Shown: one piece after another, positions 1 to 64,000 of the stretch
Layout: every line of letters begins with the position of its first letter
Position numbering within the stretch: position 1 is the first letter of the stretch
Assembly (NCBI RefSeq): GCF_001953865.1
Contig: NZ_MQUQ01000020.1
Coordinates: 204,126 to 268,125 of the forward strand
From: Amycolatopsis coloradensis
GTDB taxonomy: Bacteria; Actinomycetota; Actinomycetes; Mycobacteriales; Pseudonocardiaceae
DNA length: 64,000 bases
Direction: 5' to 3'
Translations under genes and position numbers: made by a program
The notes under the pieces: generated by a model
Database searches by the model: none
Told to the model about the DNA's origin: nothing
What the model saw: only the letters and a program-made list of their open reading frames with translations

Positions 1-1502
1 CGGGTGGCGTCGACGACGTCATCGGAAATCGTGGTGTCCCAATACTTTCCGGTGCAGTTGTCGCATCGGCCGCACGGTGTCGCCTCGGGATCGTCCAGCT
101 GCTTTCGCAGGTATTCCATCCGGCAGCCGGTGGTTTCGAGGTAGGCGAGCATGGCGTTCTGTTCGTTGGTCCGCGCCGCGCTCACGCGCGCGTAGCGTTC
201 CTTGTCGTACTGCCACTCTTCGCCGGTGCCCTCCCAGCCGCCCTTCACCCGGCGGACGGCGCCGTCGACGTCCAGCACCTTGAGGACCATCTCCAGCCGT
301 GACCGGGACAGCTCGACGAACGGTTCGAGCGCGGGAGTCGACAGTGGACGGTCCGCGTACGCCAGTGCCTTGAGCACCTGGGTCACCCGCAGTTCGTCCG
401 GGAAGGCCAGTGAACCGAAGTATGCCCAGATGTCCTTGTCCTCGTGGCCCGGCAACAGGATCACTTCGGCACGATCGACACCACGTCCGGCACGGCCGAC
501 CTGCTGGTAGTACGCGATCGGCGAGGACGGGGCGCCGAGGTGGACGACGAATCCCAGGTCCGGCTTGTCGAATCCCATGCCCAGCGCCGAAGTGGCCACC
601 AGCGCCTTGACGTTGTTGTTCAGCAGATCGTCTTCGGCCGCTTGCCGGTCCGCCGGATCCGTCTTCCCGGTGTACGCGGCGACCGGATAGCCGCGCTCGG
701 TCAGCAGGCCTGCCACGTCGTGCGCGGCCGCGACGGTGAGCGTGTAGATGATCCCGGAGCCCGGCAGTTCCTCCAGGTGTTCGGCCAGCCAGGCGAGCCG
801 GGCCTGCGACGTCGGCAGCTTGGCCACCGACAGATGGAGACTTTCGCGGTCCAAGGTCCCGCGCAGGACGAGGGTGCCGCCGCCGTTGCCGATGCCGAGT
901 TGTTCGGCGACGTCGGTCGCCACCCGGTCGTTCGCGGTCGCGGTGGTGGCGAGGACCGGGACCCCCTCGGGCAAATCCTTCAGCAGTGTTCGCAGCCGCC
1001 GGTAGTCCGGCCGGAAGTCGTGGCCCCAGTCCGAGATGCAGTGCGCCTCGTCGACCACGAGCAGTCCGGCGCTCGCGGTCAGCTTCGGCAGGACGGTGTC
1101 GCGGAAGTCCGGGTTGTTCAGCCGCTCCGGGCTGACCAGCAGGACGTCGACCTCGCCCGCCGCGATCGCGGCCTGGACCTGATCCCATTCCTGCGGGTTC
1201 GCGGAGTTCATCGTCACCGCGTGGATCCCCGCCCTCGCGGCCGCGGAGATCTGGTTGCGCATCAGTGCCAGCAGCGGCGAGATGATCACGGTGGGGCCTT
1301 CACCGCGTTCTCGCAGCAGCGCGGTCGCCAGGAAGTACACCGCCGACTTCCCCCAGCCGGTGCGCTGGACGACGAGCGCGCGACGGCGGTGCGCGACCAG
1401 CGCCTCGATGGCCGTCCACTGGTCTTCGCGCAGCCGGGCGCCGTCGCCCGCCAGCGCCCGGAGGAGGGTCTCGGCGCGGTCCCGGAGAGTTGAGGTGTCC
1501 AC
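1..1502 (-). CDS. recQ: RecQ-family ATP-dependent DNA helicase (3' end cut by window edge)
   Basis: Superfamily 2 DNA helicase that unwinds DNA 3'-5' during recombination and repair. Read on the minus strand, the protein begins VDTSTLRDRAETLLRAL. It carries a Walker A-like motif QRTGWGKS, the DEAH box in VVDEAHCISDWGHDFRPDYRR (the WGHDFRP context is typical of RecQ), motif III ATTATA, and motif VI QQVGRAGRG. A zinc-binding RQC-type segment follows with CGRCDNC near the window edge. The GTG at 1502 is preceded by GAGGTGG. About 500 residues are visible; the C-terminus, including any HRDC domain, lies outside. It is divergent from nadD. Confidence 0.93.
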   Translation of the reverse strand, partial: MDTSTLRDRAETLLRALAGDGARLREDQWTAIEALVAHRRRALVVQRTGWGKSAVYFLATALLRERGEGPTVIISPLLALMRNQISAAARAGIHAVTMNSANPQEWDQVQAAIAAGEVDVLLVSPERLNNPDFRDTVLPKLTASAGLLVVDEAHCISDWGHDFRPDYRRLRTLLKDLPEGVPVLATTATANDRVATDVAEQLGIGNGGGTLVLRGTLDRESLHLSVAKLPTSQARLAWLAEHLEELPGSGIIYTLTVAAAHDVAGLLTERGYPVAAYTGKTDPADRQAAEDDLLNNNVKALVATSALGMGFDKPDLGFVVHLGAPSSPIAYYQQVGRAGRGVDRAEVILLPGHEDKDIWAYFGSLAFPDELRVTQVLKALAYADRPLSTPALEPFVELSRSRLEMVLKVLDVDGAVRRVKGGWEGTGEEWQYDKERYARVSAARTNEQNAMLAYLETTGCRMEYLRKQLDDPEATPCGRCDNCTGKYWDTTISDDVVDAT

Positions 1503-1551
1503 GTCCCCACCTCTACCCCATGCCACCGACGAAGTCGCGAGCGGCATGTCG

Positions 1552-1566
1552 TGAACGGACCGTTCA
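1552..1566. promoter_or_regulatory. 15-bp palindrome between recQ and nadD
   Basis: TGAACGG-A-CCGTTCA is a perfect 7-bp inverted repeat around one base, 50 bp upstream of recQ and about 100 bp upstream of nadD. It looks like a dimeric repressor operator. It does not fit the actinobacterial LexA box, because the spacing between GAAC and GTTC is five bases. The regulator is unknown. Confidence 0.35.
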
Positions 1567-1663
1567 TCCATGGAACCGACGGTAATGTGACCCAGATCAC
1601 TCACTGCTGGTGGGTCCGGCGACCCGAGCGGGACCGCTCCGCCGGTGTATAGGCTCACGACCC

Positions 1664-2263
1664 ATGTCACCACGCAGGATCGGGGTCATGGGTGGCACCT
1701 TCGACCCCGTGCACCACGGACACCTCGTCGCGGCCAGTGAGGTCCAGTCCCGGTTCGCGCTCGACGAGGTCATCTTCGTGCCTACCGGGCAGCCGTGGCA
1801 GAAGTCAGACAGGGTGGTCACCCGGGCCGAGGACCGCTACCTGATGACGGTGATCGCGACCGCGTCCAACCCCGTCTTCTCGGTCAGCCGCGTCGACATC
1901 GACCGCGTCGGGCAGACCTACACCGTCGACACCCTGCGCGACCTGCGTGCGGAGTATCCGGACGACCAGCTGTTCTTCATCACCGGCGCCGACGCGCTCG
2001 AACAGATCCTCACCTGGCGCAACGCCGACGAGCTGTTCGACCTGGCGCATTTCATCGGGGTCACCAGGCCGGGTTATCGCCTCAATTCGCAGCATCTGCC
2101 GAGTGGGAAGGTGAGCCTGGTCGAGGTGACCGCGATGGCGATCTCGTCCACCGCCTGCCGCGAGCGGGTCGAAGGCGGGGAGCCCGTCTGGTACCTCGTC
2201 CCCGACGGTGTGGTGCGCTACATCGCCAAAAAGGACCTCTATCGCAAAGACCGCCGTGGCTGA
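1664..2263 (+). CDS. nadD: Nicotinate-nucleotide adenylyltransferase
   Basis: Transfers AMP from ATP to nicotinate mononucleotide, giving deamido-NAD in NAD synthesis. It is a 199-residue nucleotidyltransferase with the N-terminal signature [11 protein letters not shown] (residues 10-20), whose HxxH-type histidines bind ATP phosphates, and the C-terminal ISSTACR motif near residue 160. The ATG at 1664 is chosen because the family starts a few residues before GGTFDP; an upstream in-frame start would add a basic, non-family extension. It is the first gene of a co-directional block with rsfS, gpgP, octT and degV, an order also known from mycobacteria. Confidence 0.95.
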
Positions 2264-2317
2264 CCGGGTACTCTCGTCGGGCGCACCTGCGAGTTAAAGC
2301 CATCTTTGAGGAGAACT

Positions 2318-2722
2318 GTGACAGCCACGTCCGAGGCACGGGAGCTGGCCGTAGCGGCCGCGCATGCGGCGGCGGACAAGAAGGCGAGCGACGTGGTCGT
2401 GCTGGACGTGTCCGACCAGCTGGTGATCACCGACGCCTTCGTGATCGCGTCCGCGCCCAACGAGCGCCAGGTCGGCGCGATCGTCGACAACGTCGAAGAG
2501 CAGCTGCGGCTCGGCGGGCACAAGCCCGTTCGCCGTGAAGGCGCCCGCGAGGGCCGCTGGGTGCTGCTGGACTACGTCGACGTCGTGATCCACGTCCAGC
2601 ACCAGGAGGAACGCTCGTTCTACGGTCTCGAGCGGCTCTGGAAGGACTGCCCGCGGATCGAGGTCGCCGGTTTGGAGACACCCGCCGAGGAGGACCCCGC
2701 CGACGCGCAAGGTGCTTCGTGA
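2318..2722 (+). CDS. rsfS: Ribosomal silencing factor RsfS
   Basis: Binds ribosomal protein L14 on the 50S subunit and blocks subunit joining when nutrients are scarce. This is a 134-residue RsfS/Iojap-type protein containing ASDVVVLDVSDQLVITDAFVI, GRWVLLDYVDVVIHV and the late FYGLERLW segment, all family hallmarks. The GTG start at 2318 follows a strong GAGGAG ribosome site; the in-frame TTG 12 bases upstream lies inside that site and is rejected. Its stop overlaps the next gene by four bases (GTGA), suggesting translational coupling. Confidence 0.95.
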   Translation: MTATSEARELAVAAAHAAADKKASDVVVLDVSDQLVITDAFVIASAPNERQVGAIVDNVEEQLRLGGHKPVRREGAREGRWVLLDYVDVVIHVQHQEERSFYGLERLWKDCPRIEVAGLETPAEEDPADAQGAS

Positions 2723-3333
2723 GTCCGCGGCGGCTGGTGCTCTGGCGTCACGGCGAGACCGACTACAACGCGGCGGGCCGGATGCAGGGGCATCTGGACT
2801 CCGCGCTGACACCGGTCGGCTGGAACCAGGCCCGGTTCGCCGTGCCCGCGCTCGCCAGGTTCTCACCGGATCTGGTGATCGCCTCGGATCTGCGCCGCGC
2901 GACCGACACGGCCACCGTGCTCACGGAGGCCATCGGCGTCCCGCTGCGGATCGACAAGCGCCTTCGGGAAACCCATCTGGGTGAATGGCAGGGCTTCACC
3001 GGCCAGCAGGTCGACGAGGCCTACCCGGGCGAGCGCGCCCGCTGGCGGGTCGACGCGACCTGGGCGCCGCCCGGTGGCGAGTCGCGGGTGGACGTCGCCG
3101 AACGCGCCCTGGAAGTCGTCGCCGACCTGGATCAGCCCAACGCCGACGCCGGCGACGCCGTGCTGTTGGCCACGCACGGCGGCCTGATCATCGCGCTGAC
3201 CGCGAAGCTGCTCGGCCTGCCGGTCTCGTCCTGGCCGTCGCTGGGCGGGATCGCGAACTGCCACTGGGTCGAGCTGGCCCGGCGTGACGGCGCCTGGCGC
3301 CTGGCCGCCTACAACGCGGGAATCACCGGCTGA
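2719..3333 (+). CDS. gpgP: Histidine phosphatase, probable glucosyl-3-phosphoglycerate phosphatase
   Basis: Phosphoglycerate-mutase-superfamily phosphatase of 204 residues. The catalytic RHGE sits at residues 10-13 (His11 is the phospho-acceptor), with a second histidine in ATHGG near residue 153. The gene order nadD-rsfS-this-GDSL enzyme-degV matches the mycobacterial locus where the enzyme dephosphorylates glucosyl-3-phosphoglycerate to glucosylglycerate, the first steps of methylglucose lipopolysaccharide synthesis. Family membership is certain; the exact substrate is inferred from synteny. Confidence 0.85.
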   Translation: MSPRRLVLWRHGETDYNAAGRMQGHLDSALTPVGWNQARFAVPALARFSPDLVIASDLRRATDTATVLTEAIGVPLRIDKRLRETHLGEWQGFTGQQVDEAYPGERARWRVDATWAPPGGESRVDVAERALEVVADLDQPNADAGDAVLLATHGGLIIALTAKLLGLPVSSWPSLGGIANCHWVELARRDGAWRLAAYNAGITG

Positions 3334-3336
3334 TCC

Positions 3337-4062
3337 ATGGCCCCGCGCCTGCTGGTGTTCGGCGATTCCCTCAGCTTCCACGGCCCGGACGGCCCGCTCG
3401 CCGCCGACGACGCGCGTCTGTGGCCCAACATCGCCGCCGAAGCGCTCGGTGGCGACGCGGACCTCGTCGCCGGGTTCGGCTGGACCGCCCGTGACGCCTG
3501 GTGGTCGCTGATCGGCGACCCGCGGGTCTGGGCCGATCTGCACCACGTCGACGCCGTCGTGCTGGCCGTCGGGAGCATGGACACCTTGCCCTCGCCGTTG
3601 CCCACCTATCTGCGCACAGGCCTGCGCTACCTGCGTCCCGACCCGCTGCGGAGGGTGGTCCGCAAGACCTACCTGGCCGCTCAACCGCGGCTCGCGATCG
3701 CCCTTCGGGGACGTCCGGTGGTCTTGCCGTCGAAGCTGACCGTCCACTACCTCGACACCGCTGTCGGCGCACTGCGGGTGCTGCGACCGGAACTGCCGAT
3801 CTTCGGCATCCTGCCGTCCGTGCACCGGTCCGACGCCTACGGCCGGGTGCACACGGCCCGTGCCGGTGCCGCCGCCGCCATCGCCGGCTGGGGGCGTCGG
3901 GCGGACGTGCCACTGCTGGATCTGGGAGCCGTCGTCGGCGACCACGTGCTGAGCGGCCGGGGCAATCCGGACGGGATGCACTGGGGCTGGGAAGGACATG
4001 CCGCCGTCGGCGCGGAAATGGCCCGACTGATGGCTCCGGTGTTGCGCCCGGCGGCAACGTAG
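3337..4062 (+). CDS. SGNH/GDSL-type acyltransferase-like protein (OctT-like)
   Basis: A 241-residue SGNH hydrolase-fold protein. Block I is FGDSLSFHG (residues 8-15), with the nucleophilic Ser11; block V is DGMHWGWEGH near residue 215, supplying the Asp/His pair. It sits three bases after the gpgP-like gene. In mycobacteria the gene at this position (next to gpgP) encodes a diglucosylglycerate octanoyltransferase, so an acyl transfer to a glucosylglycerate intermediate is the best hypothesis. A plain esterase cannot be excluded. Confidence 0.75.
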   Translation: MAPRLLVFGDSLSFHGPDGPLAADDARLWPNIAAEALGGDADLVAGFGWTARDAWWSLIGDPRVWADLHHVDAVVLAVGSMDTLPSPLPTYLRTGLRYLRPDPLRRVVRKTYLAAQPRLAIALRGRPVVLPSKLTVHYLDTAVGALRVLRPELPIFGILPSVHRSDAYGRVHTARAGAAAAIAGWGRRADVPLLDLGAVVGDHVLSGRGNPDGMHWGWEGHAAVGAEMARLMAPVLRPAAT

Positions 4063-4072
4063 GCTGGCTGCC

Positions 4073-4918
4073 GTGTCGGTCGCCGTAGTCACGGATTCCA
4101 CCGCCCACCTGCCGGAAGGCTTCGCCGAACGGAACGGGATCCGGGTGGTCCCGCTGCACGTCCTCGTGGACGGCGTCGTCTTCCTCGACGGCGTCGAAAT
4201 GGGGCCCGCGGCCCTGGCCGAAGCGCTCGGCAGACGCAGCATGGTGACGACCTCCCGGCCGACACCCGCCGAATTCGTCAAGGAGTTCCGGGCGGCGCTG
4301 GCCGGCGGCGCGGACGCCGTCGTGTCGGTCCACCTGTCCCGGGAGCTGTCCGGGACCTGGGAGGCGGCGGTGCTCGCGGCCCAGGAGGTCGGGCCGGACA
4401 AGGTACGCGTGGTCGATTCGCGCAGCACCGCGATGGGACTCGGTTTCGCCGCCTTGCGTGCGGCGAGTGCCGCCGCGGACGGGGCAGGACCGGCCGAGGT
4501 GGAGGCGGCGGCGGTCGACGCGGTGAGCCGTTCGGAGACCTTGTTCGCCGTCGAGACCCTCGAATACCTGCGCCGGGGCGGTCGGATCGGCCCGGCGGCC
4601 GCCCTGCTCGGCACGGCGCTCGCGGTGAAACCGGTGCTCCACATGTCCGAAGGCAGGATCCAGCCGCTGGAGAAGGTGCGGACGATGAACCGCGCGGTGG
4701 CGCGGCTGGTCGAACTCGCCGTGAAGGCGGCCGACGGAGGACTCGCCGACATCGCCGTCCACCACCTGGCTTCACCGGAGCGTGCCGTCGAACTGGCCAA
4801 CCGGCTGGAGGAGTCCATCAGTTGCCCGGACGGCTGTGTGGTGTCGGAGATCGGTGCCGTCATCGGGGCCCACACCGGTCCCGGTGTGCTCGGTGTCGTG
4901 ATCCAGCGAATGGGCTGA
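4073..4918 (+). CDS. DegV family fatty-acid-binding protein
   Basis: A 281-residue DegV protein. The family binds a single fatty acid and in Gram-positives presents it to a fatty-acid kinase (FakB role). Visible marks are the N-terminal VVTDSTAHLP, the TSRPTP motif near residue 62, VSVHLSRELSGTW, and the DSRSTAMGLGF segment. GTG start; ten bases after the OctT-like gene, so probably in the same transcript. Whether it delivers acyl chains for the neighbouring acyltransferase is speculation. Confidence 0.9.
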   Translation: MSVAVVTDSTAHLPEGFAERNGIRVVPLHVLVDGVVFLDGVEMGPAALAEALGRRSMVTTSRPTPAEFVKEFRAALAGGADAVVSVHLSRELSGTWEAAVLAAQEVGPDKVRVVDSRSTAMGLGFAALRAASAAADGAGPAEVEAAAVDAVSRSETLFAVETLEYLRRGGRIGPAAALLGTALAVKPVLHMSEGRIQPLEKVRTMNRAVARLVELAVKAADGGLADIAVHHLASPERAVELANRLEESISCPDGCVVSEIGAVIGAHTGPGVLGVVIQRMG

Positions 4919-4985
4919 GGGAAACCCGCGAGCGTCGCACACGGCACCGACAGAACCCGGTGACGCGGCTCCGGTCGGGGCCGAG

Positions 4986-5012
4986 TTGTCCACAACACCC
5001 CACTTGTCCACA
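4986..5012. promoter_or_regulatory. Two consensus DnaA boxes in tandem
   Basis: TTGTCCACA occurs at 4986-4994 and again at 5004-5012, same orientation, 18 bp apart, in the 147-bp gap between degV and comEA. The nonamer matches the high-GC actinobacterial DnaA box exactly. A pair this close could bind cooperating DnaA protomers, titrating DnaA or regulating comEA/comEC. This is not an origin: there is no AT-rich unwinding element nearby. Confidence 0.55.
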
Positions 5013-5065
5013 GCCCCGGGATTCACCACTGCCGCCCGCCGCCCCGGCTCCGTAGCGTCGTTCAC

Positions 5066-5788
5066 GTGTTCGACCAAACCGCCCGTTCACCGGGTTCCTC
5101 CGTCAACGCCAGGCTGGCGTGGCTGACCGCGCAGCTGTCGTCACCCACCCAGGGCCCGCCCGCGGGCAGGCTCGCACGCCGCTGGGTACCCGCCCGGTTC
5201 ACAGCGGACGGGATACCGGTGAAGAGGCGGTGGTTCGCCGTGATGGCCGTGGTCATCGCGGTGGCCGTGATCGTGGCAGGCGCGATCACTTTGTTCGGAC
5301 ACCGGCCAGGGGCGGAGCCCCTTCCGCCCCTGCCGTCGGCCAAGGCCGCCGGAGACGTCCCCGCCGCGGCGGCCAAGGCGTCTTTGGTGGTCAGCGTCGT
5401 CGGCAGGGTGGTCAAACCCGGCCTGGTCACGATCCCTTCGGGCGCACGGGTCGCCGATGCCCTCACGGCGGCCGGTGGGGCACAGCCCGGAACGGATCTG
5501 ACGGGGCTGAACCTGGCGAGGCGGCTCACCGACGGCGAGCAGGTGGCCGTCGGCGTTCCCGTTCCGGCCGCGGCCGGAACGGGAACGCCACCCGGGAAGC
5601 TCGACCTGAACACGGCCACGGCCGAACAACTAGACACCCTGCCCGGGGTCGGCGAAGTGATGGCCAAACGCATCGTCGACTGGCGGTCCGGGCACGGTGG
5701 GTTCACCTCGGTCGAGCAACTCCGTGACGTAGAAGGGATCGGCGAAAGTAAATTCAAGAAAGTCCGGGAATTGGTGTCCGTCGGATGA
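5066..5788 (+). CDS. comEA: ComEA-like DNA-binding membrane protein
   Basis: A 240-residue protein with a cytoplasmic N-terminus, one membrane helix (about 57-77), an SLBB-type segment (VVGRVVKPGLVTIPSGARVADAL) and a C-terminal helix-hairpin-helix pair starting LDLNTATAEQLDTLPGVGEV. ComEA family proteins capture DNA outside the membrane and pass it to ComEC. GTG start. It overlaps comEC by four bases. Full competence machinery is not visible here, and natural uptake is not established for this group. Confidence 0.92.
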   Translation: MFDQTARSPGSSVNARLAWLTAQLSSPTQGPPAGRLARRWVPARFTADGIPVKRRWFAVMAVVIAVAVIVAGAITLFGHRPGAEPLPPLPSAKAAGDVPAAAAKASLVVSVVGRVVKPGLVTIPSGARVADALTAAGGAQPGTDLTGLNLARRLTDGEQVAVGVPVPAAAGTGTPPGKLDLNTATAEQLDTLPGVGEVMAKRIVDWRSGHGGFTSVEQLRDVEGIGESKFKKVRELVSVG

Positions 5789-8190
5789 ACCCGTCCGCCG
5801 ATCCGTCCGAAGTGGACACCACGTCGTGGCGAGGTCAAGACCTGCGGTTGATACCGGCCGCGGCGACGGCCTGGCTCGGCACTCTTTCCGGGCTGCTCGG
5901 CGGCTGGTGGATCACGATGCTCTGCGGTGCGGCCGCCGTGGTGCTCGCGATCGCCGCCGGAGTCCGCGCCCACCGGAAGGCGTCCCGGTGGGTGGCGGGC
6001 CTGGGCGCGCTGGCGGTCCTCGGCGCGCTCACGGCGGGCCCGGTGGCGCTGCGGATCCGGGCCGCCGAACACGACGACCTCCGTGCCGCCGCCGCACGGG
6101 GGAGTGACGCCACCATGAGGGTGGTGGTCACCGAGCGGCCACGTCCGGTCCGCGGCGCCGGATACGCCGATCGCCAGGCAGGCACCCGCCTGGTGGTCAT
6201 CGCCGCGACGGTGGACGCCGTGGTGGCCGATGAGCGGGCAGTGGATTCGACCGGCCGGATCCTCCTGCTCGCTCCTGCCGAGGGGTGGACGGGCCTGCTG
6301 CCCGGGCAGCAGGTCACCGCTTCCGGGCGGCTCGCGCCGGCCAAGGGGGCCGAATTGACGGTCGCGGTCCTCTCGGTGCGTGGCCCGCCGTCAGCCCTCG
6401 GACCGGCGCCCTGGTGGCAGCGAGCCGCGGAATCGCTGCGCACCGGGCTCCGGGAGCTGTGCGCCGTCCTCCCGGAGGAGCAGGCCGGTCTCGTGCCCGG
6501 ACTGGTCGTGGGGGACACGAGCACGCTGTCCCCGAGGGTCGAACGCGAGTTCACGGACTCCGGCATGTCCCACCTGATGGCCGTGAGCGGTGGGAACGTG
6601 GCGATCGTCTGCGGCTCGATCCTTCTTCTGTTGAGGGTGCTCCGGGTCGGGCCGCGGACGTCCGCCGCCGCGGCCGCCGCGGGGCTCGCCGGGTTCGTGG
6701 TCCTCGCCGGGCCCGCGCCCAGCGTGCTCCGCGCCGGGGTGATGGGTGCGGTCGGGTTGCTGGCACTCGCCCTGGGGCGCCGGGGTTCGGCGCTGCCCGC
6801 GATGGCGTTCGCGGTGGCGGGGCTCGTCGTGGCTGATCCCGCGATGGCCGCCGACTTCGGCTTCGCCCTTTCGGTGCTGGCCACGGCAGGGCTGGTCCTG
6901 CTGGCTCCGAGGTGGGCCGAGTGGCTGGTCGGCCGCGGTGTGCCGTCCGGCTACGCCGAGGGACTGGCCGTCCCGCTGGCCGCGTTCGTGATGACGGCAC
7001 CGGTCATCGCGGGCATGGCAGGATCGGTCAGTCTCGTCTCGGTGGCGACCAATGTGCTCGCCGCCCCGGTGGTCGCCCCGGCAACCGTGTTCGGCGTGCT
7101 CGCCACCGTCGTCGGACCGTGGTGGCCGTCGGCGGGCAGGTTGCTGGTCCGCCTGACCGAGCCCGAGGCGAGCTGGCTCATCACCGTGGCCCGTCACGGC
7201 GCCCGCGCGCCGGGAGCGGTCGTGGACTGGCCGGATGGCTGGTGGGGCGGGCTTTTGGCGGCCGGTCTGCTCGTCGTGCTGCTCGTCGCCATCCGGCTGC
7301 GCCACGCCAGGATCCTGCTGGCGGTCGCCTTGGCAGGCGGACTCCTCGTCTTCGTGCCGGTGCGGGTGCTGGCCCCGGCGTGGCCACCGGCTTCCTGGAG
7401 TGCCGTCGCCTGCGACGTCGGACAGGGTGACGCCGTCGCTCTCGCCACGACCGAGCCGGGGAGGGCGGTCCTGGTCGACACCGGCCCGGAACCGGGGCCG
7501 GTCGACGAATGCCTGAGCAGGCTCGGGGTGAACCGTGTTCCGCTGATCGTGCTGAGCCATCTGCACGCCGACCACATCGGCGGTCTCGAATCCGTCTTCG
7601 AGGGCCGGTCGGTCGGCGCGGTCGCCGTCGGCCCTGGCCGGGCACCCGCGTGGGCGTGGCAGCAGGTCGCCGACGAGACCGCGCGCCGCGGGATTCCCTT
7701 ACTGGAGCTGGGGATCGGGCAACGGCTGGACTGGCCGGGACTGTCACTGGAGGTACTGGGGCCGCGTTATGTCACTCGGCGATCGGTCCTCGAACAGGAC
7801 GGTACGGTGATCAACAACGGTTCCGTCGTCCTGCGGGCAGGGACGCCCGCGGGCCGGATGCTGCTGACCGGCGACGTCGAACTCGCCGCGCAGGCGGACC
7901 TGATGGCCGAGGGAGCCGACCTGCGTGCCGAGGTCCTGAAGGTTCCGCACCACGGAAGTCGTTACACGGCACCGGATTTCCTCAACACCGTCGCACCACG
8001 CGCCGCGTTGGTGAGTGTCGGTGCCGGAAACACCTATGGTCACCCGAACAAGTCCACTTTGGACAATCTGACGGCTGTCGGCGCTTCGATCGCCAGAACC
8101 GACACGGATGGCGACACCGCGGTCGTCACCGACGCACGAGGGCTCGCACTGGTGCGCCGGGGTGAGCCCCGCGGCCCGCCTCATTCCTGA
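5785..8190 (+). CDS. comEC: ComEC/Rec2 family membrane channel
   Basis: An 801-residue polytopic protein. It has an N-terminal DUF4131-type region with membrane helices, the competence core beginning around EQAGLVPGLVVGDTSTL and SGMSHLMAVSGGNVAI, about ten hydrophobic helices, and a C-terminal metallo-beta-lactamase domain. That domain shows VACDVGQGDAVAL and the metal-binding SHLHADHIGG, with a second VPHHGS motif. The family moves single-stranded DNA across the membrane. Translationally coupled to comEA. Its TGA stop lies inside the terminator hairpin that follows. Confidence 0.94.
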   Translation: MNPSADPSEVDTTSWRGQDLRLIPAAATAWLGTLSGLLGGWWITMLCGAAAVVLAIAAGVRAHRKASRWVAGLGALAVLGALTAGPVALRIRAAEHDDLRAAAARGSDATMRVVVTERPRPVRGAGYADRQAGTRLVVIAATVDAVVADERAVDSTGRILLLAPAEGWTGLLPGQQVTASGRLAPAKGAELTVAVLSVRGPPSALGPAPWWQRAAESLRTGLRELCAVLPEEQAGLVPGLVVGDTSTLSPRVEREFTDSGMSHLMAVSGGNVAIVCGSILLLLRVLRVGPRTSAAAAAAGLAGFVVLAGPAPSVLRAGVMGAVGLLALALGRRGSALPAMAFAVAGLVVADPAMAADFGFALSVLATAGLVLLAPRWAEWLVGRGVPSGYAEGLAVPLAAFVMTAPVIAGMAGSVSLVSVATNVLAAPVVAPATVFGVLATVVGPWWPSAGRLLVRLTEPEASWLITVARHGARAPGAVVDWPDGWWGGLLAAGLLVVLLVAIRLRHARILLAVALAGGLLVFVPVRVLAPAWPPASWSAVACDVGQGDAVALATTEPGRAVLVDTGPEPGPVDECLSRLGVNRVPLIVLSHLHADHIGGLESVFEGRSVGAVAVGPGRAPAWAWQQVADETARRGIPLLELGIGQRLDWPGLSLEVLGPRYVTRRSVLEQDGTVINNGSVVLRAGTPAGRMLLTGDVELAAQADLMAEGADLRAEVLKVPHHGSRYTAPDFLNTVAPRAALVSVGAGNTYGHPNKSTLDNLTAVGASIARTDTDGDTAVVTDARGLALVRRGEPRGPPHS

Positions 8191-8198
8191 GGCGGGCC
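8173..8198. terminator. Bidirectional hairpin between comEC and the thrC-like gene
   Basis: GGCCCGCCTCA-TTCC-TGAGGCGGGCC forms a perfect 11-bp stem with a 4-base loop between two convergent genes. The comEC stop codon (8188-8190) is the start of the right arm. No U-tract follows, as is usual in high-GC actinobacteria. Confidence 0.8.
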
Positions 8199-8207
8199 GG
8201 CGGGAAC

Positions 8208-9473
8208 TCAGATGCCGAGTGCCTCGCGGACCGCGTCGGCCGAGGCGCTGACGGTTGCCTTCGGGCCGACCCTGTCCTCGATGGCGTCGAGCGTTTTGAG
8301 GCCGTCACCGGTGATCAGCAGGACGATTTCCTCGTCCGGGTCGAGTTTGCCGGTCTCGATGAGCTTCTTGGCCGTCGCGACGGTGACCCCGCCGGCAGTC
8401 TCGGTGAAGATGCCCTCGGTGCGGGCGAGCAGCCGGATGCCTTCGACGACCTCTTCATCGGTGACGTCTTCGATCGCACCGCCGGTACGTTTGACCACGT
8501 CGAGGACGTAGGGGCCGTCGGCCGGGTTGCCGATCGCGAGCGATCGGGCGATCGTGTCCGGCTTGACCGGTTGCACCACGTCGTGACCCGCGCGGAAGGC
8601 CGCCGAGACGGGGGAGCAGCCGGTGGCCTGCGCGCCGAACACCTTGTACGGCGTCTCGTCGACGAGGCCGAGCTGCCCGAACTCACGGAAGCCCTTGTCC
8701 ACCTTGGTGAGCTGGGAACCGGAGGCGATCGGCACCACGATCTGAGAGGGAAGCCGCCAGCCGAGCTGCTCGGCGACCTCGAAGGCCAGCGTCTTGGAGC
8801 CTTCGGAGTAGTAGGGCCGGACGTTCACGTTGACGAACGCCCAGCTCTCCTGCTCGGCGGCTAGCTGGGTGGCGAGCCGGTTCACGTCGTCGTAGTTGCC
8901 GTCGACCGCGATCAGGTCGCCGTCGTACACGGCGGTGGTGAGGATCTTCGCGCGCTCGAGGGTCTTCGGGATCAGCACGACCGACCGCCAGCCGGCGCGG
9001 GCCGCCGCGGCGGCGACGGCGTTGGCCAGGTTGCCGGTCGACGGACACGCGAGTACATCGAAGCCGAATTCGCGTGCTGCGGCCAGCGCGACGGCGACCA
9101 CGCGGTCCTTGAACGAGTGCGTCGGGTTGCCGGTGTCGTCCTTGACCCAGACCTTCTTGACACCCAAGGCTTTCGCGAGCCTGTCGGCCCGGACGAGCCG
9201 GGTGGCGCCGGGTTCGGTGTTGGGGATTTCTTCCACGTTCGACGGAACGGGAAGGAGTTTCTTGTAGCGCCAGATGTTTTTCGGTCCGGCTTCGATGTCC
9301 TCGCGGCGCACGCGGCCGAAGTCGTAGGCGACCTCGAGCGGCGAGAAGTCCTCGGCGGAAACGAATTCGGGGGCGAGTGGCTGCCGGTGTCCCTCTTCCT
9401 TCGACACCAGTTCGACGGCCGGTCCGAGATCCGGGGTCTTGGTGGTGGAGGTCGTGCCGAGGGTTGCGGTCAT
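8208..9473 (-). CDS. thrC: Threonine synthase or MetM-like homologue (PLP-dependent)
   Basis: A 421-residue fold-type II PLP enzyme of the threonine synthase family. The PLP-binding lysine is Lys122 in NPTHSFKDRVV, and the phosphate-binding SGSQL and ACPSTGNLANAV loops are present. Housekeeping threonine synthase makes threonine from O-phosphohomoserine. This copy stands alone rather than with hom and thrB, and is preceded by a clear SAM-I riboswitch, a methionine-pathway control. I recall threonine-synthase homologues in Streptomyces (called MetM) that make homocysteine from O-phosphohomoserine with a sulfur-carrier protein; this gene could be one. No carrier gene is adjacent. Family assignment is firm; the product made is open. 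Confidence 0.88.
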   Translation of the reverse strand: MTATLGTTSTTKTPDLGPAVELVSKEEGHRQPLAPEFVSAEDFSPLEVAYDFGRVRREDIEAGPKNIWRYKKLLPVPSNVEEIPNTEPGATRLVRADRLAKALGVKKVWVKDDTGNPTHSFKDRVVAVALAAAREFGFDVLACPSTGNLANAVAAAAARAGWRSVVLIPKTLERAKILTTAVYDGDLIAVDGNYDDVNRLATQLAAEQESWAFVNVNVRPYYSEGSKTLAFEVAEQLGWRLPSQIVVPIASGSQLTKVDKGFREFGQLGLVDETPYKVFGAQATGCSPVSAAFRAGHDVVQPVKPDTIARSLAIGNPADGPYVLDVVKRTGGAIEDVTDEEVVEGIRLLARTEGIFTETAGGVTVATAKKLIETGKLDPDEEIVLLITGDGLKTLDAIEDRVGPKATVSASADAVREALGI

Positions 9474-9487
9474 CGCGAGGTCCTTTC

Positions 9488-9616
9488 CTCATCTGCCCCG
9501 CCGTGGCGGGCCGGAATTGGCACCGTGTTCGTCAGCTATCCCGCGATCGCGGGATGACAGGCTGACGCCGGTTGCCGGGGCTTCATCGGGCCGTTCCCTC
9601 TGCCCCTCTGGATGAG
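9488..9616 (-). promoter_or_regulatory. SAM-I (S-box) riboswitch
   Basis: Read on the minus strand, the leader contains the S-box core: CTCATCCAGAGGGGCAGAGG, then GGCCCGATGAAGCCCC, GGCAACC, later GGTGCCAATTCC, and closing GCAGATGAG. P1 pairs CTCATC (9616-9611) with GATGAG (9493-9488). A P3 hairpin is topped by TCCCGCGATCGCGGGA, and a P4 stem is CCCGC/GCGGG. The 3' strand of P1 runs straight into the ribosome site (AAAGGA, then seven bases, then ATG at 9473). So the likely output is translational: ligand-bound P1 would crowd the ribosome site and switch the gene off. Confidence 0.92.
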
Positions 9617-9753
9617 CGGTATTCGATTGTCGGCACGCGTGTCATCGCGTCGCCTCGCCAACACCGTACGACATAGGGCTGGCGTGGGGCCACCGTGCCC
9701 GCAACACATCACCGGACAAAGCACACGAGAGGAGGAGTGGCAGGATCGTCACC

Positions 9754-10737
9754 GTGACGACGCAAGCTTCCGCCCCATCGCCGCTGGTCCTGGTTCTCGG
9801 TGAGGAAGAGCTGCTGATCGAACGCGCCATCCGCGCCGCTTCGGACGCGGCCAAAGCGGCCGATCCGACGGCGGACCTCAGCCGGATCAGGGTGTCGGAC
9901 CTCACAGTCCCCGCACTCGCGGAGATGGTCAGCCCCTCGCTGTTCGCCGAGGGCAGGGTGATCGTCCTCGAATCCGCGCACGACATCTCGCAGGAGCTCG
10001 CCGACGGGGTGATGGCCTACGTCAAGGCGCCCGCCGACGGCATCGTGCTCGTCGTCGTGCACAGCGGAGGCGGCCGGAGCAAGGCCGCGAAGGCGCTTCC
10101 CGCGGCCTTGAAGAAGGCCGGGGCGGAGGTCGTCGAGTGCCCGAAACTGACCAAGCCCGCCGAGCGGGAATCCTTTGTCCGCAACGAGGTCCGCCGGGTC
10201 GGCGGGAAGATCGACGGCGCCGCCGTGCTCGCCCTGATCGACGCCGTCGGCTCGGATCTGCGCGAGTTGTCGTCGGCCGCGACACAGCTTGTCGCGGACG
10301 CCGGTGGAACGGTCGATGAACAGGCGGTCCGCCGCTACCACCGGGGCCGCGCGGACGTGAACGGATTCGCCGTCGCCGAGAAGGCCGTCGCCGGGGACAT
10401 GGCGGCGGCGCTGGAGTCGCTGCGCTGGGCGATGCAGCTGGGTGTTCCGTACGTGCTGGTCGCGGACGCTCTCGCCGACGCCGTCCGGACGATCGCGCGG
10501 GTGTCCGGCGCCGGCCGCGGCAATCCGAACCAGATGGCGGGCGAGCTGGGGATGCCGCCGTGGAAGGTGCGCAAGGCGCAGGGGCAGGCCCGCGGTTGGG
10601 GACAGGACGGCCTCGCCACCGCGATGCGGGTCGTCGCCCGGCTCAACGCCGAGGTCAAGGGTGCCGCGGCCGACCCGGAGTACGCGCTGGAACGCGCCGT
10701 CCTGGAAGTCGTCGTCGCCCACGGCACAAGCCGCTGA
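9754..10737 (+). CDS. holA: DNA polymerase III delta subunit
   Basis: Clamp-loader subunit that opens the beta clamp. It is a 327-residue protein with N-terminal PLVLVLGEEELLIERAI and the family's middle segment (VAEKAVAGDMAAALESLRWAMQLGVP). The position between comEC and rpsT is the conserved actinobacterial location. GTG start after GAGGAG at about 9733. Divergent from the thrC-like gene; the promoter of each lies in 9617-9753. Confidence 0.93.
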   Translation: MTTQASAPSPLVLVLGEEELLIERAIRAASDAAKAADPTADLSRIRVSDLTVPALAEMVSPSLFAEGRVIVLESAHDISQELADGVMAYVKAPADGIVLVVVHSGGGRSKAAKALPAALKKAGAEVVECPKLTKPAERESFVRNEVRRVGGKIDGAAVLALIDAVGSDLRELSSAATQLVADAGGTVDEQAVRRYHRGRADVNGFAVAEKAVAGDMAAALESLRWAMQLGVPYVLVADALADAVRTIARVSGAGRGNPNQMAGELGMPPWKVRKAQGQARGWGQDGLATAMRVVARLNAEVKGAAADPEYALERAVLEVVVAHGTSR

Positions 10738-10744
10738 ACATGGC

Positions 10745-10780
10745 GAAGGGCCCCGGCGACACGAGTCGCCGGGGCCCTTC
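10745..10780. terminator. Terminator hairpin between holA and rpsT
   Basis: GAAGGGCCCCGGCGAC-ACGA-GTCGCCGGGGCCCTTC is a perfect 16-bp stem with a four-base loop, placed between convergent holA and rpsT, so it can end both transcripts. Confidence 0.9.
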
Positions 10781-10789
10781 GAAAGCCGA

Positions 10790-11050
10790 TCAGAGAGAGT
10801 TCGCGCGCTTCGCGATCGCGGACTTCTTGTTGGCGGCCTGGTTGGCGTGGAGAACGCCCTTGGTCACGGCCTTGTCCAGCTTCTTGGCCGCGTCCTTCTG
10901 CAGCTCCAGCGCCTTGGCCTTGTCGCCGGAGTCGGCGGCCTCGCGGAACTTGCGGATCGCGGTCTTCACCGAGGACCGGATCGCCTGGTTGCGCTGACGC
11001 GCCTTCTCGTTGGTGGTGATGCGCTTGATCTGCGACTTGATGTTGGCCAC
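10790..11050 (-). CDS. rpsT: 30S ribosomal protein S20
   Basis: An 86-residue basic protein of the 30S body that binds 16S rRNA helices. It starts [20 protein letters not shown] and ends [13 protein letters not shown], the whole S20 family length. The GTG at 11050 is preceded by AAGAGGAGC. Longer upstream frames are open but do not belong to the family. The position opposite holA matches other actinobacteria. Confidence 0.96.
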
Positions 11051-11235
11051 GGGGGCGCTCCTCTTGAATCTCTCGGTGGTTTCACCGCCGCGCTGTGACC
11101 GGCCCTGCGTGCTCGTGAAAGCGGCGCGGGTTTCCTCCATGACGGAATGCCACACAGCGGTGAAGGGCAAGCTTAACAGTCGTCCTGGGGCCGATCGCGG
11201 CCACCTCCGGACGAGTACCTGCGGTACGGTGATGA

Positions 11236-11370
11236 TCGTAGTGCCTAGGGTTCCGTCGCCTGCCCGTTCAGCGAAACACACAATCAGGGCGGGCGGGACA
11301 GGTCCGAGCGGCACCATCGGCGGGGCTGGAAGCGCCACCGTTCATCTGACGGGACAAAAGCCTGGAGGAC
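11236..11370 (+). promoter_or_regulatory. ykkC-class riboswitch (guanidine-I-like)
   Basis: The leader of the EamA gene carries all three conserved ykkC blocks in order: CTAGGGTTCCG (11245-11255), GGTCCGAG (11301-11308) and GGGACAAAAGCCTGGAGGA (11351-11369), with a GC-rich hairpin between the first two. Subtype 1 senses guanidine; related subtypes sense ppGpp, PRPP or nucleotides. The core here fits the guanidine type best, but subtype cannot be settled by eye. Confidence 0.85.
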
Positions 11371-11407
11371 CGGTGTTTTCCGTGTGCGCGGAAAACGTGG
11401 AAGGTCC
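11367..11407 (+). promoter_or_regulatory. Riboswitch expression platform hairpin over the EamA ribosome site
   Basis: Inner arms GTTTTCC (11375-11381) and GGAAAAC (11390-11396) enclose an 8-base loop. Outer GGACC (11367-11371) can pair with GGTCC (11403-11407), which overlaps the ribosome site GGAAGG (11399-11404) of the ATG at 11411. The left GGACC overlaps the last conserved aptamer bases, so aptamer folding and ribosome-site sequestration exclude each other: an ON switch for translation is the natural reading. Confidence 0.65.
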
Positions 11408-11410
11408 GTA

Positions 11411-12289
11411 ATGAACGCCACCGCCCTGTCCTTCGTCATCATCGCCGCCGTCATCCACACGGGCTGGAACCTGGCCGCCAAGCGGATCCGTCGCGGCGGA
11501 GCCCGGTTCGTCTGGGCCTATTACAGCCTGTCCGCTGTTCTGCTCGCTCCCGTCATGGCGATCTCACTGGCCGTGGAACCACAACGTCCACAATGGACGT
11601 GGCTGCTCGCCGCCGCGGTCACCGCTGTGTTCCACGTCACCTACGGGGTCGTCCTCCAGCGGGGTTACGCCGTCGGAGACCTGTCCGTCGTGTATCCCGT
11701 CGCTCGCGGTACCGGACCGTTGATCTCGGTGCTCGCGGCCGTCGTGCTGCTGGGTGAGCGGCCGGGGCCGATCGGACTGGTGGGCGCGTTCCTCGTGGTC
11801 GCCGGGGTGCTGGTCATCGGGACCGGGCGGGCACCTGTCCACGCCGGCGCGGCGGACCGCGCCGCTCGCCGCAAAGGGGTGGGATACGGGCTTCTGACCG
11901 GGCTCACGATCGCCGCCTACACGCTGTGGGACGCGCATTCGGTCACCGGCCTCGGTGTCCCGCCGATCATCTACTTCGGGACCGGCGCGATCGTGCAGAG
12001 CCTGTTCATGACGCCGTACGCGCTGAAGGACCGCGAAGAGGTCTCGTGGCTCTGGCGTGAGCACAAGCGCGAAGTCCTCATCGTCGGTTTGCTCTCGCCG
12101 GCCGCCTACCTGCTGGTCCTTTACGCTCTCCAGATCGCCCCAGTGAGCCTCGTCGCACCCGCGCGGGAGCTGAGCATCGTCTTGGGTGGCCTCGCCGCCT
12201 GGCTGGTCCTGGGGGAGTCCAACGCCTTCCGCAGGCTGGTCGGGTCGGCGGTGGTGCTGGCGGGTATCACCGCGATTGCGATGGCCTGA
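11411..12289 (+). CDS. EamA/DMT-superfamily transporter under riboswitch control
   Basis: A 292-residue membrane protein with about ten hydrophobic helices in two EamA repeats; the first starts SFVIIAAVIHTGWNLAAKRI, and the repeat end GPIGLVGAFLVVAGVLVIG is typical. DMT carriers export small metabolites or drugs. The start at 11411 is fixed by GGAAGG seven bases upstream. Its ykkC-class leader suggests the substrate is guanidinium or a guanidine derivative if the aptamer is guanidine-I. Known guanidine exporters are the smaller SMR proteins, so a ten-helix relative would be informative. Confidence 0.88.
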   Translation: MNATALSFVIIAAVIHTGWNLAAKRIRRGGARFVWAYYSLSAVLLAPVMAISLAVEPQRPQWTWLLAAAVTAVFHVTYGVVLQRGYAVGDLSVVYPVARGTGPLISVLAAVVLLGERPGPIGLVGAFLVVAGVLVIGTGRAPVHAGAADRAARRKGVGYGLLTGLTIAAYTLWDAHSVTGLGVPPIIYFGTGAIVQSLFMTPYALKDREEVSWLWREHKREVLIVGLLSPAAYLLVLYALQIAPVSLVAPARELSIVLGGLAAWLVLGESNAFRRLVGSAVVLAGITAIAMA

Positions 12290-12311
12290 ACCCATCCGGT
12301 AGGGATTGAGC

Positions 12312-12686
12312 ATGGACGTGCTGAGCAGCAGGGTGCTGATCCACCCGAAGGACCTCGACGTGTCGACGGCGTTCTATCGGGACACCCTGGGCCTGGCGAT
12401 CGACAAGGAGTTCCCCGGCGGGACGGTGTTCTTCGCCGGGAACGGGTCGATCGAGATCGTCGGTACCGGGGAGACCGGCCCGACCCCCGACGTCGCCTTG
12501 TGGCTCCAGGTCCGGGACCTGCCCGCGGCGCTCGGGGAACTCGCCGCGAAGGGGTTGGAACCGGTTCGCGGAGCGCGTCGTGAACCCTGGGGCTTGGACG
12601 AAGCGTGGATCGCGGATCCGGACGGCACCAGGATCGTGCTGGTCGAGGTGCCGCGTGAGCATCCGTTGCGCACCGACCCGCGCTAG
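12312..12686 (+). CDS. VOC superfamily (glyoxalase-like) protein
   Basis: A 124-residue single-module vicinal oxygen chelate protein: SSRVLIHPKDLDVSTAFYRDTLGLAI at the start, LVEV near the end with WIADPDGTRIVLVEV. It may bind a metal and act as a dioxygenase, lyase or antibiotic-binding protein; no function can be read. The ATG at 12312 is taken over an in-frame TTG two codons upstream. It ends four bases inside the convergent methyltransferase gene. Confidence 0.8.
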   Translation: MDVLSSRVLIHPKDLDVSTAFYRDTLGLAIDKEFPGGTVFFAGNGSIEIVGTGETGPTPDVALWLQVRDLPAALGELAAKGLEPVRGARREPWGLDEAWIADPDGTRIVLVEVPREHPLRTDPR

Positions 12687-13270
12687 GCGGCGGGTTTGAC
12701 CGCGCGCAGTTGAGCGGCGAGGGAGGCGCCGAAGCCCGGCGGTTCCCAGGTCCAGGTCTGCAAGTCGGTGAAGCCGGCGGCGGCCGCTTCGTCGGCCAGC
12801 TCGTGCCGGGACACCGGCAGCCACTTCTCGTGCGCCGACAGCAGCAGCCTGCCGCCCGGCCGCAGTACGCGGAACAGTTCGGCGAACCCGGCCGCCCGGT
12901 CCTCCCACAACTGCACGTTGTTGACGGTCAGGACCACGTCGACGCCGTCGTCCGGCTCGCCCGTGGAGTCCGCGGTGCCGCGCCGTAGCTCGACTTTGTC
13001 GCCGCAGCGGCGGCGGGAGCGGGCGAGCATCTCGGGGGACGGGTCGACACCGATCACGCGGCCCGCGTGCCCGGCCGCGGCCTCCAGGCCGACACCCGGG
13101 CCGGGACCCACGACCAGTGCGGTTTCGGCGGACTCGATCGACGCCAGTTCGACGACGCGAAGTTCGGTGGCGGCGTTGCCGTACGCCATCGCCAGGCCAC
13201 CGAACCGGCCGAGCAGTCCCCTGGGATGGCCGAACGTCTTCTCGAGCATTTGGGTCAGTGAATTACTCAT
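12683..13270 (-). CDS. Class I SAM-dependent methyltransferase
   Basis: A 195-residue Methyltransf_11-type enzyme. The SAM-binding motif I is ALVVGPGPGVGLEAAA, motif II is VIGVDPSPEM, then DVVLTVNNVQLW and LFRVLRPGGRLLLS. The acceptor is unknown. The ATG at 13270 (MSNSLTQ) is preferred; the frame is open further upstream but lacks a family match there. It overlaps the VOC gene's 3' end by four bases and is divergent from lepA. Confidence 0.85.
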   Translation of the reverse strand: MSNSLTQMLEKTFGHPRGLLGRFGGLAMAYGNAATELRVVELASIESAETALVVGPGPGVGLEAAAGHAGRVIGVDPSPEMLARSRRRCGDKVELRRGTADSTGEPDDGVDVVLTVNNVQLWEDRAAGFAELFRVLRPGGRLLLSAHEKWLPVSRHELADEAAAAGFTDLQTWTWEPPGFGASLAAQLRAVKPAA

Positions 13271-13383
13271 ACTTCGAGGGCACCACAGCGCGACAAAGGC
13301 CGCATCGGGGATGACCCCCACTCGCACCCGGAGCGGCATGGGACCATAGAGCTGGCACACCCCGACCTTCGCGAGGAAACCCG

Positions 13384-15222
13384 TTGACGACGTTCGCCGA
13401 CACGACCTTCACGCCCCCGGAGCTCATCCGGAACTTCTGCATCATCGCGCACATCGACCACGGCAAGTCGACCCTGGCCGACCGCATGCTGCAGCTCACC
13501 GGCGTGGTCGAGGAACGGGCCATGCGGGCTCAGTACCTCGACCGGATGGACATCGAGCGGGAACGCGGGATCACCATCAAGGCGCAGAACGTGCGCCTGC
13601 CCTGGAAGGTCGGCGGTCAGGACCACGTCCTGCACATGATCGACACTCCCGGCCACGTCGACTTCACCTACGAGGTCTCCCGCGCGCTCGAAGCGTGTGA
13701 AGGGGCGGTCCTGCTGGTCGACGCCGCGCAGGGGATCGAGGCGCAGACGCTCGCGAACCTGTACCTCGCGCTGGAGAACAACCTCCAGATCATCCCGGTC
13801 CTCAACAAGATCGACCTGCCGTCCGCCGACCCGGACAAGTACGCCGCCGAGATCGCGCACATCATCGGCTGCGAGCCGTCGGACGTGCTGCGGGTGTCCG
13901 CGAAGACCGGCGTCGGCGTGGGGGAACTCCTCGACGCGGTCGTGAAGCAGGTGCCCGCCCCGCAGGGCGACGCGGACGCTCCGGCTCGGGCGATGATCTT
14001 CGACTCGGTGTACGACACCTACCGGGGCGTCGTGACCTACATCAGGGTCGTCGACGGCAAGATCACCCCTCGTGAGCGCATCAAGATGATGTCCACCGGC
14101 GCCACCCACGAACTCCTCGAGGTCGGGATCATCTCGCCCGAGCCCAAGGCCAGCAAGGGGCTCGGCGTCGGCGAGGTCGGCTACCTGATCACCGGCGTGA
14201 AGGACGTCCGCCAGTCCAAGGTCGGTGACACCGTGACTTCCGAGCGCAACGGTGCGAAGGAAGCCCTCGCGGGCTATCGCGAGCCGAAGCCGATGGTCTA
14301 CTCCGGCCTGTACCCGGTGGACGGTTCGGACTACCCCGAACTGCGCGAGGCGCTGGACAAGCTCCAGCTCAACGACGCCGCGCTGGACTACGAGCCGGAG
14401 ACGTCCGTCGCGCTCGGCTTCGGTTTCCGCTGCGGTTTCCTCGGCCTGCTGCACCTGGAGATCACGCGAGATCGGCTGGAGCGCGAGTTCGGCCTCGACC
14501 TGATCTCCACCGCCCCGAACGTGGTCTACGACGTCGTGCTCGACGACGGCAAGGAAATCCACGTGACCAACCCGTCGGACTGGCCGACCGGGAACAAGAT
14601 CGACAAGGTGCTCGAGCCGGTCAGCAAGGTGAGCATCCTGGCGCCGTCCGAGTTCATCGGCACGATCATGGAACTGTGCCAGAACAAGCGCGGCTCCCTG
14701 CTCGGCATGGACTACCTGTCCGAGGACCGGGTCGAACTGCGGTACAACCTGCCGCTGGGTGAGATCATTTTCGACTTCTTCGACACGCTGAAGTCGCGTA
14801 CGCGCGGCTACGCGTCGCTGGACTACGAAGAGGCGGGCTCGCAGGCGGCGGACCTGGTCAAGGTGGACATCCTGCTTCAGGGCGAGGGCGTCGACGCGTT
14901 CTCCGCGATCGTGCACAAGGACGACGCCTACAACTACGGCAACCGCATGGTGAACCGGCTTCGTGAGCTGATCCCGCGGCAGAACTTCGAGGTGCCGATC
15001 CAGGCCGCCATCGGGGCCCGCATCATCGCCCGCGAGACCATTCGCGCGATCCGCAAGGACGTGCTCGCGAAGTGCTACGGCGGTGACATCTCGCGTAAGC
15101 GCAAGCTGCTGGAAAAGCAGAAGGAAGGCAAGAAGCGGATGAAGACCGTCGGCCGGGTCGAGGTCCCGCAGGAGGCCTTCGTCGCCGCACTGTCCACTGA
15201 GGACAGCGGCAAGAAGAAGTAG
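13384..15222 (+). CDS. lepA: Elongation factor 4 (LepA)
   Basis: A 612-residue ribosome-dependent GTPase that back-translocates or remodels stalled ribosomes. G1 is AHIDHGKST (22-30), G3 DTPGHVDF, G4 NKID; the C-terminus holds the LepA-specific domain ([12 protein letters not shown]). The TTG start at 13384 is supported by GAGGAAA upstream and by family length. Its position after rpsT is conserved in actinobacteria. Confidence 0.97.
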
Positions 15223-15234
15223 ACGATACTCGCG

Positions 15235-15269
15235 AAAAGGCCGCCCAAAGCGTTACCGGGCGGCCTTTT
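15235..15269 (+). terminator. lepA terminator
   Basis: AAAAGGCCGCCC and GGGCGGCCTTTT form a 12-bp stem around an 11-base loop, with the T-run in the right arm, just after lepA and before the convergent oxidoreductase gene. Confidence 0.88.
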
Positions 15270-15274
15270 CCGTG

Positions 15275-15721
15275 TCAGCGATTCCCGCTGACACGGTTCG
15301 CGGTGATGAAGACGGCCACCCGGCGTTCGGCGGCCATCACGCGGTCGTACTCTTCCCAGTCGTCATGGGTCCCGGTCGCCGCGACGAAGACGTCGCGCAG
15401 CAGCTTGGGGAGTCCGGCGGGGTCGAAGTCCGGGTCCGGGTCGTCCGGGCCGACGAGGTGGACGCGACCCTGGACCGCCGCCCATTCCCAGCCTCGGCGG
15501 AAGGTGATCGTGGCGTGGCCCGCCTGGCGGAACAGGTCCAGCTTCTTCGCTCCGCCCACCGCGACGAAACCGATTCCCGGCGCCTTCGTGACCGGGTCTT
15601 CGATCACCCCGGCGTTGACCACCGACGAGTGCACGGTGCCGTCCGCGCGAACCGTGGCAACGGTCGCGAGTCCGTTTTCACGTGAGGAAAGAGTGCGGAC
15701 GAGTTCGAGATCAGCGGCCAT
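15275..15721 (-). CDS. PPOX-class F420-dependent oxidoreductase-like protein
   Basis: A 148-residue split-barrel protein: LATVATVRADGTVHSSVVNAGV, then GAKKLDLFRQAGHATITFRRGWEWAAVQGRV, which is the flavin/deazaflavin-binding pattern of the PPOX/FDOR group. Members reduce diverse substrates with F420H2 or act on heme/FMN. Cofactor is inferred from the family and from the F420-rich host group; the substrate is unknown. Confidence 0.82.
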   Translation of the reverse strand: MAADLELVRTLSSRENGLATVATVRADGTVHSSVVNAGVIEDPVTKAPGIGFVAVGGAKKLDLFRQAGHATITFRRGWEWAAVQGRVHLVGPDDPDPDFDPAGLPKLLRDVFVAATGTHDDWEEYDRVMAAERRVAVFITANRVSGNR

Positions 15722-15778
15722 GGACCCACCGTAGCCCGCTCGGCCCGGGGAAGGGGCCGAACGAGCGTACGTGGGATC

Positions 15779-17542
15779 TCAGCAGGTGCCGTTGTCGCGC
15801 CAGACACCCCATTGACCGGTGGTTCCGGGTTCCTCGCCTTGCGTCCACCATTGGGCCGCCCACTTGTGCCCGTTGTGGGAGACGGTCGCACCGCCGGTAT
15901 AGGTGGACGCCCGGTCCCAAACGGGAAGCGAACAGGTGCCGGGGTTGGTGGATCCGGTCTCCCAGGGGACCTGGCTCGACGCGTAGTAGCCGATGCCCTG
16001 CGCCTGCCAGCGCGGGGCCTGTGCGCCGAGGCGCACCCGGAAGACGTTCCAGTCGTGCGTCGACCACGGGGACCAGCCGAGTTCCGCGTGCGCCGGGAGC
16101 CTCGGGAAGGCCAGGTAGTCGATATTCGCCGGGGTCACCACGGTTTCGGTCCACAGTGGGGATTCGACGCCGCGGACGGCCGATTCCGGCACACCGGAGA
16201 GGTAGGCGCCCGGGTTCCAGTTGTAGGCGTCCTGCACCTCGATGTAGCCCGCCCACGAGAGCCCGATCGGCGTGCTGGAGTTGTACTTCATGTCCAGATA
16301 CGCCTTGTTCGCCGGCGACAGGATCACCTTGCTGCCGCGGGCGACGGCGTTCGAGACCTCCGTGCTGGACGTCGTCGTACCCCAGAACTGCGGGGTCGCC
16401 GTGGCCGGCAGGGTGGCCTTGCCGATCTCGTGCCAGCCGACGACCTGCTTGCCGTTGGCGGCCACCAGCGGCAGCACGCGGTTCATGAAGGAGCGGTAGT
16501 CCGCGTCGGTGGTGGCCTGGGCCTCGTCACCACCGAGGTGGAAGTACGGCCCTGGCGTCAGCGCCGCGACCTCCCGGATGACGTCGGCGACGAAGGTGTA
16601 CGTGATCTCCTTGGAGATGCACAGCGAGCTGTAGCCGACCGCGGTGTCGGTGCGCAGCGGGGGAGCGGTGTTGTTGCAGTTCAGCTCGGCGTACGACGCC
16701 TGAGCGGCGTTGGTGTGCCCGGGCATGTCGATCTCGGGGATGACCGTGATGAACCGCGAAGCCGCGTAGTTCACGATCTCGGTGTACTGCGCCTTGGTGT
16801 AGTAGCCGCCGGCGCCGCCGCCGACCTGGGTGCTGCCGCCGTAGGTGGTCAGGCGTGGCCAGCTGTCGATCTGGATCCGCCAGCCCTGGTCGTCGGCCAG
16901 GTGCAGGTGCAGATTGTTGATCTTGTACTGCGCCAGCTGGTCGATGTACCGCTTGACGCTCGCGACCGGGTGGAAGTGCCGCGCGACGTCGAGCATCGCG
17001 CCGCGGTAGCCGAACCGCGGGTAGTCCAGGATGTCCGCGCCAGGGATCGTCCAGGGACCCTGCTGCGCGGTGGAACTCTCGATCTTGCCGGGCAGCAGCT
17101 GTCGCAGCGTCTGGACGCCGCCGAAGAGGCCTTGTGCCGTCGTCGCGCGGAGGATGACCGAAGCGGACCTCGAGTTCAGCTGGTAACCCTGTTCGCCGAC
17201 CCGGGCGTCGGCGCCGGACAGCAGGAGTGAGATGCCGTCAGCGGGTGTGCCCGACGGCGCGTCCGAAACAGGCAGGGCGAAGCCGGTGGACTTGCGCAAA
17301 ACTTCGGCGAGGTAGTCGCCGACCGCCTTGGCGGGCGCCGAACCGGCCTGGGTGTAGATCTTGGTGTTCGCGGTCAGGGAGTGGTCCGAGCCGGTGACGG
17401 CTTGGGCCGAGACCGGCACGGGGACGACCGCCTGAAGTGGCGGGGTGGCCGCGTCGGCGACAGGGGCGGCTGCGGTGGTGACGCCGACGAGCAGCGCCAC
17501 CCCGACGAAAGCGCGGCCCAGCCGCGTTCTCAAGGTCTTCAC
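15779..17542 (-). CDS. Secreted beta-N-acetylhexosaminidase (GH20) with chitin-binding module
   Basis: Releases N-acetylglucosamine from chitin oligomers outside the cell. The 587-residue precursor begins with a signal peptide (KTLRTRLGRAFVGVALLVGV, cleavage near ADAATPP), followed by a GH20b-like N-domain (about 40-170), the GH20 barrel with catalytic Asp339-Glu340 in HLGGDEA, and a C-terminal CBM5/12-like module (AQWWTQGEEPG near the end). The GTG at 17542 follows GGAGG; the further upstream frame is not a signal peptide. A DasR-type site lies about 70 bp upstream. Confidence 0.94.
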   Translation of the reverse strand: MKTLRTRLGRAFVGVALLVGVTTAAAPVADAATPPLQAVVPVPVSAQAVTGSDHSLTANTKIYTQAGSAPAKAVGDYLAEVLRKSTGFALPVSDAPSGTPADGISLLLSGADARVGEQGYQLNSRSASVILRATTAQGLFGGVQTLRQLLPGKIESSTAQQGPWTIPGADILDYPRFGYRGAMLDVARHFHPVASVKRYIDQLAQYKINNLHLHLADDQGWRIQIDSWPRLTTYGGSTQVGGGAGGYYTKAQYTEIVNYAASRFITVIPEIDMPGHTNAAQASYAELNCNNTAPPLRTDTAVGYSSLCISKEITYTFVADVIREVAALTPGPYFHLGGDEAQATTDADYRSFMNRVLPLVAANGKQVVGWHEIGKATLPATATPQFWGTTTSSTEVSNAVARGSKVILSPANKAYLDMKYNSSTPIGLSWAGYIEVQDAYNWNPGAYLSGVPESAVRGVESPLWTETVVTPANIDYLAFPRLPAHAELGWSPWSTHDWNVFRVRLGAQAPRWQAQGIGYYASSQVPWETGSTNPGTCSLPVWDRASTYTGGATVSHNGHKWAAQWWTQGEEPGTTGQWGVWRDNGTC

Positions 17543-17610
17543 CGGGGCCTCCAGGGGACAGGAGACGTGACCCACGTCACGCATGGACCAATCGTCGCAT
17601 TTTCGCCTTC

Positions 17611-17626
17611 AAAGGTCTAGACCACC
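17611..17626. promoter_or_regulatory. DasR-responsive element (dre-like operator)
   Basis: AAAGGTCTAGACCACC contains the perfect GGTCTAGACC core of the DasR site, in the divergent gap upstream of the chitobiase gene. DasR is the GntR repressor that controls N-acetylglucosamine and chitin genes in actinomycetes, so the target makes biological sense. Confidence 0.75.
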
Positions 17627-17694
17627 GGAGTGAAACCTTGGAGTGACTTGAAGGTCACATTCCGTGCCGTCGGGAGGGGACTATCGTCGGAATC

Positions 17695-18744
17695 GTGTTC
17701 GACGACCTGCGTTTCCCGGTGATAGCGGCTCCGATGGCCGGCGGGCCGACCACTCCCGAGCTGGTGGCCGCGGTGAGCGCGGCGGGCGGCTTCGGCTTCC
17801 TGGCAGGCGGTTATCTGAGTGCCGATGCCCTCGCGGACCGGGTGGCGAAGACGGCCGAGCTGACCGGTGAACCTTTCGGGGTGAACCTGTTCGTCCCCGG
17901 TGGCGCCGCGTCGGCGGATCTCAGTGAGCACATCGAGCGCTGGCGCACGGAGGCCGCACACTACGGCGTCGAGCCCGGCGAGCCTCAGTGGGACGACGAC
18001 GCCTACGCCGCGAAACTCGGGCTAGTTCTGGAACGGAAGGTGCCGGTGGTGTCTTTCACCTTCGGCACACCTTCACCCGAGGATGTCGAACGCCTGCACG
18101 CCAACGGGAGCAAGGTGGCCGTCACCGTCACCACGCCGACCGAGGCCGATCAGGCCGTCGCCGTCGGCGCGGACGCCCTCGTGGTCCAGGGATTCGAAGC
18201 CGGAGCACATCGAGGGCTCTTCGCTGACGAGGCCGGGGCCGAGGGCGGGGGAGCGCAGTACGGAGTGCTCAGCTTGCTTCGGCTGGTGTCGGCGCGGACG
18301 GACTTGCCGCTCGTCGCGACCGGCGGGCTCGTGCACGGCGCCGACATCGCCGCGGTGCTGGCGGCCGGCGCTGTCGCGGCCCAGCTGGGTACCGCGTTCC
18401 TGCGGGCGGACGAGGCCGGCACGCAGCCCGCGCACCGGAAGGCGCTGGCGGACGGCGGCAGGCCGACCGCGTTCACCAGGGCGTTCAGCGGACGACCCGC
18501 GCGCTCGCTGGTCAACCGTGCGGTCACGGACTTCTCGGCCACGGCACCGTCGGCGTATCCGGAGGTCAACAACCTGACCAAGCCGATCCGCGCGGCCGCG
18601 GGAAAGGCGGGAGACCCCGAAGTGATGTCTCTCTACGCGGGGCAGACCTACGAACTCGCGGGCTCCGGCCCGGCGGCGTCGATCGTCGAACGCCTCCAGA
18701 CCGAAGCCCGCGAAGCCGCTACGCGTTTGAGTCGTCTCCGCTGA
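17695..18744 (+). CDS. Nitronate monooxygenase family protein
   Basis: A 349-residue FMN TIM-barrel enzyme of the nitronate monooxygenase/2-nitropropane dioxygenase family, which oxidises nitronates. The N-terminus FPVIAAPMAGGPTTPELVAAV binds FMN; VVQGFEAGAHRG and the LVATGGLVHGADIAAVLAAGA phosphate-binding loop are conserved. GTG start. The 3' end overlaps the convergent permease by 26 bp. Confidence 0.9.
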   Translation: MFDDLRFPVIAAPMAGGPTTPELVAAVSAAGGFGFLAGGYLSADALADRVAKTAELTGEPFGVNLFVPGGAASADLSEHIERWRTEAAHYGVEPGEPQWDDDAYAAKLGLVLERKVPVVSFTFGTPSPEDVERLHANGSKVAVTVTTPTEADQAVAVGADALVVQGFEAGAHRGLFADEAGAEGGGAQYGVLSLLRLVSARTDLPLVATGGLVHGADIAAVLAAGAVAAQLGTAFLRADEAGTQPAHRKALADGGRPTAFTRAFSGRPARSLVNRAVTDFSATAPSAYPEVNNLTKPIRAAAGKAGDPEVMSLYAGQTYELAGSGPAASIVERLQTEAREAATRLSRLR

Positions 18745-20197
18745 CCTGCTTCGCGTCGCCGCTGTTCGCGTTCAACGCGGAATGACGGCGGCTGTAAACG
18801 AAGTAAATGAACAGGCCGAGGGCGAACCAGCCCGCGAACCGCAGCCAGGTGTGGTAGTTCAGGAACGTGATCAGCCAGATCGAGAAGACGATGCCGACGA
18901 TCGGCACGACCGGCATGCCCGGGGTTTTGAACGACCGCGGCAGGTCCGGCTGCTTGTAGCGCAACACGATCACCGCGACGCAGACGACGACGAACGCGAG
19001 CAGGATGCCGATGTTCGTCAGTTCCGCGGCCTCACCGATGGGCAGCAGCCCGGCGATGATCGCCGACGCGATGCCGAGCACCCAGGTCATCCGGCTCGGC
19101 ACCTTGCGCACCGGGTGGGTCTTGCCGAACCACTTGGGCAGCAGTCCGTCGCGGCTCATCGAGTAGCCGACCCGGCTCGCGCCCATGAGAAAGGTGAACA
19201 GCACCGTGGTGATACCGATGATCGCGCCGACCGCGATGATCAGGCCGAGCCACTTCATCCCGAGACCGGCGAAGGCACTGGAGAAGGCGGCTTCGCTGTC
19301 GATGTCCTTGTAGTTGACCATCCCGGTCAGGACCAGGCAAGCCAGCACGTAGAGCACCATCGAGATGGCAAGCGAGTAGATGATCGCCTTCGGCATGTGC
19401 TTCTGGGAGTCGGTCGACTCCTCGGCCGCGGTGGACATCGCGTCGTAGCCGAACACCGCGAAGAACACCGTCGCCGCACCGGTGAACGCACCACTGAGGC
19501 CGAACGGGAAGAAGTTCGAGTAGTTGTCGGTGTTGATGTGGAAGACGCCGACGACGACCACCAGCAGGACCAGGCCGACCTTCAAGTAGACCAGCAGCGT
19601 CTCGAACCGGGCCGCGTTCTTCATGCCCTGGTTGAGGATGAAGGCGATCAGCAGGCACAGCAGCACGGCGAACAGGTTGACCTTGTAGGACCCTGGCTCG
19701 ACGCCGGCTTTCTCGGTGCCTGGAGCGCCGAGCATCCACGTCGGCAGGTCGATGTTGAGATATCCGAGTAGCTCGTTGAAGTAGCCGGAGATGCCGATCG
19801 CGACCACCGCCACGATCGCGGTGTACTCCAGCAGCAGGTCCCAGCCGATGAACCAGCCGACGATCTCGCCCAGCACGGTGTACCCGTAGGTGTAGGCGGA
19901 TCCGGCGCGGGGGATCAGCCCGGCGAATTCGGCGTAGGAGAACGCGGCGGCCGCGCTGGCGATACCCGCGATGAGGAACGAGATGAGCACCGCTGGTCCG
20001 GCCGTCTTGTTCGCGACCGCGCCGGCCAGGGAGAAGATTCCCGCGCCGATGATGCCGCCGACCCCGATCGCGGTCAGCTGGCGCAGGCCGAGCGTGCGCT
20101 GGAGCCCACCACCACCGTCACTCAGTTCTTGGATCTGGTCGATCGGTTTGCGGCGGAATACCCCGGATCCCGAGCCCAGGCTGCGCGGTGCGGACAT
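18719..20197 (-). CDS. APC-family amino acid permease
   Basis: A 492-residue transporter with about 12-13 membrane helices, resembling cationic amino-acid permeases: GVGGIIGAGIFSLAGAVANKTAGPAVLISFLIAG is the substrate-binding helix 1, and FFAVFGYDAMSTAAEES lies mid-protein. The ATG at 20197 (MSAPRSLG) is preferred to an upstream start with no support. Substrate unproven. The last 26 bases overlap the convergent nitronate monooxygenase gene. Confidence 0.9.
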   Translation of the reverse strand: MSAPRSLGSGSGVFRRKPIDQIQELSDGGGGLQRTLGLRQLTAIGVGGIIGAGIFSLAGAVANKTAGPAVLISFLIAGIASAAAAFSYAEFAGLIPRAGSAYTYGYTVLGEIVGWFIGWDLLLEYTAIVAVVAIGISGYFNELLGYLNIDLPTWMLGAPGTEKAGVEPGSYKVNLFAVLLCLLIAFILNQGMKNAARFETLLVYLKVGLVLLVVVVGVFHINTDNYSNFFPFGLSGAFTGAATVFFAVFGYDAMSTAAEESTDSQKHMPKAIIYSLAISMVLYVLACLVLTGMVNYKDIDSEAAFSSAFAGLGMKWLGLIIAVGAIIGITTVLFTFLMGASRVGYSMSRDGLLPKWFGKTHPVRKVPSRMTWVLGIASAIIAGLLPIGEAAELTNIGILLAFVVVCVAVIVLRYKQPDLPRSFKTPGMPVVPIVGIVFSIWLITFLNYHTWLRFAGWFALGLFIYFVYSRRHSALNANSGDAKQVSGDDSNA

Positions 20198-20363
20198 CGT
20201 CGTCTCCCAACAGAGTGTGCCTTCGGACTGGGTCACAGTCCGAAAGGGAGACTAAGCCGTGCCCAGCGAATGGGTGAGCTGAGTGTCCTGTGAGGTGAAT
20301 TACTTGACCACACGGACCTGGGAAGACCGCGCCGTACGGTGGTCCGTCGGTTCGGATCGCGGT

Positions 20364-20433
20364 CGGGGCGAGGGGATTCGAACCCGACACCTCAGCGATT
20401 TGACGGCTGAGGAGCACCGACCGCTACGCCCCG
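20364..20433 (-). other. tRNA-like sequence, probably a degenerate tRNA
   Basis: On the minus strand, CGGGGCG (20433-20427) pairs with CGCCCCG (20370-20364) like an acceptor stem. A hairpin CCTCAGC/GCTGAGG with loop CGTCAAATC stands where an anticodon arm would be, and a T-loop TTCGAAT is flanked by GGG/CCC. The T-stem has two mismatches, the D-arm pairs only two or three bases, and the anticodon loop is nine long (TCA or CAA could be read). The first bases overlap the 3' end of the EamA gene, whose TAG stop lies at 20424-20426. Most likely a tRNA relic or integration scar. Confidence 0.4.
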
Positions 20434-21341
20434 GTGGGTTGCTTCGGCTTTTGAACGTGAGTTTCTTTCGCACGCTGGGTCAGGGCGACGGCCAGTGAGA
20501 CGAGGACGACGCCCGCGATCTCCCAAGCGGTCAGGAACCGGCCGAAGAACGCCCAGTCCAGCAACGCGGTGACCGGTGGGACGCAGTAGAACAAGCTGGT
20601 CACCTTGGTGGCTTCACCTTTGCCGATCATCAAGTACAGCAGCGCGGTCGCTCCGACGGACACGACGAGGACCATCCACCCCACCGCGGCGACGAGCTCG
20701 GGATTCACCTGCGCGCGCAGGTGTCCCGTGGTGAGGGCGAGGAGGGCGTAAACGATGGCGCTGATGGTGCTCTGCAGAGCCAGTGAGGCCCACACCCCGA
20801 CGCCGACCGTGCGTCCCTGCACCAGCGTTCCCGCGGTGATGCCGATCAGTGCCGCGAGGGAGAACACCATACCCAGCACGCTGCCGACATCGCTCAGGTC
20901 GATTCCCGACCCGGAGGTGACCACGACCCCGGCGAAACCCGATGCCAGACCCGCGTACAGGGTGGGGTTGCGGCCGGGGCGGGTCAGGATCGCGGTCAGG
21001 ACCGGCTGGAACCCGACCAGCACCGCGACCACTCCCGCCGGCGCTCCTGTCCCCAACGCCAGGAAGAAGAACCCCTGGTAGAACACCTGCAGCAGGAGCG
21101 CGACAGTGATCAGGCGGGCCCACTGGCCCCGGCGGGCAGGCAGTGGATCACGAACGACCAGCCACACCAGCCACGAGACCGCGGCCGCGCCGGTGGCGCG
21201 TAACAGCAGGAACGTCACCACCGACGAATGTTCGAGGCCGTACAGCACGGCGATGGCGCCACTGGCCCACATGAGCACGAACGCGATCGGCGCGCCGACC
21301 TTGAGTGAGCTGTCACTCGAATGAGATGCGACTTCGGGCAT
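20424..21341 (-). CDS. EamA/DMT-superfamily transporter
   Basis: A 305-residue ten-helix carrier: APIAFVLMWASGAIAVLYGLEHSSV, VFYQGFFFLALGTGAPAGVVAVLVGFQPVLTAI, and the second repeat ending FGRFLTAWEIAGVVLVSLAVAL. It lies downstream of, and co-directional with, the broken proline-hydroxylase gene, so it may once have exported that enzyme's product or a related amino acid. The 3' end overlaps a tRNA-like sequence. Substrate unknown. Confidence 0.87.
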   Translation of the reverse strand: MPEVASHSSDSSLKVGAPIAFVLMWASGAIAVLYGLEHSSVVTFLLLRATGAAAVSWLVWLVVRDPLPARRGQWARLITVALLLQVFYQGFFFLALGTGAPAGVVAVLVGFQPVLTAILTRPGRNPTLYAGLASGFAGVVVTSGSGIDLSDVGSVLGMVFSLAALIGITAGTLVQGRTVGVGVWASLALQSTISAIVYALLALTTGHLRAQVNPELVAAVGWMVLVVSVGATALLYLMIGKGEATKVTSLFYCVPPVTALLDWAFFGRFLTAWEIAGVVLVSLAVALTQRAKETHVQKPKQPTGA

Positions 21342-21367
21342 CGGTGGCCGTGTTTCTTCCGGCTCGG

Positions 21368-21399
21368 GTGGGGGGATCCGAGCGGTCGGATTCCCCCAC
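21368..21399 (-). terminator. Hairpin between the hydroxylase pseudogene and the EamA gene
   Basis: GTGGGGGGATCCGA (21368-21381) and TCGGATTCCCCCAC (21386-21399) pair with one mismatch around GCGG. It can terminate or attenuate transcripts running from the hydroxylase gene into the transporter gene. Confidence 0.55.
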
Positions 21400-21413
21400 T
21401 GGTCGAGGGGGGG

Positions 21414-22274
21414 TCAGGCGGCGGCGAGCCGTTCACCGAGGGCGCGCTGACCGATCATGTAGTCGCGTACCCCCTCCGCCCTCGCTGTCAACGACGCGTC
21501 GTCAGCCAGACGACAGGCTTCGATGAACCACGTGTAGGTTTCGGCGGCGGCACGTCGTACCGGTAATGCACCCGGGACATCAGGAACAAGATGTCTTTGA
21601 AGTTGTCCTCGTCGATGACCTCACCGAGGCGGACAAGCTTGTCGCGATGCTCGTCGGTAAAGGCTTCCCCGCTACGATTTCCGGCTTCAGGGCAGGCCGG
21701 TAGAACGATTTGTCGGCGAAGATCCGATCTTCTGTGAAAGCACCTTCGAAGCGAAGTCGACACACAGTGATTGCCTGCTGTTCGAGGAGAAATTGACCGC
21801 CGAATGAGGGGCGGCGGCGTCGAGATACCAGATTTCGCCTGGGCGCATGTGGATAACGGTGTCATCATCGGAATGGAAGGCGGATTCGTTGTCTTCGAGG
21901 ACCATGAACGTACGGAAGTACTGGTCGTTGTCCTTGTTCAGCTCGATGAAGTCCCGGTGCGGGATGACCATGGCGTCCACCAGGTTGCGGGCTCGGGCCA
22001 TCTTGACGATCTTCGGGTCGAACACCGTCTGGATCAATTCGTGCAGGTAGGGGGCTTTTGCGGCATGTGCTGTCGGCTTCGCCGCTCCCTGGATGTCCCG
22101 ATACATGGTGTCGTCCGCCTCGCCGCTGGAGTTCCAGAGGGAAAGGTTCTTCCAGTATCCGGAGCTGACTTCGTCGCACTCTTCCTCGACTCGTGGAATC
22201 GAGGCCAGCGCTTCGAGGTCATACTGGAGCCTGGCCCTGTCCAATTCGACTTTGCCCACGATGTGAGAGCGCAC
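21414..22274 (-). pseudogene. Proline-4-hydroxylase-like Fe(II)/2-oxoglutarate enzyme, three frameshifts
   Basis: The first 180 or so residues read well: MRSHIVGKVELDRARLQYDL, GYWKNLSLWNSSG, VIPHRDFIEL (first iron His and Asp) and MRPGEIWYLDAAAPHSAVNFSS (second iron His). This matches rhizobial L-proline cis-4-hydroxylases. After LCVDFAS (near 21745) family sequence continues in a second frame (GAFTEDRIFADKSFYRPALKPEIV), then a third from about 21675 (EAFTDEHRDKLVRLGEVI, ILFLMSRVHY), then from about 21550 back in the original frame (ETYTWFIEACRLADD, ending LGERLAAA). Each step equals one missing base, and the total restores the starting frame; full length would be about 286 residues, the family norm. 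Lower GC than its neighbours. Sequencing error or genuine decay cannot be told apart here. Confidence 0.82.
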
Positions 22275-22382
22275 CGATTCCCCCCCCGTAAGTTCGTACT
22301 TTCCGGACTTGCGCCGACAGCTCCATGACGCGGCCGTCGGAACGCGATTCTCTCTTGGTGGGTGCAGTTCTTTATATCACCG

Positions 22383-22414
22383 TTCGAAACCCTCGCGACA
22401 ATGCTCATTTCGAA
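22383..22414. promoter_or_regulatory. Inverted repeat in the LysR-hydroxylase divergent promoter
   Basis: TTCGAAA (22383-22389) and TTTCGAA (22408-22414) are perfect inverted copies 18 bases apart, 20 bp upstream of the LysR gene. LysR regulators typically bind a dyad in the gap shared with a divergent target, so this is the probable recognition site. Confidence 0.5.
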
Positions 22415-22434
22415 TGACGGTATGCTTGGAGGTT

Positions 22435-23286
22435 ATGGGGGTTGAGTTCCGGCACCTGGAGGCGTTTCTCGCGGCAGCCGAGGAAGGCAGCATCAGTCGT
22501 GCGGCGCGACTGCTGAGAGTGACTCAGCCTGCCCTGTCCCGGACGTTGTCCCAGCTGGAACAACAGGTAGGGACCACGTTGCTGCGCCGGTCGGCGAAAG
22601 GCGTGGAACTCACCGTCGCGGGAATGGCGTTCCGGACAAAAGCGATACAGGCTGTCAAAGCGTTCACCGAAGCCCTGTCCAGTCCATTCGACGCGCCGAG
22701 GCCGTTACGTGTGGGACATGCCTGGGCCGCGCTGGGGCGATTCACCACGAATCTGATCCAGCGGTGGCGGAGCGAATACCGGGAATACCAACTGCACCTG
22801 CGGCAGGTCGATGACGTCTACGCCAAGCTGGACGAGGCCGCCATCGACATCGCCGTGGTGAGGGGCAGGCGCCCCGGGCCGGGATACCGGCACGAGTTGC
22901 TCTATCAGGAGGCCCGCTTGGTGGCCGTCCCCCTTCAGCACGAGCTGGCGAACCGCCGGTCGGTGACTCTCGGGGAAGTGGCTCGATACGACCTTGTCGT
23001 GAACACCGCTTCCGGAACAACCGAACCCGATCTGTGGAAAGAGAATCGGCGGCCCGCCGTCACGGTCGAAGTGGGCACTGTCGATGACTGGTTGAGCAAC
23101 ATCGCCGCGGGGGCGGGGCTCGGCATCACCCCGGATCCCAGTAGCCAGCTGTATCAGCGCCCCGAGATCGTCTACGTTCCCCTCAGCGACGCTCCCCCTG
23201 TCGCCGTGTACCTGGCGTGGCCGCCACACTCCCCGCATCCCGCGCTCCGCGACTTCCTCGCCGTCGCCAAAGCGCTGGTCGGGTAA
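22435..23286 (+). CDS. LysR-family transcriptional regulator
   Basis: A 283-residue regulator. The winged helix-turn-helix is at the N-terminus (EFRHLEAFLAAAEEGSISRAARLLRVTQPALSRTL), followed by a linker helix and a substrate-binding domain from about residue 90. The ATG at 22435 is set by TTGGAGG upstream; longer frames run into the shared promoter. It is divergent from the proline-hydroxylase-like pseudogene, its presumed target, so it may now lack that target. Confidence 0.92.
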   Translation: MGVEFRHLEAFLAAAEEGSISRAARLLRVTQPALSRTLSQLEQQVGTTLLRRSAKGVELTVAGMAFRTKAIQAVKAFTEALSSPFDAPRPLRVGHAWAALGRFTTNLIQRWRSEYREYQLHLRQVDDVYAKLDEAAIDIAVVRGRRPGPGYRHELLYQEARLVAVPLQHELANRRSVTLGEVARYDLVVNTASGTTEPDLWKENRRPAVTVEVGTVDDWLSNIAAGAGLGITPDPSSQLYQRPEIVYVPLSDAPPVAVYLAWPPHSPHPALRDFLAVAKALVG

Positions 23287-23300
23287 GCGGGAGAGCGCAC

Positions 23301-24344
23301 CTATCCGGCGACGGTGTCCTCGCTCACTTCAGCCGCCACGCGAGAGGCGATCTTCGACGGCCTTGACGCGCTGGCGGAGAAGTAGGTCAGCAGCTCCGAG
23401 ATCTCGACGGGGTCGTCCAGCTGCGGGCAGTGGCCCCAGTCTTCGCGCACCATCAGCCTGCTGTGCGGGACCAGCGCGTGCAGCCGCCGTCCGGAGGCGG
23501 CGCTGACCAGCTTGTCCTTGCCGCAGACGACTACCACGAGCGGAACACGGACCTCTTCGAGCCGGTACGCGTTCGTCAGCTCTTCGACGAGTTGCCTTGC
23601 CTGCTCGAGCCGGGTGGTGGTGGAACGGTAGTCGGGGAACAGGGAGGTGAACCGGCGTACCTGGTCGGCGTCCGCGGCCGTGGCGTTGGCGTACAGCAGC
23701 CGGGGCACGACCTGCTCGGCCACGGCGCGGACGACGAAACCGGGGATCGGCAGCGGCAGCGCCGAGTACATCCGCAGCGGCAGTGGGTAGCGCGCCATGG
23801 TCCGGATCAGCCAGCTGTCCACGAAACCGGGAGCGGCGATCGACACCACGCCCGCGACCGGCAGCCGGTGGTTCTCCGCGGCGCGCAGGCTCATCGTGCC
23901 GCCGAGCGAGTTGCCCGCGAGCACCACCGTGCCGAGAACGGCCTGCTCCTTGATCACGGCGGCGGTGAACGCGTCCAGCTGCGGCAGCATCGGGCCCGGT
24001 CGCAGTGGCTGTGCGTCACCGAAACCCGGTAGATCGACCGCGACCGCCGGGATCCCGGCGGTCGCGAGCAGTTCCAGAACCGGGCGCCAGGTGTCGGCGC
24101 TGTCGCAGTAACCGTGGAGCAGCACCAGTCTCGGTGCGGTCGGCTTGGCGTGCCCGCGCGTGGCCGTCCGCCTGCCGAGTACCCGGCGAGGCGCGCGATC
24201 GGCGGATTCCACCGGCGGCGGCCCGACTTCGAGCACTCTGGTGCGGACACCGGCATAGCGCCGGAAAGAGACACGGATCGGGTCGGCTTCGGTGGTTGTC
24301 CGGCCCCCGGGGTCCGCCGGTTCGGGCCGCTGCGATGCGGTCAT
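23301..24344 (-). CDS. Alpha/beta hydrolase
   Basis: A 347-residue hydrolase. The oxyanion segment LVLLHGYCDSADTW, the nucleophile elbow GNSLGG, the acid in VCGKDKLVSAASG and the catalytic His in EDWGHCPQLDDP are all present. The N-terminal 55 residues are Arg/Pro/Glu-rich and probably disordered. No signal peptide. The substrate (ester, epoxide or C-C bond) cannot be told. Confidence 0.85.
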   Translation of the reverse strand: MTASQRPEPADPGGRTTTEADPIRVSFRRYAGVRTRVLEVGPPPVESADRAPRRVLGRRTATRGHAKPTAPRLVLLHGYCDSADTWRPVLELLATAGIPAVAVDLPGFGDAQPLRPGPMLPQLDAFTAAVIKEQAVLGTVVLAGNSLGGTMSLRAAENHRLPVAGVVSIAAPGFVDSWLIRTMARYPLPLRMYSALPLPIPGFVVRAVAEQVVPRLLYANATAADADQVRRFTSLFPDYRSTTTRLEQARQLVEELTNAYRLEEVRVPLVVVVCGKDKLVSAASGRRLHALVPHSRLMVREDWGHCPQLDDPVEISELLTYFSASASRPSKIASRVAAEVSEDTVAG

Positions 24345-24504
24345 GATTCCAGGTTAACCGCGAGAGATCGGATTTTGGTCGAACTTTGGTCGTGAAAAGC
24401 TCGCTGAGTCATAACGTTCTTGACACTTGACAAGGCCAGGAAATGGCTGTTTGACCTGCGTGGACCGCGCGGACGTGCGCTCATGTGCGTGCTTGATCTT
24501 GAGC

Positions 24505-24525
24505 GAGGGGGAGAATCCACCCCTC
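24505..24525 (-). terminator. Weak hairpin after the MDR dehydrogenase gene
   Basis: GAGGGG (24505-24510) and CCCCTC (24520-24525) form a short stem immediately downstream of the minus-strand dehydrogenase stop codon. The rest of the 184-bp gap to the hydrolase gene shows no other feature. Confidence 0.35.
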
Positions 24526-24528
24526 CGA

Positions 24529-25494
24529 TCAATGCGTGAAGACCACCTTGCCGGAGGTTTCCCCGTCAAGCATGTTTTCAAACCCGGTTTTCGCTTCCGA
24601 GAACGGCAATCGCGCGCCGATCTGCGGTCGAACCCCGGTGAGCTCCAGATAAGCGAGGAGATCGGTCAATTCGTCCCTGGTTCCCATCGTCGAACCCGCG
24701 ATCCGCAGCTGCAGAAAGAACACGCGTTGCAACTCCGCGTGAGCGTCGGGTCCGCTGGTCGAGCCCGAAACGACGATGATCCCGCCCGGTTTGAGCGACT
24801 TCACCGAATGGGACCAGGTCGCCTTCCCGACGGTCTCGAAGACCGCGTCGACTCGTTCCGGCAGTCGCGCGCCGGACTCGAAGGTCTGATGTGCGCCCAG
24901 ATTTTCGGCCAGCGCACGCTTTTCTTCGCTACGCCCTGTCACCCAAACCCGGAATCCGGCAGCTCGCCCGAGCTGCACGAGGGCGGTCGAGACGCCGCCG
25001 GAGGCGCCCTGGACGAGCATCGTCTGCCCTGGTCGCAGCCCGGACTTCACGAACAGCATCCGGTAGGCGGTCAACCAGGCCGTGCCCATGGTCGAGGCCT
25101 CCGCGAAGGTCAGGCCCGACGGCTTCGGCACGACGTTGCGCGCTGGGACGACGACCTGCTCGGCGAAGCTGCCCTGGTATTTCTCGGTCAGCAGGCTGCG
25201 CTTCGGGTCGAGGGTGTCGTCGCCCTGCCAGCCGGGGGCGTTGATCACGGAGTGGAGGACGACCTCGGTGCCATCGTCGAGCGTGCCCGCTCCGTCGCAG
25301 CCCAGGATCATCGGGAACTGCTCGGGTTTGATGCCGACACCGCGCAGCGTCCACAGATCGTGCATGTTGAGGCTGGCGGCCTTGACGTGGACCCGCACCC
25401 AGCCCTCGGGTACCTCGGGTTCGGGTCGCTCGCCGATCACGAGCGAGTCCAGCGGCTTTTCGGCGTTGGGTTCGGAAGCGTAAACGGCGAACAT
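24529..25494 (-). CDS. Zinc-independent MDR-family alcohol dehydrogenase/quinone reductase
   Basis: A 321-residue medium-chain dehydrogenase: an N-terminal GroES-like domain (MILGCDGAGTLDDGTEV) and an NAD(P)-binding domain with MLVQGASGGVSTALVQLGRAAG. The catalytic and structural zinc cysteines are missing, placing it with quinone-oxidoreductase-like members. Probably NADPH-dependent; substrate unknown. It stands alone. Confidence 0.87.
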   Translation of the reverse strand: MFAVYASEPNAEKPLDSLVIGERPEPEVPEGWVRVHVKAASLNMHDLWTLRGVGIKPEQFPMILGCDGAGTLDDGTEVVLHSVINAPGWQGDDTLDPKRSLLTEKYQGSFAEQVVVPARNVVPKPSGLTFAEASTMGTAWLTAYRMLFVKSGLRPGQTMLVQGASGGVSTALVQLGRAAGFRVWVTGRSEEKRALAENLGAHQTFESGARLPERVDAVFETVGKATWSHSVKSLKPGGIIVVSGSTSGPDAHAELQRVFFLQLRIAGSTMGTRDELTDLLAYLELTGVRPQIGARLPFSEAKTGFENMLDGETSGKVVFTH

Positions 25495-25553
25495 GTCAGC
25501 AACCTACCTGGCCTGAGCGGCGGTGGCAGCAGGCGCGCGCGTAGGCTCACACT

Positions 25554-25757
25554 GTGTTCAACGGGCTTGCTGACTGGTGGGACGGCGTCGAGCTGTGGCT
25601 CGCGCAGGCCTCGTTTCCCGTGCAGTTCGTGCTGGTCATGGCGGTCGTGGTGCCGCTGTGCCTGGTCGCGGCCTGGTTGCTCGACACGGTCTTCGGCAGG
25701 GTCGCCCGGATCTTCGGCGCGGCCCGCGATGCGAACGACTCCGACCGGCCCTCCTAA
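25554..25757 (+). CDS. Small single-span membrane protein
   Basis: A 67-residue protein: a Trp-rich N-terminal amphipathic start (FNGLADWWDGVELWLAQ), one strong membrane helix (about residues 21-44) and a short basic tail. No family recognised. It lies 11 bases before the barnase gene, in the same direction, so it is probably co-transcribed and might assist its secretion or simply be a neighbour. GTG start. Confidence 0.6.
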   Translation: MFNGLADWWDGVELWLAQASFPVQFVLVMAVVVPLCLVAAWLLDTVFGRVARIFGAARDANDSDRPS

Positions 25758-25768
25758 GCTGGCGAACC

Positions 25769-26254
25769 ATGTTCAACCGTAGGCGGATCACCGCCGCCCT
25801 GATCGGACTGATCGTGCTGGTGCTCGCCGGCTGGTTCGTCAAGGACGGCATCAGCGGTGACGACACGAAGAGCACTTCGCCTCCGGCGAGCTCGTCCAGC
25901 GCGGCGGGGAAGCCGGGTGAGACCGGGGCGAGCCAGGCCAAGGGCAAGGTCGCGGGCGCGGAGTCCGGGCTTCCGGTCAAACCGCTCACAGGGCTTCCCC
26001 CGCAGGCCGCCGACACCTGGAAGCTCATCAAGGCGGGCGGGCCGTACCCGTATCCGCGCAACGACGACGTCACCTTTCAGAACCGGGAGAAGGTCCTCCC
26101 CGCCAAGGATTCCGGCTACTACCGGGAATACACGGTCAAGACGCCGGGCAGCCCGGATCGCGGGGCCAGGCGGCTGGTGACCGGCACCGGCAAGGAGCTG
26201 TACTACACCGAGGACCACTACAAGTCCTTCGTCGTAGTGGACGCCGGCCGATGA
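25769..26254 (+). CDS. Secreted barnase-type guanyl-specific ribonuclease
   Basis: Cleaves RNA 3' to guanine. The 161-residue precursor has an uncleaved or signal-like N-terminal helix (residues 8-24), a Ser/Pro/Gly-rich linker (30-65) and a ribonuclease N1/T1/barnase domain. Predicted catalytic residues by analogy with barnase Glu73, Arg87 and His102 are Glu120 (YREYTV), Arg134/135 and His150 (TEDHYKSF). The stop overlaps the barstar start (ATGA), which ties enzyme and inhibitor production together. Confidence 0.9.
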   Translation: MFNRRRITAALIGLIVLVLAGWFVKDGISGDDTKSTSPPASSSSAAGKPGETGASQAKGKVAGAESGLPVKPLTGLPPQAADTWKLIKAGGPYPYPRNDDVTFQNREKVLPAKDSGYYREYTVKTPGSPDRGARRLVTGTGKELYYTEDHYKSFVVVDAGR

Positions 26255-26610
26255 GCACGGCGGGGAAGGGCGAAGCGAAAAAGGCCTTCGCGCGGGGCGC
26301 GCATCCGCATCCGATCGATGGCGGCAAGGCGACCGACAAGGCTTCGGCGCTGGACGCGATCGCGGAAGCGCTGTCCTTCCCCGATTACTTCGGGAAGACC
26401 CTCGACGCGCTCTACGACTGCCTCACCGACCTGTCCTGGCTGCCGCCGGGTGAGCACGTGCTGATCTGGTCCGATTCCTCGGTGCTCAAGGCGCGTGATC
26501 CGAAGGCGTACCTGGCTGTCCGGAGCGTGCTTTCCGACGCGCAGCGGGCGCTGGGGCCGGCCGGTGACCGATCGGACTCCCGGCGCCTCACCGTCGTCCT
26601 GCCTGACTAA
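26251..26610 (+). CDS. Barstar family ribonuclease inhibitor
   Basis: A 119-residue barstar. The family core is in ALSFPDYFGKTLDALYDCLTDLSWLPPG; in barstar the Asp and Tyr in this helix plug the ribonuclease active site. It protects the cytoplasm from the ribonuclease encoded immediately upstream, with a four-base overlap. It is cytoplasmic (no signal). An N-terminal extension of about 25 residues precedes the core. Confidence 0.92.
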   Translation: MSTAGKGEAKKAFARGAHPHPIDGGKATDKASALDAIAEALSFPDYFGKTLDALYDCLTDLSWLPPGEHVLIWSDSSVLKARDPKAYLAVRSVLSDAQRALGPAGDRSDSRRLTVVLPD

Positions 26611-27380
26611 GCCTCCGGAACCCAATTCGGCTTGCGCTTCTGGGTGAAGGCCGTGATGCCTTCCTGTCCTTCTTCGCTCGCGAAGAACCCGGCGGACAGC
26701 TTGTTCATGGCCTCGAAGCCTTCGCCCGGCGTGACTGGGCGAGGCTTGCTGAGTAGTTCCTTCGTCGCCGCGAGCGCCTTCGGCCCGCCGAGGGCGAGCG
26801 CCTTGACGTAGCGGGCGACCTCGCCGTCGAGTTCGTCGGCGGTGACGGCCGAGTTCAGCAGGCCGATCTCGACGGCCCGTTTCGCGTCAAAGGTGTCGCC
26901 GGTCAGGAACAGTTCGTGCGCGGCACGGGCGTTGAGCCGCGGCAGCACGGTCAGCGAAATGACGGCGGGTACGACACCGATCCGCACCTCGGAAAAGGCG
27001 AAGGTCGCTTCGTGCACCGCGACGGCGATGTCGGTCGCGGCCACCATGCCGATGCCACCCGCCCGCGCGGGGCCTGCCAGCTTCGCCACCACCGGCTTGG
27101 GGCTGGTCCACAGCTGGTCGAGGATCTTCGGGAACTCGTTGACGCCCTGGTTGCCCGCCCCGGCGCCGCGGGCCTCTTTGAGATCCATCCCGGCGCAGAA
27201 CACCGGGCCGGTGTGGGTGAGCACGATGACCCGTACCGCGTCGTCCGCCCGCGCCTTGTCCAGCGATTCGCTCAGTTCGCGCCGCAGCTGGGCGGAGAGC
27301 GCGTTGCGGTTGTGCGGGGAGTCCAAGGTGATCGTGGCGGTGCCGCCCACCACGTCGTAGTGCACCAGTTCGTCAGCCAT
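26607..27380 (-). CDS. Enoyl-CoA hydratase/isomerase family protein
   Basis: A 257-residue crotonase-fold enzyme: ITLDSPHNRNALS, the oxyanion-hole VFCAGMDLKEA, and the second hole residue segment GPARAGGIGMVAATDIAVA. The canonical catalytic Glu pair is not obvious, so hydratase activity is uncertain. The ATG at 27380 is preferred (MADELVHYD). Overlaps the convergent barstar gene by four bases. Confidence 0.87.
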   Translation of the reverse strand: MADELVHYDVVGGTATITLDSPHNRNALSAQLRRELSESLDKARADDAVRVIVLTHTGPVFCAGMDLKEARGAGAGNQGVNEFPKILDQLWTSPKPVVAKLAGPARAGGIGMVAATDIAVAVHEATFAFSEVRIGVVPAVISLTVLPRLNARAAHELFLTGDTFDAKRAVEIGLLNSAVTADELDGEVARYVKALALGGPKALAATKELLSKPRPVTPGEGFEAMNKLSAGFFASEEGQEGITAFTQKRKPNWVPEA

Positions 27381-27417
27381 GCCACACCTTCGCACAGCGC
27401 GGTCCGGTCGGGCAGTG

Positions 27418-27450
27418 GCCTGCGCCACCCCGCGGGAGGGTGGCGCAGGC
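27418..27450. terminator. Terminator hairpin
   Basis: GCCTGCGCCACCC and GGGTGGCGCAGGC form a perfect 13-bp stem around seven bases, just downstream of the small secreted protein gene (minus strand). Confidence 0.85.
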
Positions 27451-27455
27451 GCGGT

Positions 27456-27788
27456 TCAGTCGATCGTCGTCGCGGTGAAGGTCAGGCCCGGGTTGCCGTA
27501 GCCACTGCCCGCCAGCTTCGTCTCGATGGTGCCGGACGAGCCCGCGGTGGTGTGCGCGGTCACGGTCGGCAGTTCGAACGTCGAGCCGATGCCGGAGCCG
27601 CCGGTGAGGTCGGCCGGGGCGGTGACGTCGGCGTCCTGGTTCAGCTTGAGGTACTGGTAACCGACGAGCGGCGGTTTCGCTTCGCAGTCGAAGACGACTG
27701 TGGTCGCGCCCGATGCCGGAGCGGCCAGACCGACGAGTGGGACGATCGCGGCCGAAGCGCAGACGAGGGCACGGATGGCAGCCTTCAG
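27456..27788 (-). CDS. Small secreted protein with an apparent CTG start
   Basis: The frame encodes KAAIRALVCASAAIVPLVGL then AAPASGA, a textbook signal peptide, and a mature domain TTVVFDCEAKPPLVGYQYLK onward, ending TFTATTID; about 110 residues in all. No family recognised. Between the in-frame upstream TAA and the signal peptide there is no ATG, GTG or TTG. The codon in the right place is CTG at 27788, closely preceded by AGGTAGGTGG. Either CTG is used or the start was mutated. A strong terminator follows. Confidence 0.6.
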   Translation of the reverse strand: MKAAIRALVCASAAIVPLVGLAAPASGATTVVFDCEAKPPLVGYQYLKLNQDADVTAPADLTGGSGIGSTFELPTVTAHTTAGSSGTIETKLAGSGYGNPGLTFTATTID

Positions 27789-27897
27789 GTTCCACCTACC
27801 TGAGGGTTCGATGGGGAGCGAAAGCGAGCTGCGCAGCGCTTAGAGAGTTACCGGCAAGTTCGGTATCAAGCACCCGAACGGGACAAAGCCGGTCTAC

Positions 27898-28635
27898 TCA
27901 GGCGGCTAGCCGGGCGGCGGCGAGGTCGTAGCGCTCCAGGACGAGTCCGGCGATGCGCGGATCCGGGCCCAGCGGTCCGGCGACGATGATCGACGGGTCG
28001 GCTTCGCGCGCCAGCCGGGCGATCCGGTCCGGCAGCAATCCCGGCGCGAGGAACCAGCCCGCGACCGCGAGCCGCCGTGCGCCGTTGAGCCGCAACCGCT
28101 CGATCGCGGCGGGCACGTCCGGCTGGGCCGCGGTGGCGAAGGCGGGGGTCGCGAGCAATCCGCGCCGCAGGTGCCAGTGGGTGGTGATCCCGGCGACCGC
28201 GTCGTTCGCGGCGACATTCGACGAGCCGACGCCGGCGAGGAGGACGCCCAGTGCCGGATCGCCGAGGTCGGCGCCCGCCTCGGTGAGCCGGTCCAGCGCG
28301 ACCGTCTCGATGACCGGGTCGATGCCCAGCACCCCGGAAACGCGCACGTCGAGGCCAGGGCAGTCCGCGGTAACCTCGGCGACGAGCGCGGGCAGGTCGA
28401 CCCGGGCGTGGTAGGCCACACCGAGCAGCAGTGGCACCACGACGACCTCGCGATGCCCTTCGGCGTACAACTCGCGCAGGACGTCGGTCAGCAGCGGCTC
28501 CGAGAGGTCCAAAAAGGACTCTCGGATGTCGAGGCCCGGCGCCAGGCCGCGGGCGACGTCGAGCAGGGCTCGGATGGTCGCGGCGGATCTCGGGTCACGG
28601 CTGCCGTGTGCGACGGCGACGAGCGCCCGCGTCAT
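27898..28635 (-). CDS. Sirohydrochlorin chelatase-like protein
   Basis: A 245-residue CbiX/SirB-type class II chelatase, with two halves. The N-terminal metal-binding His is in VAVAHGSRDPRSAATI; a VVVPLLLGVAYHARVDLPALV block carries the second His. It inserts ferrous iron into sirohydrochlorin to make siroheme, the cofactor of the sulfite reductase encoded upstream. It is last in the sulfate operon; its ATG overlaps the cysN stop. Confidence 0.88.
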   Translation of the reverse strand: MTRALVAVAHGSRDPRSAATIRALLDVARGLAPGLDIRESFLDLSEPLLTDVLRELYAEGHREVVVVPLLLGVAYHARVDLPALVAEVTADCPGLDVRVSGVLGIDPVIETVALDRLTEAGADLGDPALGVLLAGVGSSNVAANDAVAGITTHWHLRRGLLATPAFATAAQPDVPAAIERLRLNGARRLAVAGWFLAPGLLPDRIARLAREADPSIIVAGPLGPDPRIAGLVLERYDLAAARLAA

Positions 28636-29894
28636 GCGAACCTTTCGCCGACGAGTCCGGCGGCGAGGGTGTCGCCGTCCTTCGGGTCGATGACCAGGAA
28701 CGCGCCCGTCCGCGGGCTGACACCGTAGTCGTCCACGCCGATCGCCTCGGCCAGCCGCAGGGTGACCCGGCCGATGTCGTTGAGCTCCAGTGACTCCGGT
28801 CCGTCCACACTGGACAGCGTCTGCTCGTCGAAACGGGCGTGGAGTTCGCCGACGATGGCCTGCACCGTTCGTGTGCCGTGCTTCACCAGCACCCGGGCGC
28901 CCGGTTTGAGCGCCTTGGCCGAGAGCCAGCACAGGGTCGCGGTGATCTCGTCGGTCACCTCCGGCTGCCGGTCCGCGGCGGCGATCAGATCCCCGCGCGA
29001 GATGTCGAGGTCGTCCGCCAGCAACAGGGTCACCGAGGTGCCCGACCCGGCTTCGGCGAGCGGCCCGTCGGCGGTGTCGATGCCCTCCACCCGGCTGCGG
29101 AGGCCTTGGGGGAGTACGACGATCTCGTCACCCGGCCGGACGGTGCCCGCCGCGATCTGCCCGGCGTACCCGCGATAGTCGGGGTGCTCGGCCGTACGCG
29201 GCCGGATCACGTACTGCACCGGGAAGCGGAAGGCCGAATCGTGTGGATCCGGTGCCACCGGCACGGTTTCCAGGTGCTCCAGCAGGGTCGGCCCGGAGTA
29301 CCACGGGGTCTTGTCCGACTTCTCCGCGACGTTGTCGCCCTCCAGCGCCGAAACCGGCACCGCGAGCACGGAACCGCGTTCGTAGCCCAAGGAAGCGGCG
29401 TGCTCGGCGAATTCCTCGGCGATCACGGTGAACGTCGCTTCGTCGTAGCCGACGAGATCGATCTTGTTCACCGCCAGCACCAGATGCGGCACACCCAGCA
29501 GCGCGAGCACCGCTGCGTGGCGGCGGGTCTGCTCGATGACGCCCTTGCGCGCGTCGACCAGCAGCACGGCCAGTTGCGCGGTGGACGCCCCGGTCACCGT
29601 GTTCCGCGTGTACTGCACGTGGCCCGGCGTGTCCGCGAGCACGAAGCTGCGCCTCGGTGTCGCGAAATACCGGTACGCCACATCGATCGTGATGCCCTGC
29701 TCGCGTTCCGAGCGCAGGCCGTCCACGAGCAGCGAGAGGTCCGGTGTGGACAGTCCTTTGTCGACACTGGCGCGGGTGACGGCGTCCAACTGGTCGGCGA
29801 GGACGGACTTGGTGTCGTAGAGGAGCCGCCCGACCAGGGTCGACTTCCCGTCGTCCACACTGCCCGCGGTCGCGAGCCTCAACAGACTGGACAT
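28632..29894 (-). CDS. cysN: Sulfate adenylyltransferase subunit 1 (GTPase)
   Basis: Regulatory GTPase subunit of ATP sulfurylase; GTP hydrolysis drives adenosine phosphosulfate formation. It has 420 residues, with G1 GSVDDGKST (11-19), G3 DTPGHVQY and G4 NKID, then EF-Tu-like beta-barrels. There is no fused or separate APS kinase (cysC) here, consistent with direct APS reduction by the neighbouring CysH. Overlaps cysD by one base. Confidence 0.95.
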   Translation of the reverse strand: MSSLLRLATAGSVDDGKSTLVGRLLYDTKSVLADQLDAVTRASVDKGLSTPDLSLLVDGLRSEREQGITIDVAYRYFATPRRSFVLADTPGHVQYTRNTVTGASTAQLAVLLVDARKGVIEQTRRHAAVLALLGVPHLVLAVNKIDLVGYDEATFTVIAEEFAEHAASLGYERGSVLAVPVSALEGDNVAEKSDKTPWYSGPTLLEHLETVPVAPDPHDSAFRFPVQYVIRPRTAEHPDYRGYAGQIAAGTVRPGDEIVVLPQGLRSRVEGIDTADGPLAEAGSGTSVTLLLADDLDISRGDLIAAADRQPEVTDEITATLCWLSAKALKPGARVLVKHGTRTVQAIVGELHARFDEQTLSSVDGPESLELNDIGRVTLRLAEAIGVDDYGVSPRTGAFLVIDPKDGDTLAAGLVGERFA

Positions 29895-30814
29895 CAGAAG
29901 TACCCCTCACGCTTGCGGTCTTCCATCGCCGCCTCCGACATCCGGTCGTCCGCGCGGGTGGCGCCGCGTTCGGTGAGCCGGGAGGCCGAGACCTCGGCGA
30001 TGACCTCGTCCACCGTGGCGGCGGTCGATTCGATGGCGCCCGTGCACGAACCGTCGCCGACGGTCCGGTAGCGCACGGTCAGTTCCTTCACGTCCTCGCC
30101 CGGTCGTGGCCCACCCCAAGGGCCCTCGGTGAGCCACATCCCGTCGCGCTGGTAGACCTCGCGCCGGTGCGCGTAGTAGATCGACGGCAGTTCGACCTTC
30201 TCCCGCGCGATGTAGTTCCAGACGTCCGCCTCGGTCCAGTTGGACAGCGGGAAGACGCGGACCTGCTCGCCGGGGCGGTGCCGCCCGTTGTAGAGATTCC
30301 ACAGTTCGGGGCGCTGCCGACGCGGCTCCCACTGGCCGAAAGCGTTGCGCAGGCTGAAGATCCGTTCCTTGGCGCGGGCGCGTTCCTCGTCGCGGCGCCC
30401 GCCGCCGAAGACGGCGTCGAACTTGTTCTCGGAGATCGTGTCGAGCAGCGGCGTGGTCTGCAACGGGTTGCGCATCCCGTCGGCGCGCTCTTCGAGCCTG
30501 CCGTCATCGATCCAGTCCTGCACCTTCGCCACGTGCAGCCGCAGCCCGTGCTGCTCGACCACGCGGTCGCGGAAGTCGATGACCTCCTCGAGGTTGTGCC
30601 CGGTGTCCACGTGCAGCAACGGGAACGGCACCGGCGCCGGCCAGAAGGCCTTGATCGCCAGGTGCAGCAGGAGCGTCGAGTCCTTGCCACCGGAGAACAG
30701 GATGACCGGCCGGTCGAATTCGCCAGCCACCTCGCGGAAGATGTGAATGGCCTCGGATTCCAGCGCCGCCAGGTTGTCCGTGGCGGCGTCAGCGGCCGGT
30801 TCGAGCGTGGTCAT
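29894..30814 (-). CDS. cysD: Sulfate adenylyltransferase subunit 2
   Basis: Catalytic subunit of ATP sulfurylase, making APS from sulfate and ATP. A 306-residue PP-loop protein: the SGGKDST loop lies in VILFSGGKDSTLLLHLA, with RRDEERARAKERIFS and FPLSNWTEADVW conserved. The frame is open upstream of the chosen ATG (30814) but family sequence starts at ALESEAIHIFREV. Eleven bases separate it from cysH. Confidence 0.95.
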   Translation of the reverse strand: MTTLEPAADAATDNLAALESEAIHIFREVAGEFDRPVILFSGGKDSTLLLHLAIKAFWPAPVPFPLLHVDTGHNLEEVIDFRDRVVEQHGLRLHVAKVQDWIDDGRLEERADGMRNPLQTTPLLDTISENKFDAVFGGGRRDEERARAKERIFSLRNAFGQWEPRRQRPELWNLYNGRHRPGEQVRVFPLSNWTEADVWNYIAREKVELPSIYYAHRREVYQRDGMWLTEGPWGGPRPGEDVKELTVRYRTVGDGSCTGAIESTAATVDEVIAEVSASRLTERGATRADDRMSEAAMEDRKREGYF

Positions 30815-30825
30815 GTCGTCCCTTC

Positions 30826-31521
30826 TCACCCGTGCAGGCCGCACTCGGTCTTGCCCTGACCGGCCCACCGGCCGCTGCGCGGGTCCTGGCCCGGAGCGAC
30901 CTTCGCGGTGCACGGCGCGCAGCCGATCGACAGATAACCGATGGACACCAGCGGGTTCTCGAGGATCCCGTGTTCGTCGATGTAGTCCCTGAACTCGTCG
31001 TCGGACCACGGCGCGATCGGGTTGATCTTCACCAGCCCGTTGCGGTCGTCCCAGGTGACGATGGGGGTGTTCGCGCGGGTCGGCGCGTCGACGCGGCGGA
31101 CGCCGGTCACCCACGCCGAGTACTTCGCCAGCGTGTTCCGAAGCGGTACGACCTTGCGCAACTGGCAGCACAGGTTCGGGTCGCGCTCGTGCAGTTTCGG
31201 GCCGTACTCCGCGTCCTGCTCGGCGACGCTCTGCCCGGCCTCGGCGTTGACGATCCGCACGCCGGGGTAGACCGCCTGCACCGCGTCGCGGGTGCCGATG
31301 GTCTCCGGGAAGTGGTAGCCGGTCTGCAGGAACAGCACGTCGACTTCGGCTTTGACCTGGGTGGCCAGATCGATCAGGACGGCGTCCTGCATGTTCGACG
31401 CGACGATGAAGTCGTCACCGAAGGTCTCCGCCGTCCAGCGCAAGGCCTCGGTCGCGGTCGCCTCCGCGAGCTCTTTCGAGGCGCGTTCGGCGAGTGTCTT
31501 GTAGTCGGCAGTGGCGGTCAT
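30826..31521 (-). CDS. cysH: Phosphoadenylyl/adenylyl-sulfate reductase
   Basis: Reduces APS (or PAPS) to sulfite with thioredoxin. A 231-residue PP-loop protein with NLCCQLRKVVPL and CAPCTAKV, the cysteine pattern that binds a 4Fe-4S cluster in APS-type reductases, and the C-terminal catalytic Cys in KTECGLHG. The cluster cysteines and absence of an APS kinase favour APS as substrate. The ATG at 31521 overlaps the stop of the zinc-ribbon gene (ATGA). Confidence 0.94.
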   Translation of the reverse strand: MTATADYKTLAERASKELAEATATEALRWTAETFGDDFIVASNMQDAVLIDLATQVKAEVDVLFLQTGYHFPETIGTRDAVQAVYPGVRIVNAEAGQSVAEQDAEYGPKLHERDPNLCCQLRKVVPLRNTLAKYSAWVTGVRRVDAPTRANTPIVTWDDRNGLVKINPIAPWSDDEFRDYIDEHGILENPLVSIGYLSIGCAPCTAKVAPGQDPRSGRWAGQGKTECGLHG

Positions 31522-31670
31522 CCTGGTGACACCTCCGGAAAGGACAGTCCGAGGAACTTCACGGTGAAGACCCGGCGGCAGCCCGAGCACAGCCAGGAGC
31601 CGCCCTCTTCCGGCCGCAGGTCTTCATCGCCACAGAAAGGGCAGTAGTACGGGGTCGCTCGTTCGGTCAC
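31518..31670 (-). CDS. 50-residue zinc-ribbon protein in the sulfate operon
   Basis: A very short gene between the sulfite reductase and cysH, overlapping both (four bases each). It encodes MTERATPYYCPFCGDEDLRP, then a second CxxC in WLCSGCRR and a hydrophobic C-terminal FTVKFLGLSFPEV. The two CxxC pairs make a zinc (or iron) ribbon. Role unknown; coupling on both sides suggests a helper for sulfite reductase or CysH, perhaps in electron transfer or cluster delivery. GTG start. Confidence 0.75.
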   Translation of the reverse strand: MTERATPYYCPFCGDEDLRPEEGGSWLCSGCRRVFTVKFLGLSFPEVSPG

Positions 31671-33361
31671 TGCAGGACGCCTTCTTCGGCCCGCGTGACC
31701 CATTGGGCGAATCGCTCGCCGGGATCGCGGCCGGCGAGGTACGCCCGCACGACCCGCTCGACGTACGCGGTCAGCTCCGAAGCGGTCACCTTGTGGCCAC
31801 GCAGCTTCCGGCCGAACCCGGCGTCCAGGCCGAGCCCGCCGCCGAGGTGCACCTGGAAGCCTTCGACCTGCTTGCCGTCCTCGTCGGTGACGATCTGGCC
31901 CTTGAGCCCGATGTCGGCGGTCTGGATCCGCGCGCAGGAGTTGGGGCAGCCGTTGAGGTGCACGGTCACCGGGTTGTCGAACTCGGCCTGGATGTCGGCG
32001 AGGCGCTTCTCCAGTTCGTCGACCAGCTGGATGGCGCGGGCCTTGGTCTCGACGATGGCGAGCTTGCAGTATTCCAGCCCGGTGCAGGCCATGATCCCGC
32101 GCCGCCACGGCGAGGGCTCGACTTGCAGGCCCAGGTCGGCCAGTTCGGTCTTCAGTCCGCCGATTTCGGCCTCGGGGACGTCGAGGACCACGAGTTTCTG
32201 TTGCGGGGTCAGCCTGACGCGGTTCGAGCCGGCGCGTTCGGCGGCCTTCGCGACCGCCAGCAGGGTGGCGCCGGAGACGCGGCCCGCGATCGGTGCGGCG
32301 CCGACGTAGAACCTGCCGTCGGTCTGCGGGTGCACGCCGACGTGATCGATCTGCGTGGCGGGCACCTCGGGCGCCGGGCCGTCGGTCAGCTTGCGCTTGA
32401 GGTACTCGTCTTCCAGTACCTGACGGAACTTCGCGGCACCCCAGTCCTTCACCAGGAACTTGATCCTGGCGCGGGCACGCAGGCGCCGGTAGCCGTAGTC
32501 GCGGAAGACGCTGATCACGCCTTCCCAGACGTCGGGGACCTCGTCCAGGGGGACCCAGGCGCCCAGCCGCTGCCCGATCATCGGGTTGGTGGACAGGCCG
32601 CCGCCGACCCAGAGGTCGAAGCCGGGCCCGTGCTCGGGATGGTTCACCCCGACGAAGGCGATGTCGTGGATTTCGTGGGCGACGTCCTGCTGGCCCGAGA
32701 TCGCGGTCTTGAACTTGCGTGGCAGGTTCGAGTAACGCGGGTCGCCGATGTAGCGGCGCTTGATCTCGTCGATCGCGGGCGTGCCGTCGATGATCTCGTC
32801 CGCGGCGATGCCGGCGACAGGGGAGCCGAGGATGACACGCGGGCTGTCGCCGCAGGCCTCCATCGTGGTCATCCCGGCGTTCTCCAGCTTGGCCCAGATC
32901 GTCGGGACGTCCTCGACCTGGATCCAGTGGTACTGGATGTTCTGCCGGTCGGTGATGTCGGCGGTGTCGCGCGCGTGGGTCTGCGAGATCTCGGCGAGTA
33001 CGGCCAGCTGGCCGGTGGTCAGCGCGCCGCCGTCGAGCCGGACCCGCAGCATGAAGTAGCGGTCGTCGAGCTCCTCGGGCTCCAGCGTCGCGGTGCGGCC
33101 GCCGTCGATCCCCGGTTTGCGCTGGGTGTAGAGGCCGAACCAGCGGAACCGGCCGCGGAGGTCACCGGGGTCGATCGAGTCGAACCCGCGGTGGGCGTAG
33201 ATGTTCTCGATCCGGGCCCGGACGTTGAGCGGGTTGTCGTCCTTCTTGGACCGCTCGTTGGGGTTCAGCGGTTCGCGATACCCCAACGCCCACTGTCCTT
33301 CGCCCCGTTTCTGTTTCACCCGGGGCGTGCGGGCAGGGGTCTCGCGCGTGGGCGACGACAT
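31667..33361 (-). CDS. sir: Ferredoxin-dependent assimilatory sulfite reductase
   Basis: Six-electron reduction of sulfite to sulfide. The 564-residue nitrite/sulfite reductase has two ferredoxin-like halves. The siroheme/4Fe-4S cysteines are in CTGLEYCKLAIVETK and NGCPNSCARI (CxxxxxC and CxxxC). FTDRQNIQYHWI-type sequence (ITDRQNIQYHWIQVEDVPTI) is conserved. Nitrite reductases share the fold, but cysH/D/N and the chelatase argue for sulfite. First large gene of the operon, just after a leader peptide. Confidence 0.94.
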   Translation of the reverse strand: MSSPTRETPARTPRVKQKRGEGQWALGYREPLNPNERSKKDDNPLNVRARIENIYAHRGFDSIDPGDLRGRFRWFGLYTQRKPGIDGGRTATLEPEELDDRYFMLRVRLDGGALTTGQLAVLAEISQTHARDTADITDRQNIQYHWIQVEDVPTIWAKLENAGMTTMEACGDSPRVILGSPVAGIAADEIIDGTPAIDEIKRRYIGDPRYSNLPRKFKTAISGQQDVAHEIHDIAFVGVNHPEHGPGFDLWVGGGLSTNPMIGQRLGAWVPLDEVPDVWEGVISVFRDYGYRRLRARARIKFLVKDWGAAKFRQVLEDEYLKRKLTDGPAPEVPATQIDHVGVHPQTDGRFYVGAAPIAGRVSGATLLAVAKAAERAGSNRVRLTPQQKLVVLDVPEAEIGGLKTELADLGLQVEPSPWRRGIMACTGLEYCKLAIVETKARAIQLVDELEKRLADIQAEFDNPVTVHLNGCPNSCARIQTADIGLKGQIVTDEDGKQVEGFQVHLGGGLGLDAGFGRKLRGHKVTASELTAYVERVVRAYLAGRDPGERFAQWVTRAEEGVLQ

Positions 33362-33397
33362 GGGAGTCCTCCGGCAGATCGTGGTGGTGGCGGGGAG

Positions 33398-33484
33398 TCA
33401 GCGGTTCGTCGCACAGAGCGCGCTCGCCACGCGACGAAGATCCACGTGGCGGCGTGCCACGAGGGTGATTCCGGCGCGGGTCAT
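33398..33484 (-). CDS. Leader peptide upstream of sulfite reductase
   Basis: A 28-residue peptide encoded 36 bases before the sulfite reductase start: it contains LVARRHVDLRRVASALC and ends ATNR. This LVxRRHVDLxRxxxAxC pattern recurs in short leader peptides ahead of actinobacterial sulfur and cysteine genes. The Cys near the C-terminus fits cysteine- or translation-coupled control: slow decoding there would change folding of the following ribosome site. Mechanism is inferred. Confidence 0.75.
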   Translation of the reverse strand: MTRAGITLVARRHVDLRRVASALCATNR

Positions 33485-33637
33485 TCGTTCAGCGTGCCAC
33501 GCGCCCACTATGTGGTCTAGGCCGGTCCGAATGCTGGGAACAACGTCCGCATGTGGACGTTTCCGCTGGTCGGAGGCCTGCTTTGACGGTCAAGTCCGAG
33601 CTCGCGGACCGACACTGTGACGCAGAACGCGCACGGC

Positions 33638-34210
33638 TCAAGAAGGGAGGACGCGGTCCACGATGGTCCGGATGACGTCTTCGTCGGTGACGTCCGCCAG
33701 CACCTCCGGCAGGGTCAGTCGTTCGACGGTGAGCCCGGTCAGCGCGAGATACATCAGCAGCACTTCGGCCCGTCCGCCCGGCATCCCGGCCGCGACGTGC
33801 CAGTCGACGCTCAGGTCGATTCCTTCGCGGATCGTCTTGGTCAGCTCGGCCGCCAGATCCGGGCGGCGGGTGGCTTCGAGCCGGAGTTCGAGCAGGGCGA
33901 GATAGGGCTCGCGGTGGGCGGTCAGCCGCCCCATGAGCTCGCCGAGCAGCACGCCCACCCGGTCGTGGGACGGCGTCTCCGCCTGCGGGTTCGCCATCAC
34001 GTCCGCCGGTGCCGACAGCCGTTCGTGCACGCGGACGCCGACCTCGCCGAGCAGCTGATCCCGGTTGCGGAAGTAGTTGGACGTCGTTCCCGGCGGGACG
34101 TCCGCTTCGACGTCCACGGCGCGATAGGTGAGCCCGCGCGCGCCCTCGCGGGCGAGGACGGTGATGGCGGCGTCGGTGAGGGCGGTCCGGCGCTCCGGAT
34201 TCTGTCGCAT
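33638..34210 (-). CDS. TetR-family transcriptional regulator
   Basis: A 190-residue repressor. The helix-turn-helix is LTDAAITVLAREGARGLTYRAVDVEADVPPGTTSNYFRNRDQLL; the rest is an all-helical ligand-binding domain. Divergent from a VOC gene, with a palindrome midway between them; it probably represses both. No effector can be inferred. Confidence 0.9.
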   Translation of the reverse strand: MRQNPERRTALTDAAITVLAREGARGLTYRAVDVEADVPPGTTSNYFRNRDQLLGEVGVRVHERLSAPADVMANPQAETPSHDRVGVLLGELMGRLTAHREPYLALLELRLEATRRPDLAAELTKTIREGIDLSVDWHVAAGMPGGRAEVLLMYLALTGLTVERLTLPEVLADVTDEDVIRTIVDRVLPS

Positions 34211-34235
34211 CGGAACATTCTCCTTGCTTCGCTCA

Positions 34236-34271
34236 AACCACTATGTCTATAGTACTACGTATCAAGTGGTT
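34236..34271. promoter_or_regulatory. Operator candidate between TetR and VOC genes
   Basis: AACCACT (34236-34242) and AGTGGTT (34265-34271) are inverted copies, and the 8-base palindrome TAGTACTA (34250-34257) sits in the middle. This AT-rich centre, in an 81-bp divergent gap, is where a TetR dimer would be expected. Confidence 0.45.
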
Positions 34272-34291
34272 CGACTGGGAGGAAACACCAG

Positions 34292-34705
34292 ATGCAACTC
34301 AGCGGTTTCGGTGCCTGTGTGCTCGTCGACGACATCGCCGAGACCACCGCCTGGTGGAAGCGGCACCTGCGGTTGACGGTGACGATCGAGCTCGACTGGT
34401 TCTCCAGCCTCAACACCGGCGTCCCCGGCTATGAGATGAGCTTCGCGAAGCGCGGCCACAAGGCCACGCCGGAGCCTTGGCGGTCGCAGGAGGCCGCCGG
34501 CTCGATGGTCGGGTTCATGGTCGCCGACGCGGCGGCCGAATACGAGCGGCTGCGCGGGGAAGGGGTCAAGATCGTCACGGAACTCGTGGACGAGGAATTC
34601 GGCCAGCGGCACTTCTACATCGAGGACCTCAACGGCTTCCTGATCGACATCATCGAGGTGATTCCGCCGTCCCCGGAATGGTTGGCCGCGAACGGGCTGG
34701 CCTAG
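34292..34705 (+). CDS. VOC superfamily protein
   Basis: A 137-residue single-module VOC protein: VLVDDIAETTAWWKRHLRLTVTI, HFYIEDLNGFLIDIIEVI near the end. Glyoxalase/bleomycin-resistance fold. It is divergently paired with a TetR gene, an arrangement common for inducible detoxification. The ATG at 34292 follows GGAGGAAAC. Confidence 0.83.
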   Translation: MQLSGFGACVLVDDIAETTAWWKRHLRLTVTIELDWFSSLNTGVPGYEMSFAKRGHKATPEPWRSQEAAGSMVGFMVADAAAEYERLRGEGVKIVTELVDEEFGQRHFYIEDLNGFLIDIIEVIPPSPEWLAANGLA

Positions 34706-35066
34706 TACCGCTTCGGGTGAGTGAGGCCGCCGTCGCCGCCGGCTTCGGTCTCCGATCCACAGAGGACGGAGAAGTTGCGCATGCGCCGATGGGTGGTCGC
34801 CGCGGTTTCGCCCGATGAAGGGGCGGTGCCGCGCACGGGCGGCTCGTACCGCTTCGAGGCGGTCGGCTGCGCGCCGAACGCCAGAGGGCATCTCGCCAAC
34901 GTGGTCGACGACTGCTCGATCTCCATGGAACCCTCGTCTGGGTGCGGTTCGAGGACGGCATCCGCTCGACGTCGGTCGAGGTGCGTATCGCCGACCGGTA
35001 GCGCGTTCTCGTGAAGGCCTCCTTCCCCGGGGAGGGAGGCCTTCAGGGAGTGGGGGACACTGGGGT
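34706..35066. other. 361-bp gap with a possible broken small gene and a hairpin
   Basis: No intact gene is convincing. From ATG 34780, ribosome-like GGACGGAGAAG upstream, a plus frame reads MRRWVVAAVSPDEGAVPRTG, then YRFEAVG, and degenerates near 34925; just there another plus frame begins to look protein-like (GTLVWVRFEDGIRSTSVEV, ending IADR with a stop at 35001). Together they could be one 75-80-residue protein with a frameshift. An inverted repeat at 35013-35044 (GAAGGCCTCC...GGGAGGCCTTC) is probably a terminator. Confidence 0.3.
35013..35044. terminator. Inverted repeat before hemW
   Basis: GAAGGCCTCCTTCCCC is followed directly by GGGGAGGGAGGCCTTC, a 16-bp stem with one G-T wobble and almost no loop. 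It is 23 bases before the hemW start, so it isolates hemW from upstream transcription. Confidence 0.55.
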
Positions 35067-36281
35067 GTGCCCGCGTTGCTGCCCGAAACCACCACGCCCG
35101 TCGAGTCCGCGCTCCCCGAGAGCGCGCTGGAAGGGCTCGGCACCCGGCCGTTCGGCGTCTACGTGCACGTCCCGTTCTGCGCGACCCGGTGCGGCTACTG
35201 CGACTTCAACACCTACACCGCCGGTGAGCTGGACAGCGATTCGTCGCCGCAGTCCTGGCTCGAAGGCCTCAAGCGCGAGTTCGACCTGGCCTCGCGCGTG
35301 CTCGGGAAGCCGCCCGCGGTCGACACCGTCTTCGTCGGCGGTGGCACTCCGTCCCTGCTCGGGGCGGATGGCCTGCGCGGCGTTCTCGACGCTGTCCGCG
35401 ACACGTTCGGCCTCGCGCCGGACGCCGAGGTGACGACGGAGTCCAATCCGGAGTCCACCTCGCCGGAGTTCTTCGCGGGGATCCGTGACGCCGGGTACAA
35501 CCGGATCTCACTCGGGATGCAGTCGGCCGCGAAGCACGTCCTGAAGATCCTCGACCGCGTGCACACCGCGGGCCGTCCGGTCGCGGCCGCCGAAGAAGCG
35601 CGGGCCGCCGGGTTCGAGCACGTCAACCTCGACGTCATCTACGGCACGCCGGGGGAGCGGGTCGAAGACCTCCAAGCCTCGCTGGACGCGGTGCTCGCCG
35701 CGGGCGTCGACCACGTCTCGGCGTACGCGCTGATCGTCGAGGAGGGCACCGCGCTCGCCCGCCGCATCCGCCGCGGCGAACTGCCCGCACCGGACGACGA
35801 CGTACTCGCCGCCGACTACGAGATGATCGACCGCGTCCTCGCTTCGGCGGGTCTGCGCTGGTACGAGGTGTCCAACTGGGCGACGTCGGAGGAAGCCCGC
35901 TGCCGGCACAACGTCGGCTACTGGCGTGGCGGTGACTGGTGGGGCGCGGGGCCCGGCGCGCACAGCCACGTCGGTGGCGTCCGCTGGTGGAACGTCAAAC
36001 ACCCGGCCCGCTATGCCGCTTCCCTCGCCGCAGGGGAGTCGCCTGCCGCCGGTCGCGAACTGCTGACCGGCGAAGACCGGCATCTGGAACGCGTGATGCT
36101 GGAACTCCGGCTGTCGGAAGGACTTCCGCTCGACGCCCTCGACGACGACGGGCGGGCCGAAGCTCGCGTCGCCGCCGCCGAGGGTTTGCTCGATCAGTTC
36201 GCTTTGGATGGTCAGGGGCGGGCGGTGCTGACCGACCGGGGACGGTTGCTGGCGGACGGGTTGGTGCGGAGGCTCACCTGA
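35067..36281 (+). CDS. hemW: Radical SAM heme chaperone HemW
   Basis: A 404-residue coproporphyrinogen-dehydrogenase-like radical SAM protein: HVPFCATRCGYCDFNTY supplies the CxxxCxxC cluster ligands, with FVGGGTPSLL next. HemW binds and inserts heme into target proteins; the extra N-terminal Cys typical of true HemN oxidases is not evident. The GTG at 35067 is chosen because family sequence begins shortly after. The lepA-hemW order is common in bacteria, here separated by an insertion of many genes. Confidence 0.9.
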   Translation: MPALLPETTTPVESALPESALEGLGTRPFGVYVHVPFCATRCGYCDFNTYTAGELDSDSSPQSWLEGLKREFDLASRVLGKPPAVDTVFVGGGTPSLLGADGLRGVLDAVRDTFGLAPDAEVTTESNPESTSPEFFAGIRDAGYNRISLGMQSAAKHVLKILDRVHTAGRPVAAAEEARAAGFEHVNLDVIYGTPGERVEDLQASLDAVLAAGVDHVSAYALIVEEGTALARRIRRGELPAPDDDVLAADYEMIDRVLASAGLRWYEVSNWATSEEARCRHNVGYWRGGDWWGAGPGAHSHVGGVRWWNVKHPARYAASLAAGESPAAGRELLTGEDRHLERVMLELRLSEGLPLDALDDDGRAEARVAAAEGLLDQFALDGQGRAVLTDRGRLLADGLVRRLT

Positions 36282-36320
36282 GCAGGGCACCACACAGTGA
36301 GGACACGGTCCGGCATCGGG

Positions 36321-36995
36321 TCACGAGGCCCTGGACGCGAGGCCGGTGAGGAACAGATCGATGGCGAGCTCGAACCGTTCCCGCGCGGTCTCCGCGGTGA
36401 GGTATTCGCCCGACCCCAGCAGATTCGGGAACGTGCCGGGCGGGAACGACGTCATGTACTCGACCATCCGTTTGCCGCGTTCCTCCTGCTCGGCCAGGTT
36501 GATGTCGCCGTGCTGCCATCCAGCGCCTTCGTAGGCGAAAGCCTTGGCGTAGAGCCATAACGCGTCGGCGGCGAACAGCGCTCGCTTGAGGTCGAGGCCG
36601 CCCGCGCGCAGTACCGCGAGCATGGCTTCGGCCTGCTGCAAGGCGTTCGCGCCCACGGGTACGGTGATGGCCCACGCGATCTTGGCGATCCCGGGGAACG
36701 ACGTCAGCGCGCGCACGTTCTCGCGCAGCAGATCCTTCGCCTGCTCGACCCATCGCCGCGGATCGGGCTCGGGGAACGGGCCGAAGTCGAGGACGTGGTC
36801 GACCATCAGCTCGTGGAGTTCGTCCTTGTTCGCGACGTGGGCGTAGAGCGAGGCAGGGCCGGTGTCCAGCGCCTGGGCCACGCGCCGCATGCTCACCGCC
36901 TCCAGCCCCTCGGCGGCGAGGAGGTCCAGTGCCGTCTTCACCACGAGCTCCTGGGACAGCACGGGTTTCTCGGCGCGACGCCGGGGCCTGCTCAC
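36321..36995 (-). CDS. TetR-family transcriptional regulator
   Basis: A 224-residue regulator. N-terminal SQELVVKTALDLLAAEGLEAVSMRRVAQALDTGPASLYAHVANKDEL is the helix-turn-helix; the C-terminus resembles the TetR-class C domain (GAGWQHGDINLAEQEERGKR). Divergent from a SnoaL-like gene; three regularly spaced palindromes cover the gap. Confidence 0.92.
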   Translation of the reverse strand: MSRPRRRAEKPVLSQELVVKTALDLLAAEGLEAVSMRRVAQALDTGPASLYAHVANKDELHELMVDHVLDFGPFPEPDPRRWVEQAKDLLRENVRALTSFPGIAKIAWAITVPVGANALQQAEAMLAVLRAGGLDLKRALFAADALWLYAKAFAYEGAGWQHGDINLAEQEERGKRMVEYMTSFPPGTFPNLLGSGEYLTAETARERFELAIDLFLTGLASRAS

Positions 36996-37035
36996 TTCGT
37001 TCGCCTCCTGATCCGGGGTTCGCCGGGAACTCTAC

Positions 37036-37064
37036 TTGACGCGAACGCCGTTCGTCTGTAGAAC
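37036..37064 (+). promoter_or_regulatory. Sigma-70-type promoter of the SnoaL-like operon
   Basis: TTGACG (37036-37041) and TAGAAC (37059-37064) are spaced by 17 bases, 40 bp upstream of the ATG at 37107. The first operator palindrome fills the spacer and the second covers the -10. Confidence 0.5.
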
Positions 37065-37091
37065 GGTGTTCGTAAAACGAACGCTGTTCGT
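37041..37091. promoter_or_regulatory. Three evenly spaced TetR-type operators
   Basis: Three copies of a (C)GAAC-n3-GTTC(G) palindrome lie at 37041-37055 (GCGAACGCCGTTCGT), 37059-37073 (TAGAACGGTGTTCGT) and 37077-37091 (ACGAACGCTGTTCGT). Centres are exactly 18 bp apart. The spacer of three bases differs from the four of LexA boxes. The TetR gene next door is the obvious binder. Confidence 0.7.
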
Positions 37092-37106
37092 CCCGTTGGA
37101 GGAGCC

Positions 37107-37520
37107 ATGTCCGAACGAAAGACCGAAGTCCTGGCCGTGCTGAGCCGTCTCGCCGACGCGTGGAACGACGGTGACGCGGCCGCGTACGCGCGGTGGTTCA
37201 CCGAAGACGCCGACTACGTGACGTTCTTCGGGATGAACATGCCGGGGCGCGCGCTCATCGAAAGCTCGCACCGGGCCCTGTTCGAGGGGCCGCTGAAGGG
37301 GTCGAAGCTGGTGGCCGGCAGCGGTGAGCCCAAGGCCCGGTTCGTCCGGCCGGACGTCGCGATCGTCGTGTCCGGCGGCGGGTCTTCACCGGCGGGCGGC
37401 AAACCCGAACCGGGCCGGGAATCGACGCTGACGTACGTGCTGGTGGAGGAGCCCGAAGGCTGGCGCGTCGCGTCGTTCCAGAACACCAGGGTGAGTGATC
37501 CGGCCGCGAGCGTGGCGTGA
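37107..37520 (+). CDS. SnoaL-like / SgcJ-EcaC family protein
   Basis: A 137-residue NTF2-fold protein: LSRLADAWNDGDAAAYARWFTEDADYVTFFGMNMPGRALI, then FVRPDVAIVVSGGG and a WRVASFQNT strand. The family includes hydrolases, isomerases and orphan proteins of oxidative metabolism. First gene of a TetR-controlled unit; overlaps the next by four bases. Confidence 0.83.
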   Translation: MSERKTEVLAVLSRLADAWNDGDAAAYARWFTEDADYVTFFGMNMPGRALIESSHRALFEGPLKGSKLVAGSGEPKARFVRPDVAIVVSGGGSSPAGGKPEPGRESTLTYVLVEEPEGWRVASFQNTRVSDPAASVA

Positions 37521-37873
37521 AGCCGCTGGCCGAGGTGGCGGGCGTGGTGCCCGCGCCCGCCGATGAGGTCTTCGCCCGGATCGCGGGGACTCTGCGAGAG
37601 CAGCCGTACAACCCGCGCTTCGAGGTCGACGCCGAACGGCGCTTCGTCGCCCAGCAGGGCGGTTGGTGGTACCGCGGCGAGTACACCGTCGAGGAGGATC
37701 CGGCCGGTGCGCGGGTGACTCATCGCGTGTACAACGTCGCTTCCCATGGCCGGTGGGCGGTTCCGCTGGCGAACCGGTTCTTCGTCGGGTTCGCCGAGCG
37801 AACCAGGGAGGACTTTGTCCGGATGATGGAAGACCTCGCCCTGGCGGTAGGGGAAGGGCGTACGCTCGGTTAG
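37517..37873 (+). CDS. SRPBCC-like protein
   Basis: A 118-residue protein with the outline of an SRPBCC (START-like) ligand-binding domain: VVPAPADEVFARIAG, GGWWYRGEYTVEEDPAGARVTHRVYNVA, and the C-terminal helix. Not placed in a named family. GTG start overlapping the SnoaL-like stop. Its TAG stop is inside the iron-box palindrome of the next gene. Confidence 0.68.
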   Translation: MKPLAEVAGVVPAPADEVFARIAGTLREQPYNPRFEVDAERRFVAQQGGWWYRGEYTVEEDPAGARVTHRVYNVASHGRWAVPLANRFFVGFAERTREDFVRMMEDLALAVGEGRTLG

Positions 37874-37885
37874 GTTCACCTAACC
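37868..37885. promoter_or_regulatory. Iron box (DtxR/IdeR-type operator)
   Basis: GGTTAGGT-TC-ACCTAACC is a perfect 18-bp palindrome 18 bp upstream of the siderophore-interacting-protein start. It resembles the actinobacterial iron box TTAGGTTAGSCTAACCTAA in its arms. Iron-replete repression of the downstream gene follows. Confidence 0.68.
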
Positions 37886-37902
37886 CAGGAAAGGAATCGT
37901 GG

Positions 37903-38703
37903 ATGGCCGAGGCGCGTAAGCCGGCGTCGGCGACCCGGTTGCGGGTGCTGCGCACCGAGCGGATCACCCCGCATATGGTCCGGATCGTCGCTGGGGGAGA
38001 AGAAATCGCCTCCTTCCGCACCAACGAATTCACCGACGCCTACGTCAAGGTGCACTTCCGGGTGCCCGGCGTGACCTATCCAGAACCGTTCGACCTGGCG
38101 CGGGTCCGCGAAGAACTGCCGCGCGAGCAGTGGCCGCGGATGCGTTCCTACACCGTCCGGTCCTTCGACCGGGATCTCGGCGAACTGGTGCTCGACTTCG
38201 TCCACCACGGTGACGAGGGCGTCGCCGGACCGTGGGCCGCGGCCGCGAAACCCGGTGATGAGCTGCTGATCTCCGGTCCCGGCGGTGCGTACGCGCCGGG
38301 CGAGGAGGCCGACTGGCATCTGCTCGCCGGGGACGAGAGCGCCCTGCCGGCGATCGCCGCGTCCCTCGAGGCGATGCCGGTGGGCGTTCCCGTGCACGCG
38401 GTCATCCTCGTGGAGGACGCCGGCGAAGAGCAGTCGCTGGCCACCAAGGCCGAGGCGCGGATCACCTGGCTGCACCGGGGCAAGGGCGACGATCTCGCCG
38501 CCGCCGTCCGCGCGCTCGACTGGCACGACGGGGTCGTGCAGGCGTTCGTCCACGGCGAGGCGGGGTTCGTCCGGGACCTGCGGCGTCACCTGCTGGACGA
38601 CCGCGGGATGCGGCGCGACCTGCTGTCGATCTCCGGATACTGGCGGATCGGGAAGACCGACGAGGCGTGGCGACTGGAGAAACAGGCCGAGCGGAACGCG
38701 TAG
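37903..38703 (+). CDS. Siderophore-interacting protein (ferric-siderophore reductase)
   Basis: A 266-residue FAD-binding, NAD(P)H-dependent reductase that releases iron from imported siderophores. FAD motif RMRSYTVRSFD, then VLDFVHHGDEGVAGPWA and GGAYAP; C-terminal domain VHGEAGFVRDLRRHLLDDRG and GYWRIGKTDEAW. The ATG at 37903 follows AGGAAAGGA. Its iron box supports the role. Confidence 0.92.
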   Translation: MAEARKPASATRLRVLRTERITPHMVRIVAGGEEIASFRTNEFTDAYVKVHFRVPGVTYPEPFDLARVREELPREQWPRMRSYTVRSFDRDLGELVLDFVHHGDEGVAGPWAAAAKPGDELLISGPGGAYAPGEEADWHLLAGDESALPAIAASLEAMPVGVPVHAVILVEDAGEEQSLATKAEARITWLHRGKGDDLAAAVRALDWHDGVVQAFVHGEAGFVRDLRRHLLDDRGMRRDLLSISGYWRIGKTDEAWRLEKQAERNA

Positions 38704-38713
38704 CCTCGGTCGC

Positions 38714-39949
38714 ATGATCGAGCTGAAGGTAGACGTCGACCCGGCCGAGGTGGGTTTCGACGCGGAGCGGCTTCGACGGATCGACAGGCATTTCGACGGA
38801 TACCTGGAGCGGAATCTGCTCCCCGGATATCTGGCCGTGGTGACCAGGAACGGGAAGGTCGCGCATCTCGCGTCGAACGGGCTGCGTGACATCGAGGCCG
38901 GGCTCCCGGTGGAGACCGACACGGTCTGGCGCGTCTTCTCGATGACGAAGCCGATCACCTCGGTCGCCGCGATGATGCTTGTCGAAGAGGGACTCATCGA
39001 CCTTCGGGATCCGATTTCCCGTTGGCTGCCGGAATTCGCGCAACCGCGGGTCTTCACGACGGGCTCGTTCGTCCGGATGGCGACCGAGCCCGCGACGGAG
39101 CCGATCCGGCTCTGGCACCTGCTCACCCACACCGCGGGCCTGACCTACGGGTTCCACCGCACGCATCCGGTCGACGCGCTCTACCGCGAGGCCGGATTCG
39201 ACTGGGGTGCCGCGCCGGGACTCGACCTCGCCGGGGTCTCCGAGGCGATCGCCCGGCAGCCGTTGCAGTTCCAGCCCGGTTCGGAATGGAACTACTCGGT
39301 CGCGACGGACGTCCTCGGCAGGCTCGTCGAGGTCGTCTCCGGTCAGTCTCTCGACACCTTCTTCACCGAGCGGATCTTCACCCCGCTCGGCATGCACGAG
39401 ACGGCGTTCCAGACCGATCCCGGCGCTCTGGACCGGCTCGCCGCCCTCTACGTGCCCCACCCGAAGACCAAGGTGCCGTTGCGCCACGACGAGATGGGCA
39501 CGGTCGGCCGGGTCACGCCCACGTGCCTCTCGGGCGGCGGGGGCCTGGTCTCGACGGCGGGTGACTACCACCGGTTCACCCAGATGCTGCTGCGTGGCGG
39601 CGAACTCGACGGCGTCCGGCTGCTCGGTTCGCGCACGGTGCGGGTCATGACGAGCAACCACCTGCCGGGAGGGGTGGATCTGGAGACCTACGGCCGCGCC
39701 GGGTTCTCCGAAGCGCCGTACCACGGTTTCGGCTTCGGACTGGGCTTTTCCGTGCTCGAAGACCCGGTGAAGGCCAAAACCCTCGCCAGCGCCGGGGAGT
39801 TCGCCTGGGGTGGGGCGGCGAGCACCGCCTTCTGGGTCGATCCCGACGAGGACGTCACGGTGCTGTTCTTCACCCAATTGTTGCCGTCGTCCTCCTATCC
39901 GATCCGCGCCGAATTGCGCAGTCTGGTGTATCAGGCCCTCGTCGGCTAG
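38714..39949 (+). CDS. Serine hydrolase, beta-lactamase/esterase EstB-type
   Basis: A 411-residue class C beta-lactamase-fold enzyme. SMTK (SxxK, Ser nucleophile) sits in VWRVFSMTKPITSVAAMML; HLLTHTAGLTYGF follows, with YSV in the YxN position (weaker than usual) and a GGGG loop. No signal peptide, so an intracellular esterase or transesterase is more likely than a beta-lactamase or a cell-wall enzyme. Confidence 0.87.
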   Translation: MIELKVDVDPAEVGFDAERLRRIDRHFDGYLERNLLPGYLAVVTRNGKVAHLASNGLRDIEAGLPVETDTVWRVFSMTKPITSVAAMMLVEEGLIDLRDPISRWLPEFAQPRVFTTGSFVRMATEPATEPIRLWHLLTHTAGLTYGFHRTHPVDALYREAGFDWGAAPGLDLAGVSEAIARQPLQFQPGSEWNYSVATDVLGRLVEVVSGQSLDTFFTERIFTPLGMHETAFQTDPGALDRLAALYVPHPKTKVPLRHDEMGTVGRVTPTCLSGGGGLVSTAGDYHRFTQMLLRGGELDGVRLLGSRTVRVMTSNHLPGGVDLETYGRAGFSEAPYHGFGFGLGFSVLEDPVKAKTLASAGEFAWGGAASTAFWVDPDEDVTVLFFTQLLPSSSYPIRAELRSLVYQALVG

Positions 39950-40255
39950 GGGCAACCGTGGTCGGACAGGCACGGAGGAGGACAGCGACAGAACCTGGAC
40001 GGGCCACCCGCGGCCAGCGGGCGCCCGCTCGGTCGCCTGAAACCTTCACACGCTGGAGAACTCGGGCAAACAATGAAAAACCGGATAAATCTGCTCCCGA
40101 GGTGTACTTTGTGGACAGCTCGAGACCAAAGGCGCTGTCCCTTACGTTCCCGGCATCGGCCCTGAGCGTGGGCAGCGAGGCCCGGACATCCGGCCATCAA
40201 CAGGATGATCTGAGCTTCACGTGATTTTCACGGAATCAACCGTCTAGGGGAATCC
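39950..40255. other. 306-bp intergenic region
   Basis: It is less GC-rich from about 40060 to 40250. A 30-codon frame (ATG 40072) has no ribosome site and no family. I see no hairpin terminator, riboswitch or operator I would defend. It must hold the promoter for the monooxygenase downstream. Confidence 0.4.
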
Positions 40256-41485
40256 ATGCGGCGGATCGCGGTGGTCGGGGCCGGGCAAGCCGGTCTGGTC
40301 CTGGCGTTGGGCCTGCGGAAGCACGGATACGCCGTCACCGTGGTCACCGACCGCGACGCCGAAACAATCCGCGCGGGCGGGCTCATCTCGAACCAGTGCG
40401 TGTTCCACCCCGCGCTGACGCGGGAACGCGCGCTGGGCATCAACTTCTGGGACGGCCGGGCCCCGGAGATCCTCGGCGCGTCGTTCGGGCTCGCCGGGGA
40501 CGGCCCGGAGCCCGCGGTCTCGTGGCAGGCCCGGTTCGATCATCCCGCGCAGTCGGTCGACCAGCGGGTCAAGGTGTCCGCCTGGCTGACTGCCTTCGCC
40601 GAAGCAGGCGGCGAGGTGCGGCTCGCCAAGGTCACTCCCGACGGGCTGGACGAGTACGCGCGCGAGTTCGATCTCGTACTGGTCGCGGCCGGGCGGGGTC
40701 CGCGATTCGACAGTCTCTTCCCGCGCGACGACGCGCGTTGCCCGTATCGGGAGCCGCGGCGGACCATCGGGATCACGTATCTGGTCTCCGGGAGTGACGA
40801 ACCGCTCCCGGTCTATCCGGGGCTGACCTTCGGCCTTTCCCCGGCAGGGGAACTGTTCGGGTTGCCGATCCTGTCCGTGCGCGGCCCTGTCTTCGGTCTC
40901 GGGTTCTTCGGTGTGCCCGGCGGGCCCTTGGACGTCTGGGACGACGTCACCGATCCCGACGAGCACTTCGACACCGCGATGACGGTGCTGCGCGAGCAGT
41001 TCCCGTGGGTGGCCGGGTCACTCGCCGGTGCCCGGCCGAGCGGACCGCTGGACGTCCTGCGCGGCCGGGTGCTGCCGATCGTGCGCCAACCGGTCGGGAC
41101 GCTGCCCTCGGGGGCGAAAGTGCTCGCGATGGGCGACGCCGCGGTGACGAACGACCCGGTCGCCGGACAGGGCGCGAACATGGCGGCCCATGCCGCCGCC
41201 GTCTACGAACGGCGCATCCTCGACCACGGCGACCGGCCGTTCGACGAGGCTTTCCTGCACGGTACTTTCGCCGAATACTGGGAAAAGGCGCAGTACGCGA
41301 CCCGGCTGAGCAACGATCTGCTCGCGCCACCGCCGGATCACGTGCTGGCCACCTTGACCGCCGCGCAAACGGTGCCCGAGGTGGCACACCGGTTCGCGCG
41401 GATCTTCGAGAACCCCGCCGACTACGCCGCCTGGCTCACCGACGAGCGGATCGCGAGGGACTACCTGGCGTCGAAAGGCGCGTGA
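40256..41485 (+). CDS. StyA-type FAD monooxygenase (styrene/indole monooxygenase family)
   Basis: A 409-residue single-component-A flavoprotein: RRIAVVGAGQAGLVLALGLRKHGYAVTVV binds FAD, and AMGDAAVTNDPVAGQGANMAAHAA is the second FAD motif. The family epoxidises styrene or indole using FADH2 from a separate reductase (StyB). No reductase gene is adjacent, so an unlinked one must serve. The 3' end overlaps the convergent peptidase by 25 bp. Confidence 0.88.
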   Translation: MRRIAVVGAGQAGLVLALGLRKHGYAVTVVTDRDAETIRAGGLISNQCVFHPALTRERALGINFWDGRAPEILGASFGLAGDGPEPAVSWQARFDHPAQSVDQRVKVSAWLTAFAEAGGEVRLAKVTPDGLDEYAREFDLVLVAAGRGPRFDSLFPRDDARCPYREPRRTIGITYLVSGSDEPLPVYPGLTFGLSPAGELFGLPILSVRGPVFGLGFFGVPGGPLDVWDDVTDPDEHFDTAMTVLREQFPWVAGSLAGARPSGPLDVLRGRVLPIVRQPVGTLPSGAKVLAMGDAAVTNDPVAGQGANMAAHAAAVYERRILDHGDRPFDEAFLHGTFAEYWEKAQYATRLSNDLLAPPPDHVLATLTAAQTVPEVAHRFARIFENPADYAAWLTDERIARDYLASKGA

Positions 41486-42924
41486 TCCGGGGCGCAGACA
41501 GTGCCGCGTGCCGGAAGGCGGCCGTGGGTCAGATAAGCGTCGAGGGCCGCGTCGACACAGGCACTGCGGTTGGCGGCGCCGTGCCCCCAGGCGTCCAGTG
41601 TCAGGAGCCGGGCATTGCCGAGGATGCGTTCGGTCCGCTTCGCCCCCGCGTACGGCGTTTCGGGGTCACCCTTTCCGTTGGCCAGCAACAGGATTGGCGC
41701 GGTCGGCCGGTTCCACGGCCCGGTGTAGCGGGCCGGGTCGGCGGCGGGCCAGAAGGCACACGGCAGCGAGAGATACGTGTCGTAGGAACCGAAACCACGG
41801 CTTTCGCGGTCGGCTTCGCGGGCCGCGCGAGGCCAGGCCGCCGGGTCACGAGGGTTCGTCGTGTCGGCACAGATCGTCCCGCCACCGCCCAGTGCGGAGT
41901 CGAACGGCGTCGCGATGGCCTTCGCCGACGCTGTTTTCGTCGCCGCCTGAAGGAATTCCGCCAACGCGGGCGAGTTCGCTTCGTCGGTCAGCGCGTTGTG
42001 GGTACGCCGGATGACGTCCTGGTAGGTGATCGCGCCCGGCGCGGCCTCGAGCCGGTCGAGGATGCCGTCGTACTTCGCCCGCAGGTCCGTTCCGGGTTCG
42101 CGGAACGCGCACCGGACATCGGCCGCGCACGCGTCGAGGAACGCCTGCAACGCGCGGTCCGCGTCCCGGAAGCTGCCGAGCCTGGTGCTGAACGGGATGT
42201 TCGCGTCCTCCGGCCGGTACCCGGTGGACCAGGCGATCGGATCGTCGACGGCGTCGAGCGCCAAGGCCCCGGCGCGGTGCGGGAACAGGTTGGCGTACAC
42301 CTCGCCGAGGTAGGTGCCGTACGAGAGACCGTAGTAGCGCAGACGAGGCTCGCCTGCCGCTTGACGAAGCCTGTCGAGGTCCCGGGCGACGTTCGTGGTC
42401 GACAAATGACCCAGCAGCGGCCCGGCGTTGCGGCCGCAGGAGGCGGCGACCGCGCGGACGTCGGCGAAATGCCGCGTCTCCTGCTCGGAAGTGATCGGGA
42501 ACTGCCCGAGAATGCGTTTCAACGGCTCGGTTTCGGCGTCGCTCGCGAAGCAGCGGACCGGGGTGCTGGCGCCGACGCCGCGCGGGTCGAAGCCGACGAT
42601 GTCGAACTGCCGGTGCAGTGACGGGGTCTGGAACTTGGTGAAACGGCCGGGGTTCCCCGGACCGCCCGGGTTGGTGAAGATCGTGCCGCGTTTGTGCTTC
42701 TGGTCCGTGGCCGGGAGCCTGCCGAGCGCGATGGTGAGCTGCGGGCCGCCCGGGTCCTGGTAGGACAACGGGACTTCGACTTCGGCGCAGTCGTAACCGG
42801 ACGGCGAGCCCGCGGGACAGGGACCCCAGTCGAAGCCCTTCGGCGCGGCCGAAGCCGCGGGCGCGATCGTGACGGCGGTGAGTGCGGTGAGGGTGATCAA
42901 AGCGGCGATGCGGAATCTGGTCAC
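41461..42924 (-). CDS. Secreted tripeptidyl aminopeptidase (alpha/beta hydrolase)
   Basis: A 487-residue precursor: signal peptide TRFRIAALITLTALTAVTIA with cleavage after ASA, then mature sequence. The nucleophile is in YYGLSYGTYLGEVYA, the oxyanion TNPGGPGNPGRF, and the C-terminal TAP-like domain carries LLLANGKGDPETPYAGAK and the catalytic His in LDAWGHGA. It matches the actinomycete tripeptidyl aminopeptidase family. The GTG at 42924 begins the signal peptide; the open frame upstream is antisense to the next gene. Confidence 0.9.
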   Translation of the reverse strand: MTRFRIAALITLTALTAVTIAPAASAAPKGFDWGPCPAGSPSGYDCAEVEVPLSYQDPGGPQLTIALGRLPATDQKHKRGTIFTNPGGPGNPGRFTKFQTPSLHRQFDIVGFDPRGVGASTPVRCFASDAETEPLKRILGQFPITSEQETRHFADVRAVAASCGRNAGPLLGHLSTTNVARDLDRLRQAAGEPRLRYYGLSYGTYLGEVYANLFPHRAGALALDAVDDPIAWSTGYRPEDANIPFSTRLGSFRDADRALQAFLDACAADVRCAFREPGTDLRAKYDGILDRLEAAPGAITYQDVIRRTHNALTDEANSPALAEFLQAATKTASAKAIATPFDSALGGGGTICADTTNPRDPAAWPRAAREADRESRGFGSYDTYLSLPCAFWPAADPARYTGPWNRPTAPILLLANGKGDPETPYAGAKRTERILGNARLLTLDAWGHGAANRSACVDAALDAYLTHGRLPARGTVCAPDHAPFDAR

Positions 42925-43098
42925 CCGGCCAGCGTCTCGTCTCGCGGACGCGCGGGCCCTGGTGCCTGTACCCGGAAAGAAGGTGGGGCTGCCCCCTCCA
43001 TGGTCAACATATAGCGCACCGGGGGGCTTGCGGCAAGACCCCGGAGATACCGCAGAATCATCGGCCGTAGCCAGAACAGGCCGAACAGGAGTGAAGAT

Positions 43099-44601
43099 TT
43101 GACGGACGTCGAAGTGATCATCGTGGGGGCCGGCCCGACCGGTCTGATGCTGGCCGCGGAACTGCGGCTGGCCGGGGCGTCCCCGCTGGTCCTGGAACGG
43201 CGGCCGGAACAGGGGAAGACACCGAAGGCCCATGGCCTCAGCGGGCAGATCCTGGACCTGCTGAAGTACCGCGGCCTGCTGGACCGCGTGCACGAAGCCC
43301 TGACCGAACACGTTCCCGCCCACCGGTTCCCGTTCGGCGGGGTGCACGTGGACCTCACCCGGTTCGAGGAGCCGCCGCTGAAGGCGGTGCCGCTGCGTCA
43401 GCAGACGCTGGAGCGGCTGCTGGAGGACCACGCCACCGGCCTCGGCGCGGAGGTGCGCCGCGGACACGAAGTCACTGGGGTGAGCCAGGACGGCGAGTCG
43501 GTGACCGCGGAGGTGCGCGGTCCGGACGGGCCGTACCAGGTCACCGCCCGGTACCTCGTGGGCTGCGACGGTGGGCGAAGCCCGATCCGCGCACTCGCCG
43601 GGATCCCGTTCCCCGGCACCACCTATCCCGAGGTCAACTGGATCGGCCAGGTCAGCATCCCCGAGGGACTGACCGTGCACGACGACGGCGACATCGAGAC
43701 GCCGGAACTGGGCCGGATCAAGGCGGGGTTCACCCGCACCGACGCGGGGGTGTTCGCGCTCGGCTCGCTCACACCGGGGATCCTGTTCATCCAGACGACG
43801 GAGGACGACGCCGGCGAGGTCGACGACGACATGCCGATGACGCTGACCGAACTCGGGGACAGCATCCGCCGCGTGCTCGGCGCGGACGTCCCGCTGGGCG
43901 ACCCGGTCCGGCTCTCGCGCTACCAGTTCTCGGCCCGCCAGGCCGAGCGCTACCGCGAGGGACGGATCCTGCTGGCGGGGGACGCGGCCCATCTGCTGCC
44001 GTCCACCGGTACGGCGATCAACGTCGGCATGTCCGACTCGGTCAACCTCGCCTGGAAATTGGCCGCCGAACTCCAGGGCCGAGCCCCGGAAGGGCTGCTG
44101 GACACCTATCACGCGGAACGGCACGCCGCCGGTGCGCGTGCGCTGGTGCAGTCCCAGGCGCAGGTCGCATTGCGGCGCGGGCACGACGAGGCCGCCGAAG
44201 CGCTCAGGACGGTCTTCCAGGAACTGCTGGACGACGAGCAGGCCGCACGACGGCTGTCCGCCCACGTCGCCGGGACCGACCTGCGTTATCCGGCGCCCGG
44301 GTCCGGGCACGCGCTCGCCGGCACCTTCGTCCCGGATTTCGCGCTGGAGACCGACGAGGGCACGACGAGCGTCGGCGAACTGCTGCGCTCGGCGCGTCCG
44401 GTCCTGCTCGACCTCGCCGGACGCCCGGAGCTGCGTGACCTCGCCGAAGGAGCGGGTGTCGACGTCCGCACCGCCAAGGCCGACGACCGGCCCGCCGACG
44501 TCCTCCTGATCCGTCCCGACGGCTACGTCGCCTGGGCCGGGGACACCGACGCCGACGCCGACGGCCTGCGCGAGGCCCTCTCCGCCTGGTTCGGCGGCTG
44601 A
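43099..44601 (+). CDS. FAD-dependent aromatic-ring monooxygenase (PheA/TfdB type)
   Basis: A 500-residue flavoprotein hydroxylase. GxGxxG in VIIVGAGPTGLMLAAELRLAG, the DG motif GCDGGRSPIRALAG, and GDAAHLLPSTGTAINVGMSDSVNLAWKLA. The C-terminal 120 residues form a thioredoxin-like domain, as in phenol-type hydroxylases. Family members hydroxylate phenols or tailor polyketides. Substrate unknown; no cluster genes nearby. TTG start. Confidence 0.88.
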   Translation: MTDVEVIIVGAGPTGLMLAAELRLAGASPLVLERRPEQGKTPKAHGLSGQILDLLKYRGLLDRVHEALTEHVPAHRFPFGGVHVDLTRFEEPPLKAVPLRQQTLERLLEDHATGLGAEVRRGHEVTGVSQDGESVTAEVRGPDGPYQVTARYLVGCDGGRSPIRALAGIPFPGTTYPEVNWIGQVSIPEGLTVHDDGDIETPELGRIKAGFTRTDAGVFALGSLTPGILFIQTTEDDAGEVDDDMPMTLTELGDSIRRVLGADVPLGDPVRLSRYQFSARQAERYREGRILLAGDAAHLLPSTGTAINVGMSDSVNLAWKLAAELQGRAPEGLLDTYHAERHAAGARALVQSQAQVALRRGHDEAAEALRTVFQELLDDEQAARRLSAHVAGTDLRYPAPGSGHALAGTFVPDFALETDEGTTSVGELLRSARPVLLDLAGRPELRDLAEGAGVDVRTAKADDRPADVLLIRPDGYVAWAGDTDADADGLREALSAWFGG

Positions 44602-44611
44602 CCTCACGCAA

Positions 44612-44665
44612 TTAGTCCTCTACTTGCGGTAGTTGCACGCGCAAGGACCGCAAGTAGAGGACTAA
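44612..44665. terminator. Perfect 19-bp inverted repeat between convergent genes
   Basis: TTAGTCCTCTACTTGCGGT (44612-44630) and ACCGCAAGTAGAGGACTAA (44647-44665) pair without a mismatch around 16 bases, between the convergent monooxygenase and F420-type oxidoreductase. It can terminate both. The arm recurs at 60620 (one mismatch), so it belongs to a small dispersed element. Confidence 0.8.
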
Positions 44666-44677
44666 ACGCGGGGGGTG

Positions 44678-45667
44678 TCAGCGGCCGATGATCTCCGAGC
44701 CGTAGCGCTTCAGGGTTTCCTCGCGCTGATCGTGCATGAGGTAGAGCGCGAACTGGTCCACCCCGAGCGAAGCCAGTTCCTCCAACCGCTCCACATGCGC
44801 CGACGACGGGCCCATGAGACAGAACCGGTCCACGATCTCGTCCGGCACGAAGTCGGTCGACGGATTCCCGGCCCGCCCGTGGTGCGAGTAGTCGTACCCT
44901 TCCCGCTCACGGATGTAGTCGGTCAATTCCCGGGGCACCGGCCCGGAATCGCCGTACCGCGCCACGAGATCCGCGACGTGGTTGCCGACCATCCCGCCGA
45001 ACCACCGCAGCTGTTCCCGCTGGTGTGCCAGGTCGTCGCCGACGTACGCCGGTGCCGCGAGGCAGATCGTGATCCCGCCGGGATCCCGCCCCGCCGCGCG
45101 GGCCGCCTCGCGGACCGAACCGATGGTCCACCGGGCGATCGCCGGATCCGCGCACTGGAGGATGAAACCGTCGGCGTGCTCGCCGACCGTCTTCAGTGCC
45201 TTCGGCCCGTACCCGGCCATCCACATTTCGAGCCTGCCGTTGCGGATCCAGGGGATCTGCACCGGCTTGTCCCGCAACAGGACCTCCCGTCCTTCGGCCA
45301 GTTCCTTGACCACGTGCATGCAGTCACGCACGGTGGCCAAAGTGGACGGTGCCATGCCGACCACCCGGTGCGCCGAGTCGCCGCGGCCGATCCCGCACAC
45401 CGTCCGGTTTCCGTACATGTCGTTGAGCGTGGCGAACGTCGACGCCATCACCGACCAGTCCCGGGTGGCCGGGCTGGTCACCATCGGGCCCACGATCATC
45501 GAGGACGTCGCCGCGAGGATCTGCGAGTAGATGACGAACGGTTCCTGCCACAGCACGCACGAGTCGAACGTCCAGCCGTAGCGGAAACCCTGGTCCTCGG
45601 CCGCTTTCATCAGCCGCACCAGGTCGCGCGCGGGTGGATCGGTCTGGAGAACTATTCCGAAGTCCAC
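44678..45667 (-). CDS. LLM-class flavin/F420-dependent oxidoreductase
   Basis: A 329-residue luciferase-like monooxygenase-fold enzyme: DFGIVLQTDPPARDLVRLMKAAEDQGF, GIGRGDSAHRVVG, MWMAGYGPKALKTVGEHADGFILQ. It is the last gene of the hydantoin operon. F420-dependent relatives (CPS_4381-type) cluster with hydantoinases. The GTG at 45667 is chosen because GAGG lies eight bases upstream; GTG codons two and three positions earlier are alternatives. A dihydropyrimidine-forming reductase role is plausible but unproven. Confidence 0.86.
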   Translation of the reverse strand: MDFGIVLQTDPPARDLVRLMKAAEDQGFRYGWTFDSCVLWQEPFVIYSQILAATSSMIVGPMVTSPATRDWSVMASTFATLNDMYGNRTVCGIGRGDSAHRVVGMAPSTLATVRDCMHVVKELAEGREVLLRDKPVQIPWIRNGRLEMWMAGYGPKALKTVGEHADGFILQCADPAIARWTIGSVREAARAAGRDPGGITICLAAPAYVGDDLAHQREQLRWFGGMVGNHVADLVARYGDSGPVPRELTDYIREREGYDYSHHGRAGNPSTDFVPDEIVDRFCLMGPSSAHVERLEELASLGVDQFALYLMHDQREETLKRYGSEIIGR

Positions 45668-45677
45668 AGCCACCACC

Positions 45678-47063
45678 TCAGTTCAGGTACTGGTTCAGGC
45701 CGCGCGAGAGGAATTTCCCGTGCGTCGTACTGCCCGTGAAGCCCGACGGGGACACCACCACGCGGCCACGCGAGAGCACGGTCTCGACCTTGCCGGTGAT
45801 CTCCATGCCTTCGTAAGCCGAGTAGTCCACGTTCATGTGGTGCGTCTCGACCGACAGGGTCTGCTTCGCCGCGGGGTCGTAGACGACGATGTCCGCGTCC
45901 GAACCCGCCGCGATGACACCCTTGCGCGGATACAGCCCGAACATCCGCGCCGGGGTGGTCGAACAGGTCTCGACCCAGCGGCCGAGGGTGAGTTCGCCCG
46001 CCACGACACCCTGGTGCAGCAGGTCCATCCGGTGCTCGACGCCGGGGATCCCGTTCGGGATCGCGCGGAAGTCGCCGCGGCCGAGTTCCTTCTGGTCCTT
46101 GAAACAGAACGGACAGTGATCCGTCGACACCACCGAGAGGTCGTTGGTGCGCAGCCCCCGCCACAAGTCCGCTTGATGCGACTTCTCGCGCAGCGGGGGA
46201 GAGGCGACGTACTTCGAGCCTTCGAAATCGGGCTTCGCCAAGTCCTCAATGGACAGATAGAGATACTGCGGACACGTCTCCGCGAAGACGTTCTGCCCGT
46301 CGTCGCGCGCTTTTGCGACCGCCGCCAGCGCCTGCGACGCCGAGAGGTGCACGATGTACAGCGGCGCCCCGGTCACCTTGGCCAGCTGGATCGCGCGCGA
46401 CGTCGCCTCGCCCTCCAGCTCCGGCGGCCGGGTGAGGCCGTGCTGCACCGGGTCGATCTTCCCGGCGGCGAACGCCTGCGCGGCCAGCTGGTCGATCGCG
46501 ATGCCGTTCTCCGCGTGCATCATGATCGTGGCGCCGATCTCGCGCGCCTTCTGCATGGCCAGCAGGATCTCGCCGTCCGTGGAGTAGAACACCCCGGGAT
46601 ACGCCATGAACATCTTGAAACTGCCGACACCGCCGTCGACGCAGGCCTGCATCTCCTTCAGTGACGAATCGTCGACGTCGGAGACGATCATGTGGAAGCC
46701 ATAGTCGATGGCGCAGTTGCCGTCGGCCTTCTCGTGCCACTTGTCCATGGTGGACAGCAGTGAGGTTCCCTTGGCCTGTACGGCGAAGTCGATGATCGTG
46801 GTCGTGCCGCCCCACGCCGCCGCAGTCGTCCCGGTGCCGAAGGAATCGACGGAACGCGTGCCGCCGAACGGCATCTCCATATGGGTGTGCGCGTCGATCC
46901 CGCCGGGCAGCACGTACTTCCCGGTGGCGTCGATGACCGAATCGGCGGGCCCCAAGGTGCCTGGCGCGCCGACGGCCACGATCGTCTCACCGTCGACGAG
47001 GACGTCCGCGGCCGACGCTCCCGCCGTCGACAGCACCTGCCCACCGCTGATGAGGGTGGTCAT
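45678..47063 (-). CDS. hydA: Dihydropyrimidinase / D-hydantoinase
   Basis: Opens the ring of dihydropyrimidines or 5-substituted hydantoins. A 461-residue amidohydrolase: metal ligands DAHTHMEMPFGG, the carbamylated Lys in VGSFKMFMAYPG, TIMMHAENG, IVHLSAS and STDHCPF. Its neighbour, a carbamoyl-amide hydrolase, completes the ring opening to an amino acid plus ammonia and CO2. Adjoins it by one base. Confidence 0.93.
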   Translation of the reverse strand: MTTLISGGQVLSTAGASAADVLVDGETIVAVGAPGTLGPADSVIDATGKYVLPGGIDAHTHMEMPFGGTRSVDSFGTGTTAAAWGGTTTIIDFAVQAKGTSLLSTMDKWHEKADGNCAIDYGFHMIVSDVDDSSLKEMQACVDGGVGSFKMFMAYPGVFYSTDGEILLAMQKAREIGATIMMHAENGIAIDQLAAQAFAAGKIDPVQHGLTRPPELEGEATSRAIQLAKVTGAPLYIVHLSASQALAAVAKARDDGQNVFAETCPQYLYLSIEDLAKPDFEGSKYVASPPLREKSHQADLWRGLRTNDLSVVSTDHCPFCFKDQKELGRGDFRAIPNGIPGVEHRMDLLHQGVVAGELTLGRWVETCSTTPARMFGLYPRKGVIAAGSDADIVVYDPAAKQTLSVETHHMNVDYSAYEGMEITGKVETVLSRGRVVVSPSGFTGSTTHGKFLSRGLNQYLN

Positions 47064-47905
47064 CACGCCTCCGCGAGGGATCCGTAGCTGTCGGGGCGGC
47101 GGTCTCGATAGAAGGCCCACAGGTCACGGACTTCGGCGAGCTGACCCATGTCGAGGTCGCGGATGACGATCTCCTCTTCGGTGTCGGAAGCAGCCTCGCC
47201 GATCAGCTGACCGCGTGGGTCCGCGAAGTAAGACTGGCCGTAGAAGTCGTTGTCGCCCAGCGGTTCCACGCCGACCCGGTTGATCGTGCCGACGAAGTAC
47301 TCGTTCGCGACGGCGGCCGCGGGCTGCTCCAGCCGCCAGAGGTATTCCGACAGCCCCCGACTGGTCGCCGACGGGTTGAACACGATCTTCGCCCCGGCGA
47401 GGCCCAGCGCGCGCCAGCCCTCCGGAAAGTGCCGCTCGTAACAGATGTAGACGCCGATGCGGCCGACGGCGGTGTCGAACACCGGGTAGCCCAGGTTCCC
47501 GGGCCGGAAGTAGAACTTCTCCCAGAAGCCCTTGACCTGCGGGATGTGGTTCTTGCGGTGCTTGCCGAGGTAGGTCCCGTCGGCGTCGATCACCGCGGCG
47601 GTGTTGTAGTACACGCCGGGCTGCTCGACCTCGTACATCGGGACGACCAGCACGACGCCGTGGCGTTCGGCGACTTCCTGCATGAGCTTCGTCGTCGGCC
47701 CGTCGGGGATGCCCTCGGTGTAGGAGTAGTAGTCGGCGTCCTGCACCTGGCAGAAATAGGGGCCGTAGAACAACTCCTGCAGGCAGATCACCTGCGCGCC
47801 CTGCGAAGCGGCCTTGCCGATGGCTTCGACCGCGCCTCTGATCATCGACTCCTTGTCACCCGTCCACCGCTGCTGGATCAATCCGGCTCGGACCAGGTCG
47901 CTCAC
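47063..47905 (-). CDS. Nitrilase-superfamily carbamoyl hydrolase (beta-ureidopropionase type)
   Basis: A 280-residue carbon-nitrogen hydrolase with the catalytic triad Glu44 (LQELFYG), Lys118 (KHRKNHIPQ) and Cys155 (VYICYERHFPEGW). The family hydrolyses N-carbamoyl-beta-alanine or N-carbamoyl-D-amino acids, the hydantoinase products. The KGFWEKFYFRPG segment is typical of the beta-ureidopropionase group. Its start lies 50 bp inside the NCS1 gene. Confidence 0.9.
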   Translation of the reverse strand: MSDLVRAGLIQQRWTGDKESMIRGAVEAIGKAASQGAQVICLQELFYGPYFCQVQDADYYSYTEGIPDGPTTKLMQEVAERHGVVLVVPMYEVEQPGVYYNTAAVIDADGTYLGKHRKNHIPQVKGFWEKFYFRPGNLGYPVFDTAVGRIGVYICYERHFPEGWRALGLAGAKIVFNPSATSRGLSEYLWRLEQPAAAVANEYFVGTINRVGVEPLGDNDFYGQSYFADPRGQLIGEAASDTEEEIVIRDLDMGQLAEVRDLWAFYRDRRPDSYGSLAEA

Positions 47906-49427
47906 TTGCTTCCTCCTCTGGATAGGCGGTGCGGTTGCGCTCGGGCAGGGCCAGGAGCAGGTAGACGACGAAGGCGCCCGCCAGTCCGACGACCCAGTTG
48001 TAGTCGTAGAGCGGTTTCAGGACCGGGATCAGCCCGTCGGCGGGGAACGGCCCGCCGTACGCGCCGCCGACCGAAAGCACGGCGCCGACCAGTGTCGCAA
48101 CGAGCGCGCGCCAGTTCCAGCCGCCCTTGAACCAGTAGGCGCCGCGTTCGGTGTAGAGGTCCCGCAGGTGCAGCTTGGTGCGGTTGACGACCCAGTAGCC
48201 GGCGACGAGCACCCCGGCGACCGCGCCGAGCAGGCCGCCGTAGAAGCCGAGCCACGCGAAGATGTAGATGTTCGGGTCGGAGTAGAGCCGCCACGGCTGG
48301 ATGACGATGCCGATGATCCCGGTGATCAGCCCTCCGACAGCGAAGGTGATCTTCTTCGGGAAGGCGTTGGAGAAGTCGTAGGACGGGCTGACCACGTTGG
48401 CCGCGAGGTTCGCCGACACGGTCGCCAGCACCAGCGCGATCAGGGCGACCACGACCACCACGGGGGAGTCGAAGCGGTCGGCCAGTTTCGCCGGGTCCCA
48501 GATCTGCTCGCCGTAGAGGACACTGCCGCCCGACGTGGTCAGGATCGCTACGATCGCGATGAACGTCATCGTGGTCGGCAGGCCGAAGATCTGGCCGCGG
48601 ACCTGCTTGCCCTGGCTGCCGCCGAAACGGGTGAAGTCCGGCATGTTGAGCGAAAGCGTCGACCAGAACGCGATCATCGCCATCAGCGACGGCGCGAACA
48701 CCTTCCAGAAGTCGGGCCCCCAGCCGAGTCTTCCGGGTTCGGACAGGATCGGGCCGAGTCCGCCCGCCTTGACCAGCACGTAGCCGAGCAGGATCAGGAA
48801 GCCGACCGAGACCAGCGGCGCCGTCCAGTTCTCGAACTTCCGCACCGCCTCCATCCCGCGCCAGATGACGATCATCTGGAACAGCCAGAACAATCCGAAC
48901 GACAGCCACAGCGTCCAGTGCTGGCCGAGGACGACGGTGGAGTCCTTCCAGCCGGAGCCCGCCAACCGCCCGACGATGATGTAGACGGCCTCGCCGCCGA
49001 CCCAGGTCTGGATGCCGAACCAGCCGCACGCGATGAACGCCCGCAGCAAAGCGGCCAGATTCGCGCCGCGCATCCCGAAGAAGGCGCGGGCGAACACCGG
49101 GAACGGGATGCCGTACTTCGTCCCGGCGTGGCTGTTGAGCAGCATCGGGGCGAGCACGATCAGGTTGCCGATGGTGATCGTCATCAACGCCTGGACCCAG
49201 TCCATGCCGAGCGCGATCAAGGAGGCGGCGAGCGCGTACGAGGGGATGTTGTGCGCCATCCCCATCCACAACGCGAAGTAGTTGTAGGTCGTCCAGGTCC
49301 GTTTCCCGACCGGGACCGGGGCGAGTTCTTCGTTGTAGAAGCGGCTGTCCCGCAAGGACTCGACCTCGCCGAGTTCCACCCGGCCGTCAGGATGCACGAG
49401 CTGGGTTCCGCGTGCCGTCGGCTCCAT
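47856..49427 (-). CDS. NCS1-family nucleobase/hydantoin:cation symporter
   Basis: A 523-residue, 12-helix transporter: TWTTYNYFALWMGMAHNIPSY, FFGMRGANLAALLRAFIACGWFGIQTW, MPDFTRFGGSQGKQVRGQI. NCS1 carriers import allantoin, uracil, cytosine or hydantoins with Na+ or H+. As the first gene of the operon it likely brings in the ring opened by the next two products. ATG 49427 chosen; a GTG 51 bases upstream is possible. Its 3' end overlaps the next gene by 50 bp. Confidence 0.92.
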   Translation of the reverse strand: MEPTARGTQLVHPDGRVELGEVESLRDSRFYNEELAPVPVGKRTWTTYNYFALWMGMAHNIPSYALAASLIALGMDWVQALMTITIGNLIVLAPMLLNSHAGTKYGIPFPVFARAFFGMRGANLAALLRAFIACGWFGIQTWVGGEAVYIIVGRLAGSGWKDSTVVLGQHWTLWLSFGLFWLFQMIVIWRGMEAVRKFENWTAPLVSVGFLILLGYVLVKAGGLGPILSEPGRLGWGPDFWKVFAPSLMAMIAFWSTLSLNMPDFTRFGGSQGKQVRGQIFGLPTTMTFIAIVAILTTSGGSVLYGEQIWDPAKLADRFDSPVVVVVALIALVLATVSANLAANVVSPSYDFSNAFPKKITFAVGGLITGIIGIVIQPWRLYSDPNIYIFAWLGFYGGLLGAVAGVLVAGYWVVNRTKLHLRDLYTERGAYWFKGGWNWRALVATLVGAVLSVGGAYGGPFPADGLIPVLKPLYDYNWVVGLAGAFVVYLLLALPERNRTAYPEEEASERPGPSRIDPAAVDG

Positions 49428-49582
49428 TGCGGAATCGTGCTCGCCCGCCCCGCGCGGTGGGACTGGCAGACTGTTCACTGTTGATGGCGTCGGAACGCAG
49501 ACTGTCGATTGCGTTCGAAGGCCCCTGGTGCATGACCTGCGTCACACACACGGACGTAGTAATCAGGCAAACGGGCTGAAAC

Positions 49583-49623
49583 ATCTCCACAGGATCTCCA
49601 CAGCTCACCCGAACGGTCTCCAC
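49583..49623 (+). promoter_or_regulatory. Helically phased direct repeats upstream of the response regulator
   Basis: TCTCCAC occurs at 49584-49590, 49595-49601 and 49617-49623; the offsets are 11 and 22 bp, so all three lie on one face of the helix. The first two extend to ATCTCCACAG. This is the layout bound by OmpR/PhoB-type regulators, 24-63 bp before the gene encoding one, so autoregulation is likely. Confidence 0.55.
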
Positions 49624-49646
49624 GGTCGCTGCTTACAGTCATCCCC

Positions 49647-50351
49647 ATGGAACTGGGAGGGCGCCGGGTGCTGGTCGTCGAGGACGACGTGACCATCGCT
49701 GAAAGCATCGCCGCGCGCTTGCGGGCCGAGGGTTTCACCGTGGACCTGGCGCACGACGGCCCGTCCGGTGTCGAGGTGGACACGGCGCGGGAGCCGGATC
49801 TGGTGGTGCTGGACGTGATGCTGCCGGGGTTCGACGGGCTGGAAGTCTGCCGCCGGATCCAGGGCCGCCGTCCGGTCCCGGTGCTGATGCTGACCGCCCG
49901 TTCCGATGAGACCGACATGCTGATCGGCCTTGGCGTCGGCGCGGACGACTACCTCACCAAACCGTTCTCCATGCGGGTGCTCTCGGCCAGGGTGCACGCC
50001 TTGCTGCGCCGCGTCGACCGGTCCGCCCGCGCCGACGTGAGCGAAGCGGGCGCGACGATCGTGCTCGGCGACCTCGAAATCGACGTCGAACAGCGAAGGG
50101 TCACCCGGGCGGGCACACCGGCCCAGCTGACGCCGATCGAGTTCGACCTCCTCGTCCACTTCGCGAAACGGCCGAGGGCGGTGCAACCGAGGGAACGGCT
50201 GCTCAGCGAGGTCTGGGACTGGGACGTCGCGGGCACGGGGTCGGGCACCCGCGCGGTCGACAGTCACATCAAGGCGCTGCGCCGCAAACTGGGCGCGGAC
50301 CTCATCCGCACCGTGCACGGTGTCGGGTACGCCCTGGAGGTGGGATCGTGA
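49647..50351 (+). CDS. OmpR-family response regulator
   Basis: A 234-residue regulator. Receiver: RRVLVVEDDVTIAESIAARL, phosphoacceptor Asp in PDLVVLDVMLPGFDGLE, conserved Lys in DDYLTKPF. C-terminal winged helix: LTPIEFDLLVHFAKRPRAVQ through IRTVHGVGYALEVGS. Overlaps the kinase gene by four bases (GTGA), a classic two-component pair. Confidence 0.94.
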   Translation: MELGGRRVLVVEDDVTIAESIAARLRAEGFTVDLAHDGPSGVEVDTAREPDLVVLDVMLPGFDGLEVCRRIQGRRPVPVLMLTARSDETDMLIGLGVGADDYLTKPFSMRVLSARVHALLRRVDRSARADVSEAGATIVLGDLEIDVEQRRVTRAGTPAQLTPIEFDLLVHFAKRPRAVQPRERLLSEVWDWDVAGTGSGTRAVDSHIKALRRKLGADLIRTVHGVGYALEVGS

Positions 50352-51385
50352 AGCTGCGCCCGCTGTTCGGCCGGATCGTCGACGCGCTTCCGAGGCCGCT
50401 CGACCCGGTCCGGTCCATCAAGCTCAAGCTCGCGATCCTGCTGGTGTCCTCGGGCGGGATCGCGTTCGCCTTCTTCAACTGGCAGATCGGCTGGCTGCCG
50501 CCGCGCACCACGATCGCCGCGATGGTGCTCGCCGTGGTCACCTCGCAGATCCTGGCGCACGGGATGACCAGGCCGCTGCGCGAGATGACCGCGGCCGCCA
50601 GGGCGATGGCCAAGGGCGACTACACCCGGCGTGTCCGGGCGACCGCCCGCGACGAGGTCGGCGAGCTGTCGCACGCCTTCAACCAGATGGCGGCCGATCT
50701 CGACGCCTCGGACCAGCGCCGCCGTGAACTGATCGCGAACGTCTCCCACGAACTCCGCACCCCGATCACCGCGCTGAACGGCGTACTGGAGAACCTGGTC
50801 GACGGGGTCGCCAAACCCGATCCGGCGACACTGAAGACCGCGTTGCAGCAGACCGAACGACTCGGCAGGCTCGTCTCGGAACTCCTCGATCTTTCCCGGA
50901 TCGACGCGGGGGCGTTCCCGTTGCAACTCGAGGAGTTCGACCTCGAACTGCTCCTGGACGAGGTCGCCGCCGAAGCGGGGATCACCGCCGCCGCGACCGG
51001 CCGTGGCGTGCGGTTCGCCGTCGACGTCCAGCCACCCGGCGCGATGGCCGTCGCCGACCGCGGCAGGCTCTACCAGGTCGTGGTGAACCTGCTCGACAAC
51101 GCCGTCCGGCACGGGCCGTCCGGGGGAGCGGTCCGGGTGCGGGCGGAGGCCCGCGAGGCCGACGTCGTCATCGAGGTCGAGGACGAAGGCCCCGGGATAC
51201 CGCCAGGGGAGCGGGACAGCGTCTTCGAACGGTTCACCCGCGGCGAGCGCGCGGGCGGCGGGGGCACCGGACTCGGCCTCGCGATCGCGCGGTGGGTGGT
51301 CGATCTCCACGACGGCAGCATCGCCGTCGTCAGCCCCGAACAGCGGCCGGGCTGTGTCATCCGCGTCGTGATCCCGGTTCCCTGA
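50348..51385 (+). CDS. Sensor histidine kinase with a minimal membrane sensor
   Basis: A 345-residue kinase. Two membrane helices (about 24-41 and 50-68) are joined by only a few residues, so there is no extracellular domain: an intramembrane-sensing or partner-dependent layout. HAMP follows (TRPLREMTAAARAMAKGDYTRRV), then HisKA with phospho-His in NVSHELRTPITAL, and HATPase with NLLDNAVRHGP, DEGPGIP and GGTGLGLAIARW. Probably senses through the membrane or the downstream DUF4173 protein. Confidence 0.93.
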   Translation: MKLRPLFGRIVDALPRPLDPVRSIKLKLAILLVSSGGIAFAFFNWQIGWLPPRTTIAAMVLAVVTSQILAHGMTRPLREMTAAARAMAKGDYTRRVRATARDEVGELSHAFNQMAADLDASDQRRRELIANVSHELRTPITALNGVLENLVDGVAKPDPATLKTALQQTERLGRLVSELLDLSRIDAGAFPLQLEEFDLELLLDEVAAEAGITAAATGRGVRFAVDVQPPGAMAVADRGRLYQVVVNLLDNAVRHGPSGGAVRVRAEAREADVVIEVEDEGPGIPPGERDSVFERFTRGERAGGGGTGLGLAIARWVVDLHDGSIAVVSPEQRPGCVIRVVIPVP

Positions 51386-51452
51386 AACCCTCTCCGAATT
51401 CTCGATGGTTTCTCATACGCAAGGGGATGTGCTTTCGCAAATGGAGGAGTCG

Positions 51453-53018
51453 ATGAGCGAAGAACAAGAGGAGACGCAAGCGCACGCGTCGCCCCCTTGG
51501 GTGACGGACACCTTGCCGCCCGCGCCCCCGGTCCCGGTCCCGGTGCCGGTACTGATGCGGCCGCGGGTGCCGCCGAAGTCGGCGATCGTCCCGCTGCCCG
51601 GCTCGGTCGTGCCCGCCGCTGTCGCCACCGGGCTGGTCTCCGCCGTCGCCATGCCGGACGATCCCGGAGCCGGGTGGTTCCTGGCCGGTTTGGCGTTCGC
51701 GGTGGCCGTCTACTTCGCCGACAAGCGGGCCCGCGGCGACGCCGCACCGCGTTTCCGCCTGGCCGACGCGTGGTGGGCGGCGGCCGCGCTCGGCCTGCTC
51801 GCGGTCGGTATGTTCCGCGCGTCGGTGTGGCTGAACGTGCTGTGCGTGATGGCCGCCTGCGTCGCGGGATCCCTCGCGGTGGTGGGGAAACGCACGGTGA
51901 ACACGATCATCTACGACGTCTTCGCGGTCCCGATCGAAGCGCTGCTTTCGGTCCCGTGGATCGGCCGAGGGCTCATGAAGTTCAGCAAGAAAACGGAAGG
52001 CCGCACGAGGCCGAAGCTCCTGGTGCCGGTGCTGGCGAGCGCCGGACTGCTGCTGGTGTTCGTCCCGCTGCTGCGCGGCGCGGACGCCGTGTTCGCGAGC
52101 GTCGTGGACGCGGTGATCCCCGAACTGAGCCCGGGCACCTTCGTACGCTGGGGTTTCCTGTTCGTCGTGGCCGCGTTCGCCGTCGCCGGGGCCTGCTACC
52201 TGCTGGCGGCGCCGCCGTTGCCCGCCGAGGACGACGCGCCACGCAAACGGCTGGCGCACCGGCTCGAATGGACCTTGCCGCTGAGCGTACTGGTGCTGCT
52301 GTTCGCGAGTTTCGTCGTGGTCCGCCTGGTCGTGCTGTTCGGCGGCACCGACTATGTCCTGGCCACGAGTGGCCTGACCGCGGCCGAATACGCCAGGAGC
52401 GGGTTCTGGCAGCTGTCCGCCATCACCGTGCTGACCCTCCTGCTGGTCGCCGCGGCGCTGCGATGGGCGCCGAAGTCCTCGGCGGCCGACCGGGGCTGGC
52501 AGCGTGGACTGCTCGGGGTGCTGAGTGTGCTCAGCCTGGTGCTGGTCGCGTCGGCGTTGAGTCGCATGTGGACATATCAGCAGGCCTACGGGTTCACCGT
52601 GTTGCGGCTGCTGGTCGAGGTCTGCGAACTCTGGATCGGCCTGATCTTCCTGCTGGTCCTTCTATCCCTGATCCCGTTGCGCTCGGCGTGGCTGCCCCGC
52701 GCGGCCATCGGTGCCGCCGTCGTGGCCCTGCTGGGACTGGCGGTGCTGGACCCGGAGCGTTTCATCGCCGATCGCAACATCGACCGGATCACGCACGGCA
52801 AGACGCTCGACACCCGCTACCTGTCAGGGTTTTCCACCGACGTCGTCCCCGCGGCGGAACGGCTCCCGGAGCCGCTGCGGTCCTGTGTGCTCGGACCGGT
52901 CATGACGGATTTTCCACAAGATGATTGGCGTGAATGGAACCTGAGCCGGTCCCTCGCGCGTCAGACCTCCGTTGCCGCGGTGGACGGGGCGAAATGCGCT
53001 TATCGGGCCCGTCCCTGA
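51453..53018 (+). CDS. DUF4173/DUF4153-family polytopic membrane protein
   Basis: A 521-residue protein: an acidic/Pro-rich N-terminus (VPVPVPVLMRP), about 12 membrane helices, a PWIGRGLMKF loop and a soluble C-terminal tail with TDFPQDDWREWNLSRS. Function of the family is unknown; members often sit beside two-component systems. The ATG at 51453 follows GGAGGAGTCG. The gap to the kinase is 67 bp, so co-transcription is likely. Confidence 0.82.
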   Translation: MSEEQEETQAHASPPWVTDTLPPAPPVPVPVPVLMRPRVPPKSAIVPLPGSVVPAAVATGLVSAVAMPDDPGAGWFLAGLAFAVAVYFADKRARGDAAPRFRLADAWWAAAALGLLAVGMFRASVWLNVLCVMAACVAGSLAVVGKRTVNTIIYDVFAVPIEALLSVPWIGRGLMKFSKKTEGRTRPKLLVPVLASAGLLLVFVPLLRGADAVFASVVDAVIPELSPGTFVRWGFLFVVAAFAVAGACYLLAAPPLPAEDDAPRKRLAHRLEWTLPLSVLVLLFASFVVVRLVVLFGGTDYVLATSGLTAAEYARSGFWQLSAITVLTLLLVAAALRWAPKSSAADRGWQRGLLGVLSVLSLVLVASALSRMWTYQQAYGFTVLRLLVEVCELWIGLIFLLVLLSLIPLRSAWLPRAAIGAAVVALLGLAVLDPERFIADRNIDRITHGKTLDTRYLSGFSTDVVPAAERLPEPLRSCVLGPVMTDFPQDDWREWNLSRSLARQTSVAAVDGAKCAYRARP

Positions 53019-53032
53019 GCCGTGGCACCACG

Positions 53033-53070
53033 GCCTTGATCGCCCTCCTGGGGGTGAGGGCGATCAAGGC
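53033..53070 (+). terminator. Terminator of the DUF4173 gene
   Basis: GCCTTGATCGCCCTC and GAGGGCGATCAAGGC form a perfect 15-bp stem around CTGGGGGT, 15 bases after the stop. Confidence 0.85.
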
Positions 53071-53084
53071 GGTGGTCGGGCGGC

Positions 53085-53119
53085 GACCGCCGGGCCGTCG
53101 AGGGGGAGGCCCGGCGGTC
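53085..53119 (-). terminator. Terminator facing the inhibitor gene
   Basis: GACCGCCGGGCC (53085-53096) and GGCCCGGCGGTC (53108-53119) pair perfectly around 11 bases, just downstream of the minus-strand inhibitor gene. With the hairpin at 53033-53070 it isolates the two convergent transcripts. Confidence 0.78.
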
Positions 53120-53145
53120 ACCTGGTCAGTTCCGGTCAGAACCGG

Positions 53146-53511
53146 TCAGAAGGTGAAGACACCGTCGGAGTCGGCATCGGCGACGCAGGGGTTGGCGTAC
53201 GAGGTGCGGAAGATGACCGGGTCGCCACGCCACTTGCCGACCGCGGAGACGTCGATCGGGGCGTATTCCAAGGTGCAGGAACGCGGTTCCCCGCGTAGCC
53301 TGCCGAACTTTCCGTCCACTTTGGACAGGCTGGCGCAGGCGTCACCGCGGTCGGGGTGTGAACCACCGGTGGGCTGGCAGGTGAGTGAAACGGTGCCGAT
53401 CCGGCCATTCGAGTGGTGGCTGGTCAGCTGGAACGTGGATTCGGCCGGCTGCGCGGGGGCCATGCAGGCCAACGCGAGAACGCAGGCGCCGATCGGTTCG
53501 AAGAAAGCCAT
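53146..53511 (-). CDS. Subtilisin-inhibitor-like secreted protein (SSI family)
   Basis: A 121-residue precursor; the N-terminus (FFEPIGACVLALACMAPAQPAES) is a signal peptide. The mature part follows the SSI pattern: SLTCQPTGGSHPDRGDACASL, a VDGKFG strand, then the binding loop SCTLEYAPI and the ending NPCVADADSDGVFTF. By alignment with Streptomyces SSI the reactive P1 residue (Met in SSI) is Leu in CTLEY. It should inhibit serine proteases secreted by the cell or by rivals. Confidence 0.87.
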   Translation of the reverse strand: MAFFEPIGACVLALACMAPAQPAESTFQLTSHHSNGRIGTVSLTCQPTGGSHPDRGDACASLSKVDGKFGRLRGEPRSCTLEYAPIDVSAVGKWRGDPVIFRTSYANPCVADADSDGVFTF

Positions 53512-53570
53512 ATCATCTCTATCGGCTTATGGGACCCGGTGACTGTGTTCCACGCTTGGGTGAGATTTGC

Positions 53571-55193
53571 TCACCCGGTCGTGTGTTCGTCGTCTTCTCG
53601 AATGTCGTGGGCGAGCAAGGCGACGTAGAGGGAGAGCATCGATTCCGGGTCTTCCAGCCGCACCCCGAGTACCTGCTCGATCCGGGCCAGCTGCTGGTAG
53701 TAGGCGGTGCGGGAGGTGTGCGCGGCCGCCGCGGCCGCCGATTTGTTGCCGCCGTGCTCGCAGTAATGTCTCAACGCCTGGACGAGTCTGCTGCCCTGCG
53801 CGGCGTCGCGGCTCAGCAGCGGGCCGAGTTCCCGCGCGGCGAACGCGGTGATCCGTTCGTCGCCAGCCAGCAGGTGCAGCAAACCGCGCAAGCGGACGTC
53901 GTCGAGGCGGTGGACCACGCGTTCGGCGTTTTCGGTCAGTGCCGCGGCGGCGACCTGGGCGGCTTCGACGAGCGTCCGGCGGGCCTCGGCGGGTCCGGCG
54001 CCCGTGGTCCCCACCGCGACCACGGCCGGCGCGCTGGAACGAGCCTCGTGGACGTCGGTGGCCAGCCGGTGCAACACCGCGTCGACCCCCGCCTCCGGCG
54101 AAAGCGCGATCAGCGCGCGCACCAGGGTGTCGTCCGTGGCCACCAGGGCGGACACCCTGGCCCGCCGGGCGGCGAGCGCGGTCGCTTCGGCGAGTTCCCT
54201 CAGCAGCACCGGAGTCGACTGCGTCGTCCTGGTGGTCGCGGTGATCCGGGGCCGCACGGCGACCCCGACCAGCAGCCGTCCCGTCAGCGGGACGCCCAGC
54301 GCGGAGGCCCGCGCGGTCAGTTCGGCGGGCGGCACCGGGTTCGCCAGCAGTTCGGTCAGGATCGCGCGGTGCGCCTGCCGTTCGAGGCTGTCGGTGTCCT
54401 TGGCTACCAGCCGGTGGACCGCGAGCGCGGACGCGGCGCGTTCGGCGACCACCACGTGCCGCCGCGACGGCGGATCCCCGCAGACGACGACCAGCCGTCC
54501 CCAGTCGTGCCCCCGCGCGCCGATCACGGTGACCAGCCAGCCCGCGCCGGCGTGGAAACCGGTCCGCTCGCCGACCTGCACCGGCCGCGACCGCGACGGC
54601 CAGCCCGGCAGCAGTTCGCCGGGGTCGGCACCCGCGGTGTCGTAGGCGAGGACCTCGTGCGACAGCGTCTCCAGCACGACGGGATGTTCGGTGAGTCTCG
54701 CGACCTCGCGCAGGATGTCGCCCGGCTCGGCACCGGCGACCGTCAGCGCGGTGAATGTCTCGTGCACCCGTTCCGCCGCCCGGAGTTCGTCGACCTGGGC
54801 GTCCACGATCAGCCCGTTCACCGCCTCGGTGACCGACACGAAGCGCGTCTCCCGCGAGAGGGTGACCAGGGGGACGCCGTGCTGGTCCGCGGCCTCGACC
54901 AGCGCGGACGGCAGCTTGTCACTCCAATGACGGACCAGTTCGACGACGACCCCGGCCACTCCGACCCCGGCCAGCTCGGCGACGTACCTGGCGAGCGCGG
55001 GGCCGTCGTCGGGTAGCGCGACCCCGGTGGTGAGCACCAGTTCCCCGCCCCGCAGCAGCGGGGCGATGTCCGCGACCTCGGCGACGTGCGCCCAGCGGAC
55101 CGGCGCGTCCAGCCCCGCCGCCCCCGCCACCACATGGGGCCTGCCCTGACGCAGCACCGGCAGCGCGAGCACTTCGGCGACGGTCGGGTACAT
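53571..55193 (-). CDS. PucR-family transcriptional regulator
   Basis: A 540-residue regulator: N-terminal PucR domain (YPTVAEVLALPVLRQGRPHVVAGAAGLDAPVRWAHVAEV), a GGDEF-like middle and a C-terminal helix-turn-helix (QALRHYCEHGGNKSAAAAAAHTSRTAYYQQLARIEQVLGV). PucR members control purine, allantoin, GABA or proline use. It is divergent from mmsA, the probable target, and may also answer to the hydantoin operon 4 kb away. Confidence 0.92.
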   Translation of the reverse strand: MYPTVAEVLALPVLRQGRPHVVAGAAGLDAPVRWAHVAEVADIAPLLRGGELVLTTGVALPDDGPALARYVAELAGVGVAGVVVELVRHWSDKLPSALVEAADQHGVPLVTLSRETRFVSVTEAVNGLIVDAQVDELRAAERVHETFTALTVAGAEPGDILREVARLTEHPVVLETLSHEVLAYDTAGADPGELLPGWPSRSRPVQVGERTGFHAGAGWLVTVIGARGHDWGRLVVVCGDPPSRRHVVVAERAASALAVHRLVAKDTDSLERQAHRAILTELLANPVPPAELTARASALGVPLTGRLLVGVAVRPRITATTRTTQSTPVLLRELAEATALAARRARVSALVATDDTLVRALIALSPEAGVDAVLHRLATDVHEARSSAPAVVAVGTTGAGPAEARRTLVEAAQVAAAALTENAERVVHRLDDVRLRGLLHLLAGDERITAFAARELGPLLSRDAAQGSRLVQALRHYCEHGGNKSAAAAAAHTSRTAYYQQLARIEQVLGVRLEDPESMLSLYVALLAHDIREDDEHTTG

Positions 55194-55228
55194 CGGCCTC
55201 CCACCTGGTCGGAACGCAGGAGACAGAC

Positions 55229-55256
55229 TGTACGGCCGGGACCGGGAGTCCGTACA
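55229..55256. promoter_or_regulatory. Inverted repeat in the PucR-mmsA divergent gap
   Basis: TGTACGG (55229-55235) and CCGTACA (55250-55256) are perfect inverted copies 14 bases apart, midway between the two divergent starts. Candidate PucR operator. Confidence 0.4.
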
Positions 55257-55335
55257 CGTTGCCGATGGTGTCGGTGTGGCGCGCGCGCCCAGACTCGACC
55301 GGGAGCAGACACCCCGGACCAGGAGGGCGGACCCC

Positions 55336-56844
55336 GTGACCGACCGCACCACCGACCACATCAACCACTGGATAGACGGCAAACCGTTCGAAGGCGTGAG
55401 CGAACGATCCGGTGACGTCTTCGATCCGGCCACCGGTCAGGTGCGGGCGAAGGTCCCCTTCGCGGCGCAGGACGACGTCGACGCCGCTGTCGCGGCCGCC
55501 TCACGGGCGCTGCCGGGCTGGCGCGGGACCTCGCTGGCGGGCCGGACGCGCGTGCTGTTCGCCTTCCGCGAGTTGCTTTCGGCGCGACGTCACGAGCTGG
55601 CGAAGATCGTCACGAGCGAGCACGGCAAGGTCGAGTCCGACGCGGCGGGCGAAGTCGCGCGAGCCATCGAGAACGTCGAGTTCGCTTGTGGCGCGGCGCA
55701 AATGCTCAAGGGCGGGTTCAGCGAGAACGCCTCCACCGGCGTCGACGTCTACTCGATTTCGCAGCCGCTGGGCGTGGTCGGGGTGATCTCGCCGTTCAAC
55801 TTCCCGGCCATGGTCCCGCTGTGGTTCGTGCCGAACGCGCTCGCCTGCGGCAACACCGTCGTGCTCAAACCGAGCGAGAAGGACCCGTCCGCGGCCGTGT
55901 TCATCGCGGAACTGTTCGCCGAGGCCGGCCTGCCCGACGGTGCTCTCAACGTGCTGCACGGCGACAAGGCCGCCGTCGACGGACTGCTGGAACACCGCGA
56001 CGTCAAGGCGATCTCGTTCGTCGGGTCGACGCCGATCGCGAAGTACGTCTACGAAACCGGGACCAGGAACGGGAAACGCGTGCAGGCGCTCGGCGGCGCG
56101 AAGAACCACATGGTCGTCCTCCCGGACGCCGACCTCGACCTCGCCGCCGACGCGGCCGTCTCCGCGGGCTTCGGCTCGGCGGGGGAGCGGTGCATGGCGG
56201 TGTCGGTCGTGGTCGCGGTCGACCCGGTCGGCGACGAACTGGTCGCGAAGATCGCCGAGCGCATCACCCGCCTGCGTGTCGGCGACGGCATGCGTCCCAC
56301 CTCGGAAATGGGACCGCTCGTCACCGCCGCGCACCACGAACGCGTCGAGTCCTATGTGGAGGCGGGCGTCGAAGCGGGCGCCCGGCTCGTCGTCGACGGG
56401 CGCGGCATCGAGGTCGACGGCGAGGACGGCGGGTTCTGGCTCGGCCCGACCCTGTTCGACCACGTCACGCCGGAGATGTCGATCTACACCGACGAGATCT
56501 TCGGACCGGTCCTCACGGTCGCGCGGGCCGAGGGGTACGACGCGGCGCTGGACCTGATCAACGCCAACCCCTACGGCAACGGCACCGCGATCTTCACCAA
56601 CGACGGACGGGCCGCGCGGCGGTTCCAGAACGAGGTCGAGGTCGGGATGGTCGGCGTGAACGTGCCGATCCCGGTGCCGGTCGGCTACTACTCGTTCGGC
56701 GGGTGGAAGGACTCGCTGTTCGGGGACAGCCACGCCTACGGGCCGGAGGGGTTCCACTTCTTCACGCGGACGAAGGTCGTCACCTCGCGGTGGCCGGATC
56801 CGTCGCAGGGCGGGGTGAACCTCGGGTTCCCGCGCAACAGCTGA
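55336..56844 (+). CDS. mmsA: CoA-acylating methylmalonate/malonate-semialdehyde dehydrogenase
   Basis: Converts methylmalonate semialdehyde to propionyl-CoA or malonate semialdehyde to acetyl-CoA, with NAD. A 502-residue aldehyde dehydrogenase: VISPFNFPAMVPLWFVPNAL, FVGSTPIAKYVYETGTRNGKR, catalytic Cys in SAGERCMAVS near residue 288, and a C-terminal FFTRTKVVTSRW. The residues replacing the usual glutamate general base are as in MmsA. It fits valine, or beta-alanine from uracil breakdown by the neighbouring operon. GTG start after AGGAGG. Confidence 0.94.
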   Translation: MTDRTTDHINHWIDGKPFEGVSERSGDVFDPATGQVRAKVPFAAQDDVDAAVAAASRALPGWRGTSLAGRTRVLFAFRELLSARRHELAKIVTSEHGKVESDAAGEVARAIENVEFACGAAQMLKGGFSENASTGVDVYSISQPLGVVGVISPFNFPAMVPLWFVPNALACGNTVVLKPSEKDPSAAVFIAELFAEAGLPDGALNVLHGDKAAVDGLLEHRDVKAISFVGSTPIAKYVYETGTRNGKRVQALGGAKNHMVVLPDADLDLAADAAVSAGFGSAGERCMAVSVVVAVDPVGDELVAKIAERITRLRVGDGMRPTSEMGPLVTAAHHERVESYVEAGVEAGARLVVDGRGIEVDGEDGGFWLGPTLFDHVTPEMSIYTDEIFGPVLTVARAEGYDAALDLINANPYGNGTAIFTNDGRAARRFQNEVEVGMVGVNVPIPVPVGYYSFGGWKDSLFGDSHAYGPEGFHFFTRTKVVTSRWPDPSQGGVNLGFPRNS

Positions 56845-57024
56845 CGCCTTCGGCACCCTTCACTCGTCCCGGAACGGCGCCTTGGTCGCAGGAGCCGCAC
56901 CTGAGTACGCGGGCGAGCACGGGGCCCCGCTCGCCGAACTCGCGTGCTCAGAGACGTGACTCGCGTGCTTGGCGGCGGATGCGGGGGCGGGGGCCTTCAG
57001 GTGCTTCGAGCCGATCGGACCAAG

Positions 57025-57055
57025 CGCTTTCCCCGCGATCCATGCGGGGAAAGCG
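57025..57055 (+). terminator. Stem-loop upstream of hrcA
   Basis: CGCTTTCCCCGC and GCGGGGAAAGCG form a perfect 12-bp stem around seven bases, 70 bp before hrcA. It probably ends the mmsA transcript. It is not a CIRCE element (no TTAGCACTC dyad). The rest of the 278-bp gap is unremarkable. Confidence 0.6.
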
Positions 57056-57122
57056 TCCTATGGCTCCCCGGGCACCAAGCCTTCCGTAAACTCGTTGTGA
57101 GGACGAGCCGAGGGAGGTGCAG

Positions 57123-58148
57123 GTGGCCAACGCGGAAGAGCGCCGCTTCGAAGTGCTGCGCGCGATCGTCGCCGACTACGTGTCCAACCAGGAGCCCGTC
57201 GGCTCCAAGGCGATCGTCGACCGGCACAACCTCGGTGTGTCCAGCGCCACCGTGCGCAACGACATGGCGGCACTGGAAGAAGAGGGCTACATCACACAAC
57301 CCCACACCAGCGCGGGCCGCATCCCCACCGACAAGGGGTACCGGCTGTTCGTCGACCGGATCGCCGAGGTCAAACCGCTCAGCGCGGCCGAACGCCGGGC
57401 CATCACGGCCTTCCTCGACAGCGGCACCGACGTCGACGACGTCCTGCGCCGCTCCGTCCGGCTGCTCGCCCAGCTGACCAGGCAGGTCGCGGTCATCCAG
57501 TACCCGATGATGACCAACTCCGCCGTCCGTCACCTGGAGGTGGTGCCCCTCACCCCGGCCCGGCTGATGCTGGTCCTGATCACCGATTCCGGCCGTGTCG
57601 ACCAGCGCACGGTCGACCTCGGGGACGTCATCACCGAGGAGAACGTCGGCAGGCTGCGCTCGGTGCTGAACGGGGCACTGGCGGGCCGCCGCCTTTCCGA
57701 AGCCGCGGCGGCGGTCGCCGAACTGCCCGAAAAGTCGCCGGGCGAGCTGCGCGACAACCTCACCCGCGTCTGTACCGTGCTGGTGGAATCGCTGGTGGAG
57801 CACCCCGAAGAACGGCTGGTACTCGGCGGCACGGCGAACCTCACCCGCAACGTCGCGGACTTCCCCGGATCGCTGCGGCAGGTGCTGGAGGCGCTCGAGG
57901 AGCAGGTCATCGTCCTCAAGCTGCTCGCGGCCGCCCGCAACCCCGGTGCGATCACCGTGCGCATCGGTGAGGAAAATGAAGACGAGCAGATGCGCAGCAC
58001 CTCGGTGGTGTCCATCGGCTACGGCATGGACGATCTGCTGCTGGGCGGAATGGGCGTCGTCGGGCCGACCAGGATGGACTACCCGAACACCATCGCCGCG
58101 GTGCGCGCGGTGGCGAACTACGTGGGGCAGATCCTCTCCGGCCGCTGA
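57123..58148 (+). CDS. hrcA: Heat-inducible transcription repressor HrcA
   Basis: Represses groE/dnaK-type operons by binding CIRCE sites, in concert with GroEL. A 341-residue protein: [20 protein letters not shown], helix-turn-helix [40 protein letters not shown], and C-terminal [18 protein letters not shown]. The GTG at 57123 is chosen for the GAGGGAGG upstream; a GTG six bases earlier overlaps that site. First gene of hrcA-dnaJ-rsmE. Confidence 0.95.
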
Positions 58149-58188
58149 GCCGTGGTGAGGTCGAAGTCAGAAGGAGAAGGCGAAGACG

Positions 58189-59355
58189 GTGGCGAGGGAC
58201 TATTACGGCATTCTCGGGGTTGCGAAGAACGCGACGGATCAGGAAATCAAGCGCGCGTACCGCAAACTGGCCCGTGAACTGCACCCCGACGTCAACCCGT
58301 CGGAGGACGCCCAGCATCGCTTCGGCGAGGTGACCACCGCCTACGAGGTGCTGTCGGACCCGCAGAAGCGCAAGGTCGTAGACCTCGGCGGCGACCCGAT
58401 GGACGGCGGGGCACGGGGCGGAGGCGGCGACCCGTTCTCCGGCTTCGGCGGCCTCGGCGACATCATGGACGCCTTCTTCGGCGGCGCCGGGGGTGGCGGC
58501 GGCGGCCGCGGCCGAGGCCCGCGCAGCCGCGTGCAGCCCGGTTCCGACGCGCTCATCCGCCTCGGCCTCACCCTCGAGGACTGCGCCACCGGCGTCGACC
58601 GCGAGATCACCGTCGACACCGCCATCGTCTGCGACCTGTGCCGCGGCGCCGGCTCGACCGAAGGCTCCGGCACCCAGACCTGCGACACCTGCGGTGGCGC
58701 CGGCGAGGTCCAGTCCGTGCAGCGGTCGTTCCTCGGCCAGGTCGTCACCGCCCGCCCCTGCCCGGTCTGCCGCGGCTTCGGCGAGGTCATCACCGACCCC
58801 TGCCGCCAGTGCGGTGGCGACGGCCGCGTCCGCGCCCGCCGTAACGTCACCGCCAAGATCCCGCCCGGCGTCGGCGACGGCATGCGCATCCGGCTCTCCG
58901 GCCAGGGCGAGGTCGGCCCCGGCGGCGGCCCGGCGGGCGACCTGTACGTCGAGATCGACGAGGCGCCGCACGAGGTGTTCGTCCGGCAGGGCAACGACCT
59001 GCACTGCAACTTCCGCATCCCGATGACCACCGCCGCCCTCGGCGCCACGGTGCCCATCGAGACCCTCATCGACGGCGACTACGAACTCGACATCGAGCCG
59101 GGCACCCAGCCCGCCACCGAACTCGTGCTCACCGCCAAGGGCATGCCTCGACTGCGGTCCTCCGGCCGCGTCGACGGCCGAGGCGACCTGCACGTCCACA
59201 TCGACGTCGTCGTCCCGACCAAACTCGACGAGGCCCAGCGCGACCTCCTCGTCGAACTGGCCCAGCAACGCGGCGAAGACGTCCCTTCGCTCTCCTCGAA
59301 CGGGTCCAAGCCCGGCGGGCTGTTCTCCAAGCTGCGCACCAAGAACCACCGGTAA
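58189..59355 (+). CDS. dnaJ: Chaperone DnaJ (DnaJ2)
   Basis: Hsp40 co-chaperone of DnaK. 388 residues: J-domain with HPD in [12 protein letters not shown], Gly/Phe-rich linker (about 75-115), four zinc-binding repeats [24 protein letters not shown] and CRQCGGDG, then a substrate-binding C-domain. Next to hrcA, the arrangement of the second dnaJ in actinobacteria. GTG start after AAGGAGAAGG. Confidence 0.95.
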
Positions 59356-59358
59356 CCC

Positions 59359-60111
59359 GTGCCCGAGACGACACTGCCGGTCTTCCTCACCGCCGCGCTG
59401 CCCGGCTCCGGGCGCACCACGCTCGACGGCGAGGAAGCCCGGCACGCCGCCACCGTCCGGCGGCTGCGCGTCGGCGAACGTCTCGTGCTTTCCGACGGCG
59501 GAGGCGGCATGGCGCGCTGTGTCGTCGAAGCCGTCCAAGCGGGCCGCGACGCGGCACTCACCCTCACCATCGAAGAACACTGGACCGAGGACCCGCCCGC
59601 ACTCCGCGTCATCGTCGCCCAAGCACTCGCCAAAGGCGACCGCGGCGAACTGGCCGTCGAACTCGCCACCGAAGCGGGCGCCGACGCGATCGTCCCCTGG
59701 CGCGCCGCCCGCAGCGTCGCCCGCTGGGAAGAAGGAACCCGTGGCGACAAAGCCCTCGCCCGCTGGCGCACCACCGCCCGCGCCGCCGCCAAACAAGCCC
59801 GCCGCGCCCACCTCCCCGAAGTCGCCGAGCCCGTCGGCACCCGCGAACTCGCCGAACTCGCCCAGACCGTTTCCCGCGCACTGGTCCTCGAATCCGGCAT
59901 GACCGCGAAGCTCACCGAGATCGAACTCCCGCCACAAGGCGACATCCTCCTCATCGTCGGCCCCGAAGGCGGCATCACCGACGAAGAACTCGCCACCCTC
60001 ACCGACGCGGGCGCGACCGCCATCCGGTTGGGCCCCACCGTTTTACGCACCTCCACCGCCGCCGCCGTCGCACTCGGCGCACTAGGGGTTCTCACCGACC
60101 GCTGGACGTGA
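59359..60111 (+). CDS. rsmE: 16S rRNA (uracil-1498-N3)-methyltransferase
   Basis: Methylates U1498 of 16S rRNA with SAM. A 250-residue SPOUT enzyme: VFLTAALPGSGRTTLDGEEARHAATVRRLRVG forms the PUA-like N-domain; the knot holds VIVAQALAKGDRGELAVELATEAGADAIVPW and LLIVGPEGGITDEEL. Three bases after dnaJ; same operon. GTG start. Confidence 0.94.
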   Translation: MPETTLPVFLTAALPGSGRTTLDGEEARHAATVRRLRVGERLVLSDGGGGMARCVVEAVQAGRDAALTLTIEEHWTEDPPALRVIVAQALAKGDRGELAVELATEAGADAIVPWRAARSVARWEEGTRGDKALARWRTTARAAAKQARRAHLPEVAEPVGTRELAELAQTVSRALVLESGMTAKLTEIELPPQGDILLIVGPEGGITDEELATLTDAGATAIRLGPTVLRTSTAAAVALGALGVLTDRWT

Positions 60112-60310
60112 AAAAACACCCCACTAATTTGCGGCGAGTTATGGCGCGATCACGCAAACAGCCGTTACTCTCGTTAACTGACGCGCAACACACGGTTTCG
60201 GCGCGCCACTGGGGATGAAGCCCAGTCGCGCGCGTGAATCCCCGCCGGGCACCTCCCCCCTCGGTCCGGCGGAGCCGCGGCGACGGTGGAGCGACCCCCA
60301 GGCTCCACCG

Positions 60311-60370
60311 CGCCGCGGCGTCTTCATTTGGGGGCTTCGCAAGCTACGCCCCAAATTCGACGCCGCGGCG
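60311..60370. repeat. 60-bp nested palindrome
   Basis: Outer arms CGCCGCGGCGTC (60311-60322) and GACGCCGCGGCG (60359-60370) are perfect 12-bp inverted copies. Inside, ATTTGGGG (60326-60333) faces CCCCAAAT (60349-60356). RNA or DNA would form a tall hairpin; it may end the rsmE transcript or be a REP-like element. Confidence 0.7.
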
Positions 60371-60426
60371 CGGTTCCGCGTGTCTGCCCGGGGGGCCGAG
60401 CCCCCCGGACCCCCCACGGTCCGTGA

Positions 60427-60545
60427 GGTGGCGGTTGGCAGCCCTGAAGCGGAGCGAAGGGGTGGAGCCTGGGGTGGCGGTTGGCAGCCCTGAAGCGGAG
60501 TGAAGGGGCGGAGCCTGGGGTGGCGGTTGGCAGCCCGAGGGAGCT
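60427..60545. repeat. 46-bp tandem repeat
   Basis: GGTGGCGGTTGGCAGCCC starts at 60427, 60473 and 60519, exactly 46 bp apart. The first two units match for their whole length except two transitions; the third is truncated after about 20 bases, and GGTGGCGGCTGG at 60550 may be a fourth start. 46 is not a multiple of three and no protein is encoded. Confidence 0.75.
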
Positions 60546-60743
60546 TTAGGGTGGCGGCTGGTCTTCGGTATCGGCGTAGGGCCTGGCGGCCCTCGCCTGG
60601 TGAGGGCGACGTTCGCAAGTAGTCCTCTAGTTGCGGTCTTTCTTGTGGTCTGTGAAGGCTCCTTGGGGGACTCTGGGTCCTTATCCTTTAAGAGGGCTTC
60701 ACGGACTTGGGGCGGGTGTGGCGGGTGGGGATAGGGTGGGGGA

Positions 60744-61094
60744 ATGAGTGACGCGGAGACGTTGTTCGAGCGGATCATCGCGGGGGAGATCCCGTCCGAC
60801 AAGGTGTACGAGGACGCGACGACGTATGCGTTCCGGGACATAGCGCCACAGGCGCGGGTCCACGTGCTCGTGGTGCCGAAGAAGCGGTACAGGAATGTGG
60901 CCGAGGTGGCCGCGGCGGATCCGCGGGTGCTGGCCGACATCGCTTTGGCGGCCAAGAAGGTGGCGGAGATCGAGGGGATCGCCGAATCCGGCTACCGGGT
61001 GGTGTTCAACACAGACGGTGACGCCGGGCAGACGGTGTTTCACGTGCACGCGCATGTGCTCGGTGGCGAGCAGTTGGGGCATTTCGGCCGCTGA
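60744..61094 (+). CDS. HIT-family nucleotide-binding hydrolase
   Basis: A 116-residue HINT-type histidine triad protein: CDSC-less N-terminus LFERIIAGEIPSDKVYED, and the triad His100, His102, His104 in HVHAHVLGG. Hydrolyses AMP-linked substrates. Just upstream of phoH-ybeY in many actinobacteria. Starts ATG with GGTGGGG upstream. Confidence 0.93.
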   Translation: MSDAETLFERIIAGEIPSDKVYEDATTYAFRDIAPQARVHVLVVPKKRYRNVAEVAAADPRVLADIALAAKKVAEIEGIAESGYRVVFNTDGDAGQTVFHVHAHVLGGEQLGHFGR

Positions 61095-61207
61095 AGGTCA
61101 CGAGCCGGAGAAACCGGACTGCGTGCCGGCATCCGCAACCAGTAGCATCGACCTGTCACTGTCGTTGAAAATCGCAGCGTAAGCGCAGGAAGTAGGCCCG
61201 AGGCCAC

Positions 61208-62293
61208 GTGGCCGGAACCGTACCGGGTGAAGCCGCCCGACCCGACGTTCCCACGGACGTCACCGCGACGAAGGCCGACGAGGCCACCGTCACCGAAGCG
61301 GCCCAGTCCCGTTTCCCCATCCCCGACGCCGCCGCGCTCAGCCTGCTCGGCTCGAGGGACGAAAACCTCCGCGTCGCCGAAGAACTCCTCGCCGCCGACG
61401 TCCACGTCCGCGGCAACGAGGTCACCCTGACCGGCGCTCCCGCCGACGTCGCCTTCGCCGAGCGTGTCTTCGCCGAACTCGTGACACTCGCCGGCCGCGG
61501 CCAGCAGGTCGACCCCGCCACCGTCCGCCGCACCGTCGGCATGCTCTCCACCGGTGACCACGAGTCACCGGCCGAAGTGCTGAGCATGAACATCATCTCC
61601 CGGCGCGGCAAGACGATCCGGCCCAAGACGCTCAACCAGAAGCGCTACGTCGACGCCATCGACAAGCACACCATCGTCTTCGGCATCGGCCCCGCCGGTA
61701 CCGGCAAGACGTACCTCGCCATGGCCAAGGCCGTCCAGGCGTTGCAGGCGAAGCAGGTCAGCCGCATCGTGCTGACCCGGCCCGCGGTCGAGGCGGGCGA
61801 GCGCCTCGGGTATCTGCCGGGCACGCTCAACGAGAAGATCGACCCGTACCTGCGCCCGCTCTACGACGCGCTGCACGACATGGTCGAGCCCGAGTCGATC
61901 CCCCGGCTGATGCAGGCGGGCACCATCGAGATCGCGCCGCTCGCGTACATGCGCGGCCGCACCCTCAACGACGCCTTCATCATCCTCGACGAGGCGCAGA
62001 ACACCACGCCGGAACAAATGAAGATGTTCCTCACCCGGCTCGGGTTCGGCGCCAAGATCGTCGTCACCGGTGACGTCACCCAGATCGACCTCCCCAACGG
62101 CCAGAAGAGCGGCCTCCGGGTGGTCCGGGACATCCTCGAAGGCGTCGAGGACGTCCACTTCGCCCAGCTCACCAGCCAGGACGTGGTGCGGCACAAACTC
62201 GTCGGCGACATCGTCGACGCGTACGAGAAGTGGCAGGCGCTGCAGGACAGTCAGGACCAGGGCAGTGGTTGGAAAGGGCAGCGGCGCTCATGA
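61208..62293 (+). CDS. phoH: PhoH-like ATPase
   Basis: A 361-residue protein, with an N-terminal KH-like segment (about 35-95) and a P-loop domain: Walker A GPAGTGKT (161-168), [20 protein letters not shown], Walker [24 protein letters not shown]. In bacteria it works with YbeY, the next gene, in RNA processing or quality control. GTG start. Overlaps ybeY by four bases. Confidence 0.93.
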
Positions 62294-62844
62294 GCATCGA
62301 GATCGCCAATGAATCGGGCGTGAACGTCGACGAGACCTCGATCGTGTCGGCCGCCCGGTTCGCGCTCGACAAGATGGAGGTCAGCCCGCTCGCCGAGCTG
62401 TCCATCCTGCTCGTCACCCTCGAGGTGATGGAGGACCTGCACGAACGGTGGATGGACCTGCCCGGCCCCACCGACGTGATGGCCTTCCCGATGGACGAGC
62501 TCGACTCGTCGCGCCGTCCTGACGCGCCCGACGCCTCACCCGCGCTGCTCGGCGACATCGTGCTCTGCCCGGCGTTCGCGAAGGACCAGGCCAAGACGGC
62601 CGGGCACGCGCTGATCGACGAACTGCACCTGCTCACCACGCACGGGGTGCTGCACCTGCTCGGCTACGACCACGCCGAACCCGCCGAGGAACGTGAGATG
62701 TTCGGTCTGCAGAAGCGGATCCTCGGCGAGTTCCAGGCGGCCGTCGCCGCGGTGAACCGCCGCGACGCGCAGCGCACCGCGGACGACAGGCTCCTCGGCA
62801 CCGCCGGACTCGACACCGTGCCCGCCGACGAACCCCCCGCCTAG
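62290..62844 (+). CDS. ybeY: Endoribonuclease YbeY / rRNA maturation factor
   Basis: Metal-dependent endoribonuclease for 16S 3' end maturation. 184 residues; the zinc ligands are the three His of [11 protein letters not shown] (HxxxHxxxxxH), with [11 protein letters not shown] upstream. The C-terminal 35 residues are an extension ([16 protein letters not shown]). ATGA overlap with phoH. Confidence 0.94.
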
Positions 62845-62846
62845 CC

Positions 62847-64000
62847 ATGGGCAGTCCGACGGCACTGCTGGTCATCGCCATCTTGCTGATCCTGCTCGCC
62901 GGGGTGTTCGCGGCCGCCGACGCGGCGGTCAGCACGGTCTCCAAGGCCCGTGCCGACGGCCTCGTCCGGCTCGGCCGCCCCGGCGCGCGCCAGCTCGCGC
63001 TGGTCATCGCCGAACGCCGCCGCCACATCAACCTGATCCTGCTGCTGCGGATGACCTGCGAACTGACCGCCACCGTGCTGGTCACCGTCGACATCCTCGG
63101 CTGGATCCAGCCGCTGTGGCTCGCCGTCGTCGTCGCCGCCGGCGTGATGGTCGTGGTGAGTTACGTGCTCATCGGCGTCGGCCCGCGCACCCTCGGCCGC
63201 CAGCACCCGTACCGGATCGGTCTCGTCGTCGCGGGCCCCGTCCGCGTCCTCGGCTCGATCCTCGGCCCGCTCAGCAGGCTGCTGATCGTCCTCGGTAACG
63301 CCATCACCCCCGGCCGCGGCTTCCGCGAGGGCCCGTTCACCTCCGAAGTCGAGCTGCGTGAACTGGTCGACCTCGCCCAGGAACGCGGCGTCGTCGAGGA
63401 ATCCGAACGCGAGATGATCCACTCGGTGTTCGAACTCGGCGACACCGTCGCGCGCGAGGTCATGGTGCCGCGGACGGAGATCGTCTGGATCGAGCACGAC
63501 AAGACGGTGCGCCAGGCGCTCGCGCTGGCCCTGCGCACCGGGTTCACCAGGCTGCCGGTGATCGGCGAATCGGTCGACGACGTCACGGGCGTGGTCAACA
63601 TCAAGGACCTCATGCCCGCGTACATGGCCGAGGGCGGTTCGCAGCGGCAGGTCGGGGAGCTGATGAATCCGGCGAGCTTCGTGCCGGACTCGAAGCGGCT
63701 CGACGAACTGCTCAAGGAGATGCAGGTCTCGCACAACCACATGGCGATCGCGGTCGACGAGTACGGCGGCACCGCGGGCCTGCTCACCATCGAGGACATC
63801 CTCGAGGAGATCGTCGGCGAGATCACCGACGAATCCGACACCGACGAACGCCCCGAGGTCGAAGAACTCGAAAGCGGCGCGGTCCGCGTCTCGTCCCGGC
63901 TTTCGATCGACGACCTCGGCGAGCTGTTCGGGATCGACCTCGAAGACCACGATGTGGAGACCGTGGGCGGGCTGCTCGCGGAGCGACTGGGTAGGGTCCC
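62847..64000 (+). CDS. CNNM/CorC-type membrane protein with CBS domains (cut by window end)
   Basis: Visible 384 residues of a hemolysin-C/CorC-like protein: an N-terminal DUF21 (CNNM) domain with four membrane segments (about 5-150), tandem CBS domains (about 205-320; [23 protein letters not shown] [36 protein letters not shown]), and the start of the CorC/HlyC C-domain ([15 protein letters not shown]). The family is linked to Mg2+/Co2+ export or tolerance. Two bases after ybeY; ATG at 62847. The 3' end is missing. Confidence 0.93.

Follow-up and report, generated by a model that had tools for sequence, protein, structure and literature searches.

A gene of Amycolatopsis coloradensis that curated models recognize as threonine synthase is probably metM, encoding an O-phosphohomoserine-dependent homocysteine synthase that is repressed through a SAM-I riboswitch and most likely served by the sulfur carrier CysO. 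The gene lies at 8208..9473 on the minus strand of the window, that is, of the entire 64,000-nucleotide stretch of DNA analyzed; it starts with ATG and, as judged from the open reading frame, profile match, alignments and structure comparison, encodes a metM-type protein of 421 aa with PLP fold type II. The initial annotation of this DNA had read the product as an enzyme of the methionine pathway forming homocysteine, and the idea proved right in substance. At the level of sequence comparison, it is supported by the riboswitch, by a second thrC in the same genome, by SAM-I elements in all metM loci tested, by carrier genes following metM in 26 of 40 genomes outside Pseudonocardiaceae, and by 53 of 160 Pseudonocardiaceae genomes in which MetM occurs without the other homocysteine routes searched for. 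According to the accessible part of PMC12172450, the enzyme type and its riboswitch have already been published for Streptomyces (Hasebe et al. 2024). As far as our limited literature searches reach, the missing carrier with CysO as its substitute, a possible reliance on MetM in about one third of the sampled Pseudonocardiaceae genomes, and the concerted replacement of a cysteine motif are new.

For the reaction of the window MetM, the sense of its regulation and its sulfur carrier, we infer the following scheme. Hom and ThrB would make O-phosphohomoserine, the precursor common to the threonine and methionine branches, and MetM would exchange its phosphate for protein-bound sulfide, yielding homocysteine and then methionine. 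In the host genome, the sulfur donor would be thiocarboxylated CysO, common to the cysteine synthase CysM and MetM. At high SAM, formation of the P1 helix overlapping the ribosome site would turn off translation of metM, and O-phosphohomoserine would then pass to the separate threonine synthase.

The initial annotation had described a full S-box aptamer on the minus strand, which is confirmed: the SAM-I covariance model it had named as a check, RF00162, matches positions 9618-9486 (9486..9618, minus strand) over its full length (1-108) with 78.7 bits, well above the gathering score of 44.4 (E 7.9e-17), and this is the sole match above any gathering score in the 64-kb window. The aptamer had also been placed seven bases before the ribosome site, and this is wrong, the last base of the aptamer (9486) being already the first base of AAAGGA (9481..9486, minus strand), the likely Shine-Dalgarno sequence of the gene, seven bases upstream of the ATG. 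Twelve bases separate the aptamer from this start codon (9473). The 3′ strand of P1, GATGAG (9488..9493, minus strand), pairs with CTCATC at 9616-9611, according to the RF00162 alignment, the sequence and a pairing check, and it overlaps a second Shine-Dalgarno-like run, GAGGA (9490-9486). Folding of the leader alone predicts two states, one with P1 formed and another in which, once P1 is open, CCTC (9477..9480, minus strand) can pair with GAGG (9490-9487) and expose AAAGGA in a six-base loop. The form of the hairpin downstream of P1 differs between relatives, and a second switching hairpin after P1 scored better than shuffled sequences in 43 of 62 distinct leaders; such a hairpin is plausible in the window leader as a lead from modeling. 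A promoter and terminator scan of 8100-9760 gave no signal above chance. In the portion of Barrick and Breaker (2007, PMC2258182) that could be consulted, the direct translational type of SAM-I riboswitch has the ribosome site within the 3′ side of P1; the window leader resembles this type in having a ribosome-binding-site-like sequence there, with no basic difference from what that portion describes. An earlier survey, likewise consulted in part, reported methionine and threonine operons of Actinobacteria as being without conserved upstream RNA structures (PMC1262725).

The gene had been described as standing alone, away from hom and thrB, and rightly so: it is flanked by a ComEC-like gene (5785-8190, plus strand; 176.5 bits, just below the 190 of the model) and, on the other side, by holA (9754-10737, plus strand). 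Lys122 of the SFKDR motif (9108..9110, minus strand), invariant in 61 aligned sequences, is the expected PLP-binding lysine, as judged from what is generally known of fold type II enzymes. In the alignments, codons 250-254 (8712..8726, minus strand) read ASGSQ where four solved threonine synthases have the GNAGN loop, and A250, S251, G252 and Q254 are invariant in 61 MetM rows. The ThrC segment VN-SVNPxRxEGQKT is likewise replaced, by VNVNVRPYYSEGSKT in the window protein, and both replacements are mostly invariant in the same 61 rows. The closest structures to the window protein are solved threonine synthases. With the curated thrC model TIGR00260 (cut-off 167.1 bits), the window protein scores 285.2 bits and the hom-linked ThrC of the same genome 296.5 bits; since both pass, the model cannot separate them. 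Because this equivalog model calls a MetM-type protein threonine synthase by such a wide margin, automatic annotation tends to mislabel the gene.

The host genome (9.05 Mb, 57 contigs) carries its housekeeping thrC on another contig (C2). This gene, with hom on one side and thrB on the other, occupies the canonical place of ThrC, which the window gene does not; its product has 353 aa and shares 35% identity with the window protein. The second thrC that the initial annotation had proposed looking for beside hom and thrB is thus present, and the window gene is not the only one of its kind in the genome. As to the further suggestion that the window gene is a second, non-housekeeping copy, there is a dedicated thrC in hom-thrC-thrB, with the reservation that in Pseudonocardiaceae the window gene belongs to the core and not to the accessory genes. 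Two SAM-I elements were found in the host genome, that of the window and one (G000:C45:482512-482602, plus strand) ahead of a gene whose MetN-like product is an ABC transporter ATPase carrying a NIL domain. In addition, metY (NF005872, 820.9 bits, cut-off 703) lies directly ahead of a metX-like gene, and two routes to homocysteine therefore probably coexist. MetM would then not be the sole route in this organism, and its role there could be minor.

MetM was found in 159 of the 160 sampled Pseudonocardiaceae genomes, the genome without a match being 93% complete, and a class-wide sample gave matches with E values no higher than 1e-60 in 251 of 394 Actinomycetes genomes. The nearest named MetM proteins, those of Amycolatopsis azurea, A. 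orientalis and A. decaplanina, are 98% identical to the window protein. A SAM-I element precedes metM in 20 of 20 unnamed loci searched with the Rfam model. With a model of our own, all 80 named loci were positive (80 of 80), as were 36 of 36 others, four of which belong to genomes already in the 20-locus set; a subset of the 36 rerun with the Rfam model was positive in 14 of 14. Our model matched the MetN locus and left the thrC locus unmatched; having been built from 17 of the metM leaders, it leans towards such leaders, and the Rfam results are independent of it. Judging from record titles, almost every one of the 80 named loci comes from Pseudonocardiaceae, with a few from Actinopolyspora, unclassified MAGs and a record titled Nocardia. 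In Nonomuraea gerenzanensis, a metM copy 65% identical to the window protein stands in the order riboswitch, metM, 91-codon carrier gene. The record in question (NZ_LT559118.1), filed as a plasmid, is at 11.85 Mb probably the chromosome. Since it shares the upstream riboswitch and groups in a single tree with copies that have metO beside them, the window gene appears to be an ortholog of MetM, as compared with the metM copies of the sampled genomes.

How far Pseudonocardiaceae depend on MetM can be gauged from the distribution of other homocysteine routes, the searches for MetM, MetX, MetA and HcyBio having drawn the same 160 genomes, as judged by handle numbers. MetX matches at E 1e-20 occur in 109 genomes, three of them only weak (E 1e-44 to 1e-47), which leaves 106; one of these 106 genes is split over two frames (G528:C1:4062271-4063304). 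The curated MetX cut-off of 500 bits was reached by no Pseudonocardiaceae match, nor by any of seven matching controls. MetA was found in two genomes, both with MetX, and HcyBio in none of the 160. Consequently, 53 of 160 genomes have MetM without strong MetX, MetA or HcyBio, the single MetM-less genome being left out of this count; in the good-quality subset, 46 of 149 genomes are without any MetX match. Two or more PLP enzymes of cysteine and methionine metabolism were present in all 28 other Pseudonocardiaceae genomes searched, none of which has a strong MetX. Such enzymes cannot form homocysteine from homoserine without an acyl-homoserine donor. The lack of detected MetX, MetA and HcyBio in the 53 genomes, together with SAM-I control, fits MetM as the homocysteine route, and about one third of the sampled Pseudonocardiaceae genomes may rely on it.

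The distribution of sulfur-carrier genes is uneven. A carrier gene lies beside metM in 29 of 167 loci, some of which overlap and some of which come two to a genome. Counted by genome, a same-strand carrier gene follows metM in the 26 of 40 genomes outside Pseudonocardiaceae mentioned above and in none of the Pseudonocardiaceae loci; the other 14 of the 40 have none within the flank available, about 0.9-1.5 kb downstream for most. No carrier gene flanks metM in locus L003, covered for 1.5 kb on each side, or in any of the 80 named loci; in 71 of these 80 the flanks span 4.5 kb or more in either direction, and downstream all of them reach 1.6 kb or further. The initial annotation had called for a search of the genome for a ThiS/MoaD-like carrier, and such carriers are indeed there, while the expected partner beside the window gene is absent. 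Above the cut-off, the host genome has three: CysO (in mec-cysO-cysM), ThiS (in thiOSG) and MoaD (beside MoaA). No dedicated metO was found among them, and a fourth carrier-like match is sub-threshold (19 bits) and lies within a 1465-codon frame. The MetX-less Pseudonocardiaceae genome G368, whose MetM is closest among named ones to that of Prauserella salsuginis, has the same three carriers. All 32 CysO loci examined (31 genomes) have a CysM motif nearby; among 40 Pseudonocardiaceae genomes, CysO is backed by an adjacent CysM motif in 31 and by match length alone in eight, and G429 (97% complete, 730 contigs), which has MetM, gave no CysO match. Mean identity between MetO and CysO is 54% (range 41-66), compared with 70% within MetO and 82% within CysO. 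In one genome outside Pseudonocardiaceae (G033, 94% complete), which encodes MetM, the sole carrier detected is CysO beside CysM, with neither ThiS nor MoaD and with no carrier gene within 1.5 kb downstream of metM. Another (G119, 82% complete) has MetM and no carrier match of any kind. No Mec-type peptidase was found near metM in 105 loci of at least 7 kb, searched with one motif and with L012 as positive control. By elimination among CysO, ThiS and MoaD, and from the resemblance of CysO to MetO, CysO appears the likeliest donor, and with modest confidence we lean towards CysO of mec-cysO-cysM supplying sulfur to MetM in the host genome. The literature matches listed included no metM without metO and no CysO feeding MetM, a weak negative, as most subscription papers lay outside the search.

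A dedicated metO elsewhere was considered and rejected: 16 additional ThiS-family proteins retrieved from 16 Pseudonocardiaceae genomes (L286-L301) are other types of carrier, with at most 49% identity to MetO. By eye, 14 are of one kind and two of another, the main type reading ...RRYVNFYVDGEECR...PSVAGG.

With regard to the donor, the main rival, which we regard as unlikely, is that a homocysteine synthase of the MetM type draws on free sulfide or some other small donor and works without a carrier protein in Pseudonocardiaceae. The carrier-free Pseudonocardiaceae loci, the N-terminal motif altered in part of the family, and the occurrence of MetM without a CysO match in G119 and G429 all speak for it, and a carrier is most simply lost where the enzyme can do without one; against it, Hasebe et al. 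are said to have found that in Streptomyces the donor, with MetO, is a thiocarboxylated carrier, and most of the 40 Pseudonocardiaceae genomes encode the MetO relative CysO. Still less probable, in our estimate, is that MetM is served by ThiS, by MoaD or indiscriminately by several carriers, charged by one common activating enzyme. All three carriers coexist in the host genome, and a study of the thiosugar pathway of Amycolatopsis orientalis reportedly found sharing among ThiS, CysO and MoaD-type carriers, yet CysO, the one of the three with a scored identity to MetO, is the most MetO-like on inspection of the sequences, and G033 lacks both ThiS and MoaD by our search.

That the gene is instead a second threonine synthase, or one with deaminase side activity, placed under SAM control, we consider very improbable. 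The acceptance of the window protein by the curated threonine-synthase model (285 vs 167 bits) counts against the MetM assignment, as does the structural proximity to solved threonine synthases; a cyanobacterial relative, that of Microcystis, is moreover reported to make threonine from O-phosphohomoserine (PMC12172450, in the part consulted). Set against this are the dedicated thrC in hom-thrC-thrB, the mostly invariant replacement of GNAGN and VN-SVNPxRxEGQKT in the MetM rows, the little sense that SAM repression makes for threonine, and the 53 of 160 genomes that would then be left without a known homocysteine route.

The MetM of the window also differs from many of its relatives near the N terminus. 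Aligned relatives outside Pseudonocardiaceae have CxxC...CxxCFGP near residues 24-42, where the window protein (codons 24-42, 9348..9404, minus strand) reads SKEE...SAEDFSPLEV, with S24, E27, S39 and D42 in place of the cysteines; all four are replaced (SxxE...SxxD) in one clade, to which the host genome belongs. Among the 80 named loci, four cysteines are present in 35, none in 42 and one in three. Five MetM copies (L068, L083, L087, L309 and L315) keep a single cysteine, at the third position, in an otherwise cysteine-free motif. In a tree of 93 sequences, built with the motif segment left out and after 29 of 121 rows had been removed by hand as near-copies, two changes are required to account for the 34 altered rows; constraining these rows to group together is not rejected (p-AU 0.85) and yields the higher likelihood, so that a single origin of the swap is likely. 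The four-cysteine copy of Sciscionella marina (L111) branches basally to the clade without cysteines; it could be the sister of that clade, or the motif could have reappeared in it. Both predicted structures keep the two N-terminal strands, with a block pLDDT of about 90. Similarity to zinc ribbons is sub-threshold (16.4 bits, cut-off 24), and the lists from VIA-align contain no zinc-ribbon protein, which is uninformative because the whole enzyme dominates them; the motif cysteines may bind zinc, as their pattern suggests. Loss of the cysteines is not tied to loss of MetX: there were 14 changed and eight four-cysteine copies among 22 genomes without strong MetX, and four and five, respectively, among nine with MetX, counts that are not a fair sample, as high-identity rows supplied the first 11 genomes of the 22. 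Nor does it account for metO loss, as cysteine-bearing Pseudonocardiaceae are also without a carrier gene, and so, within the flank, are the 14 carrier-less genomes among the 40 from other families (f11, f15 and f34), all with cysteines.

A joint picture can be offered tentatively, as one possibility. CysO would feed both CysM and MetM in Pseudonocardiaceae, with Mec possibly releasing both amino acids; SAM would gate the common sulfide pool through translation of MetM; the motif swap of one clade would perhaps free MetM from metal; and MetM could sense SAM as a protein, since its N-terminal part resembles the SAM-activated plant threonine synthase. If the MetM assignment is true, the 53 sampled Pseudonocardiaceae genomes without detected MetX, MetA and HcyBio gain a homocysteine route, and the curated model would name the gene threonine synthase wherever it is present, as in the 251 of 394 sampled Actinomycetes genomes. 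The missing carrier raises the sharp question of whether CysO serves two amino-acid pathways. Since many methylated antibiotics come from Amycolatopsis and related genera, SAM control of methionine supply matters for these bacteria.

Several known systems can be compared with that of the window. In the CysO-CysM-Mec system of Mycobacterium, a PLP enzyme of fold type II takes sulfur from a ubiquitin-like carrier and converts O-phosphoserine to cysteine. It resembles MetM/MetO in this pairing of fold and carrier, CysO being about half identical to MetO, and differs from MetM in its substrate, its product and its enzyme, which is of the CysK/CysM rather than the ThrC type. Hasebe et al. are said to have described MetM of Streptomyces as an O-phosphohomoserine-dependent homocysteine synthase working with the carrier MetO. 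The consulted part of PMC12172450 cites them (2024, doi 10.1128/aem.01247-24) for the discovery of the homocysteine synthase MetM in Streptomyces, states that MetM prevents methionine auxotrophy there, and mentions a SAM riboswitch upstream of metM in S. albulus. As far as that source goes, the window gene is like S. albulus MetM in being a threonine-synthase homolog with an upstream SAM riboswitch, apart from thrC. The window system is unlike S. albulus MetM/MetO in that no metO was found adjacent or elsewhere, the four cysteines of the relatives' motif are replaced, and metX-metY is also present. In Actinomycetes relatives whose MetM shares 63-73% identity with the window protein, metM is often followed by a carrier gene, as in MetM/MetO. 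The same part of PMC12172450 describes the ThrC of Microcystis aeruginosa as a MetM relative, at 51.6% to that of S. albulus, which makes threonine from O-phosphohomoserine and deaminates threonine and whose gene has a putative metO-like neighbor; its authors doubted that the cyanobacterial relative fully works as MetM in vivo, and saw an unidentified peak near methionine. Kinship with MetM is thus common to this protein and the window gene, whereas the Microcystis gene, as described there, is without a SAM riboswitch and its product makes and deaminates threonine. Finally, plant threonine synthase is activated by SAM, bound at the dimer interface (PMC9081730 and PMC6023240, as far as consulted), and the Arabidopsis enzyme (PDB 2c2b), 24% identical to the window MetM, differs from it in making threonine and in being SAM-activated.
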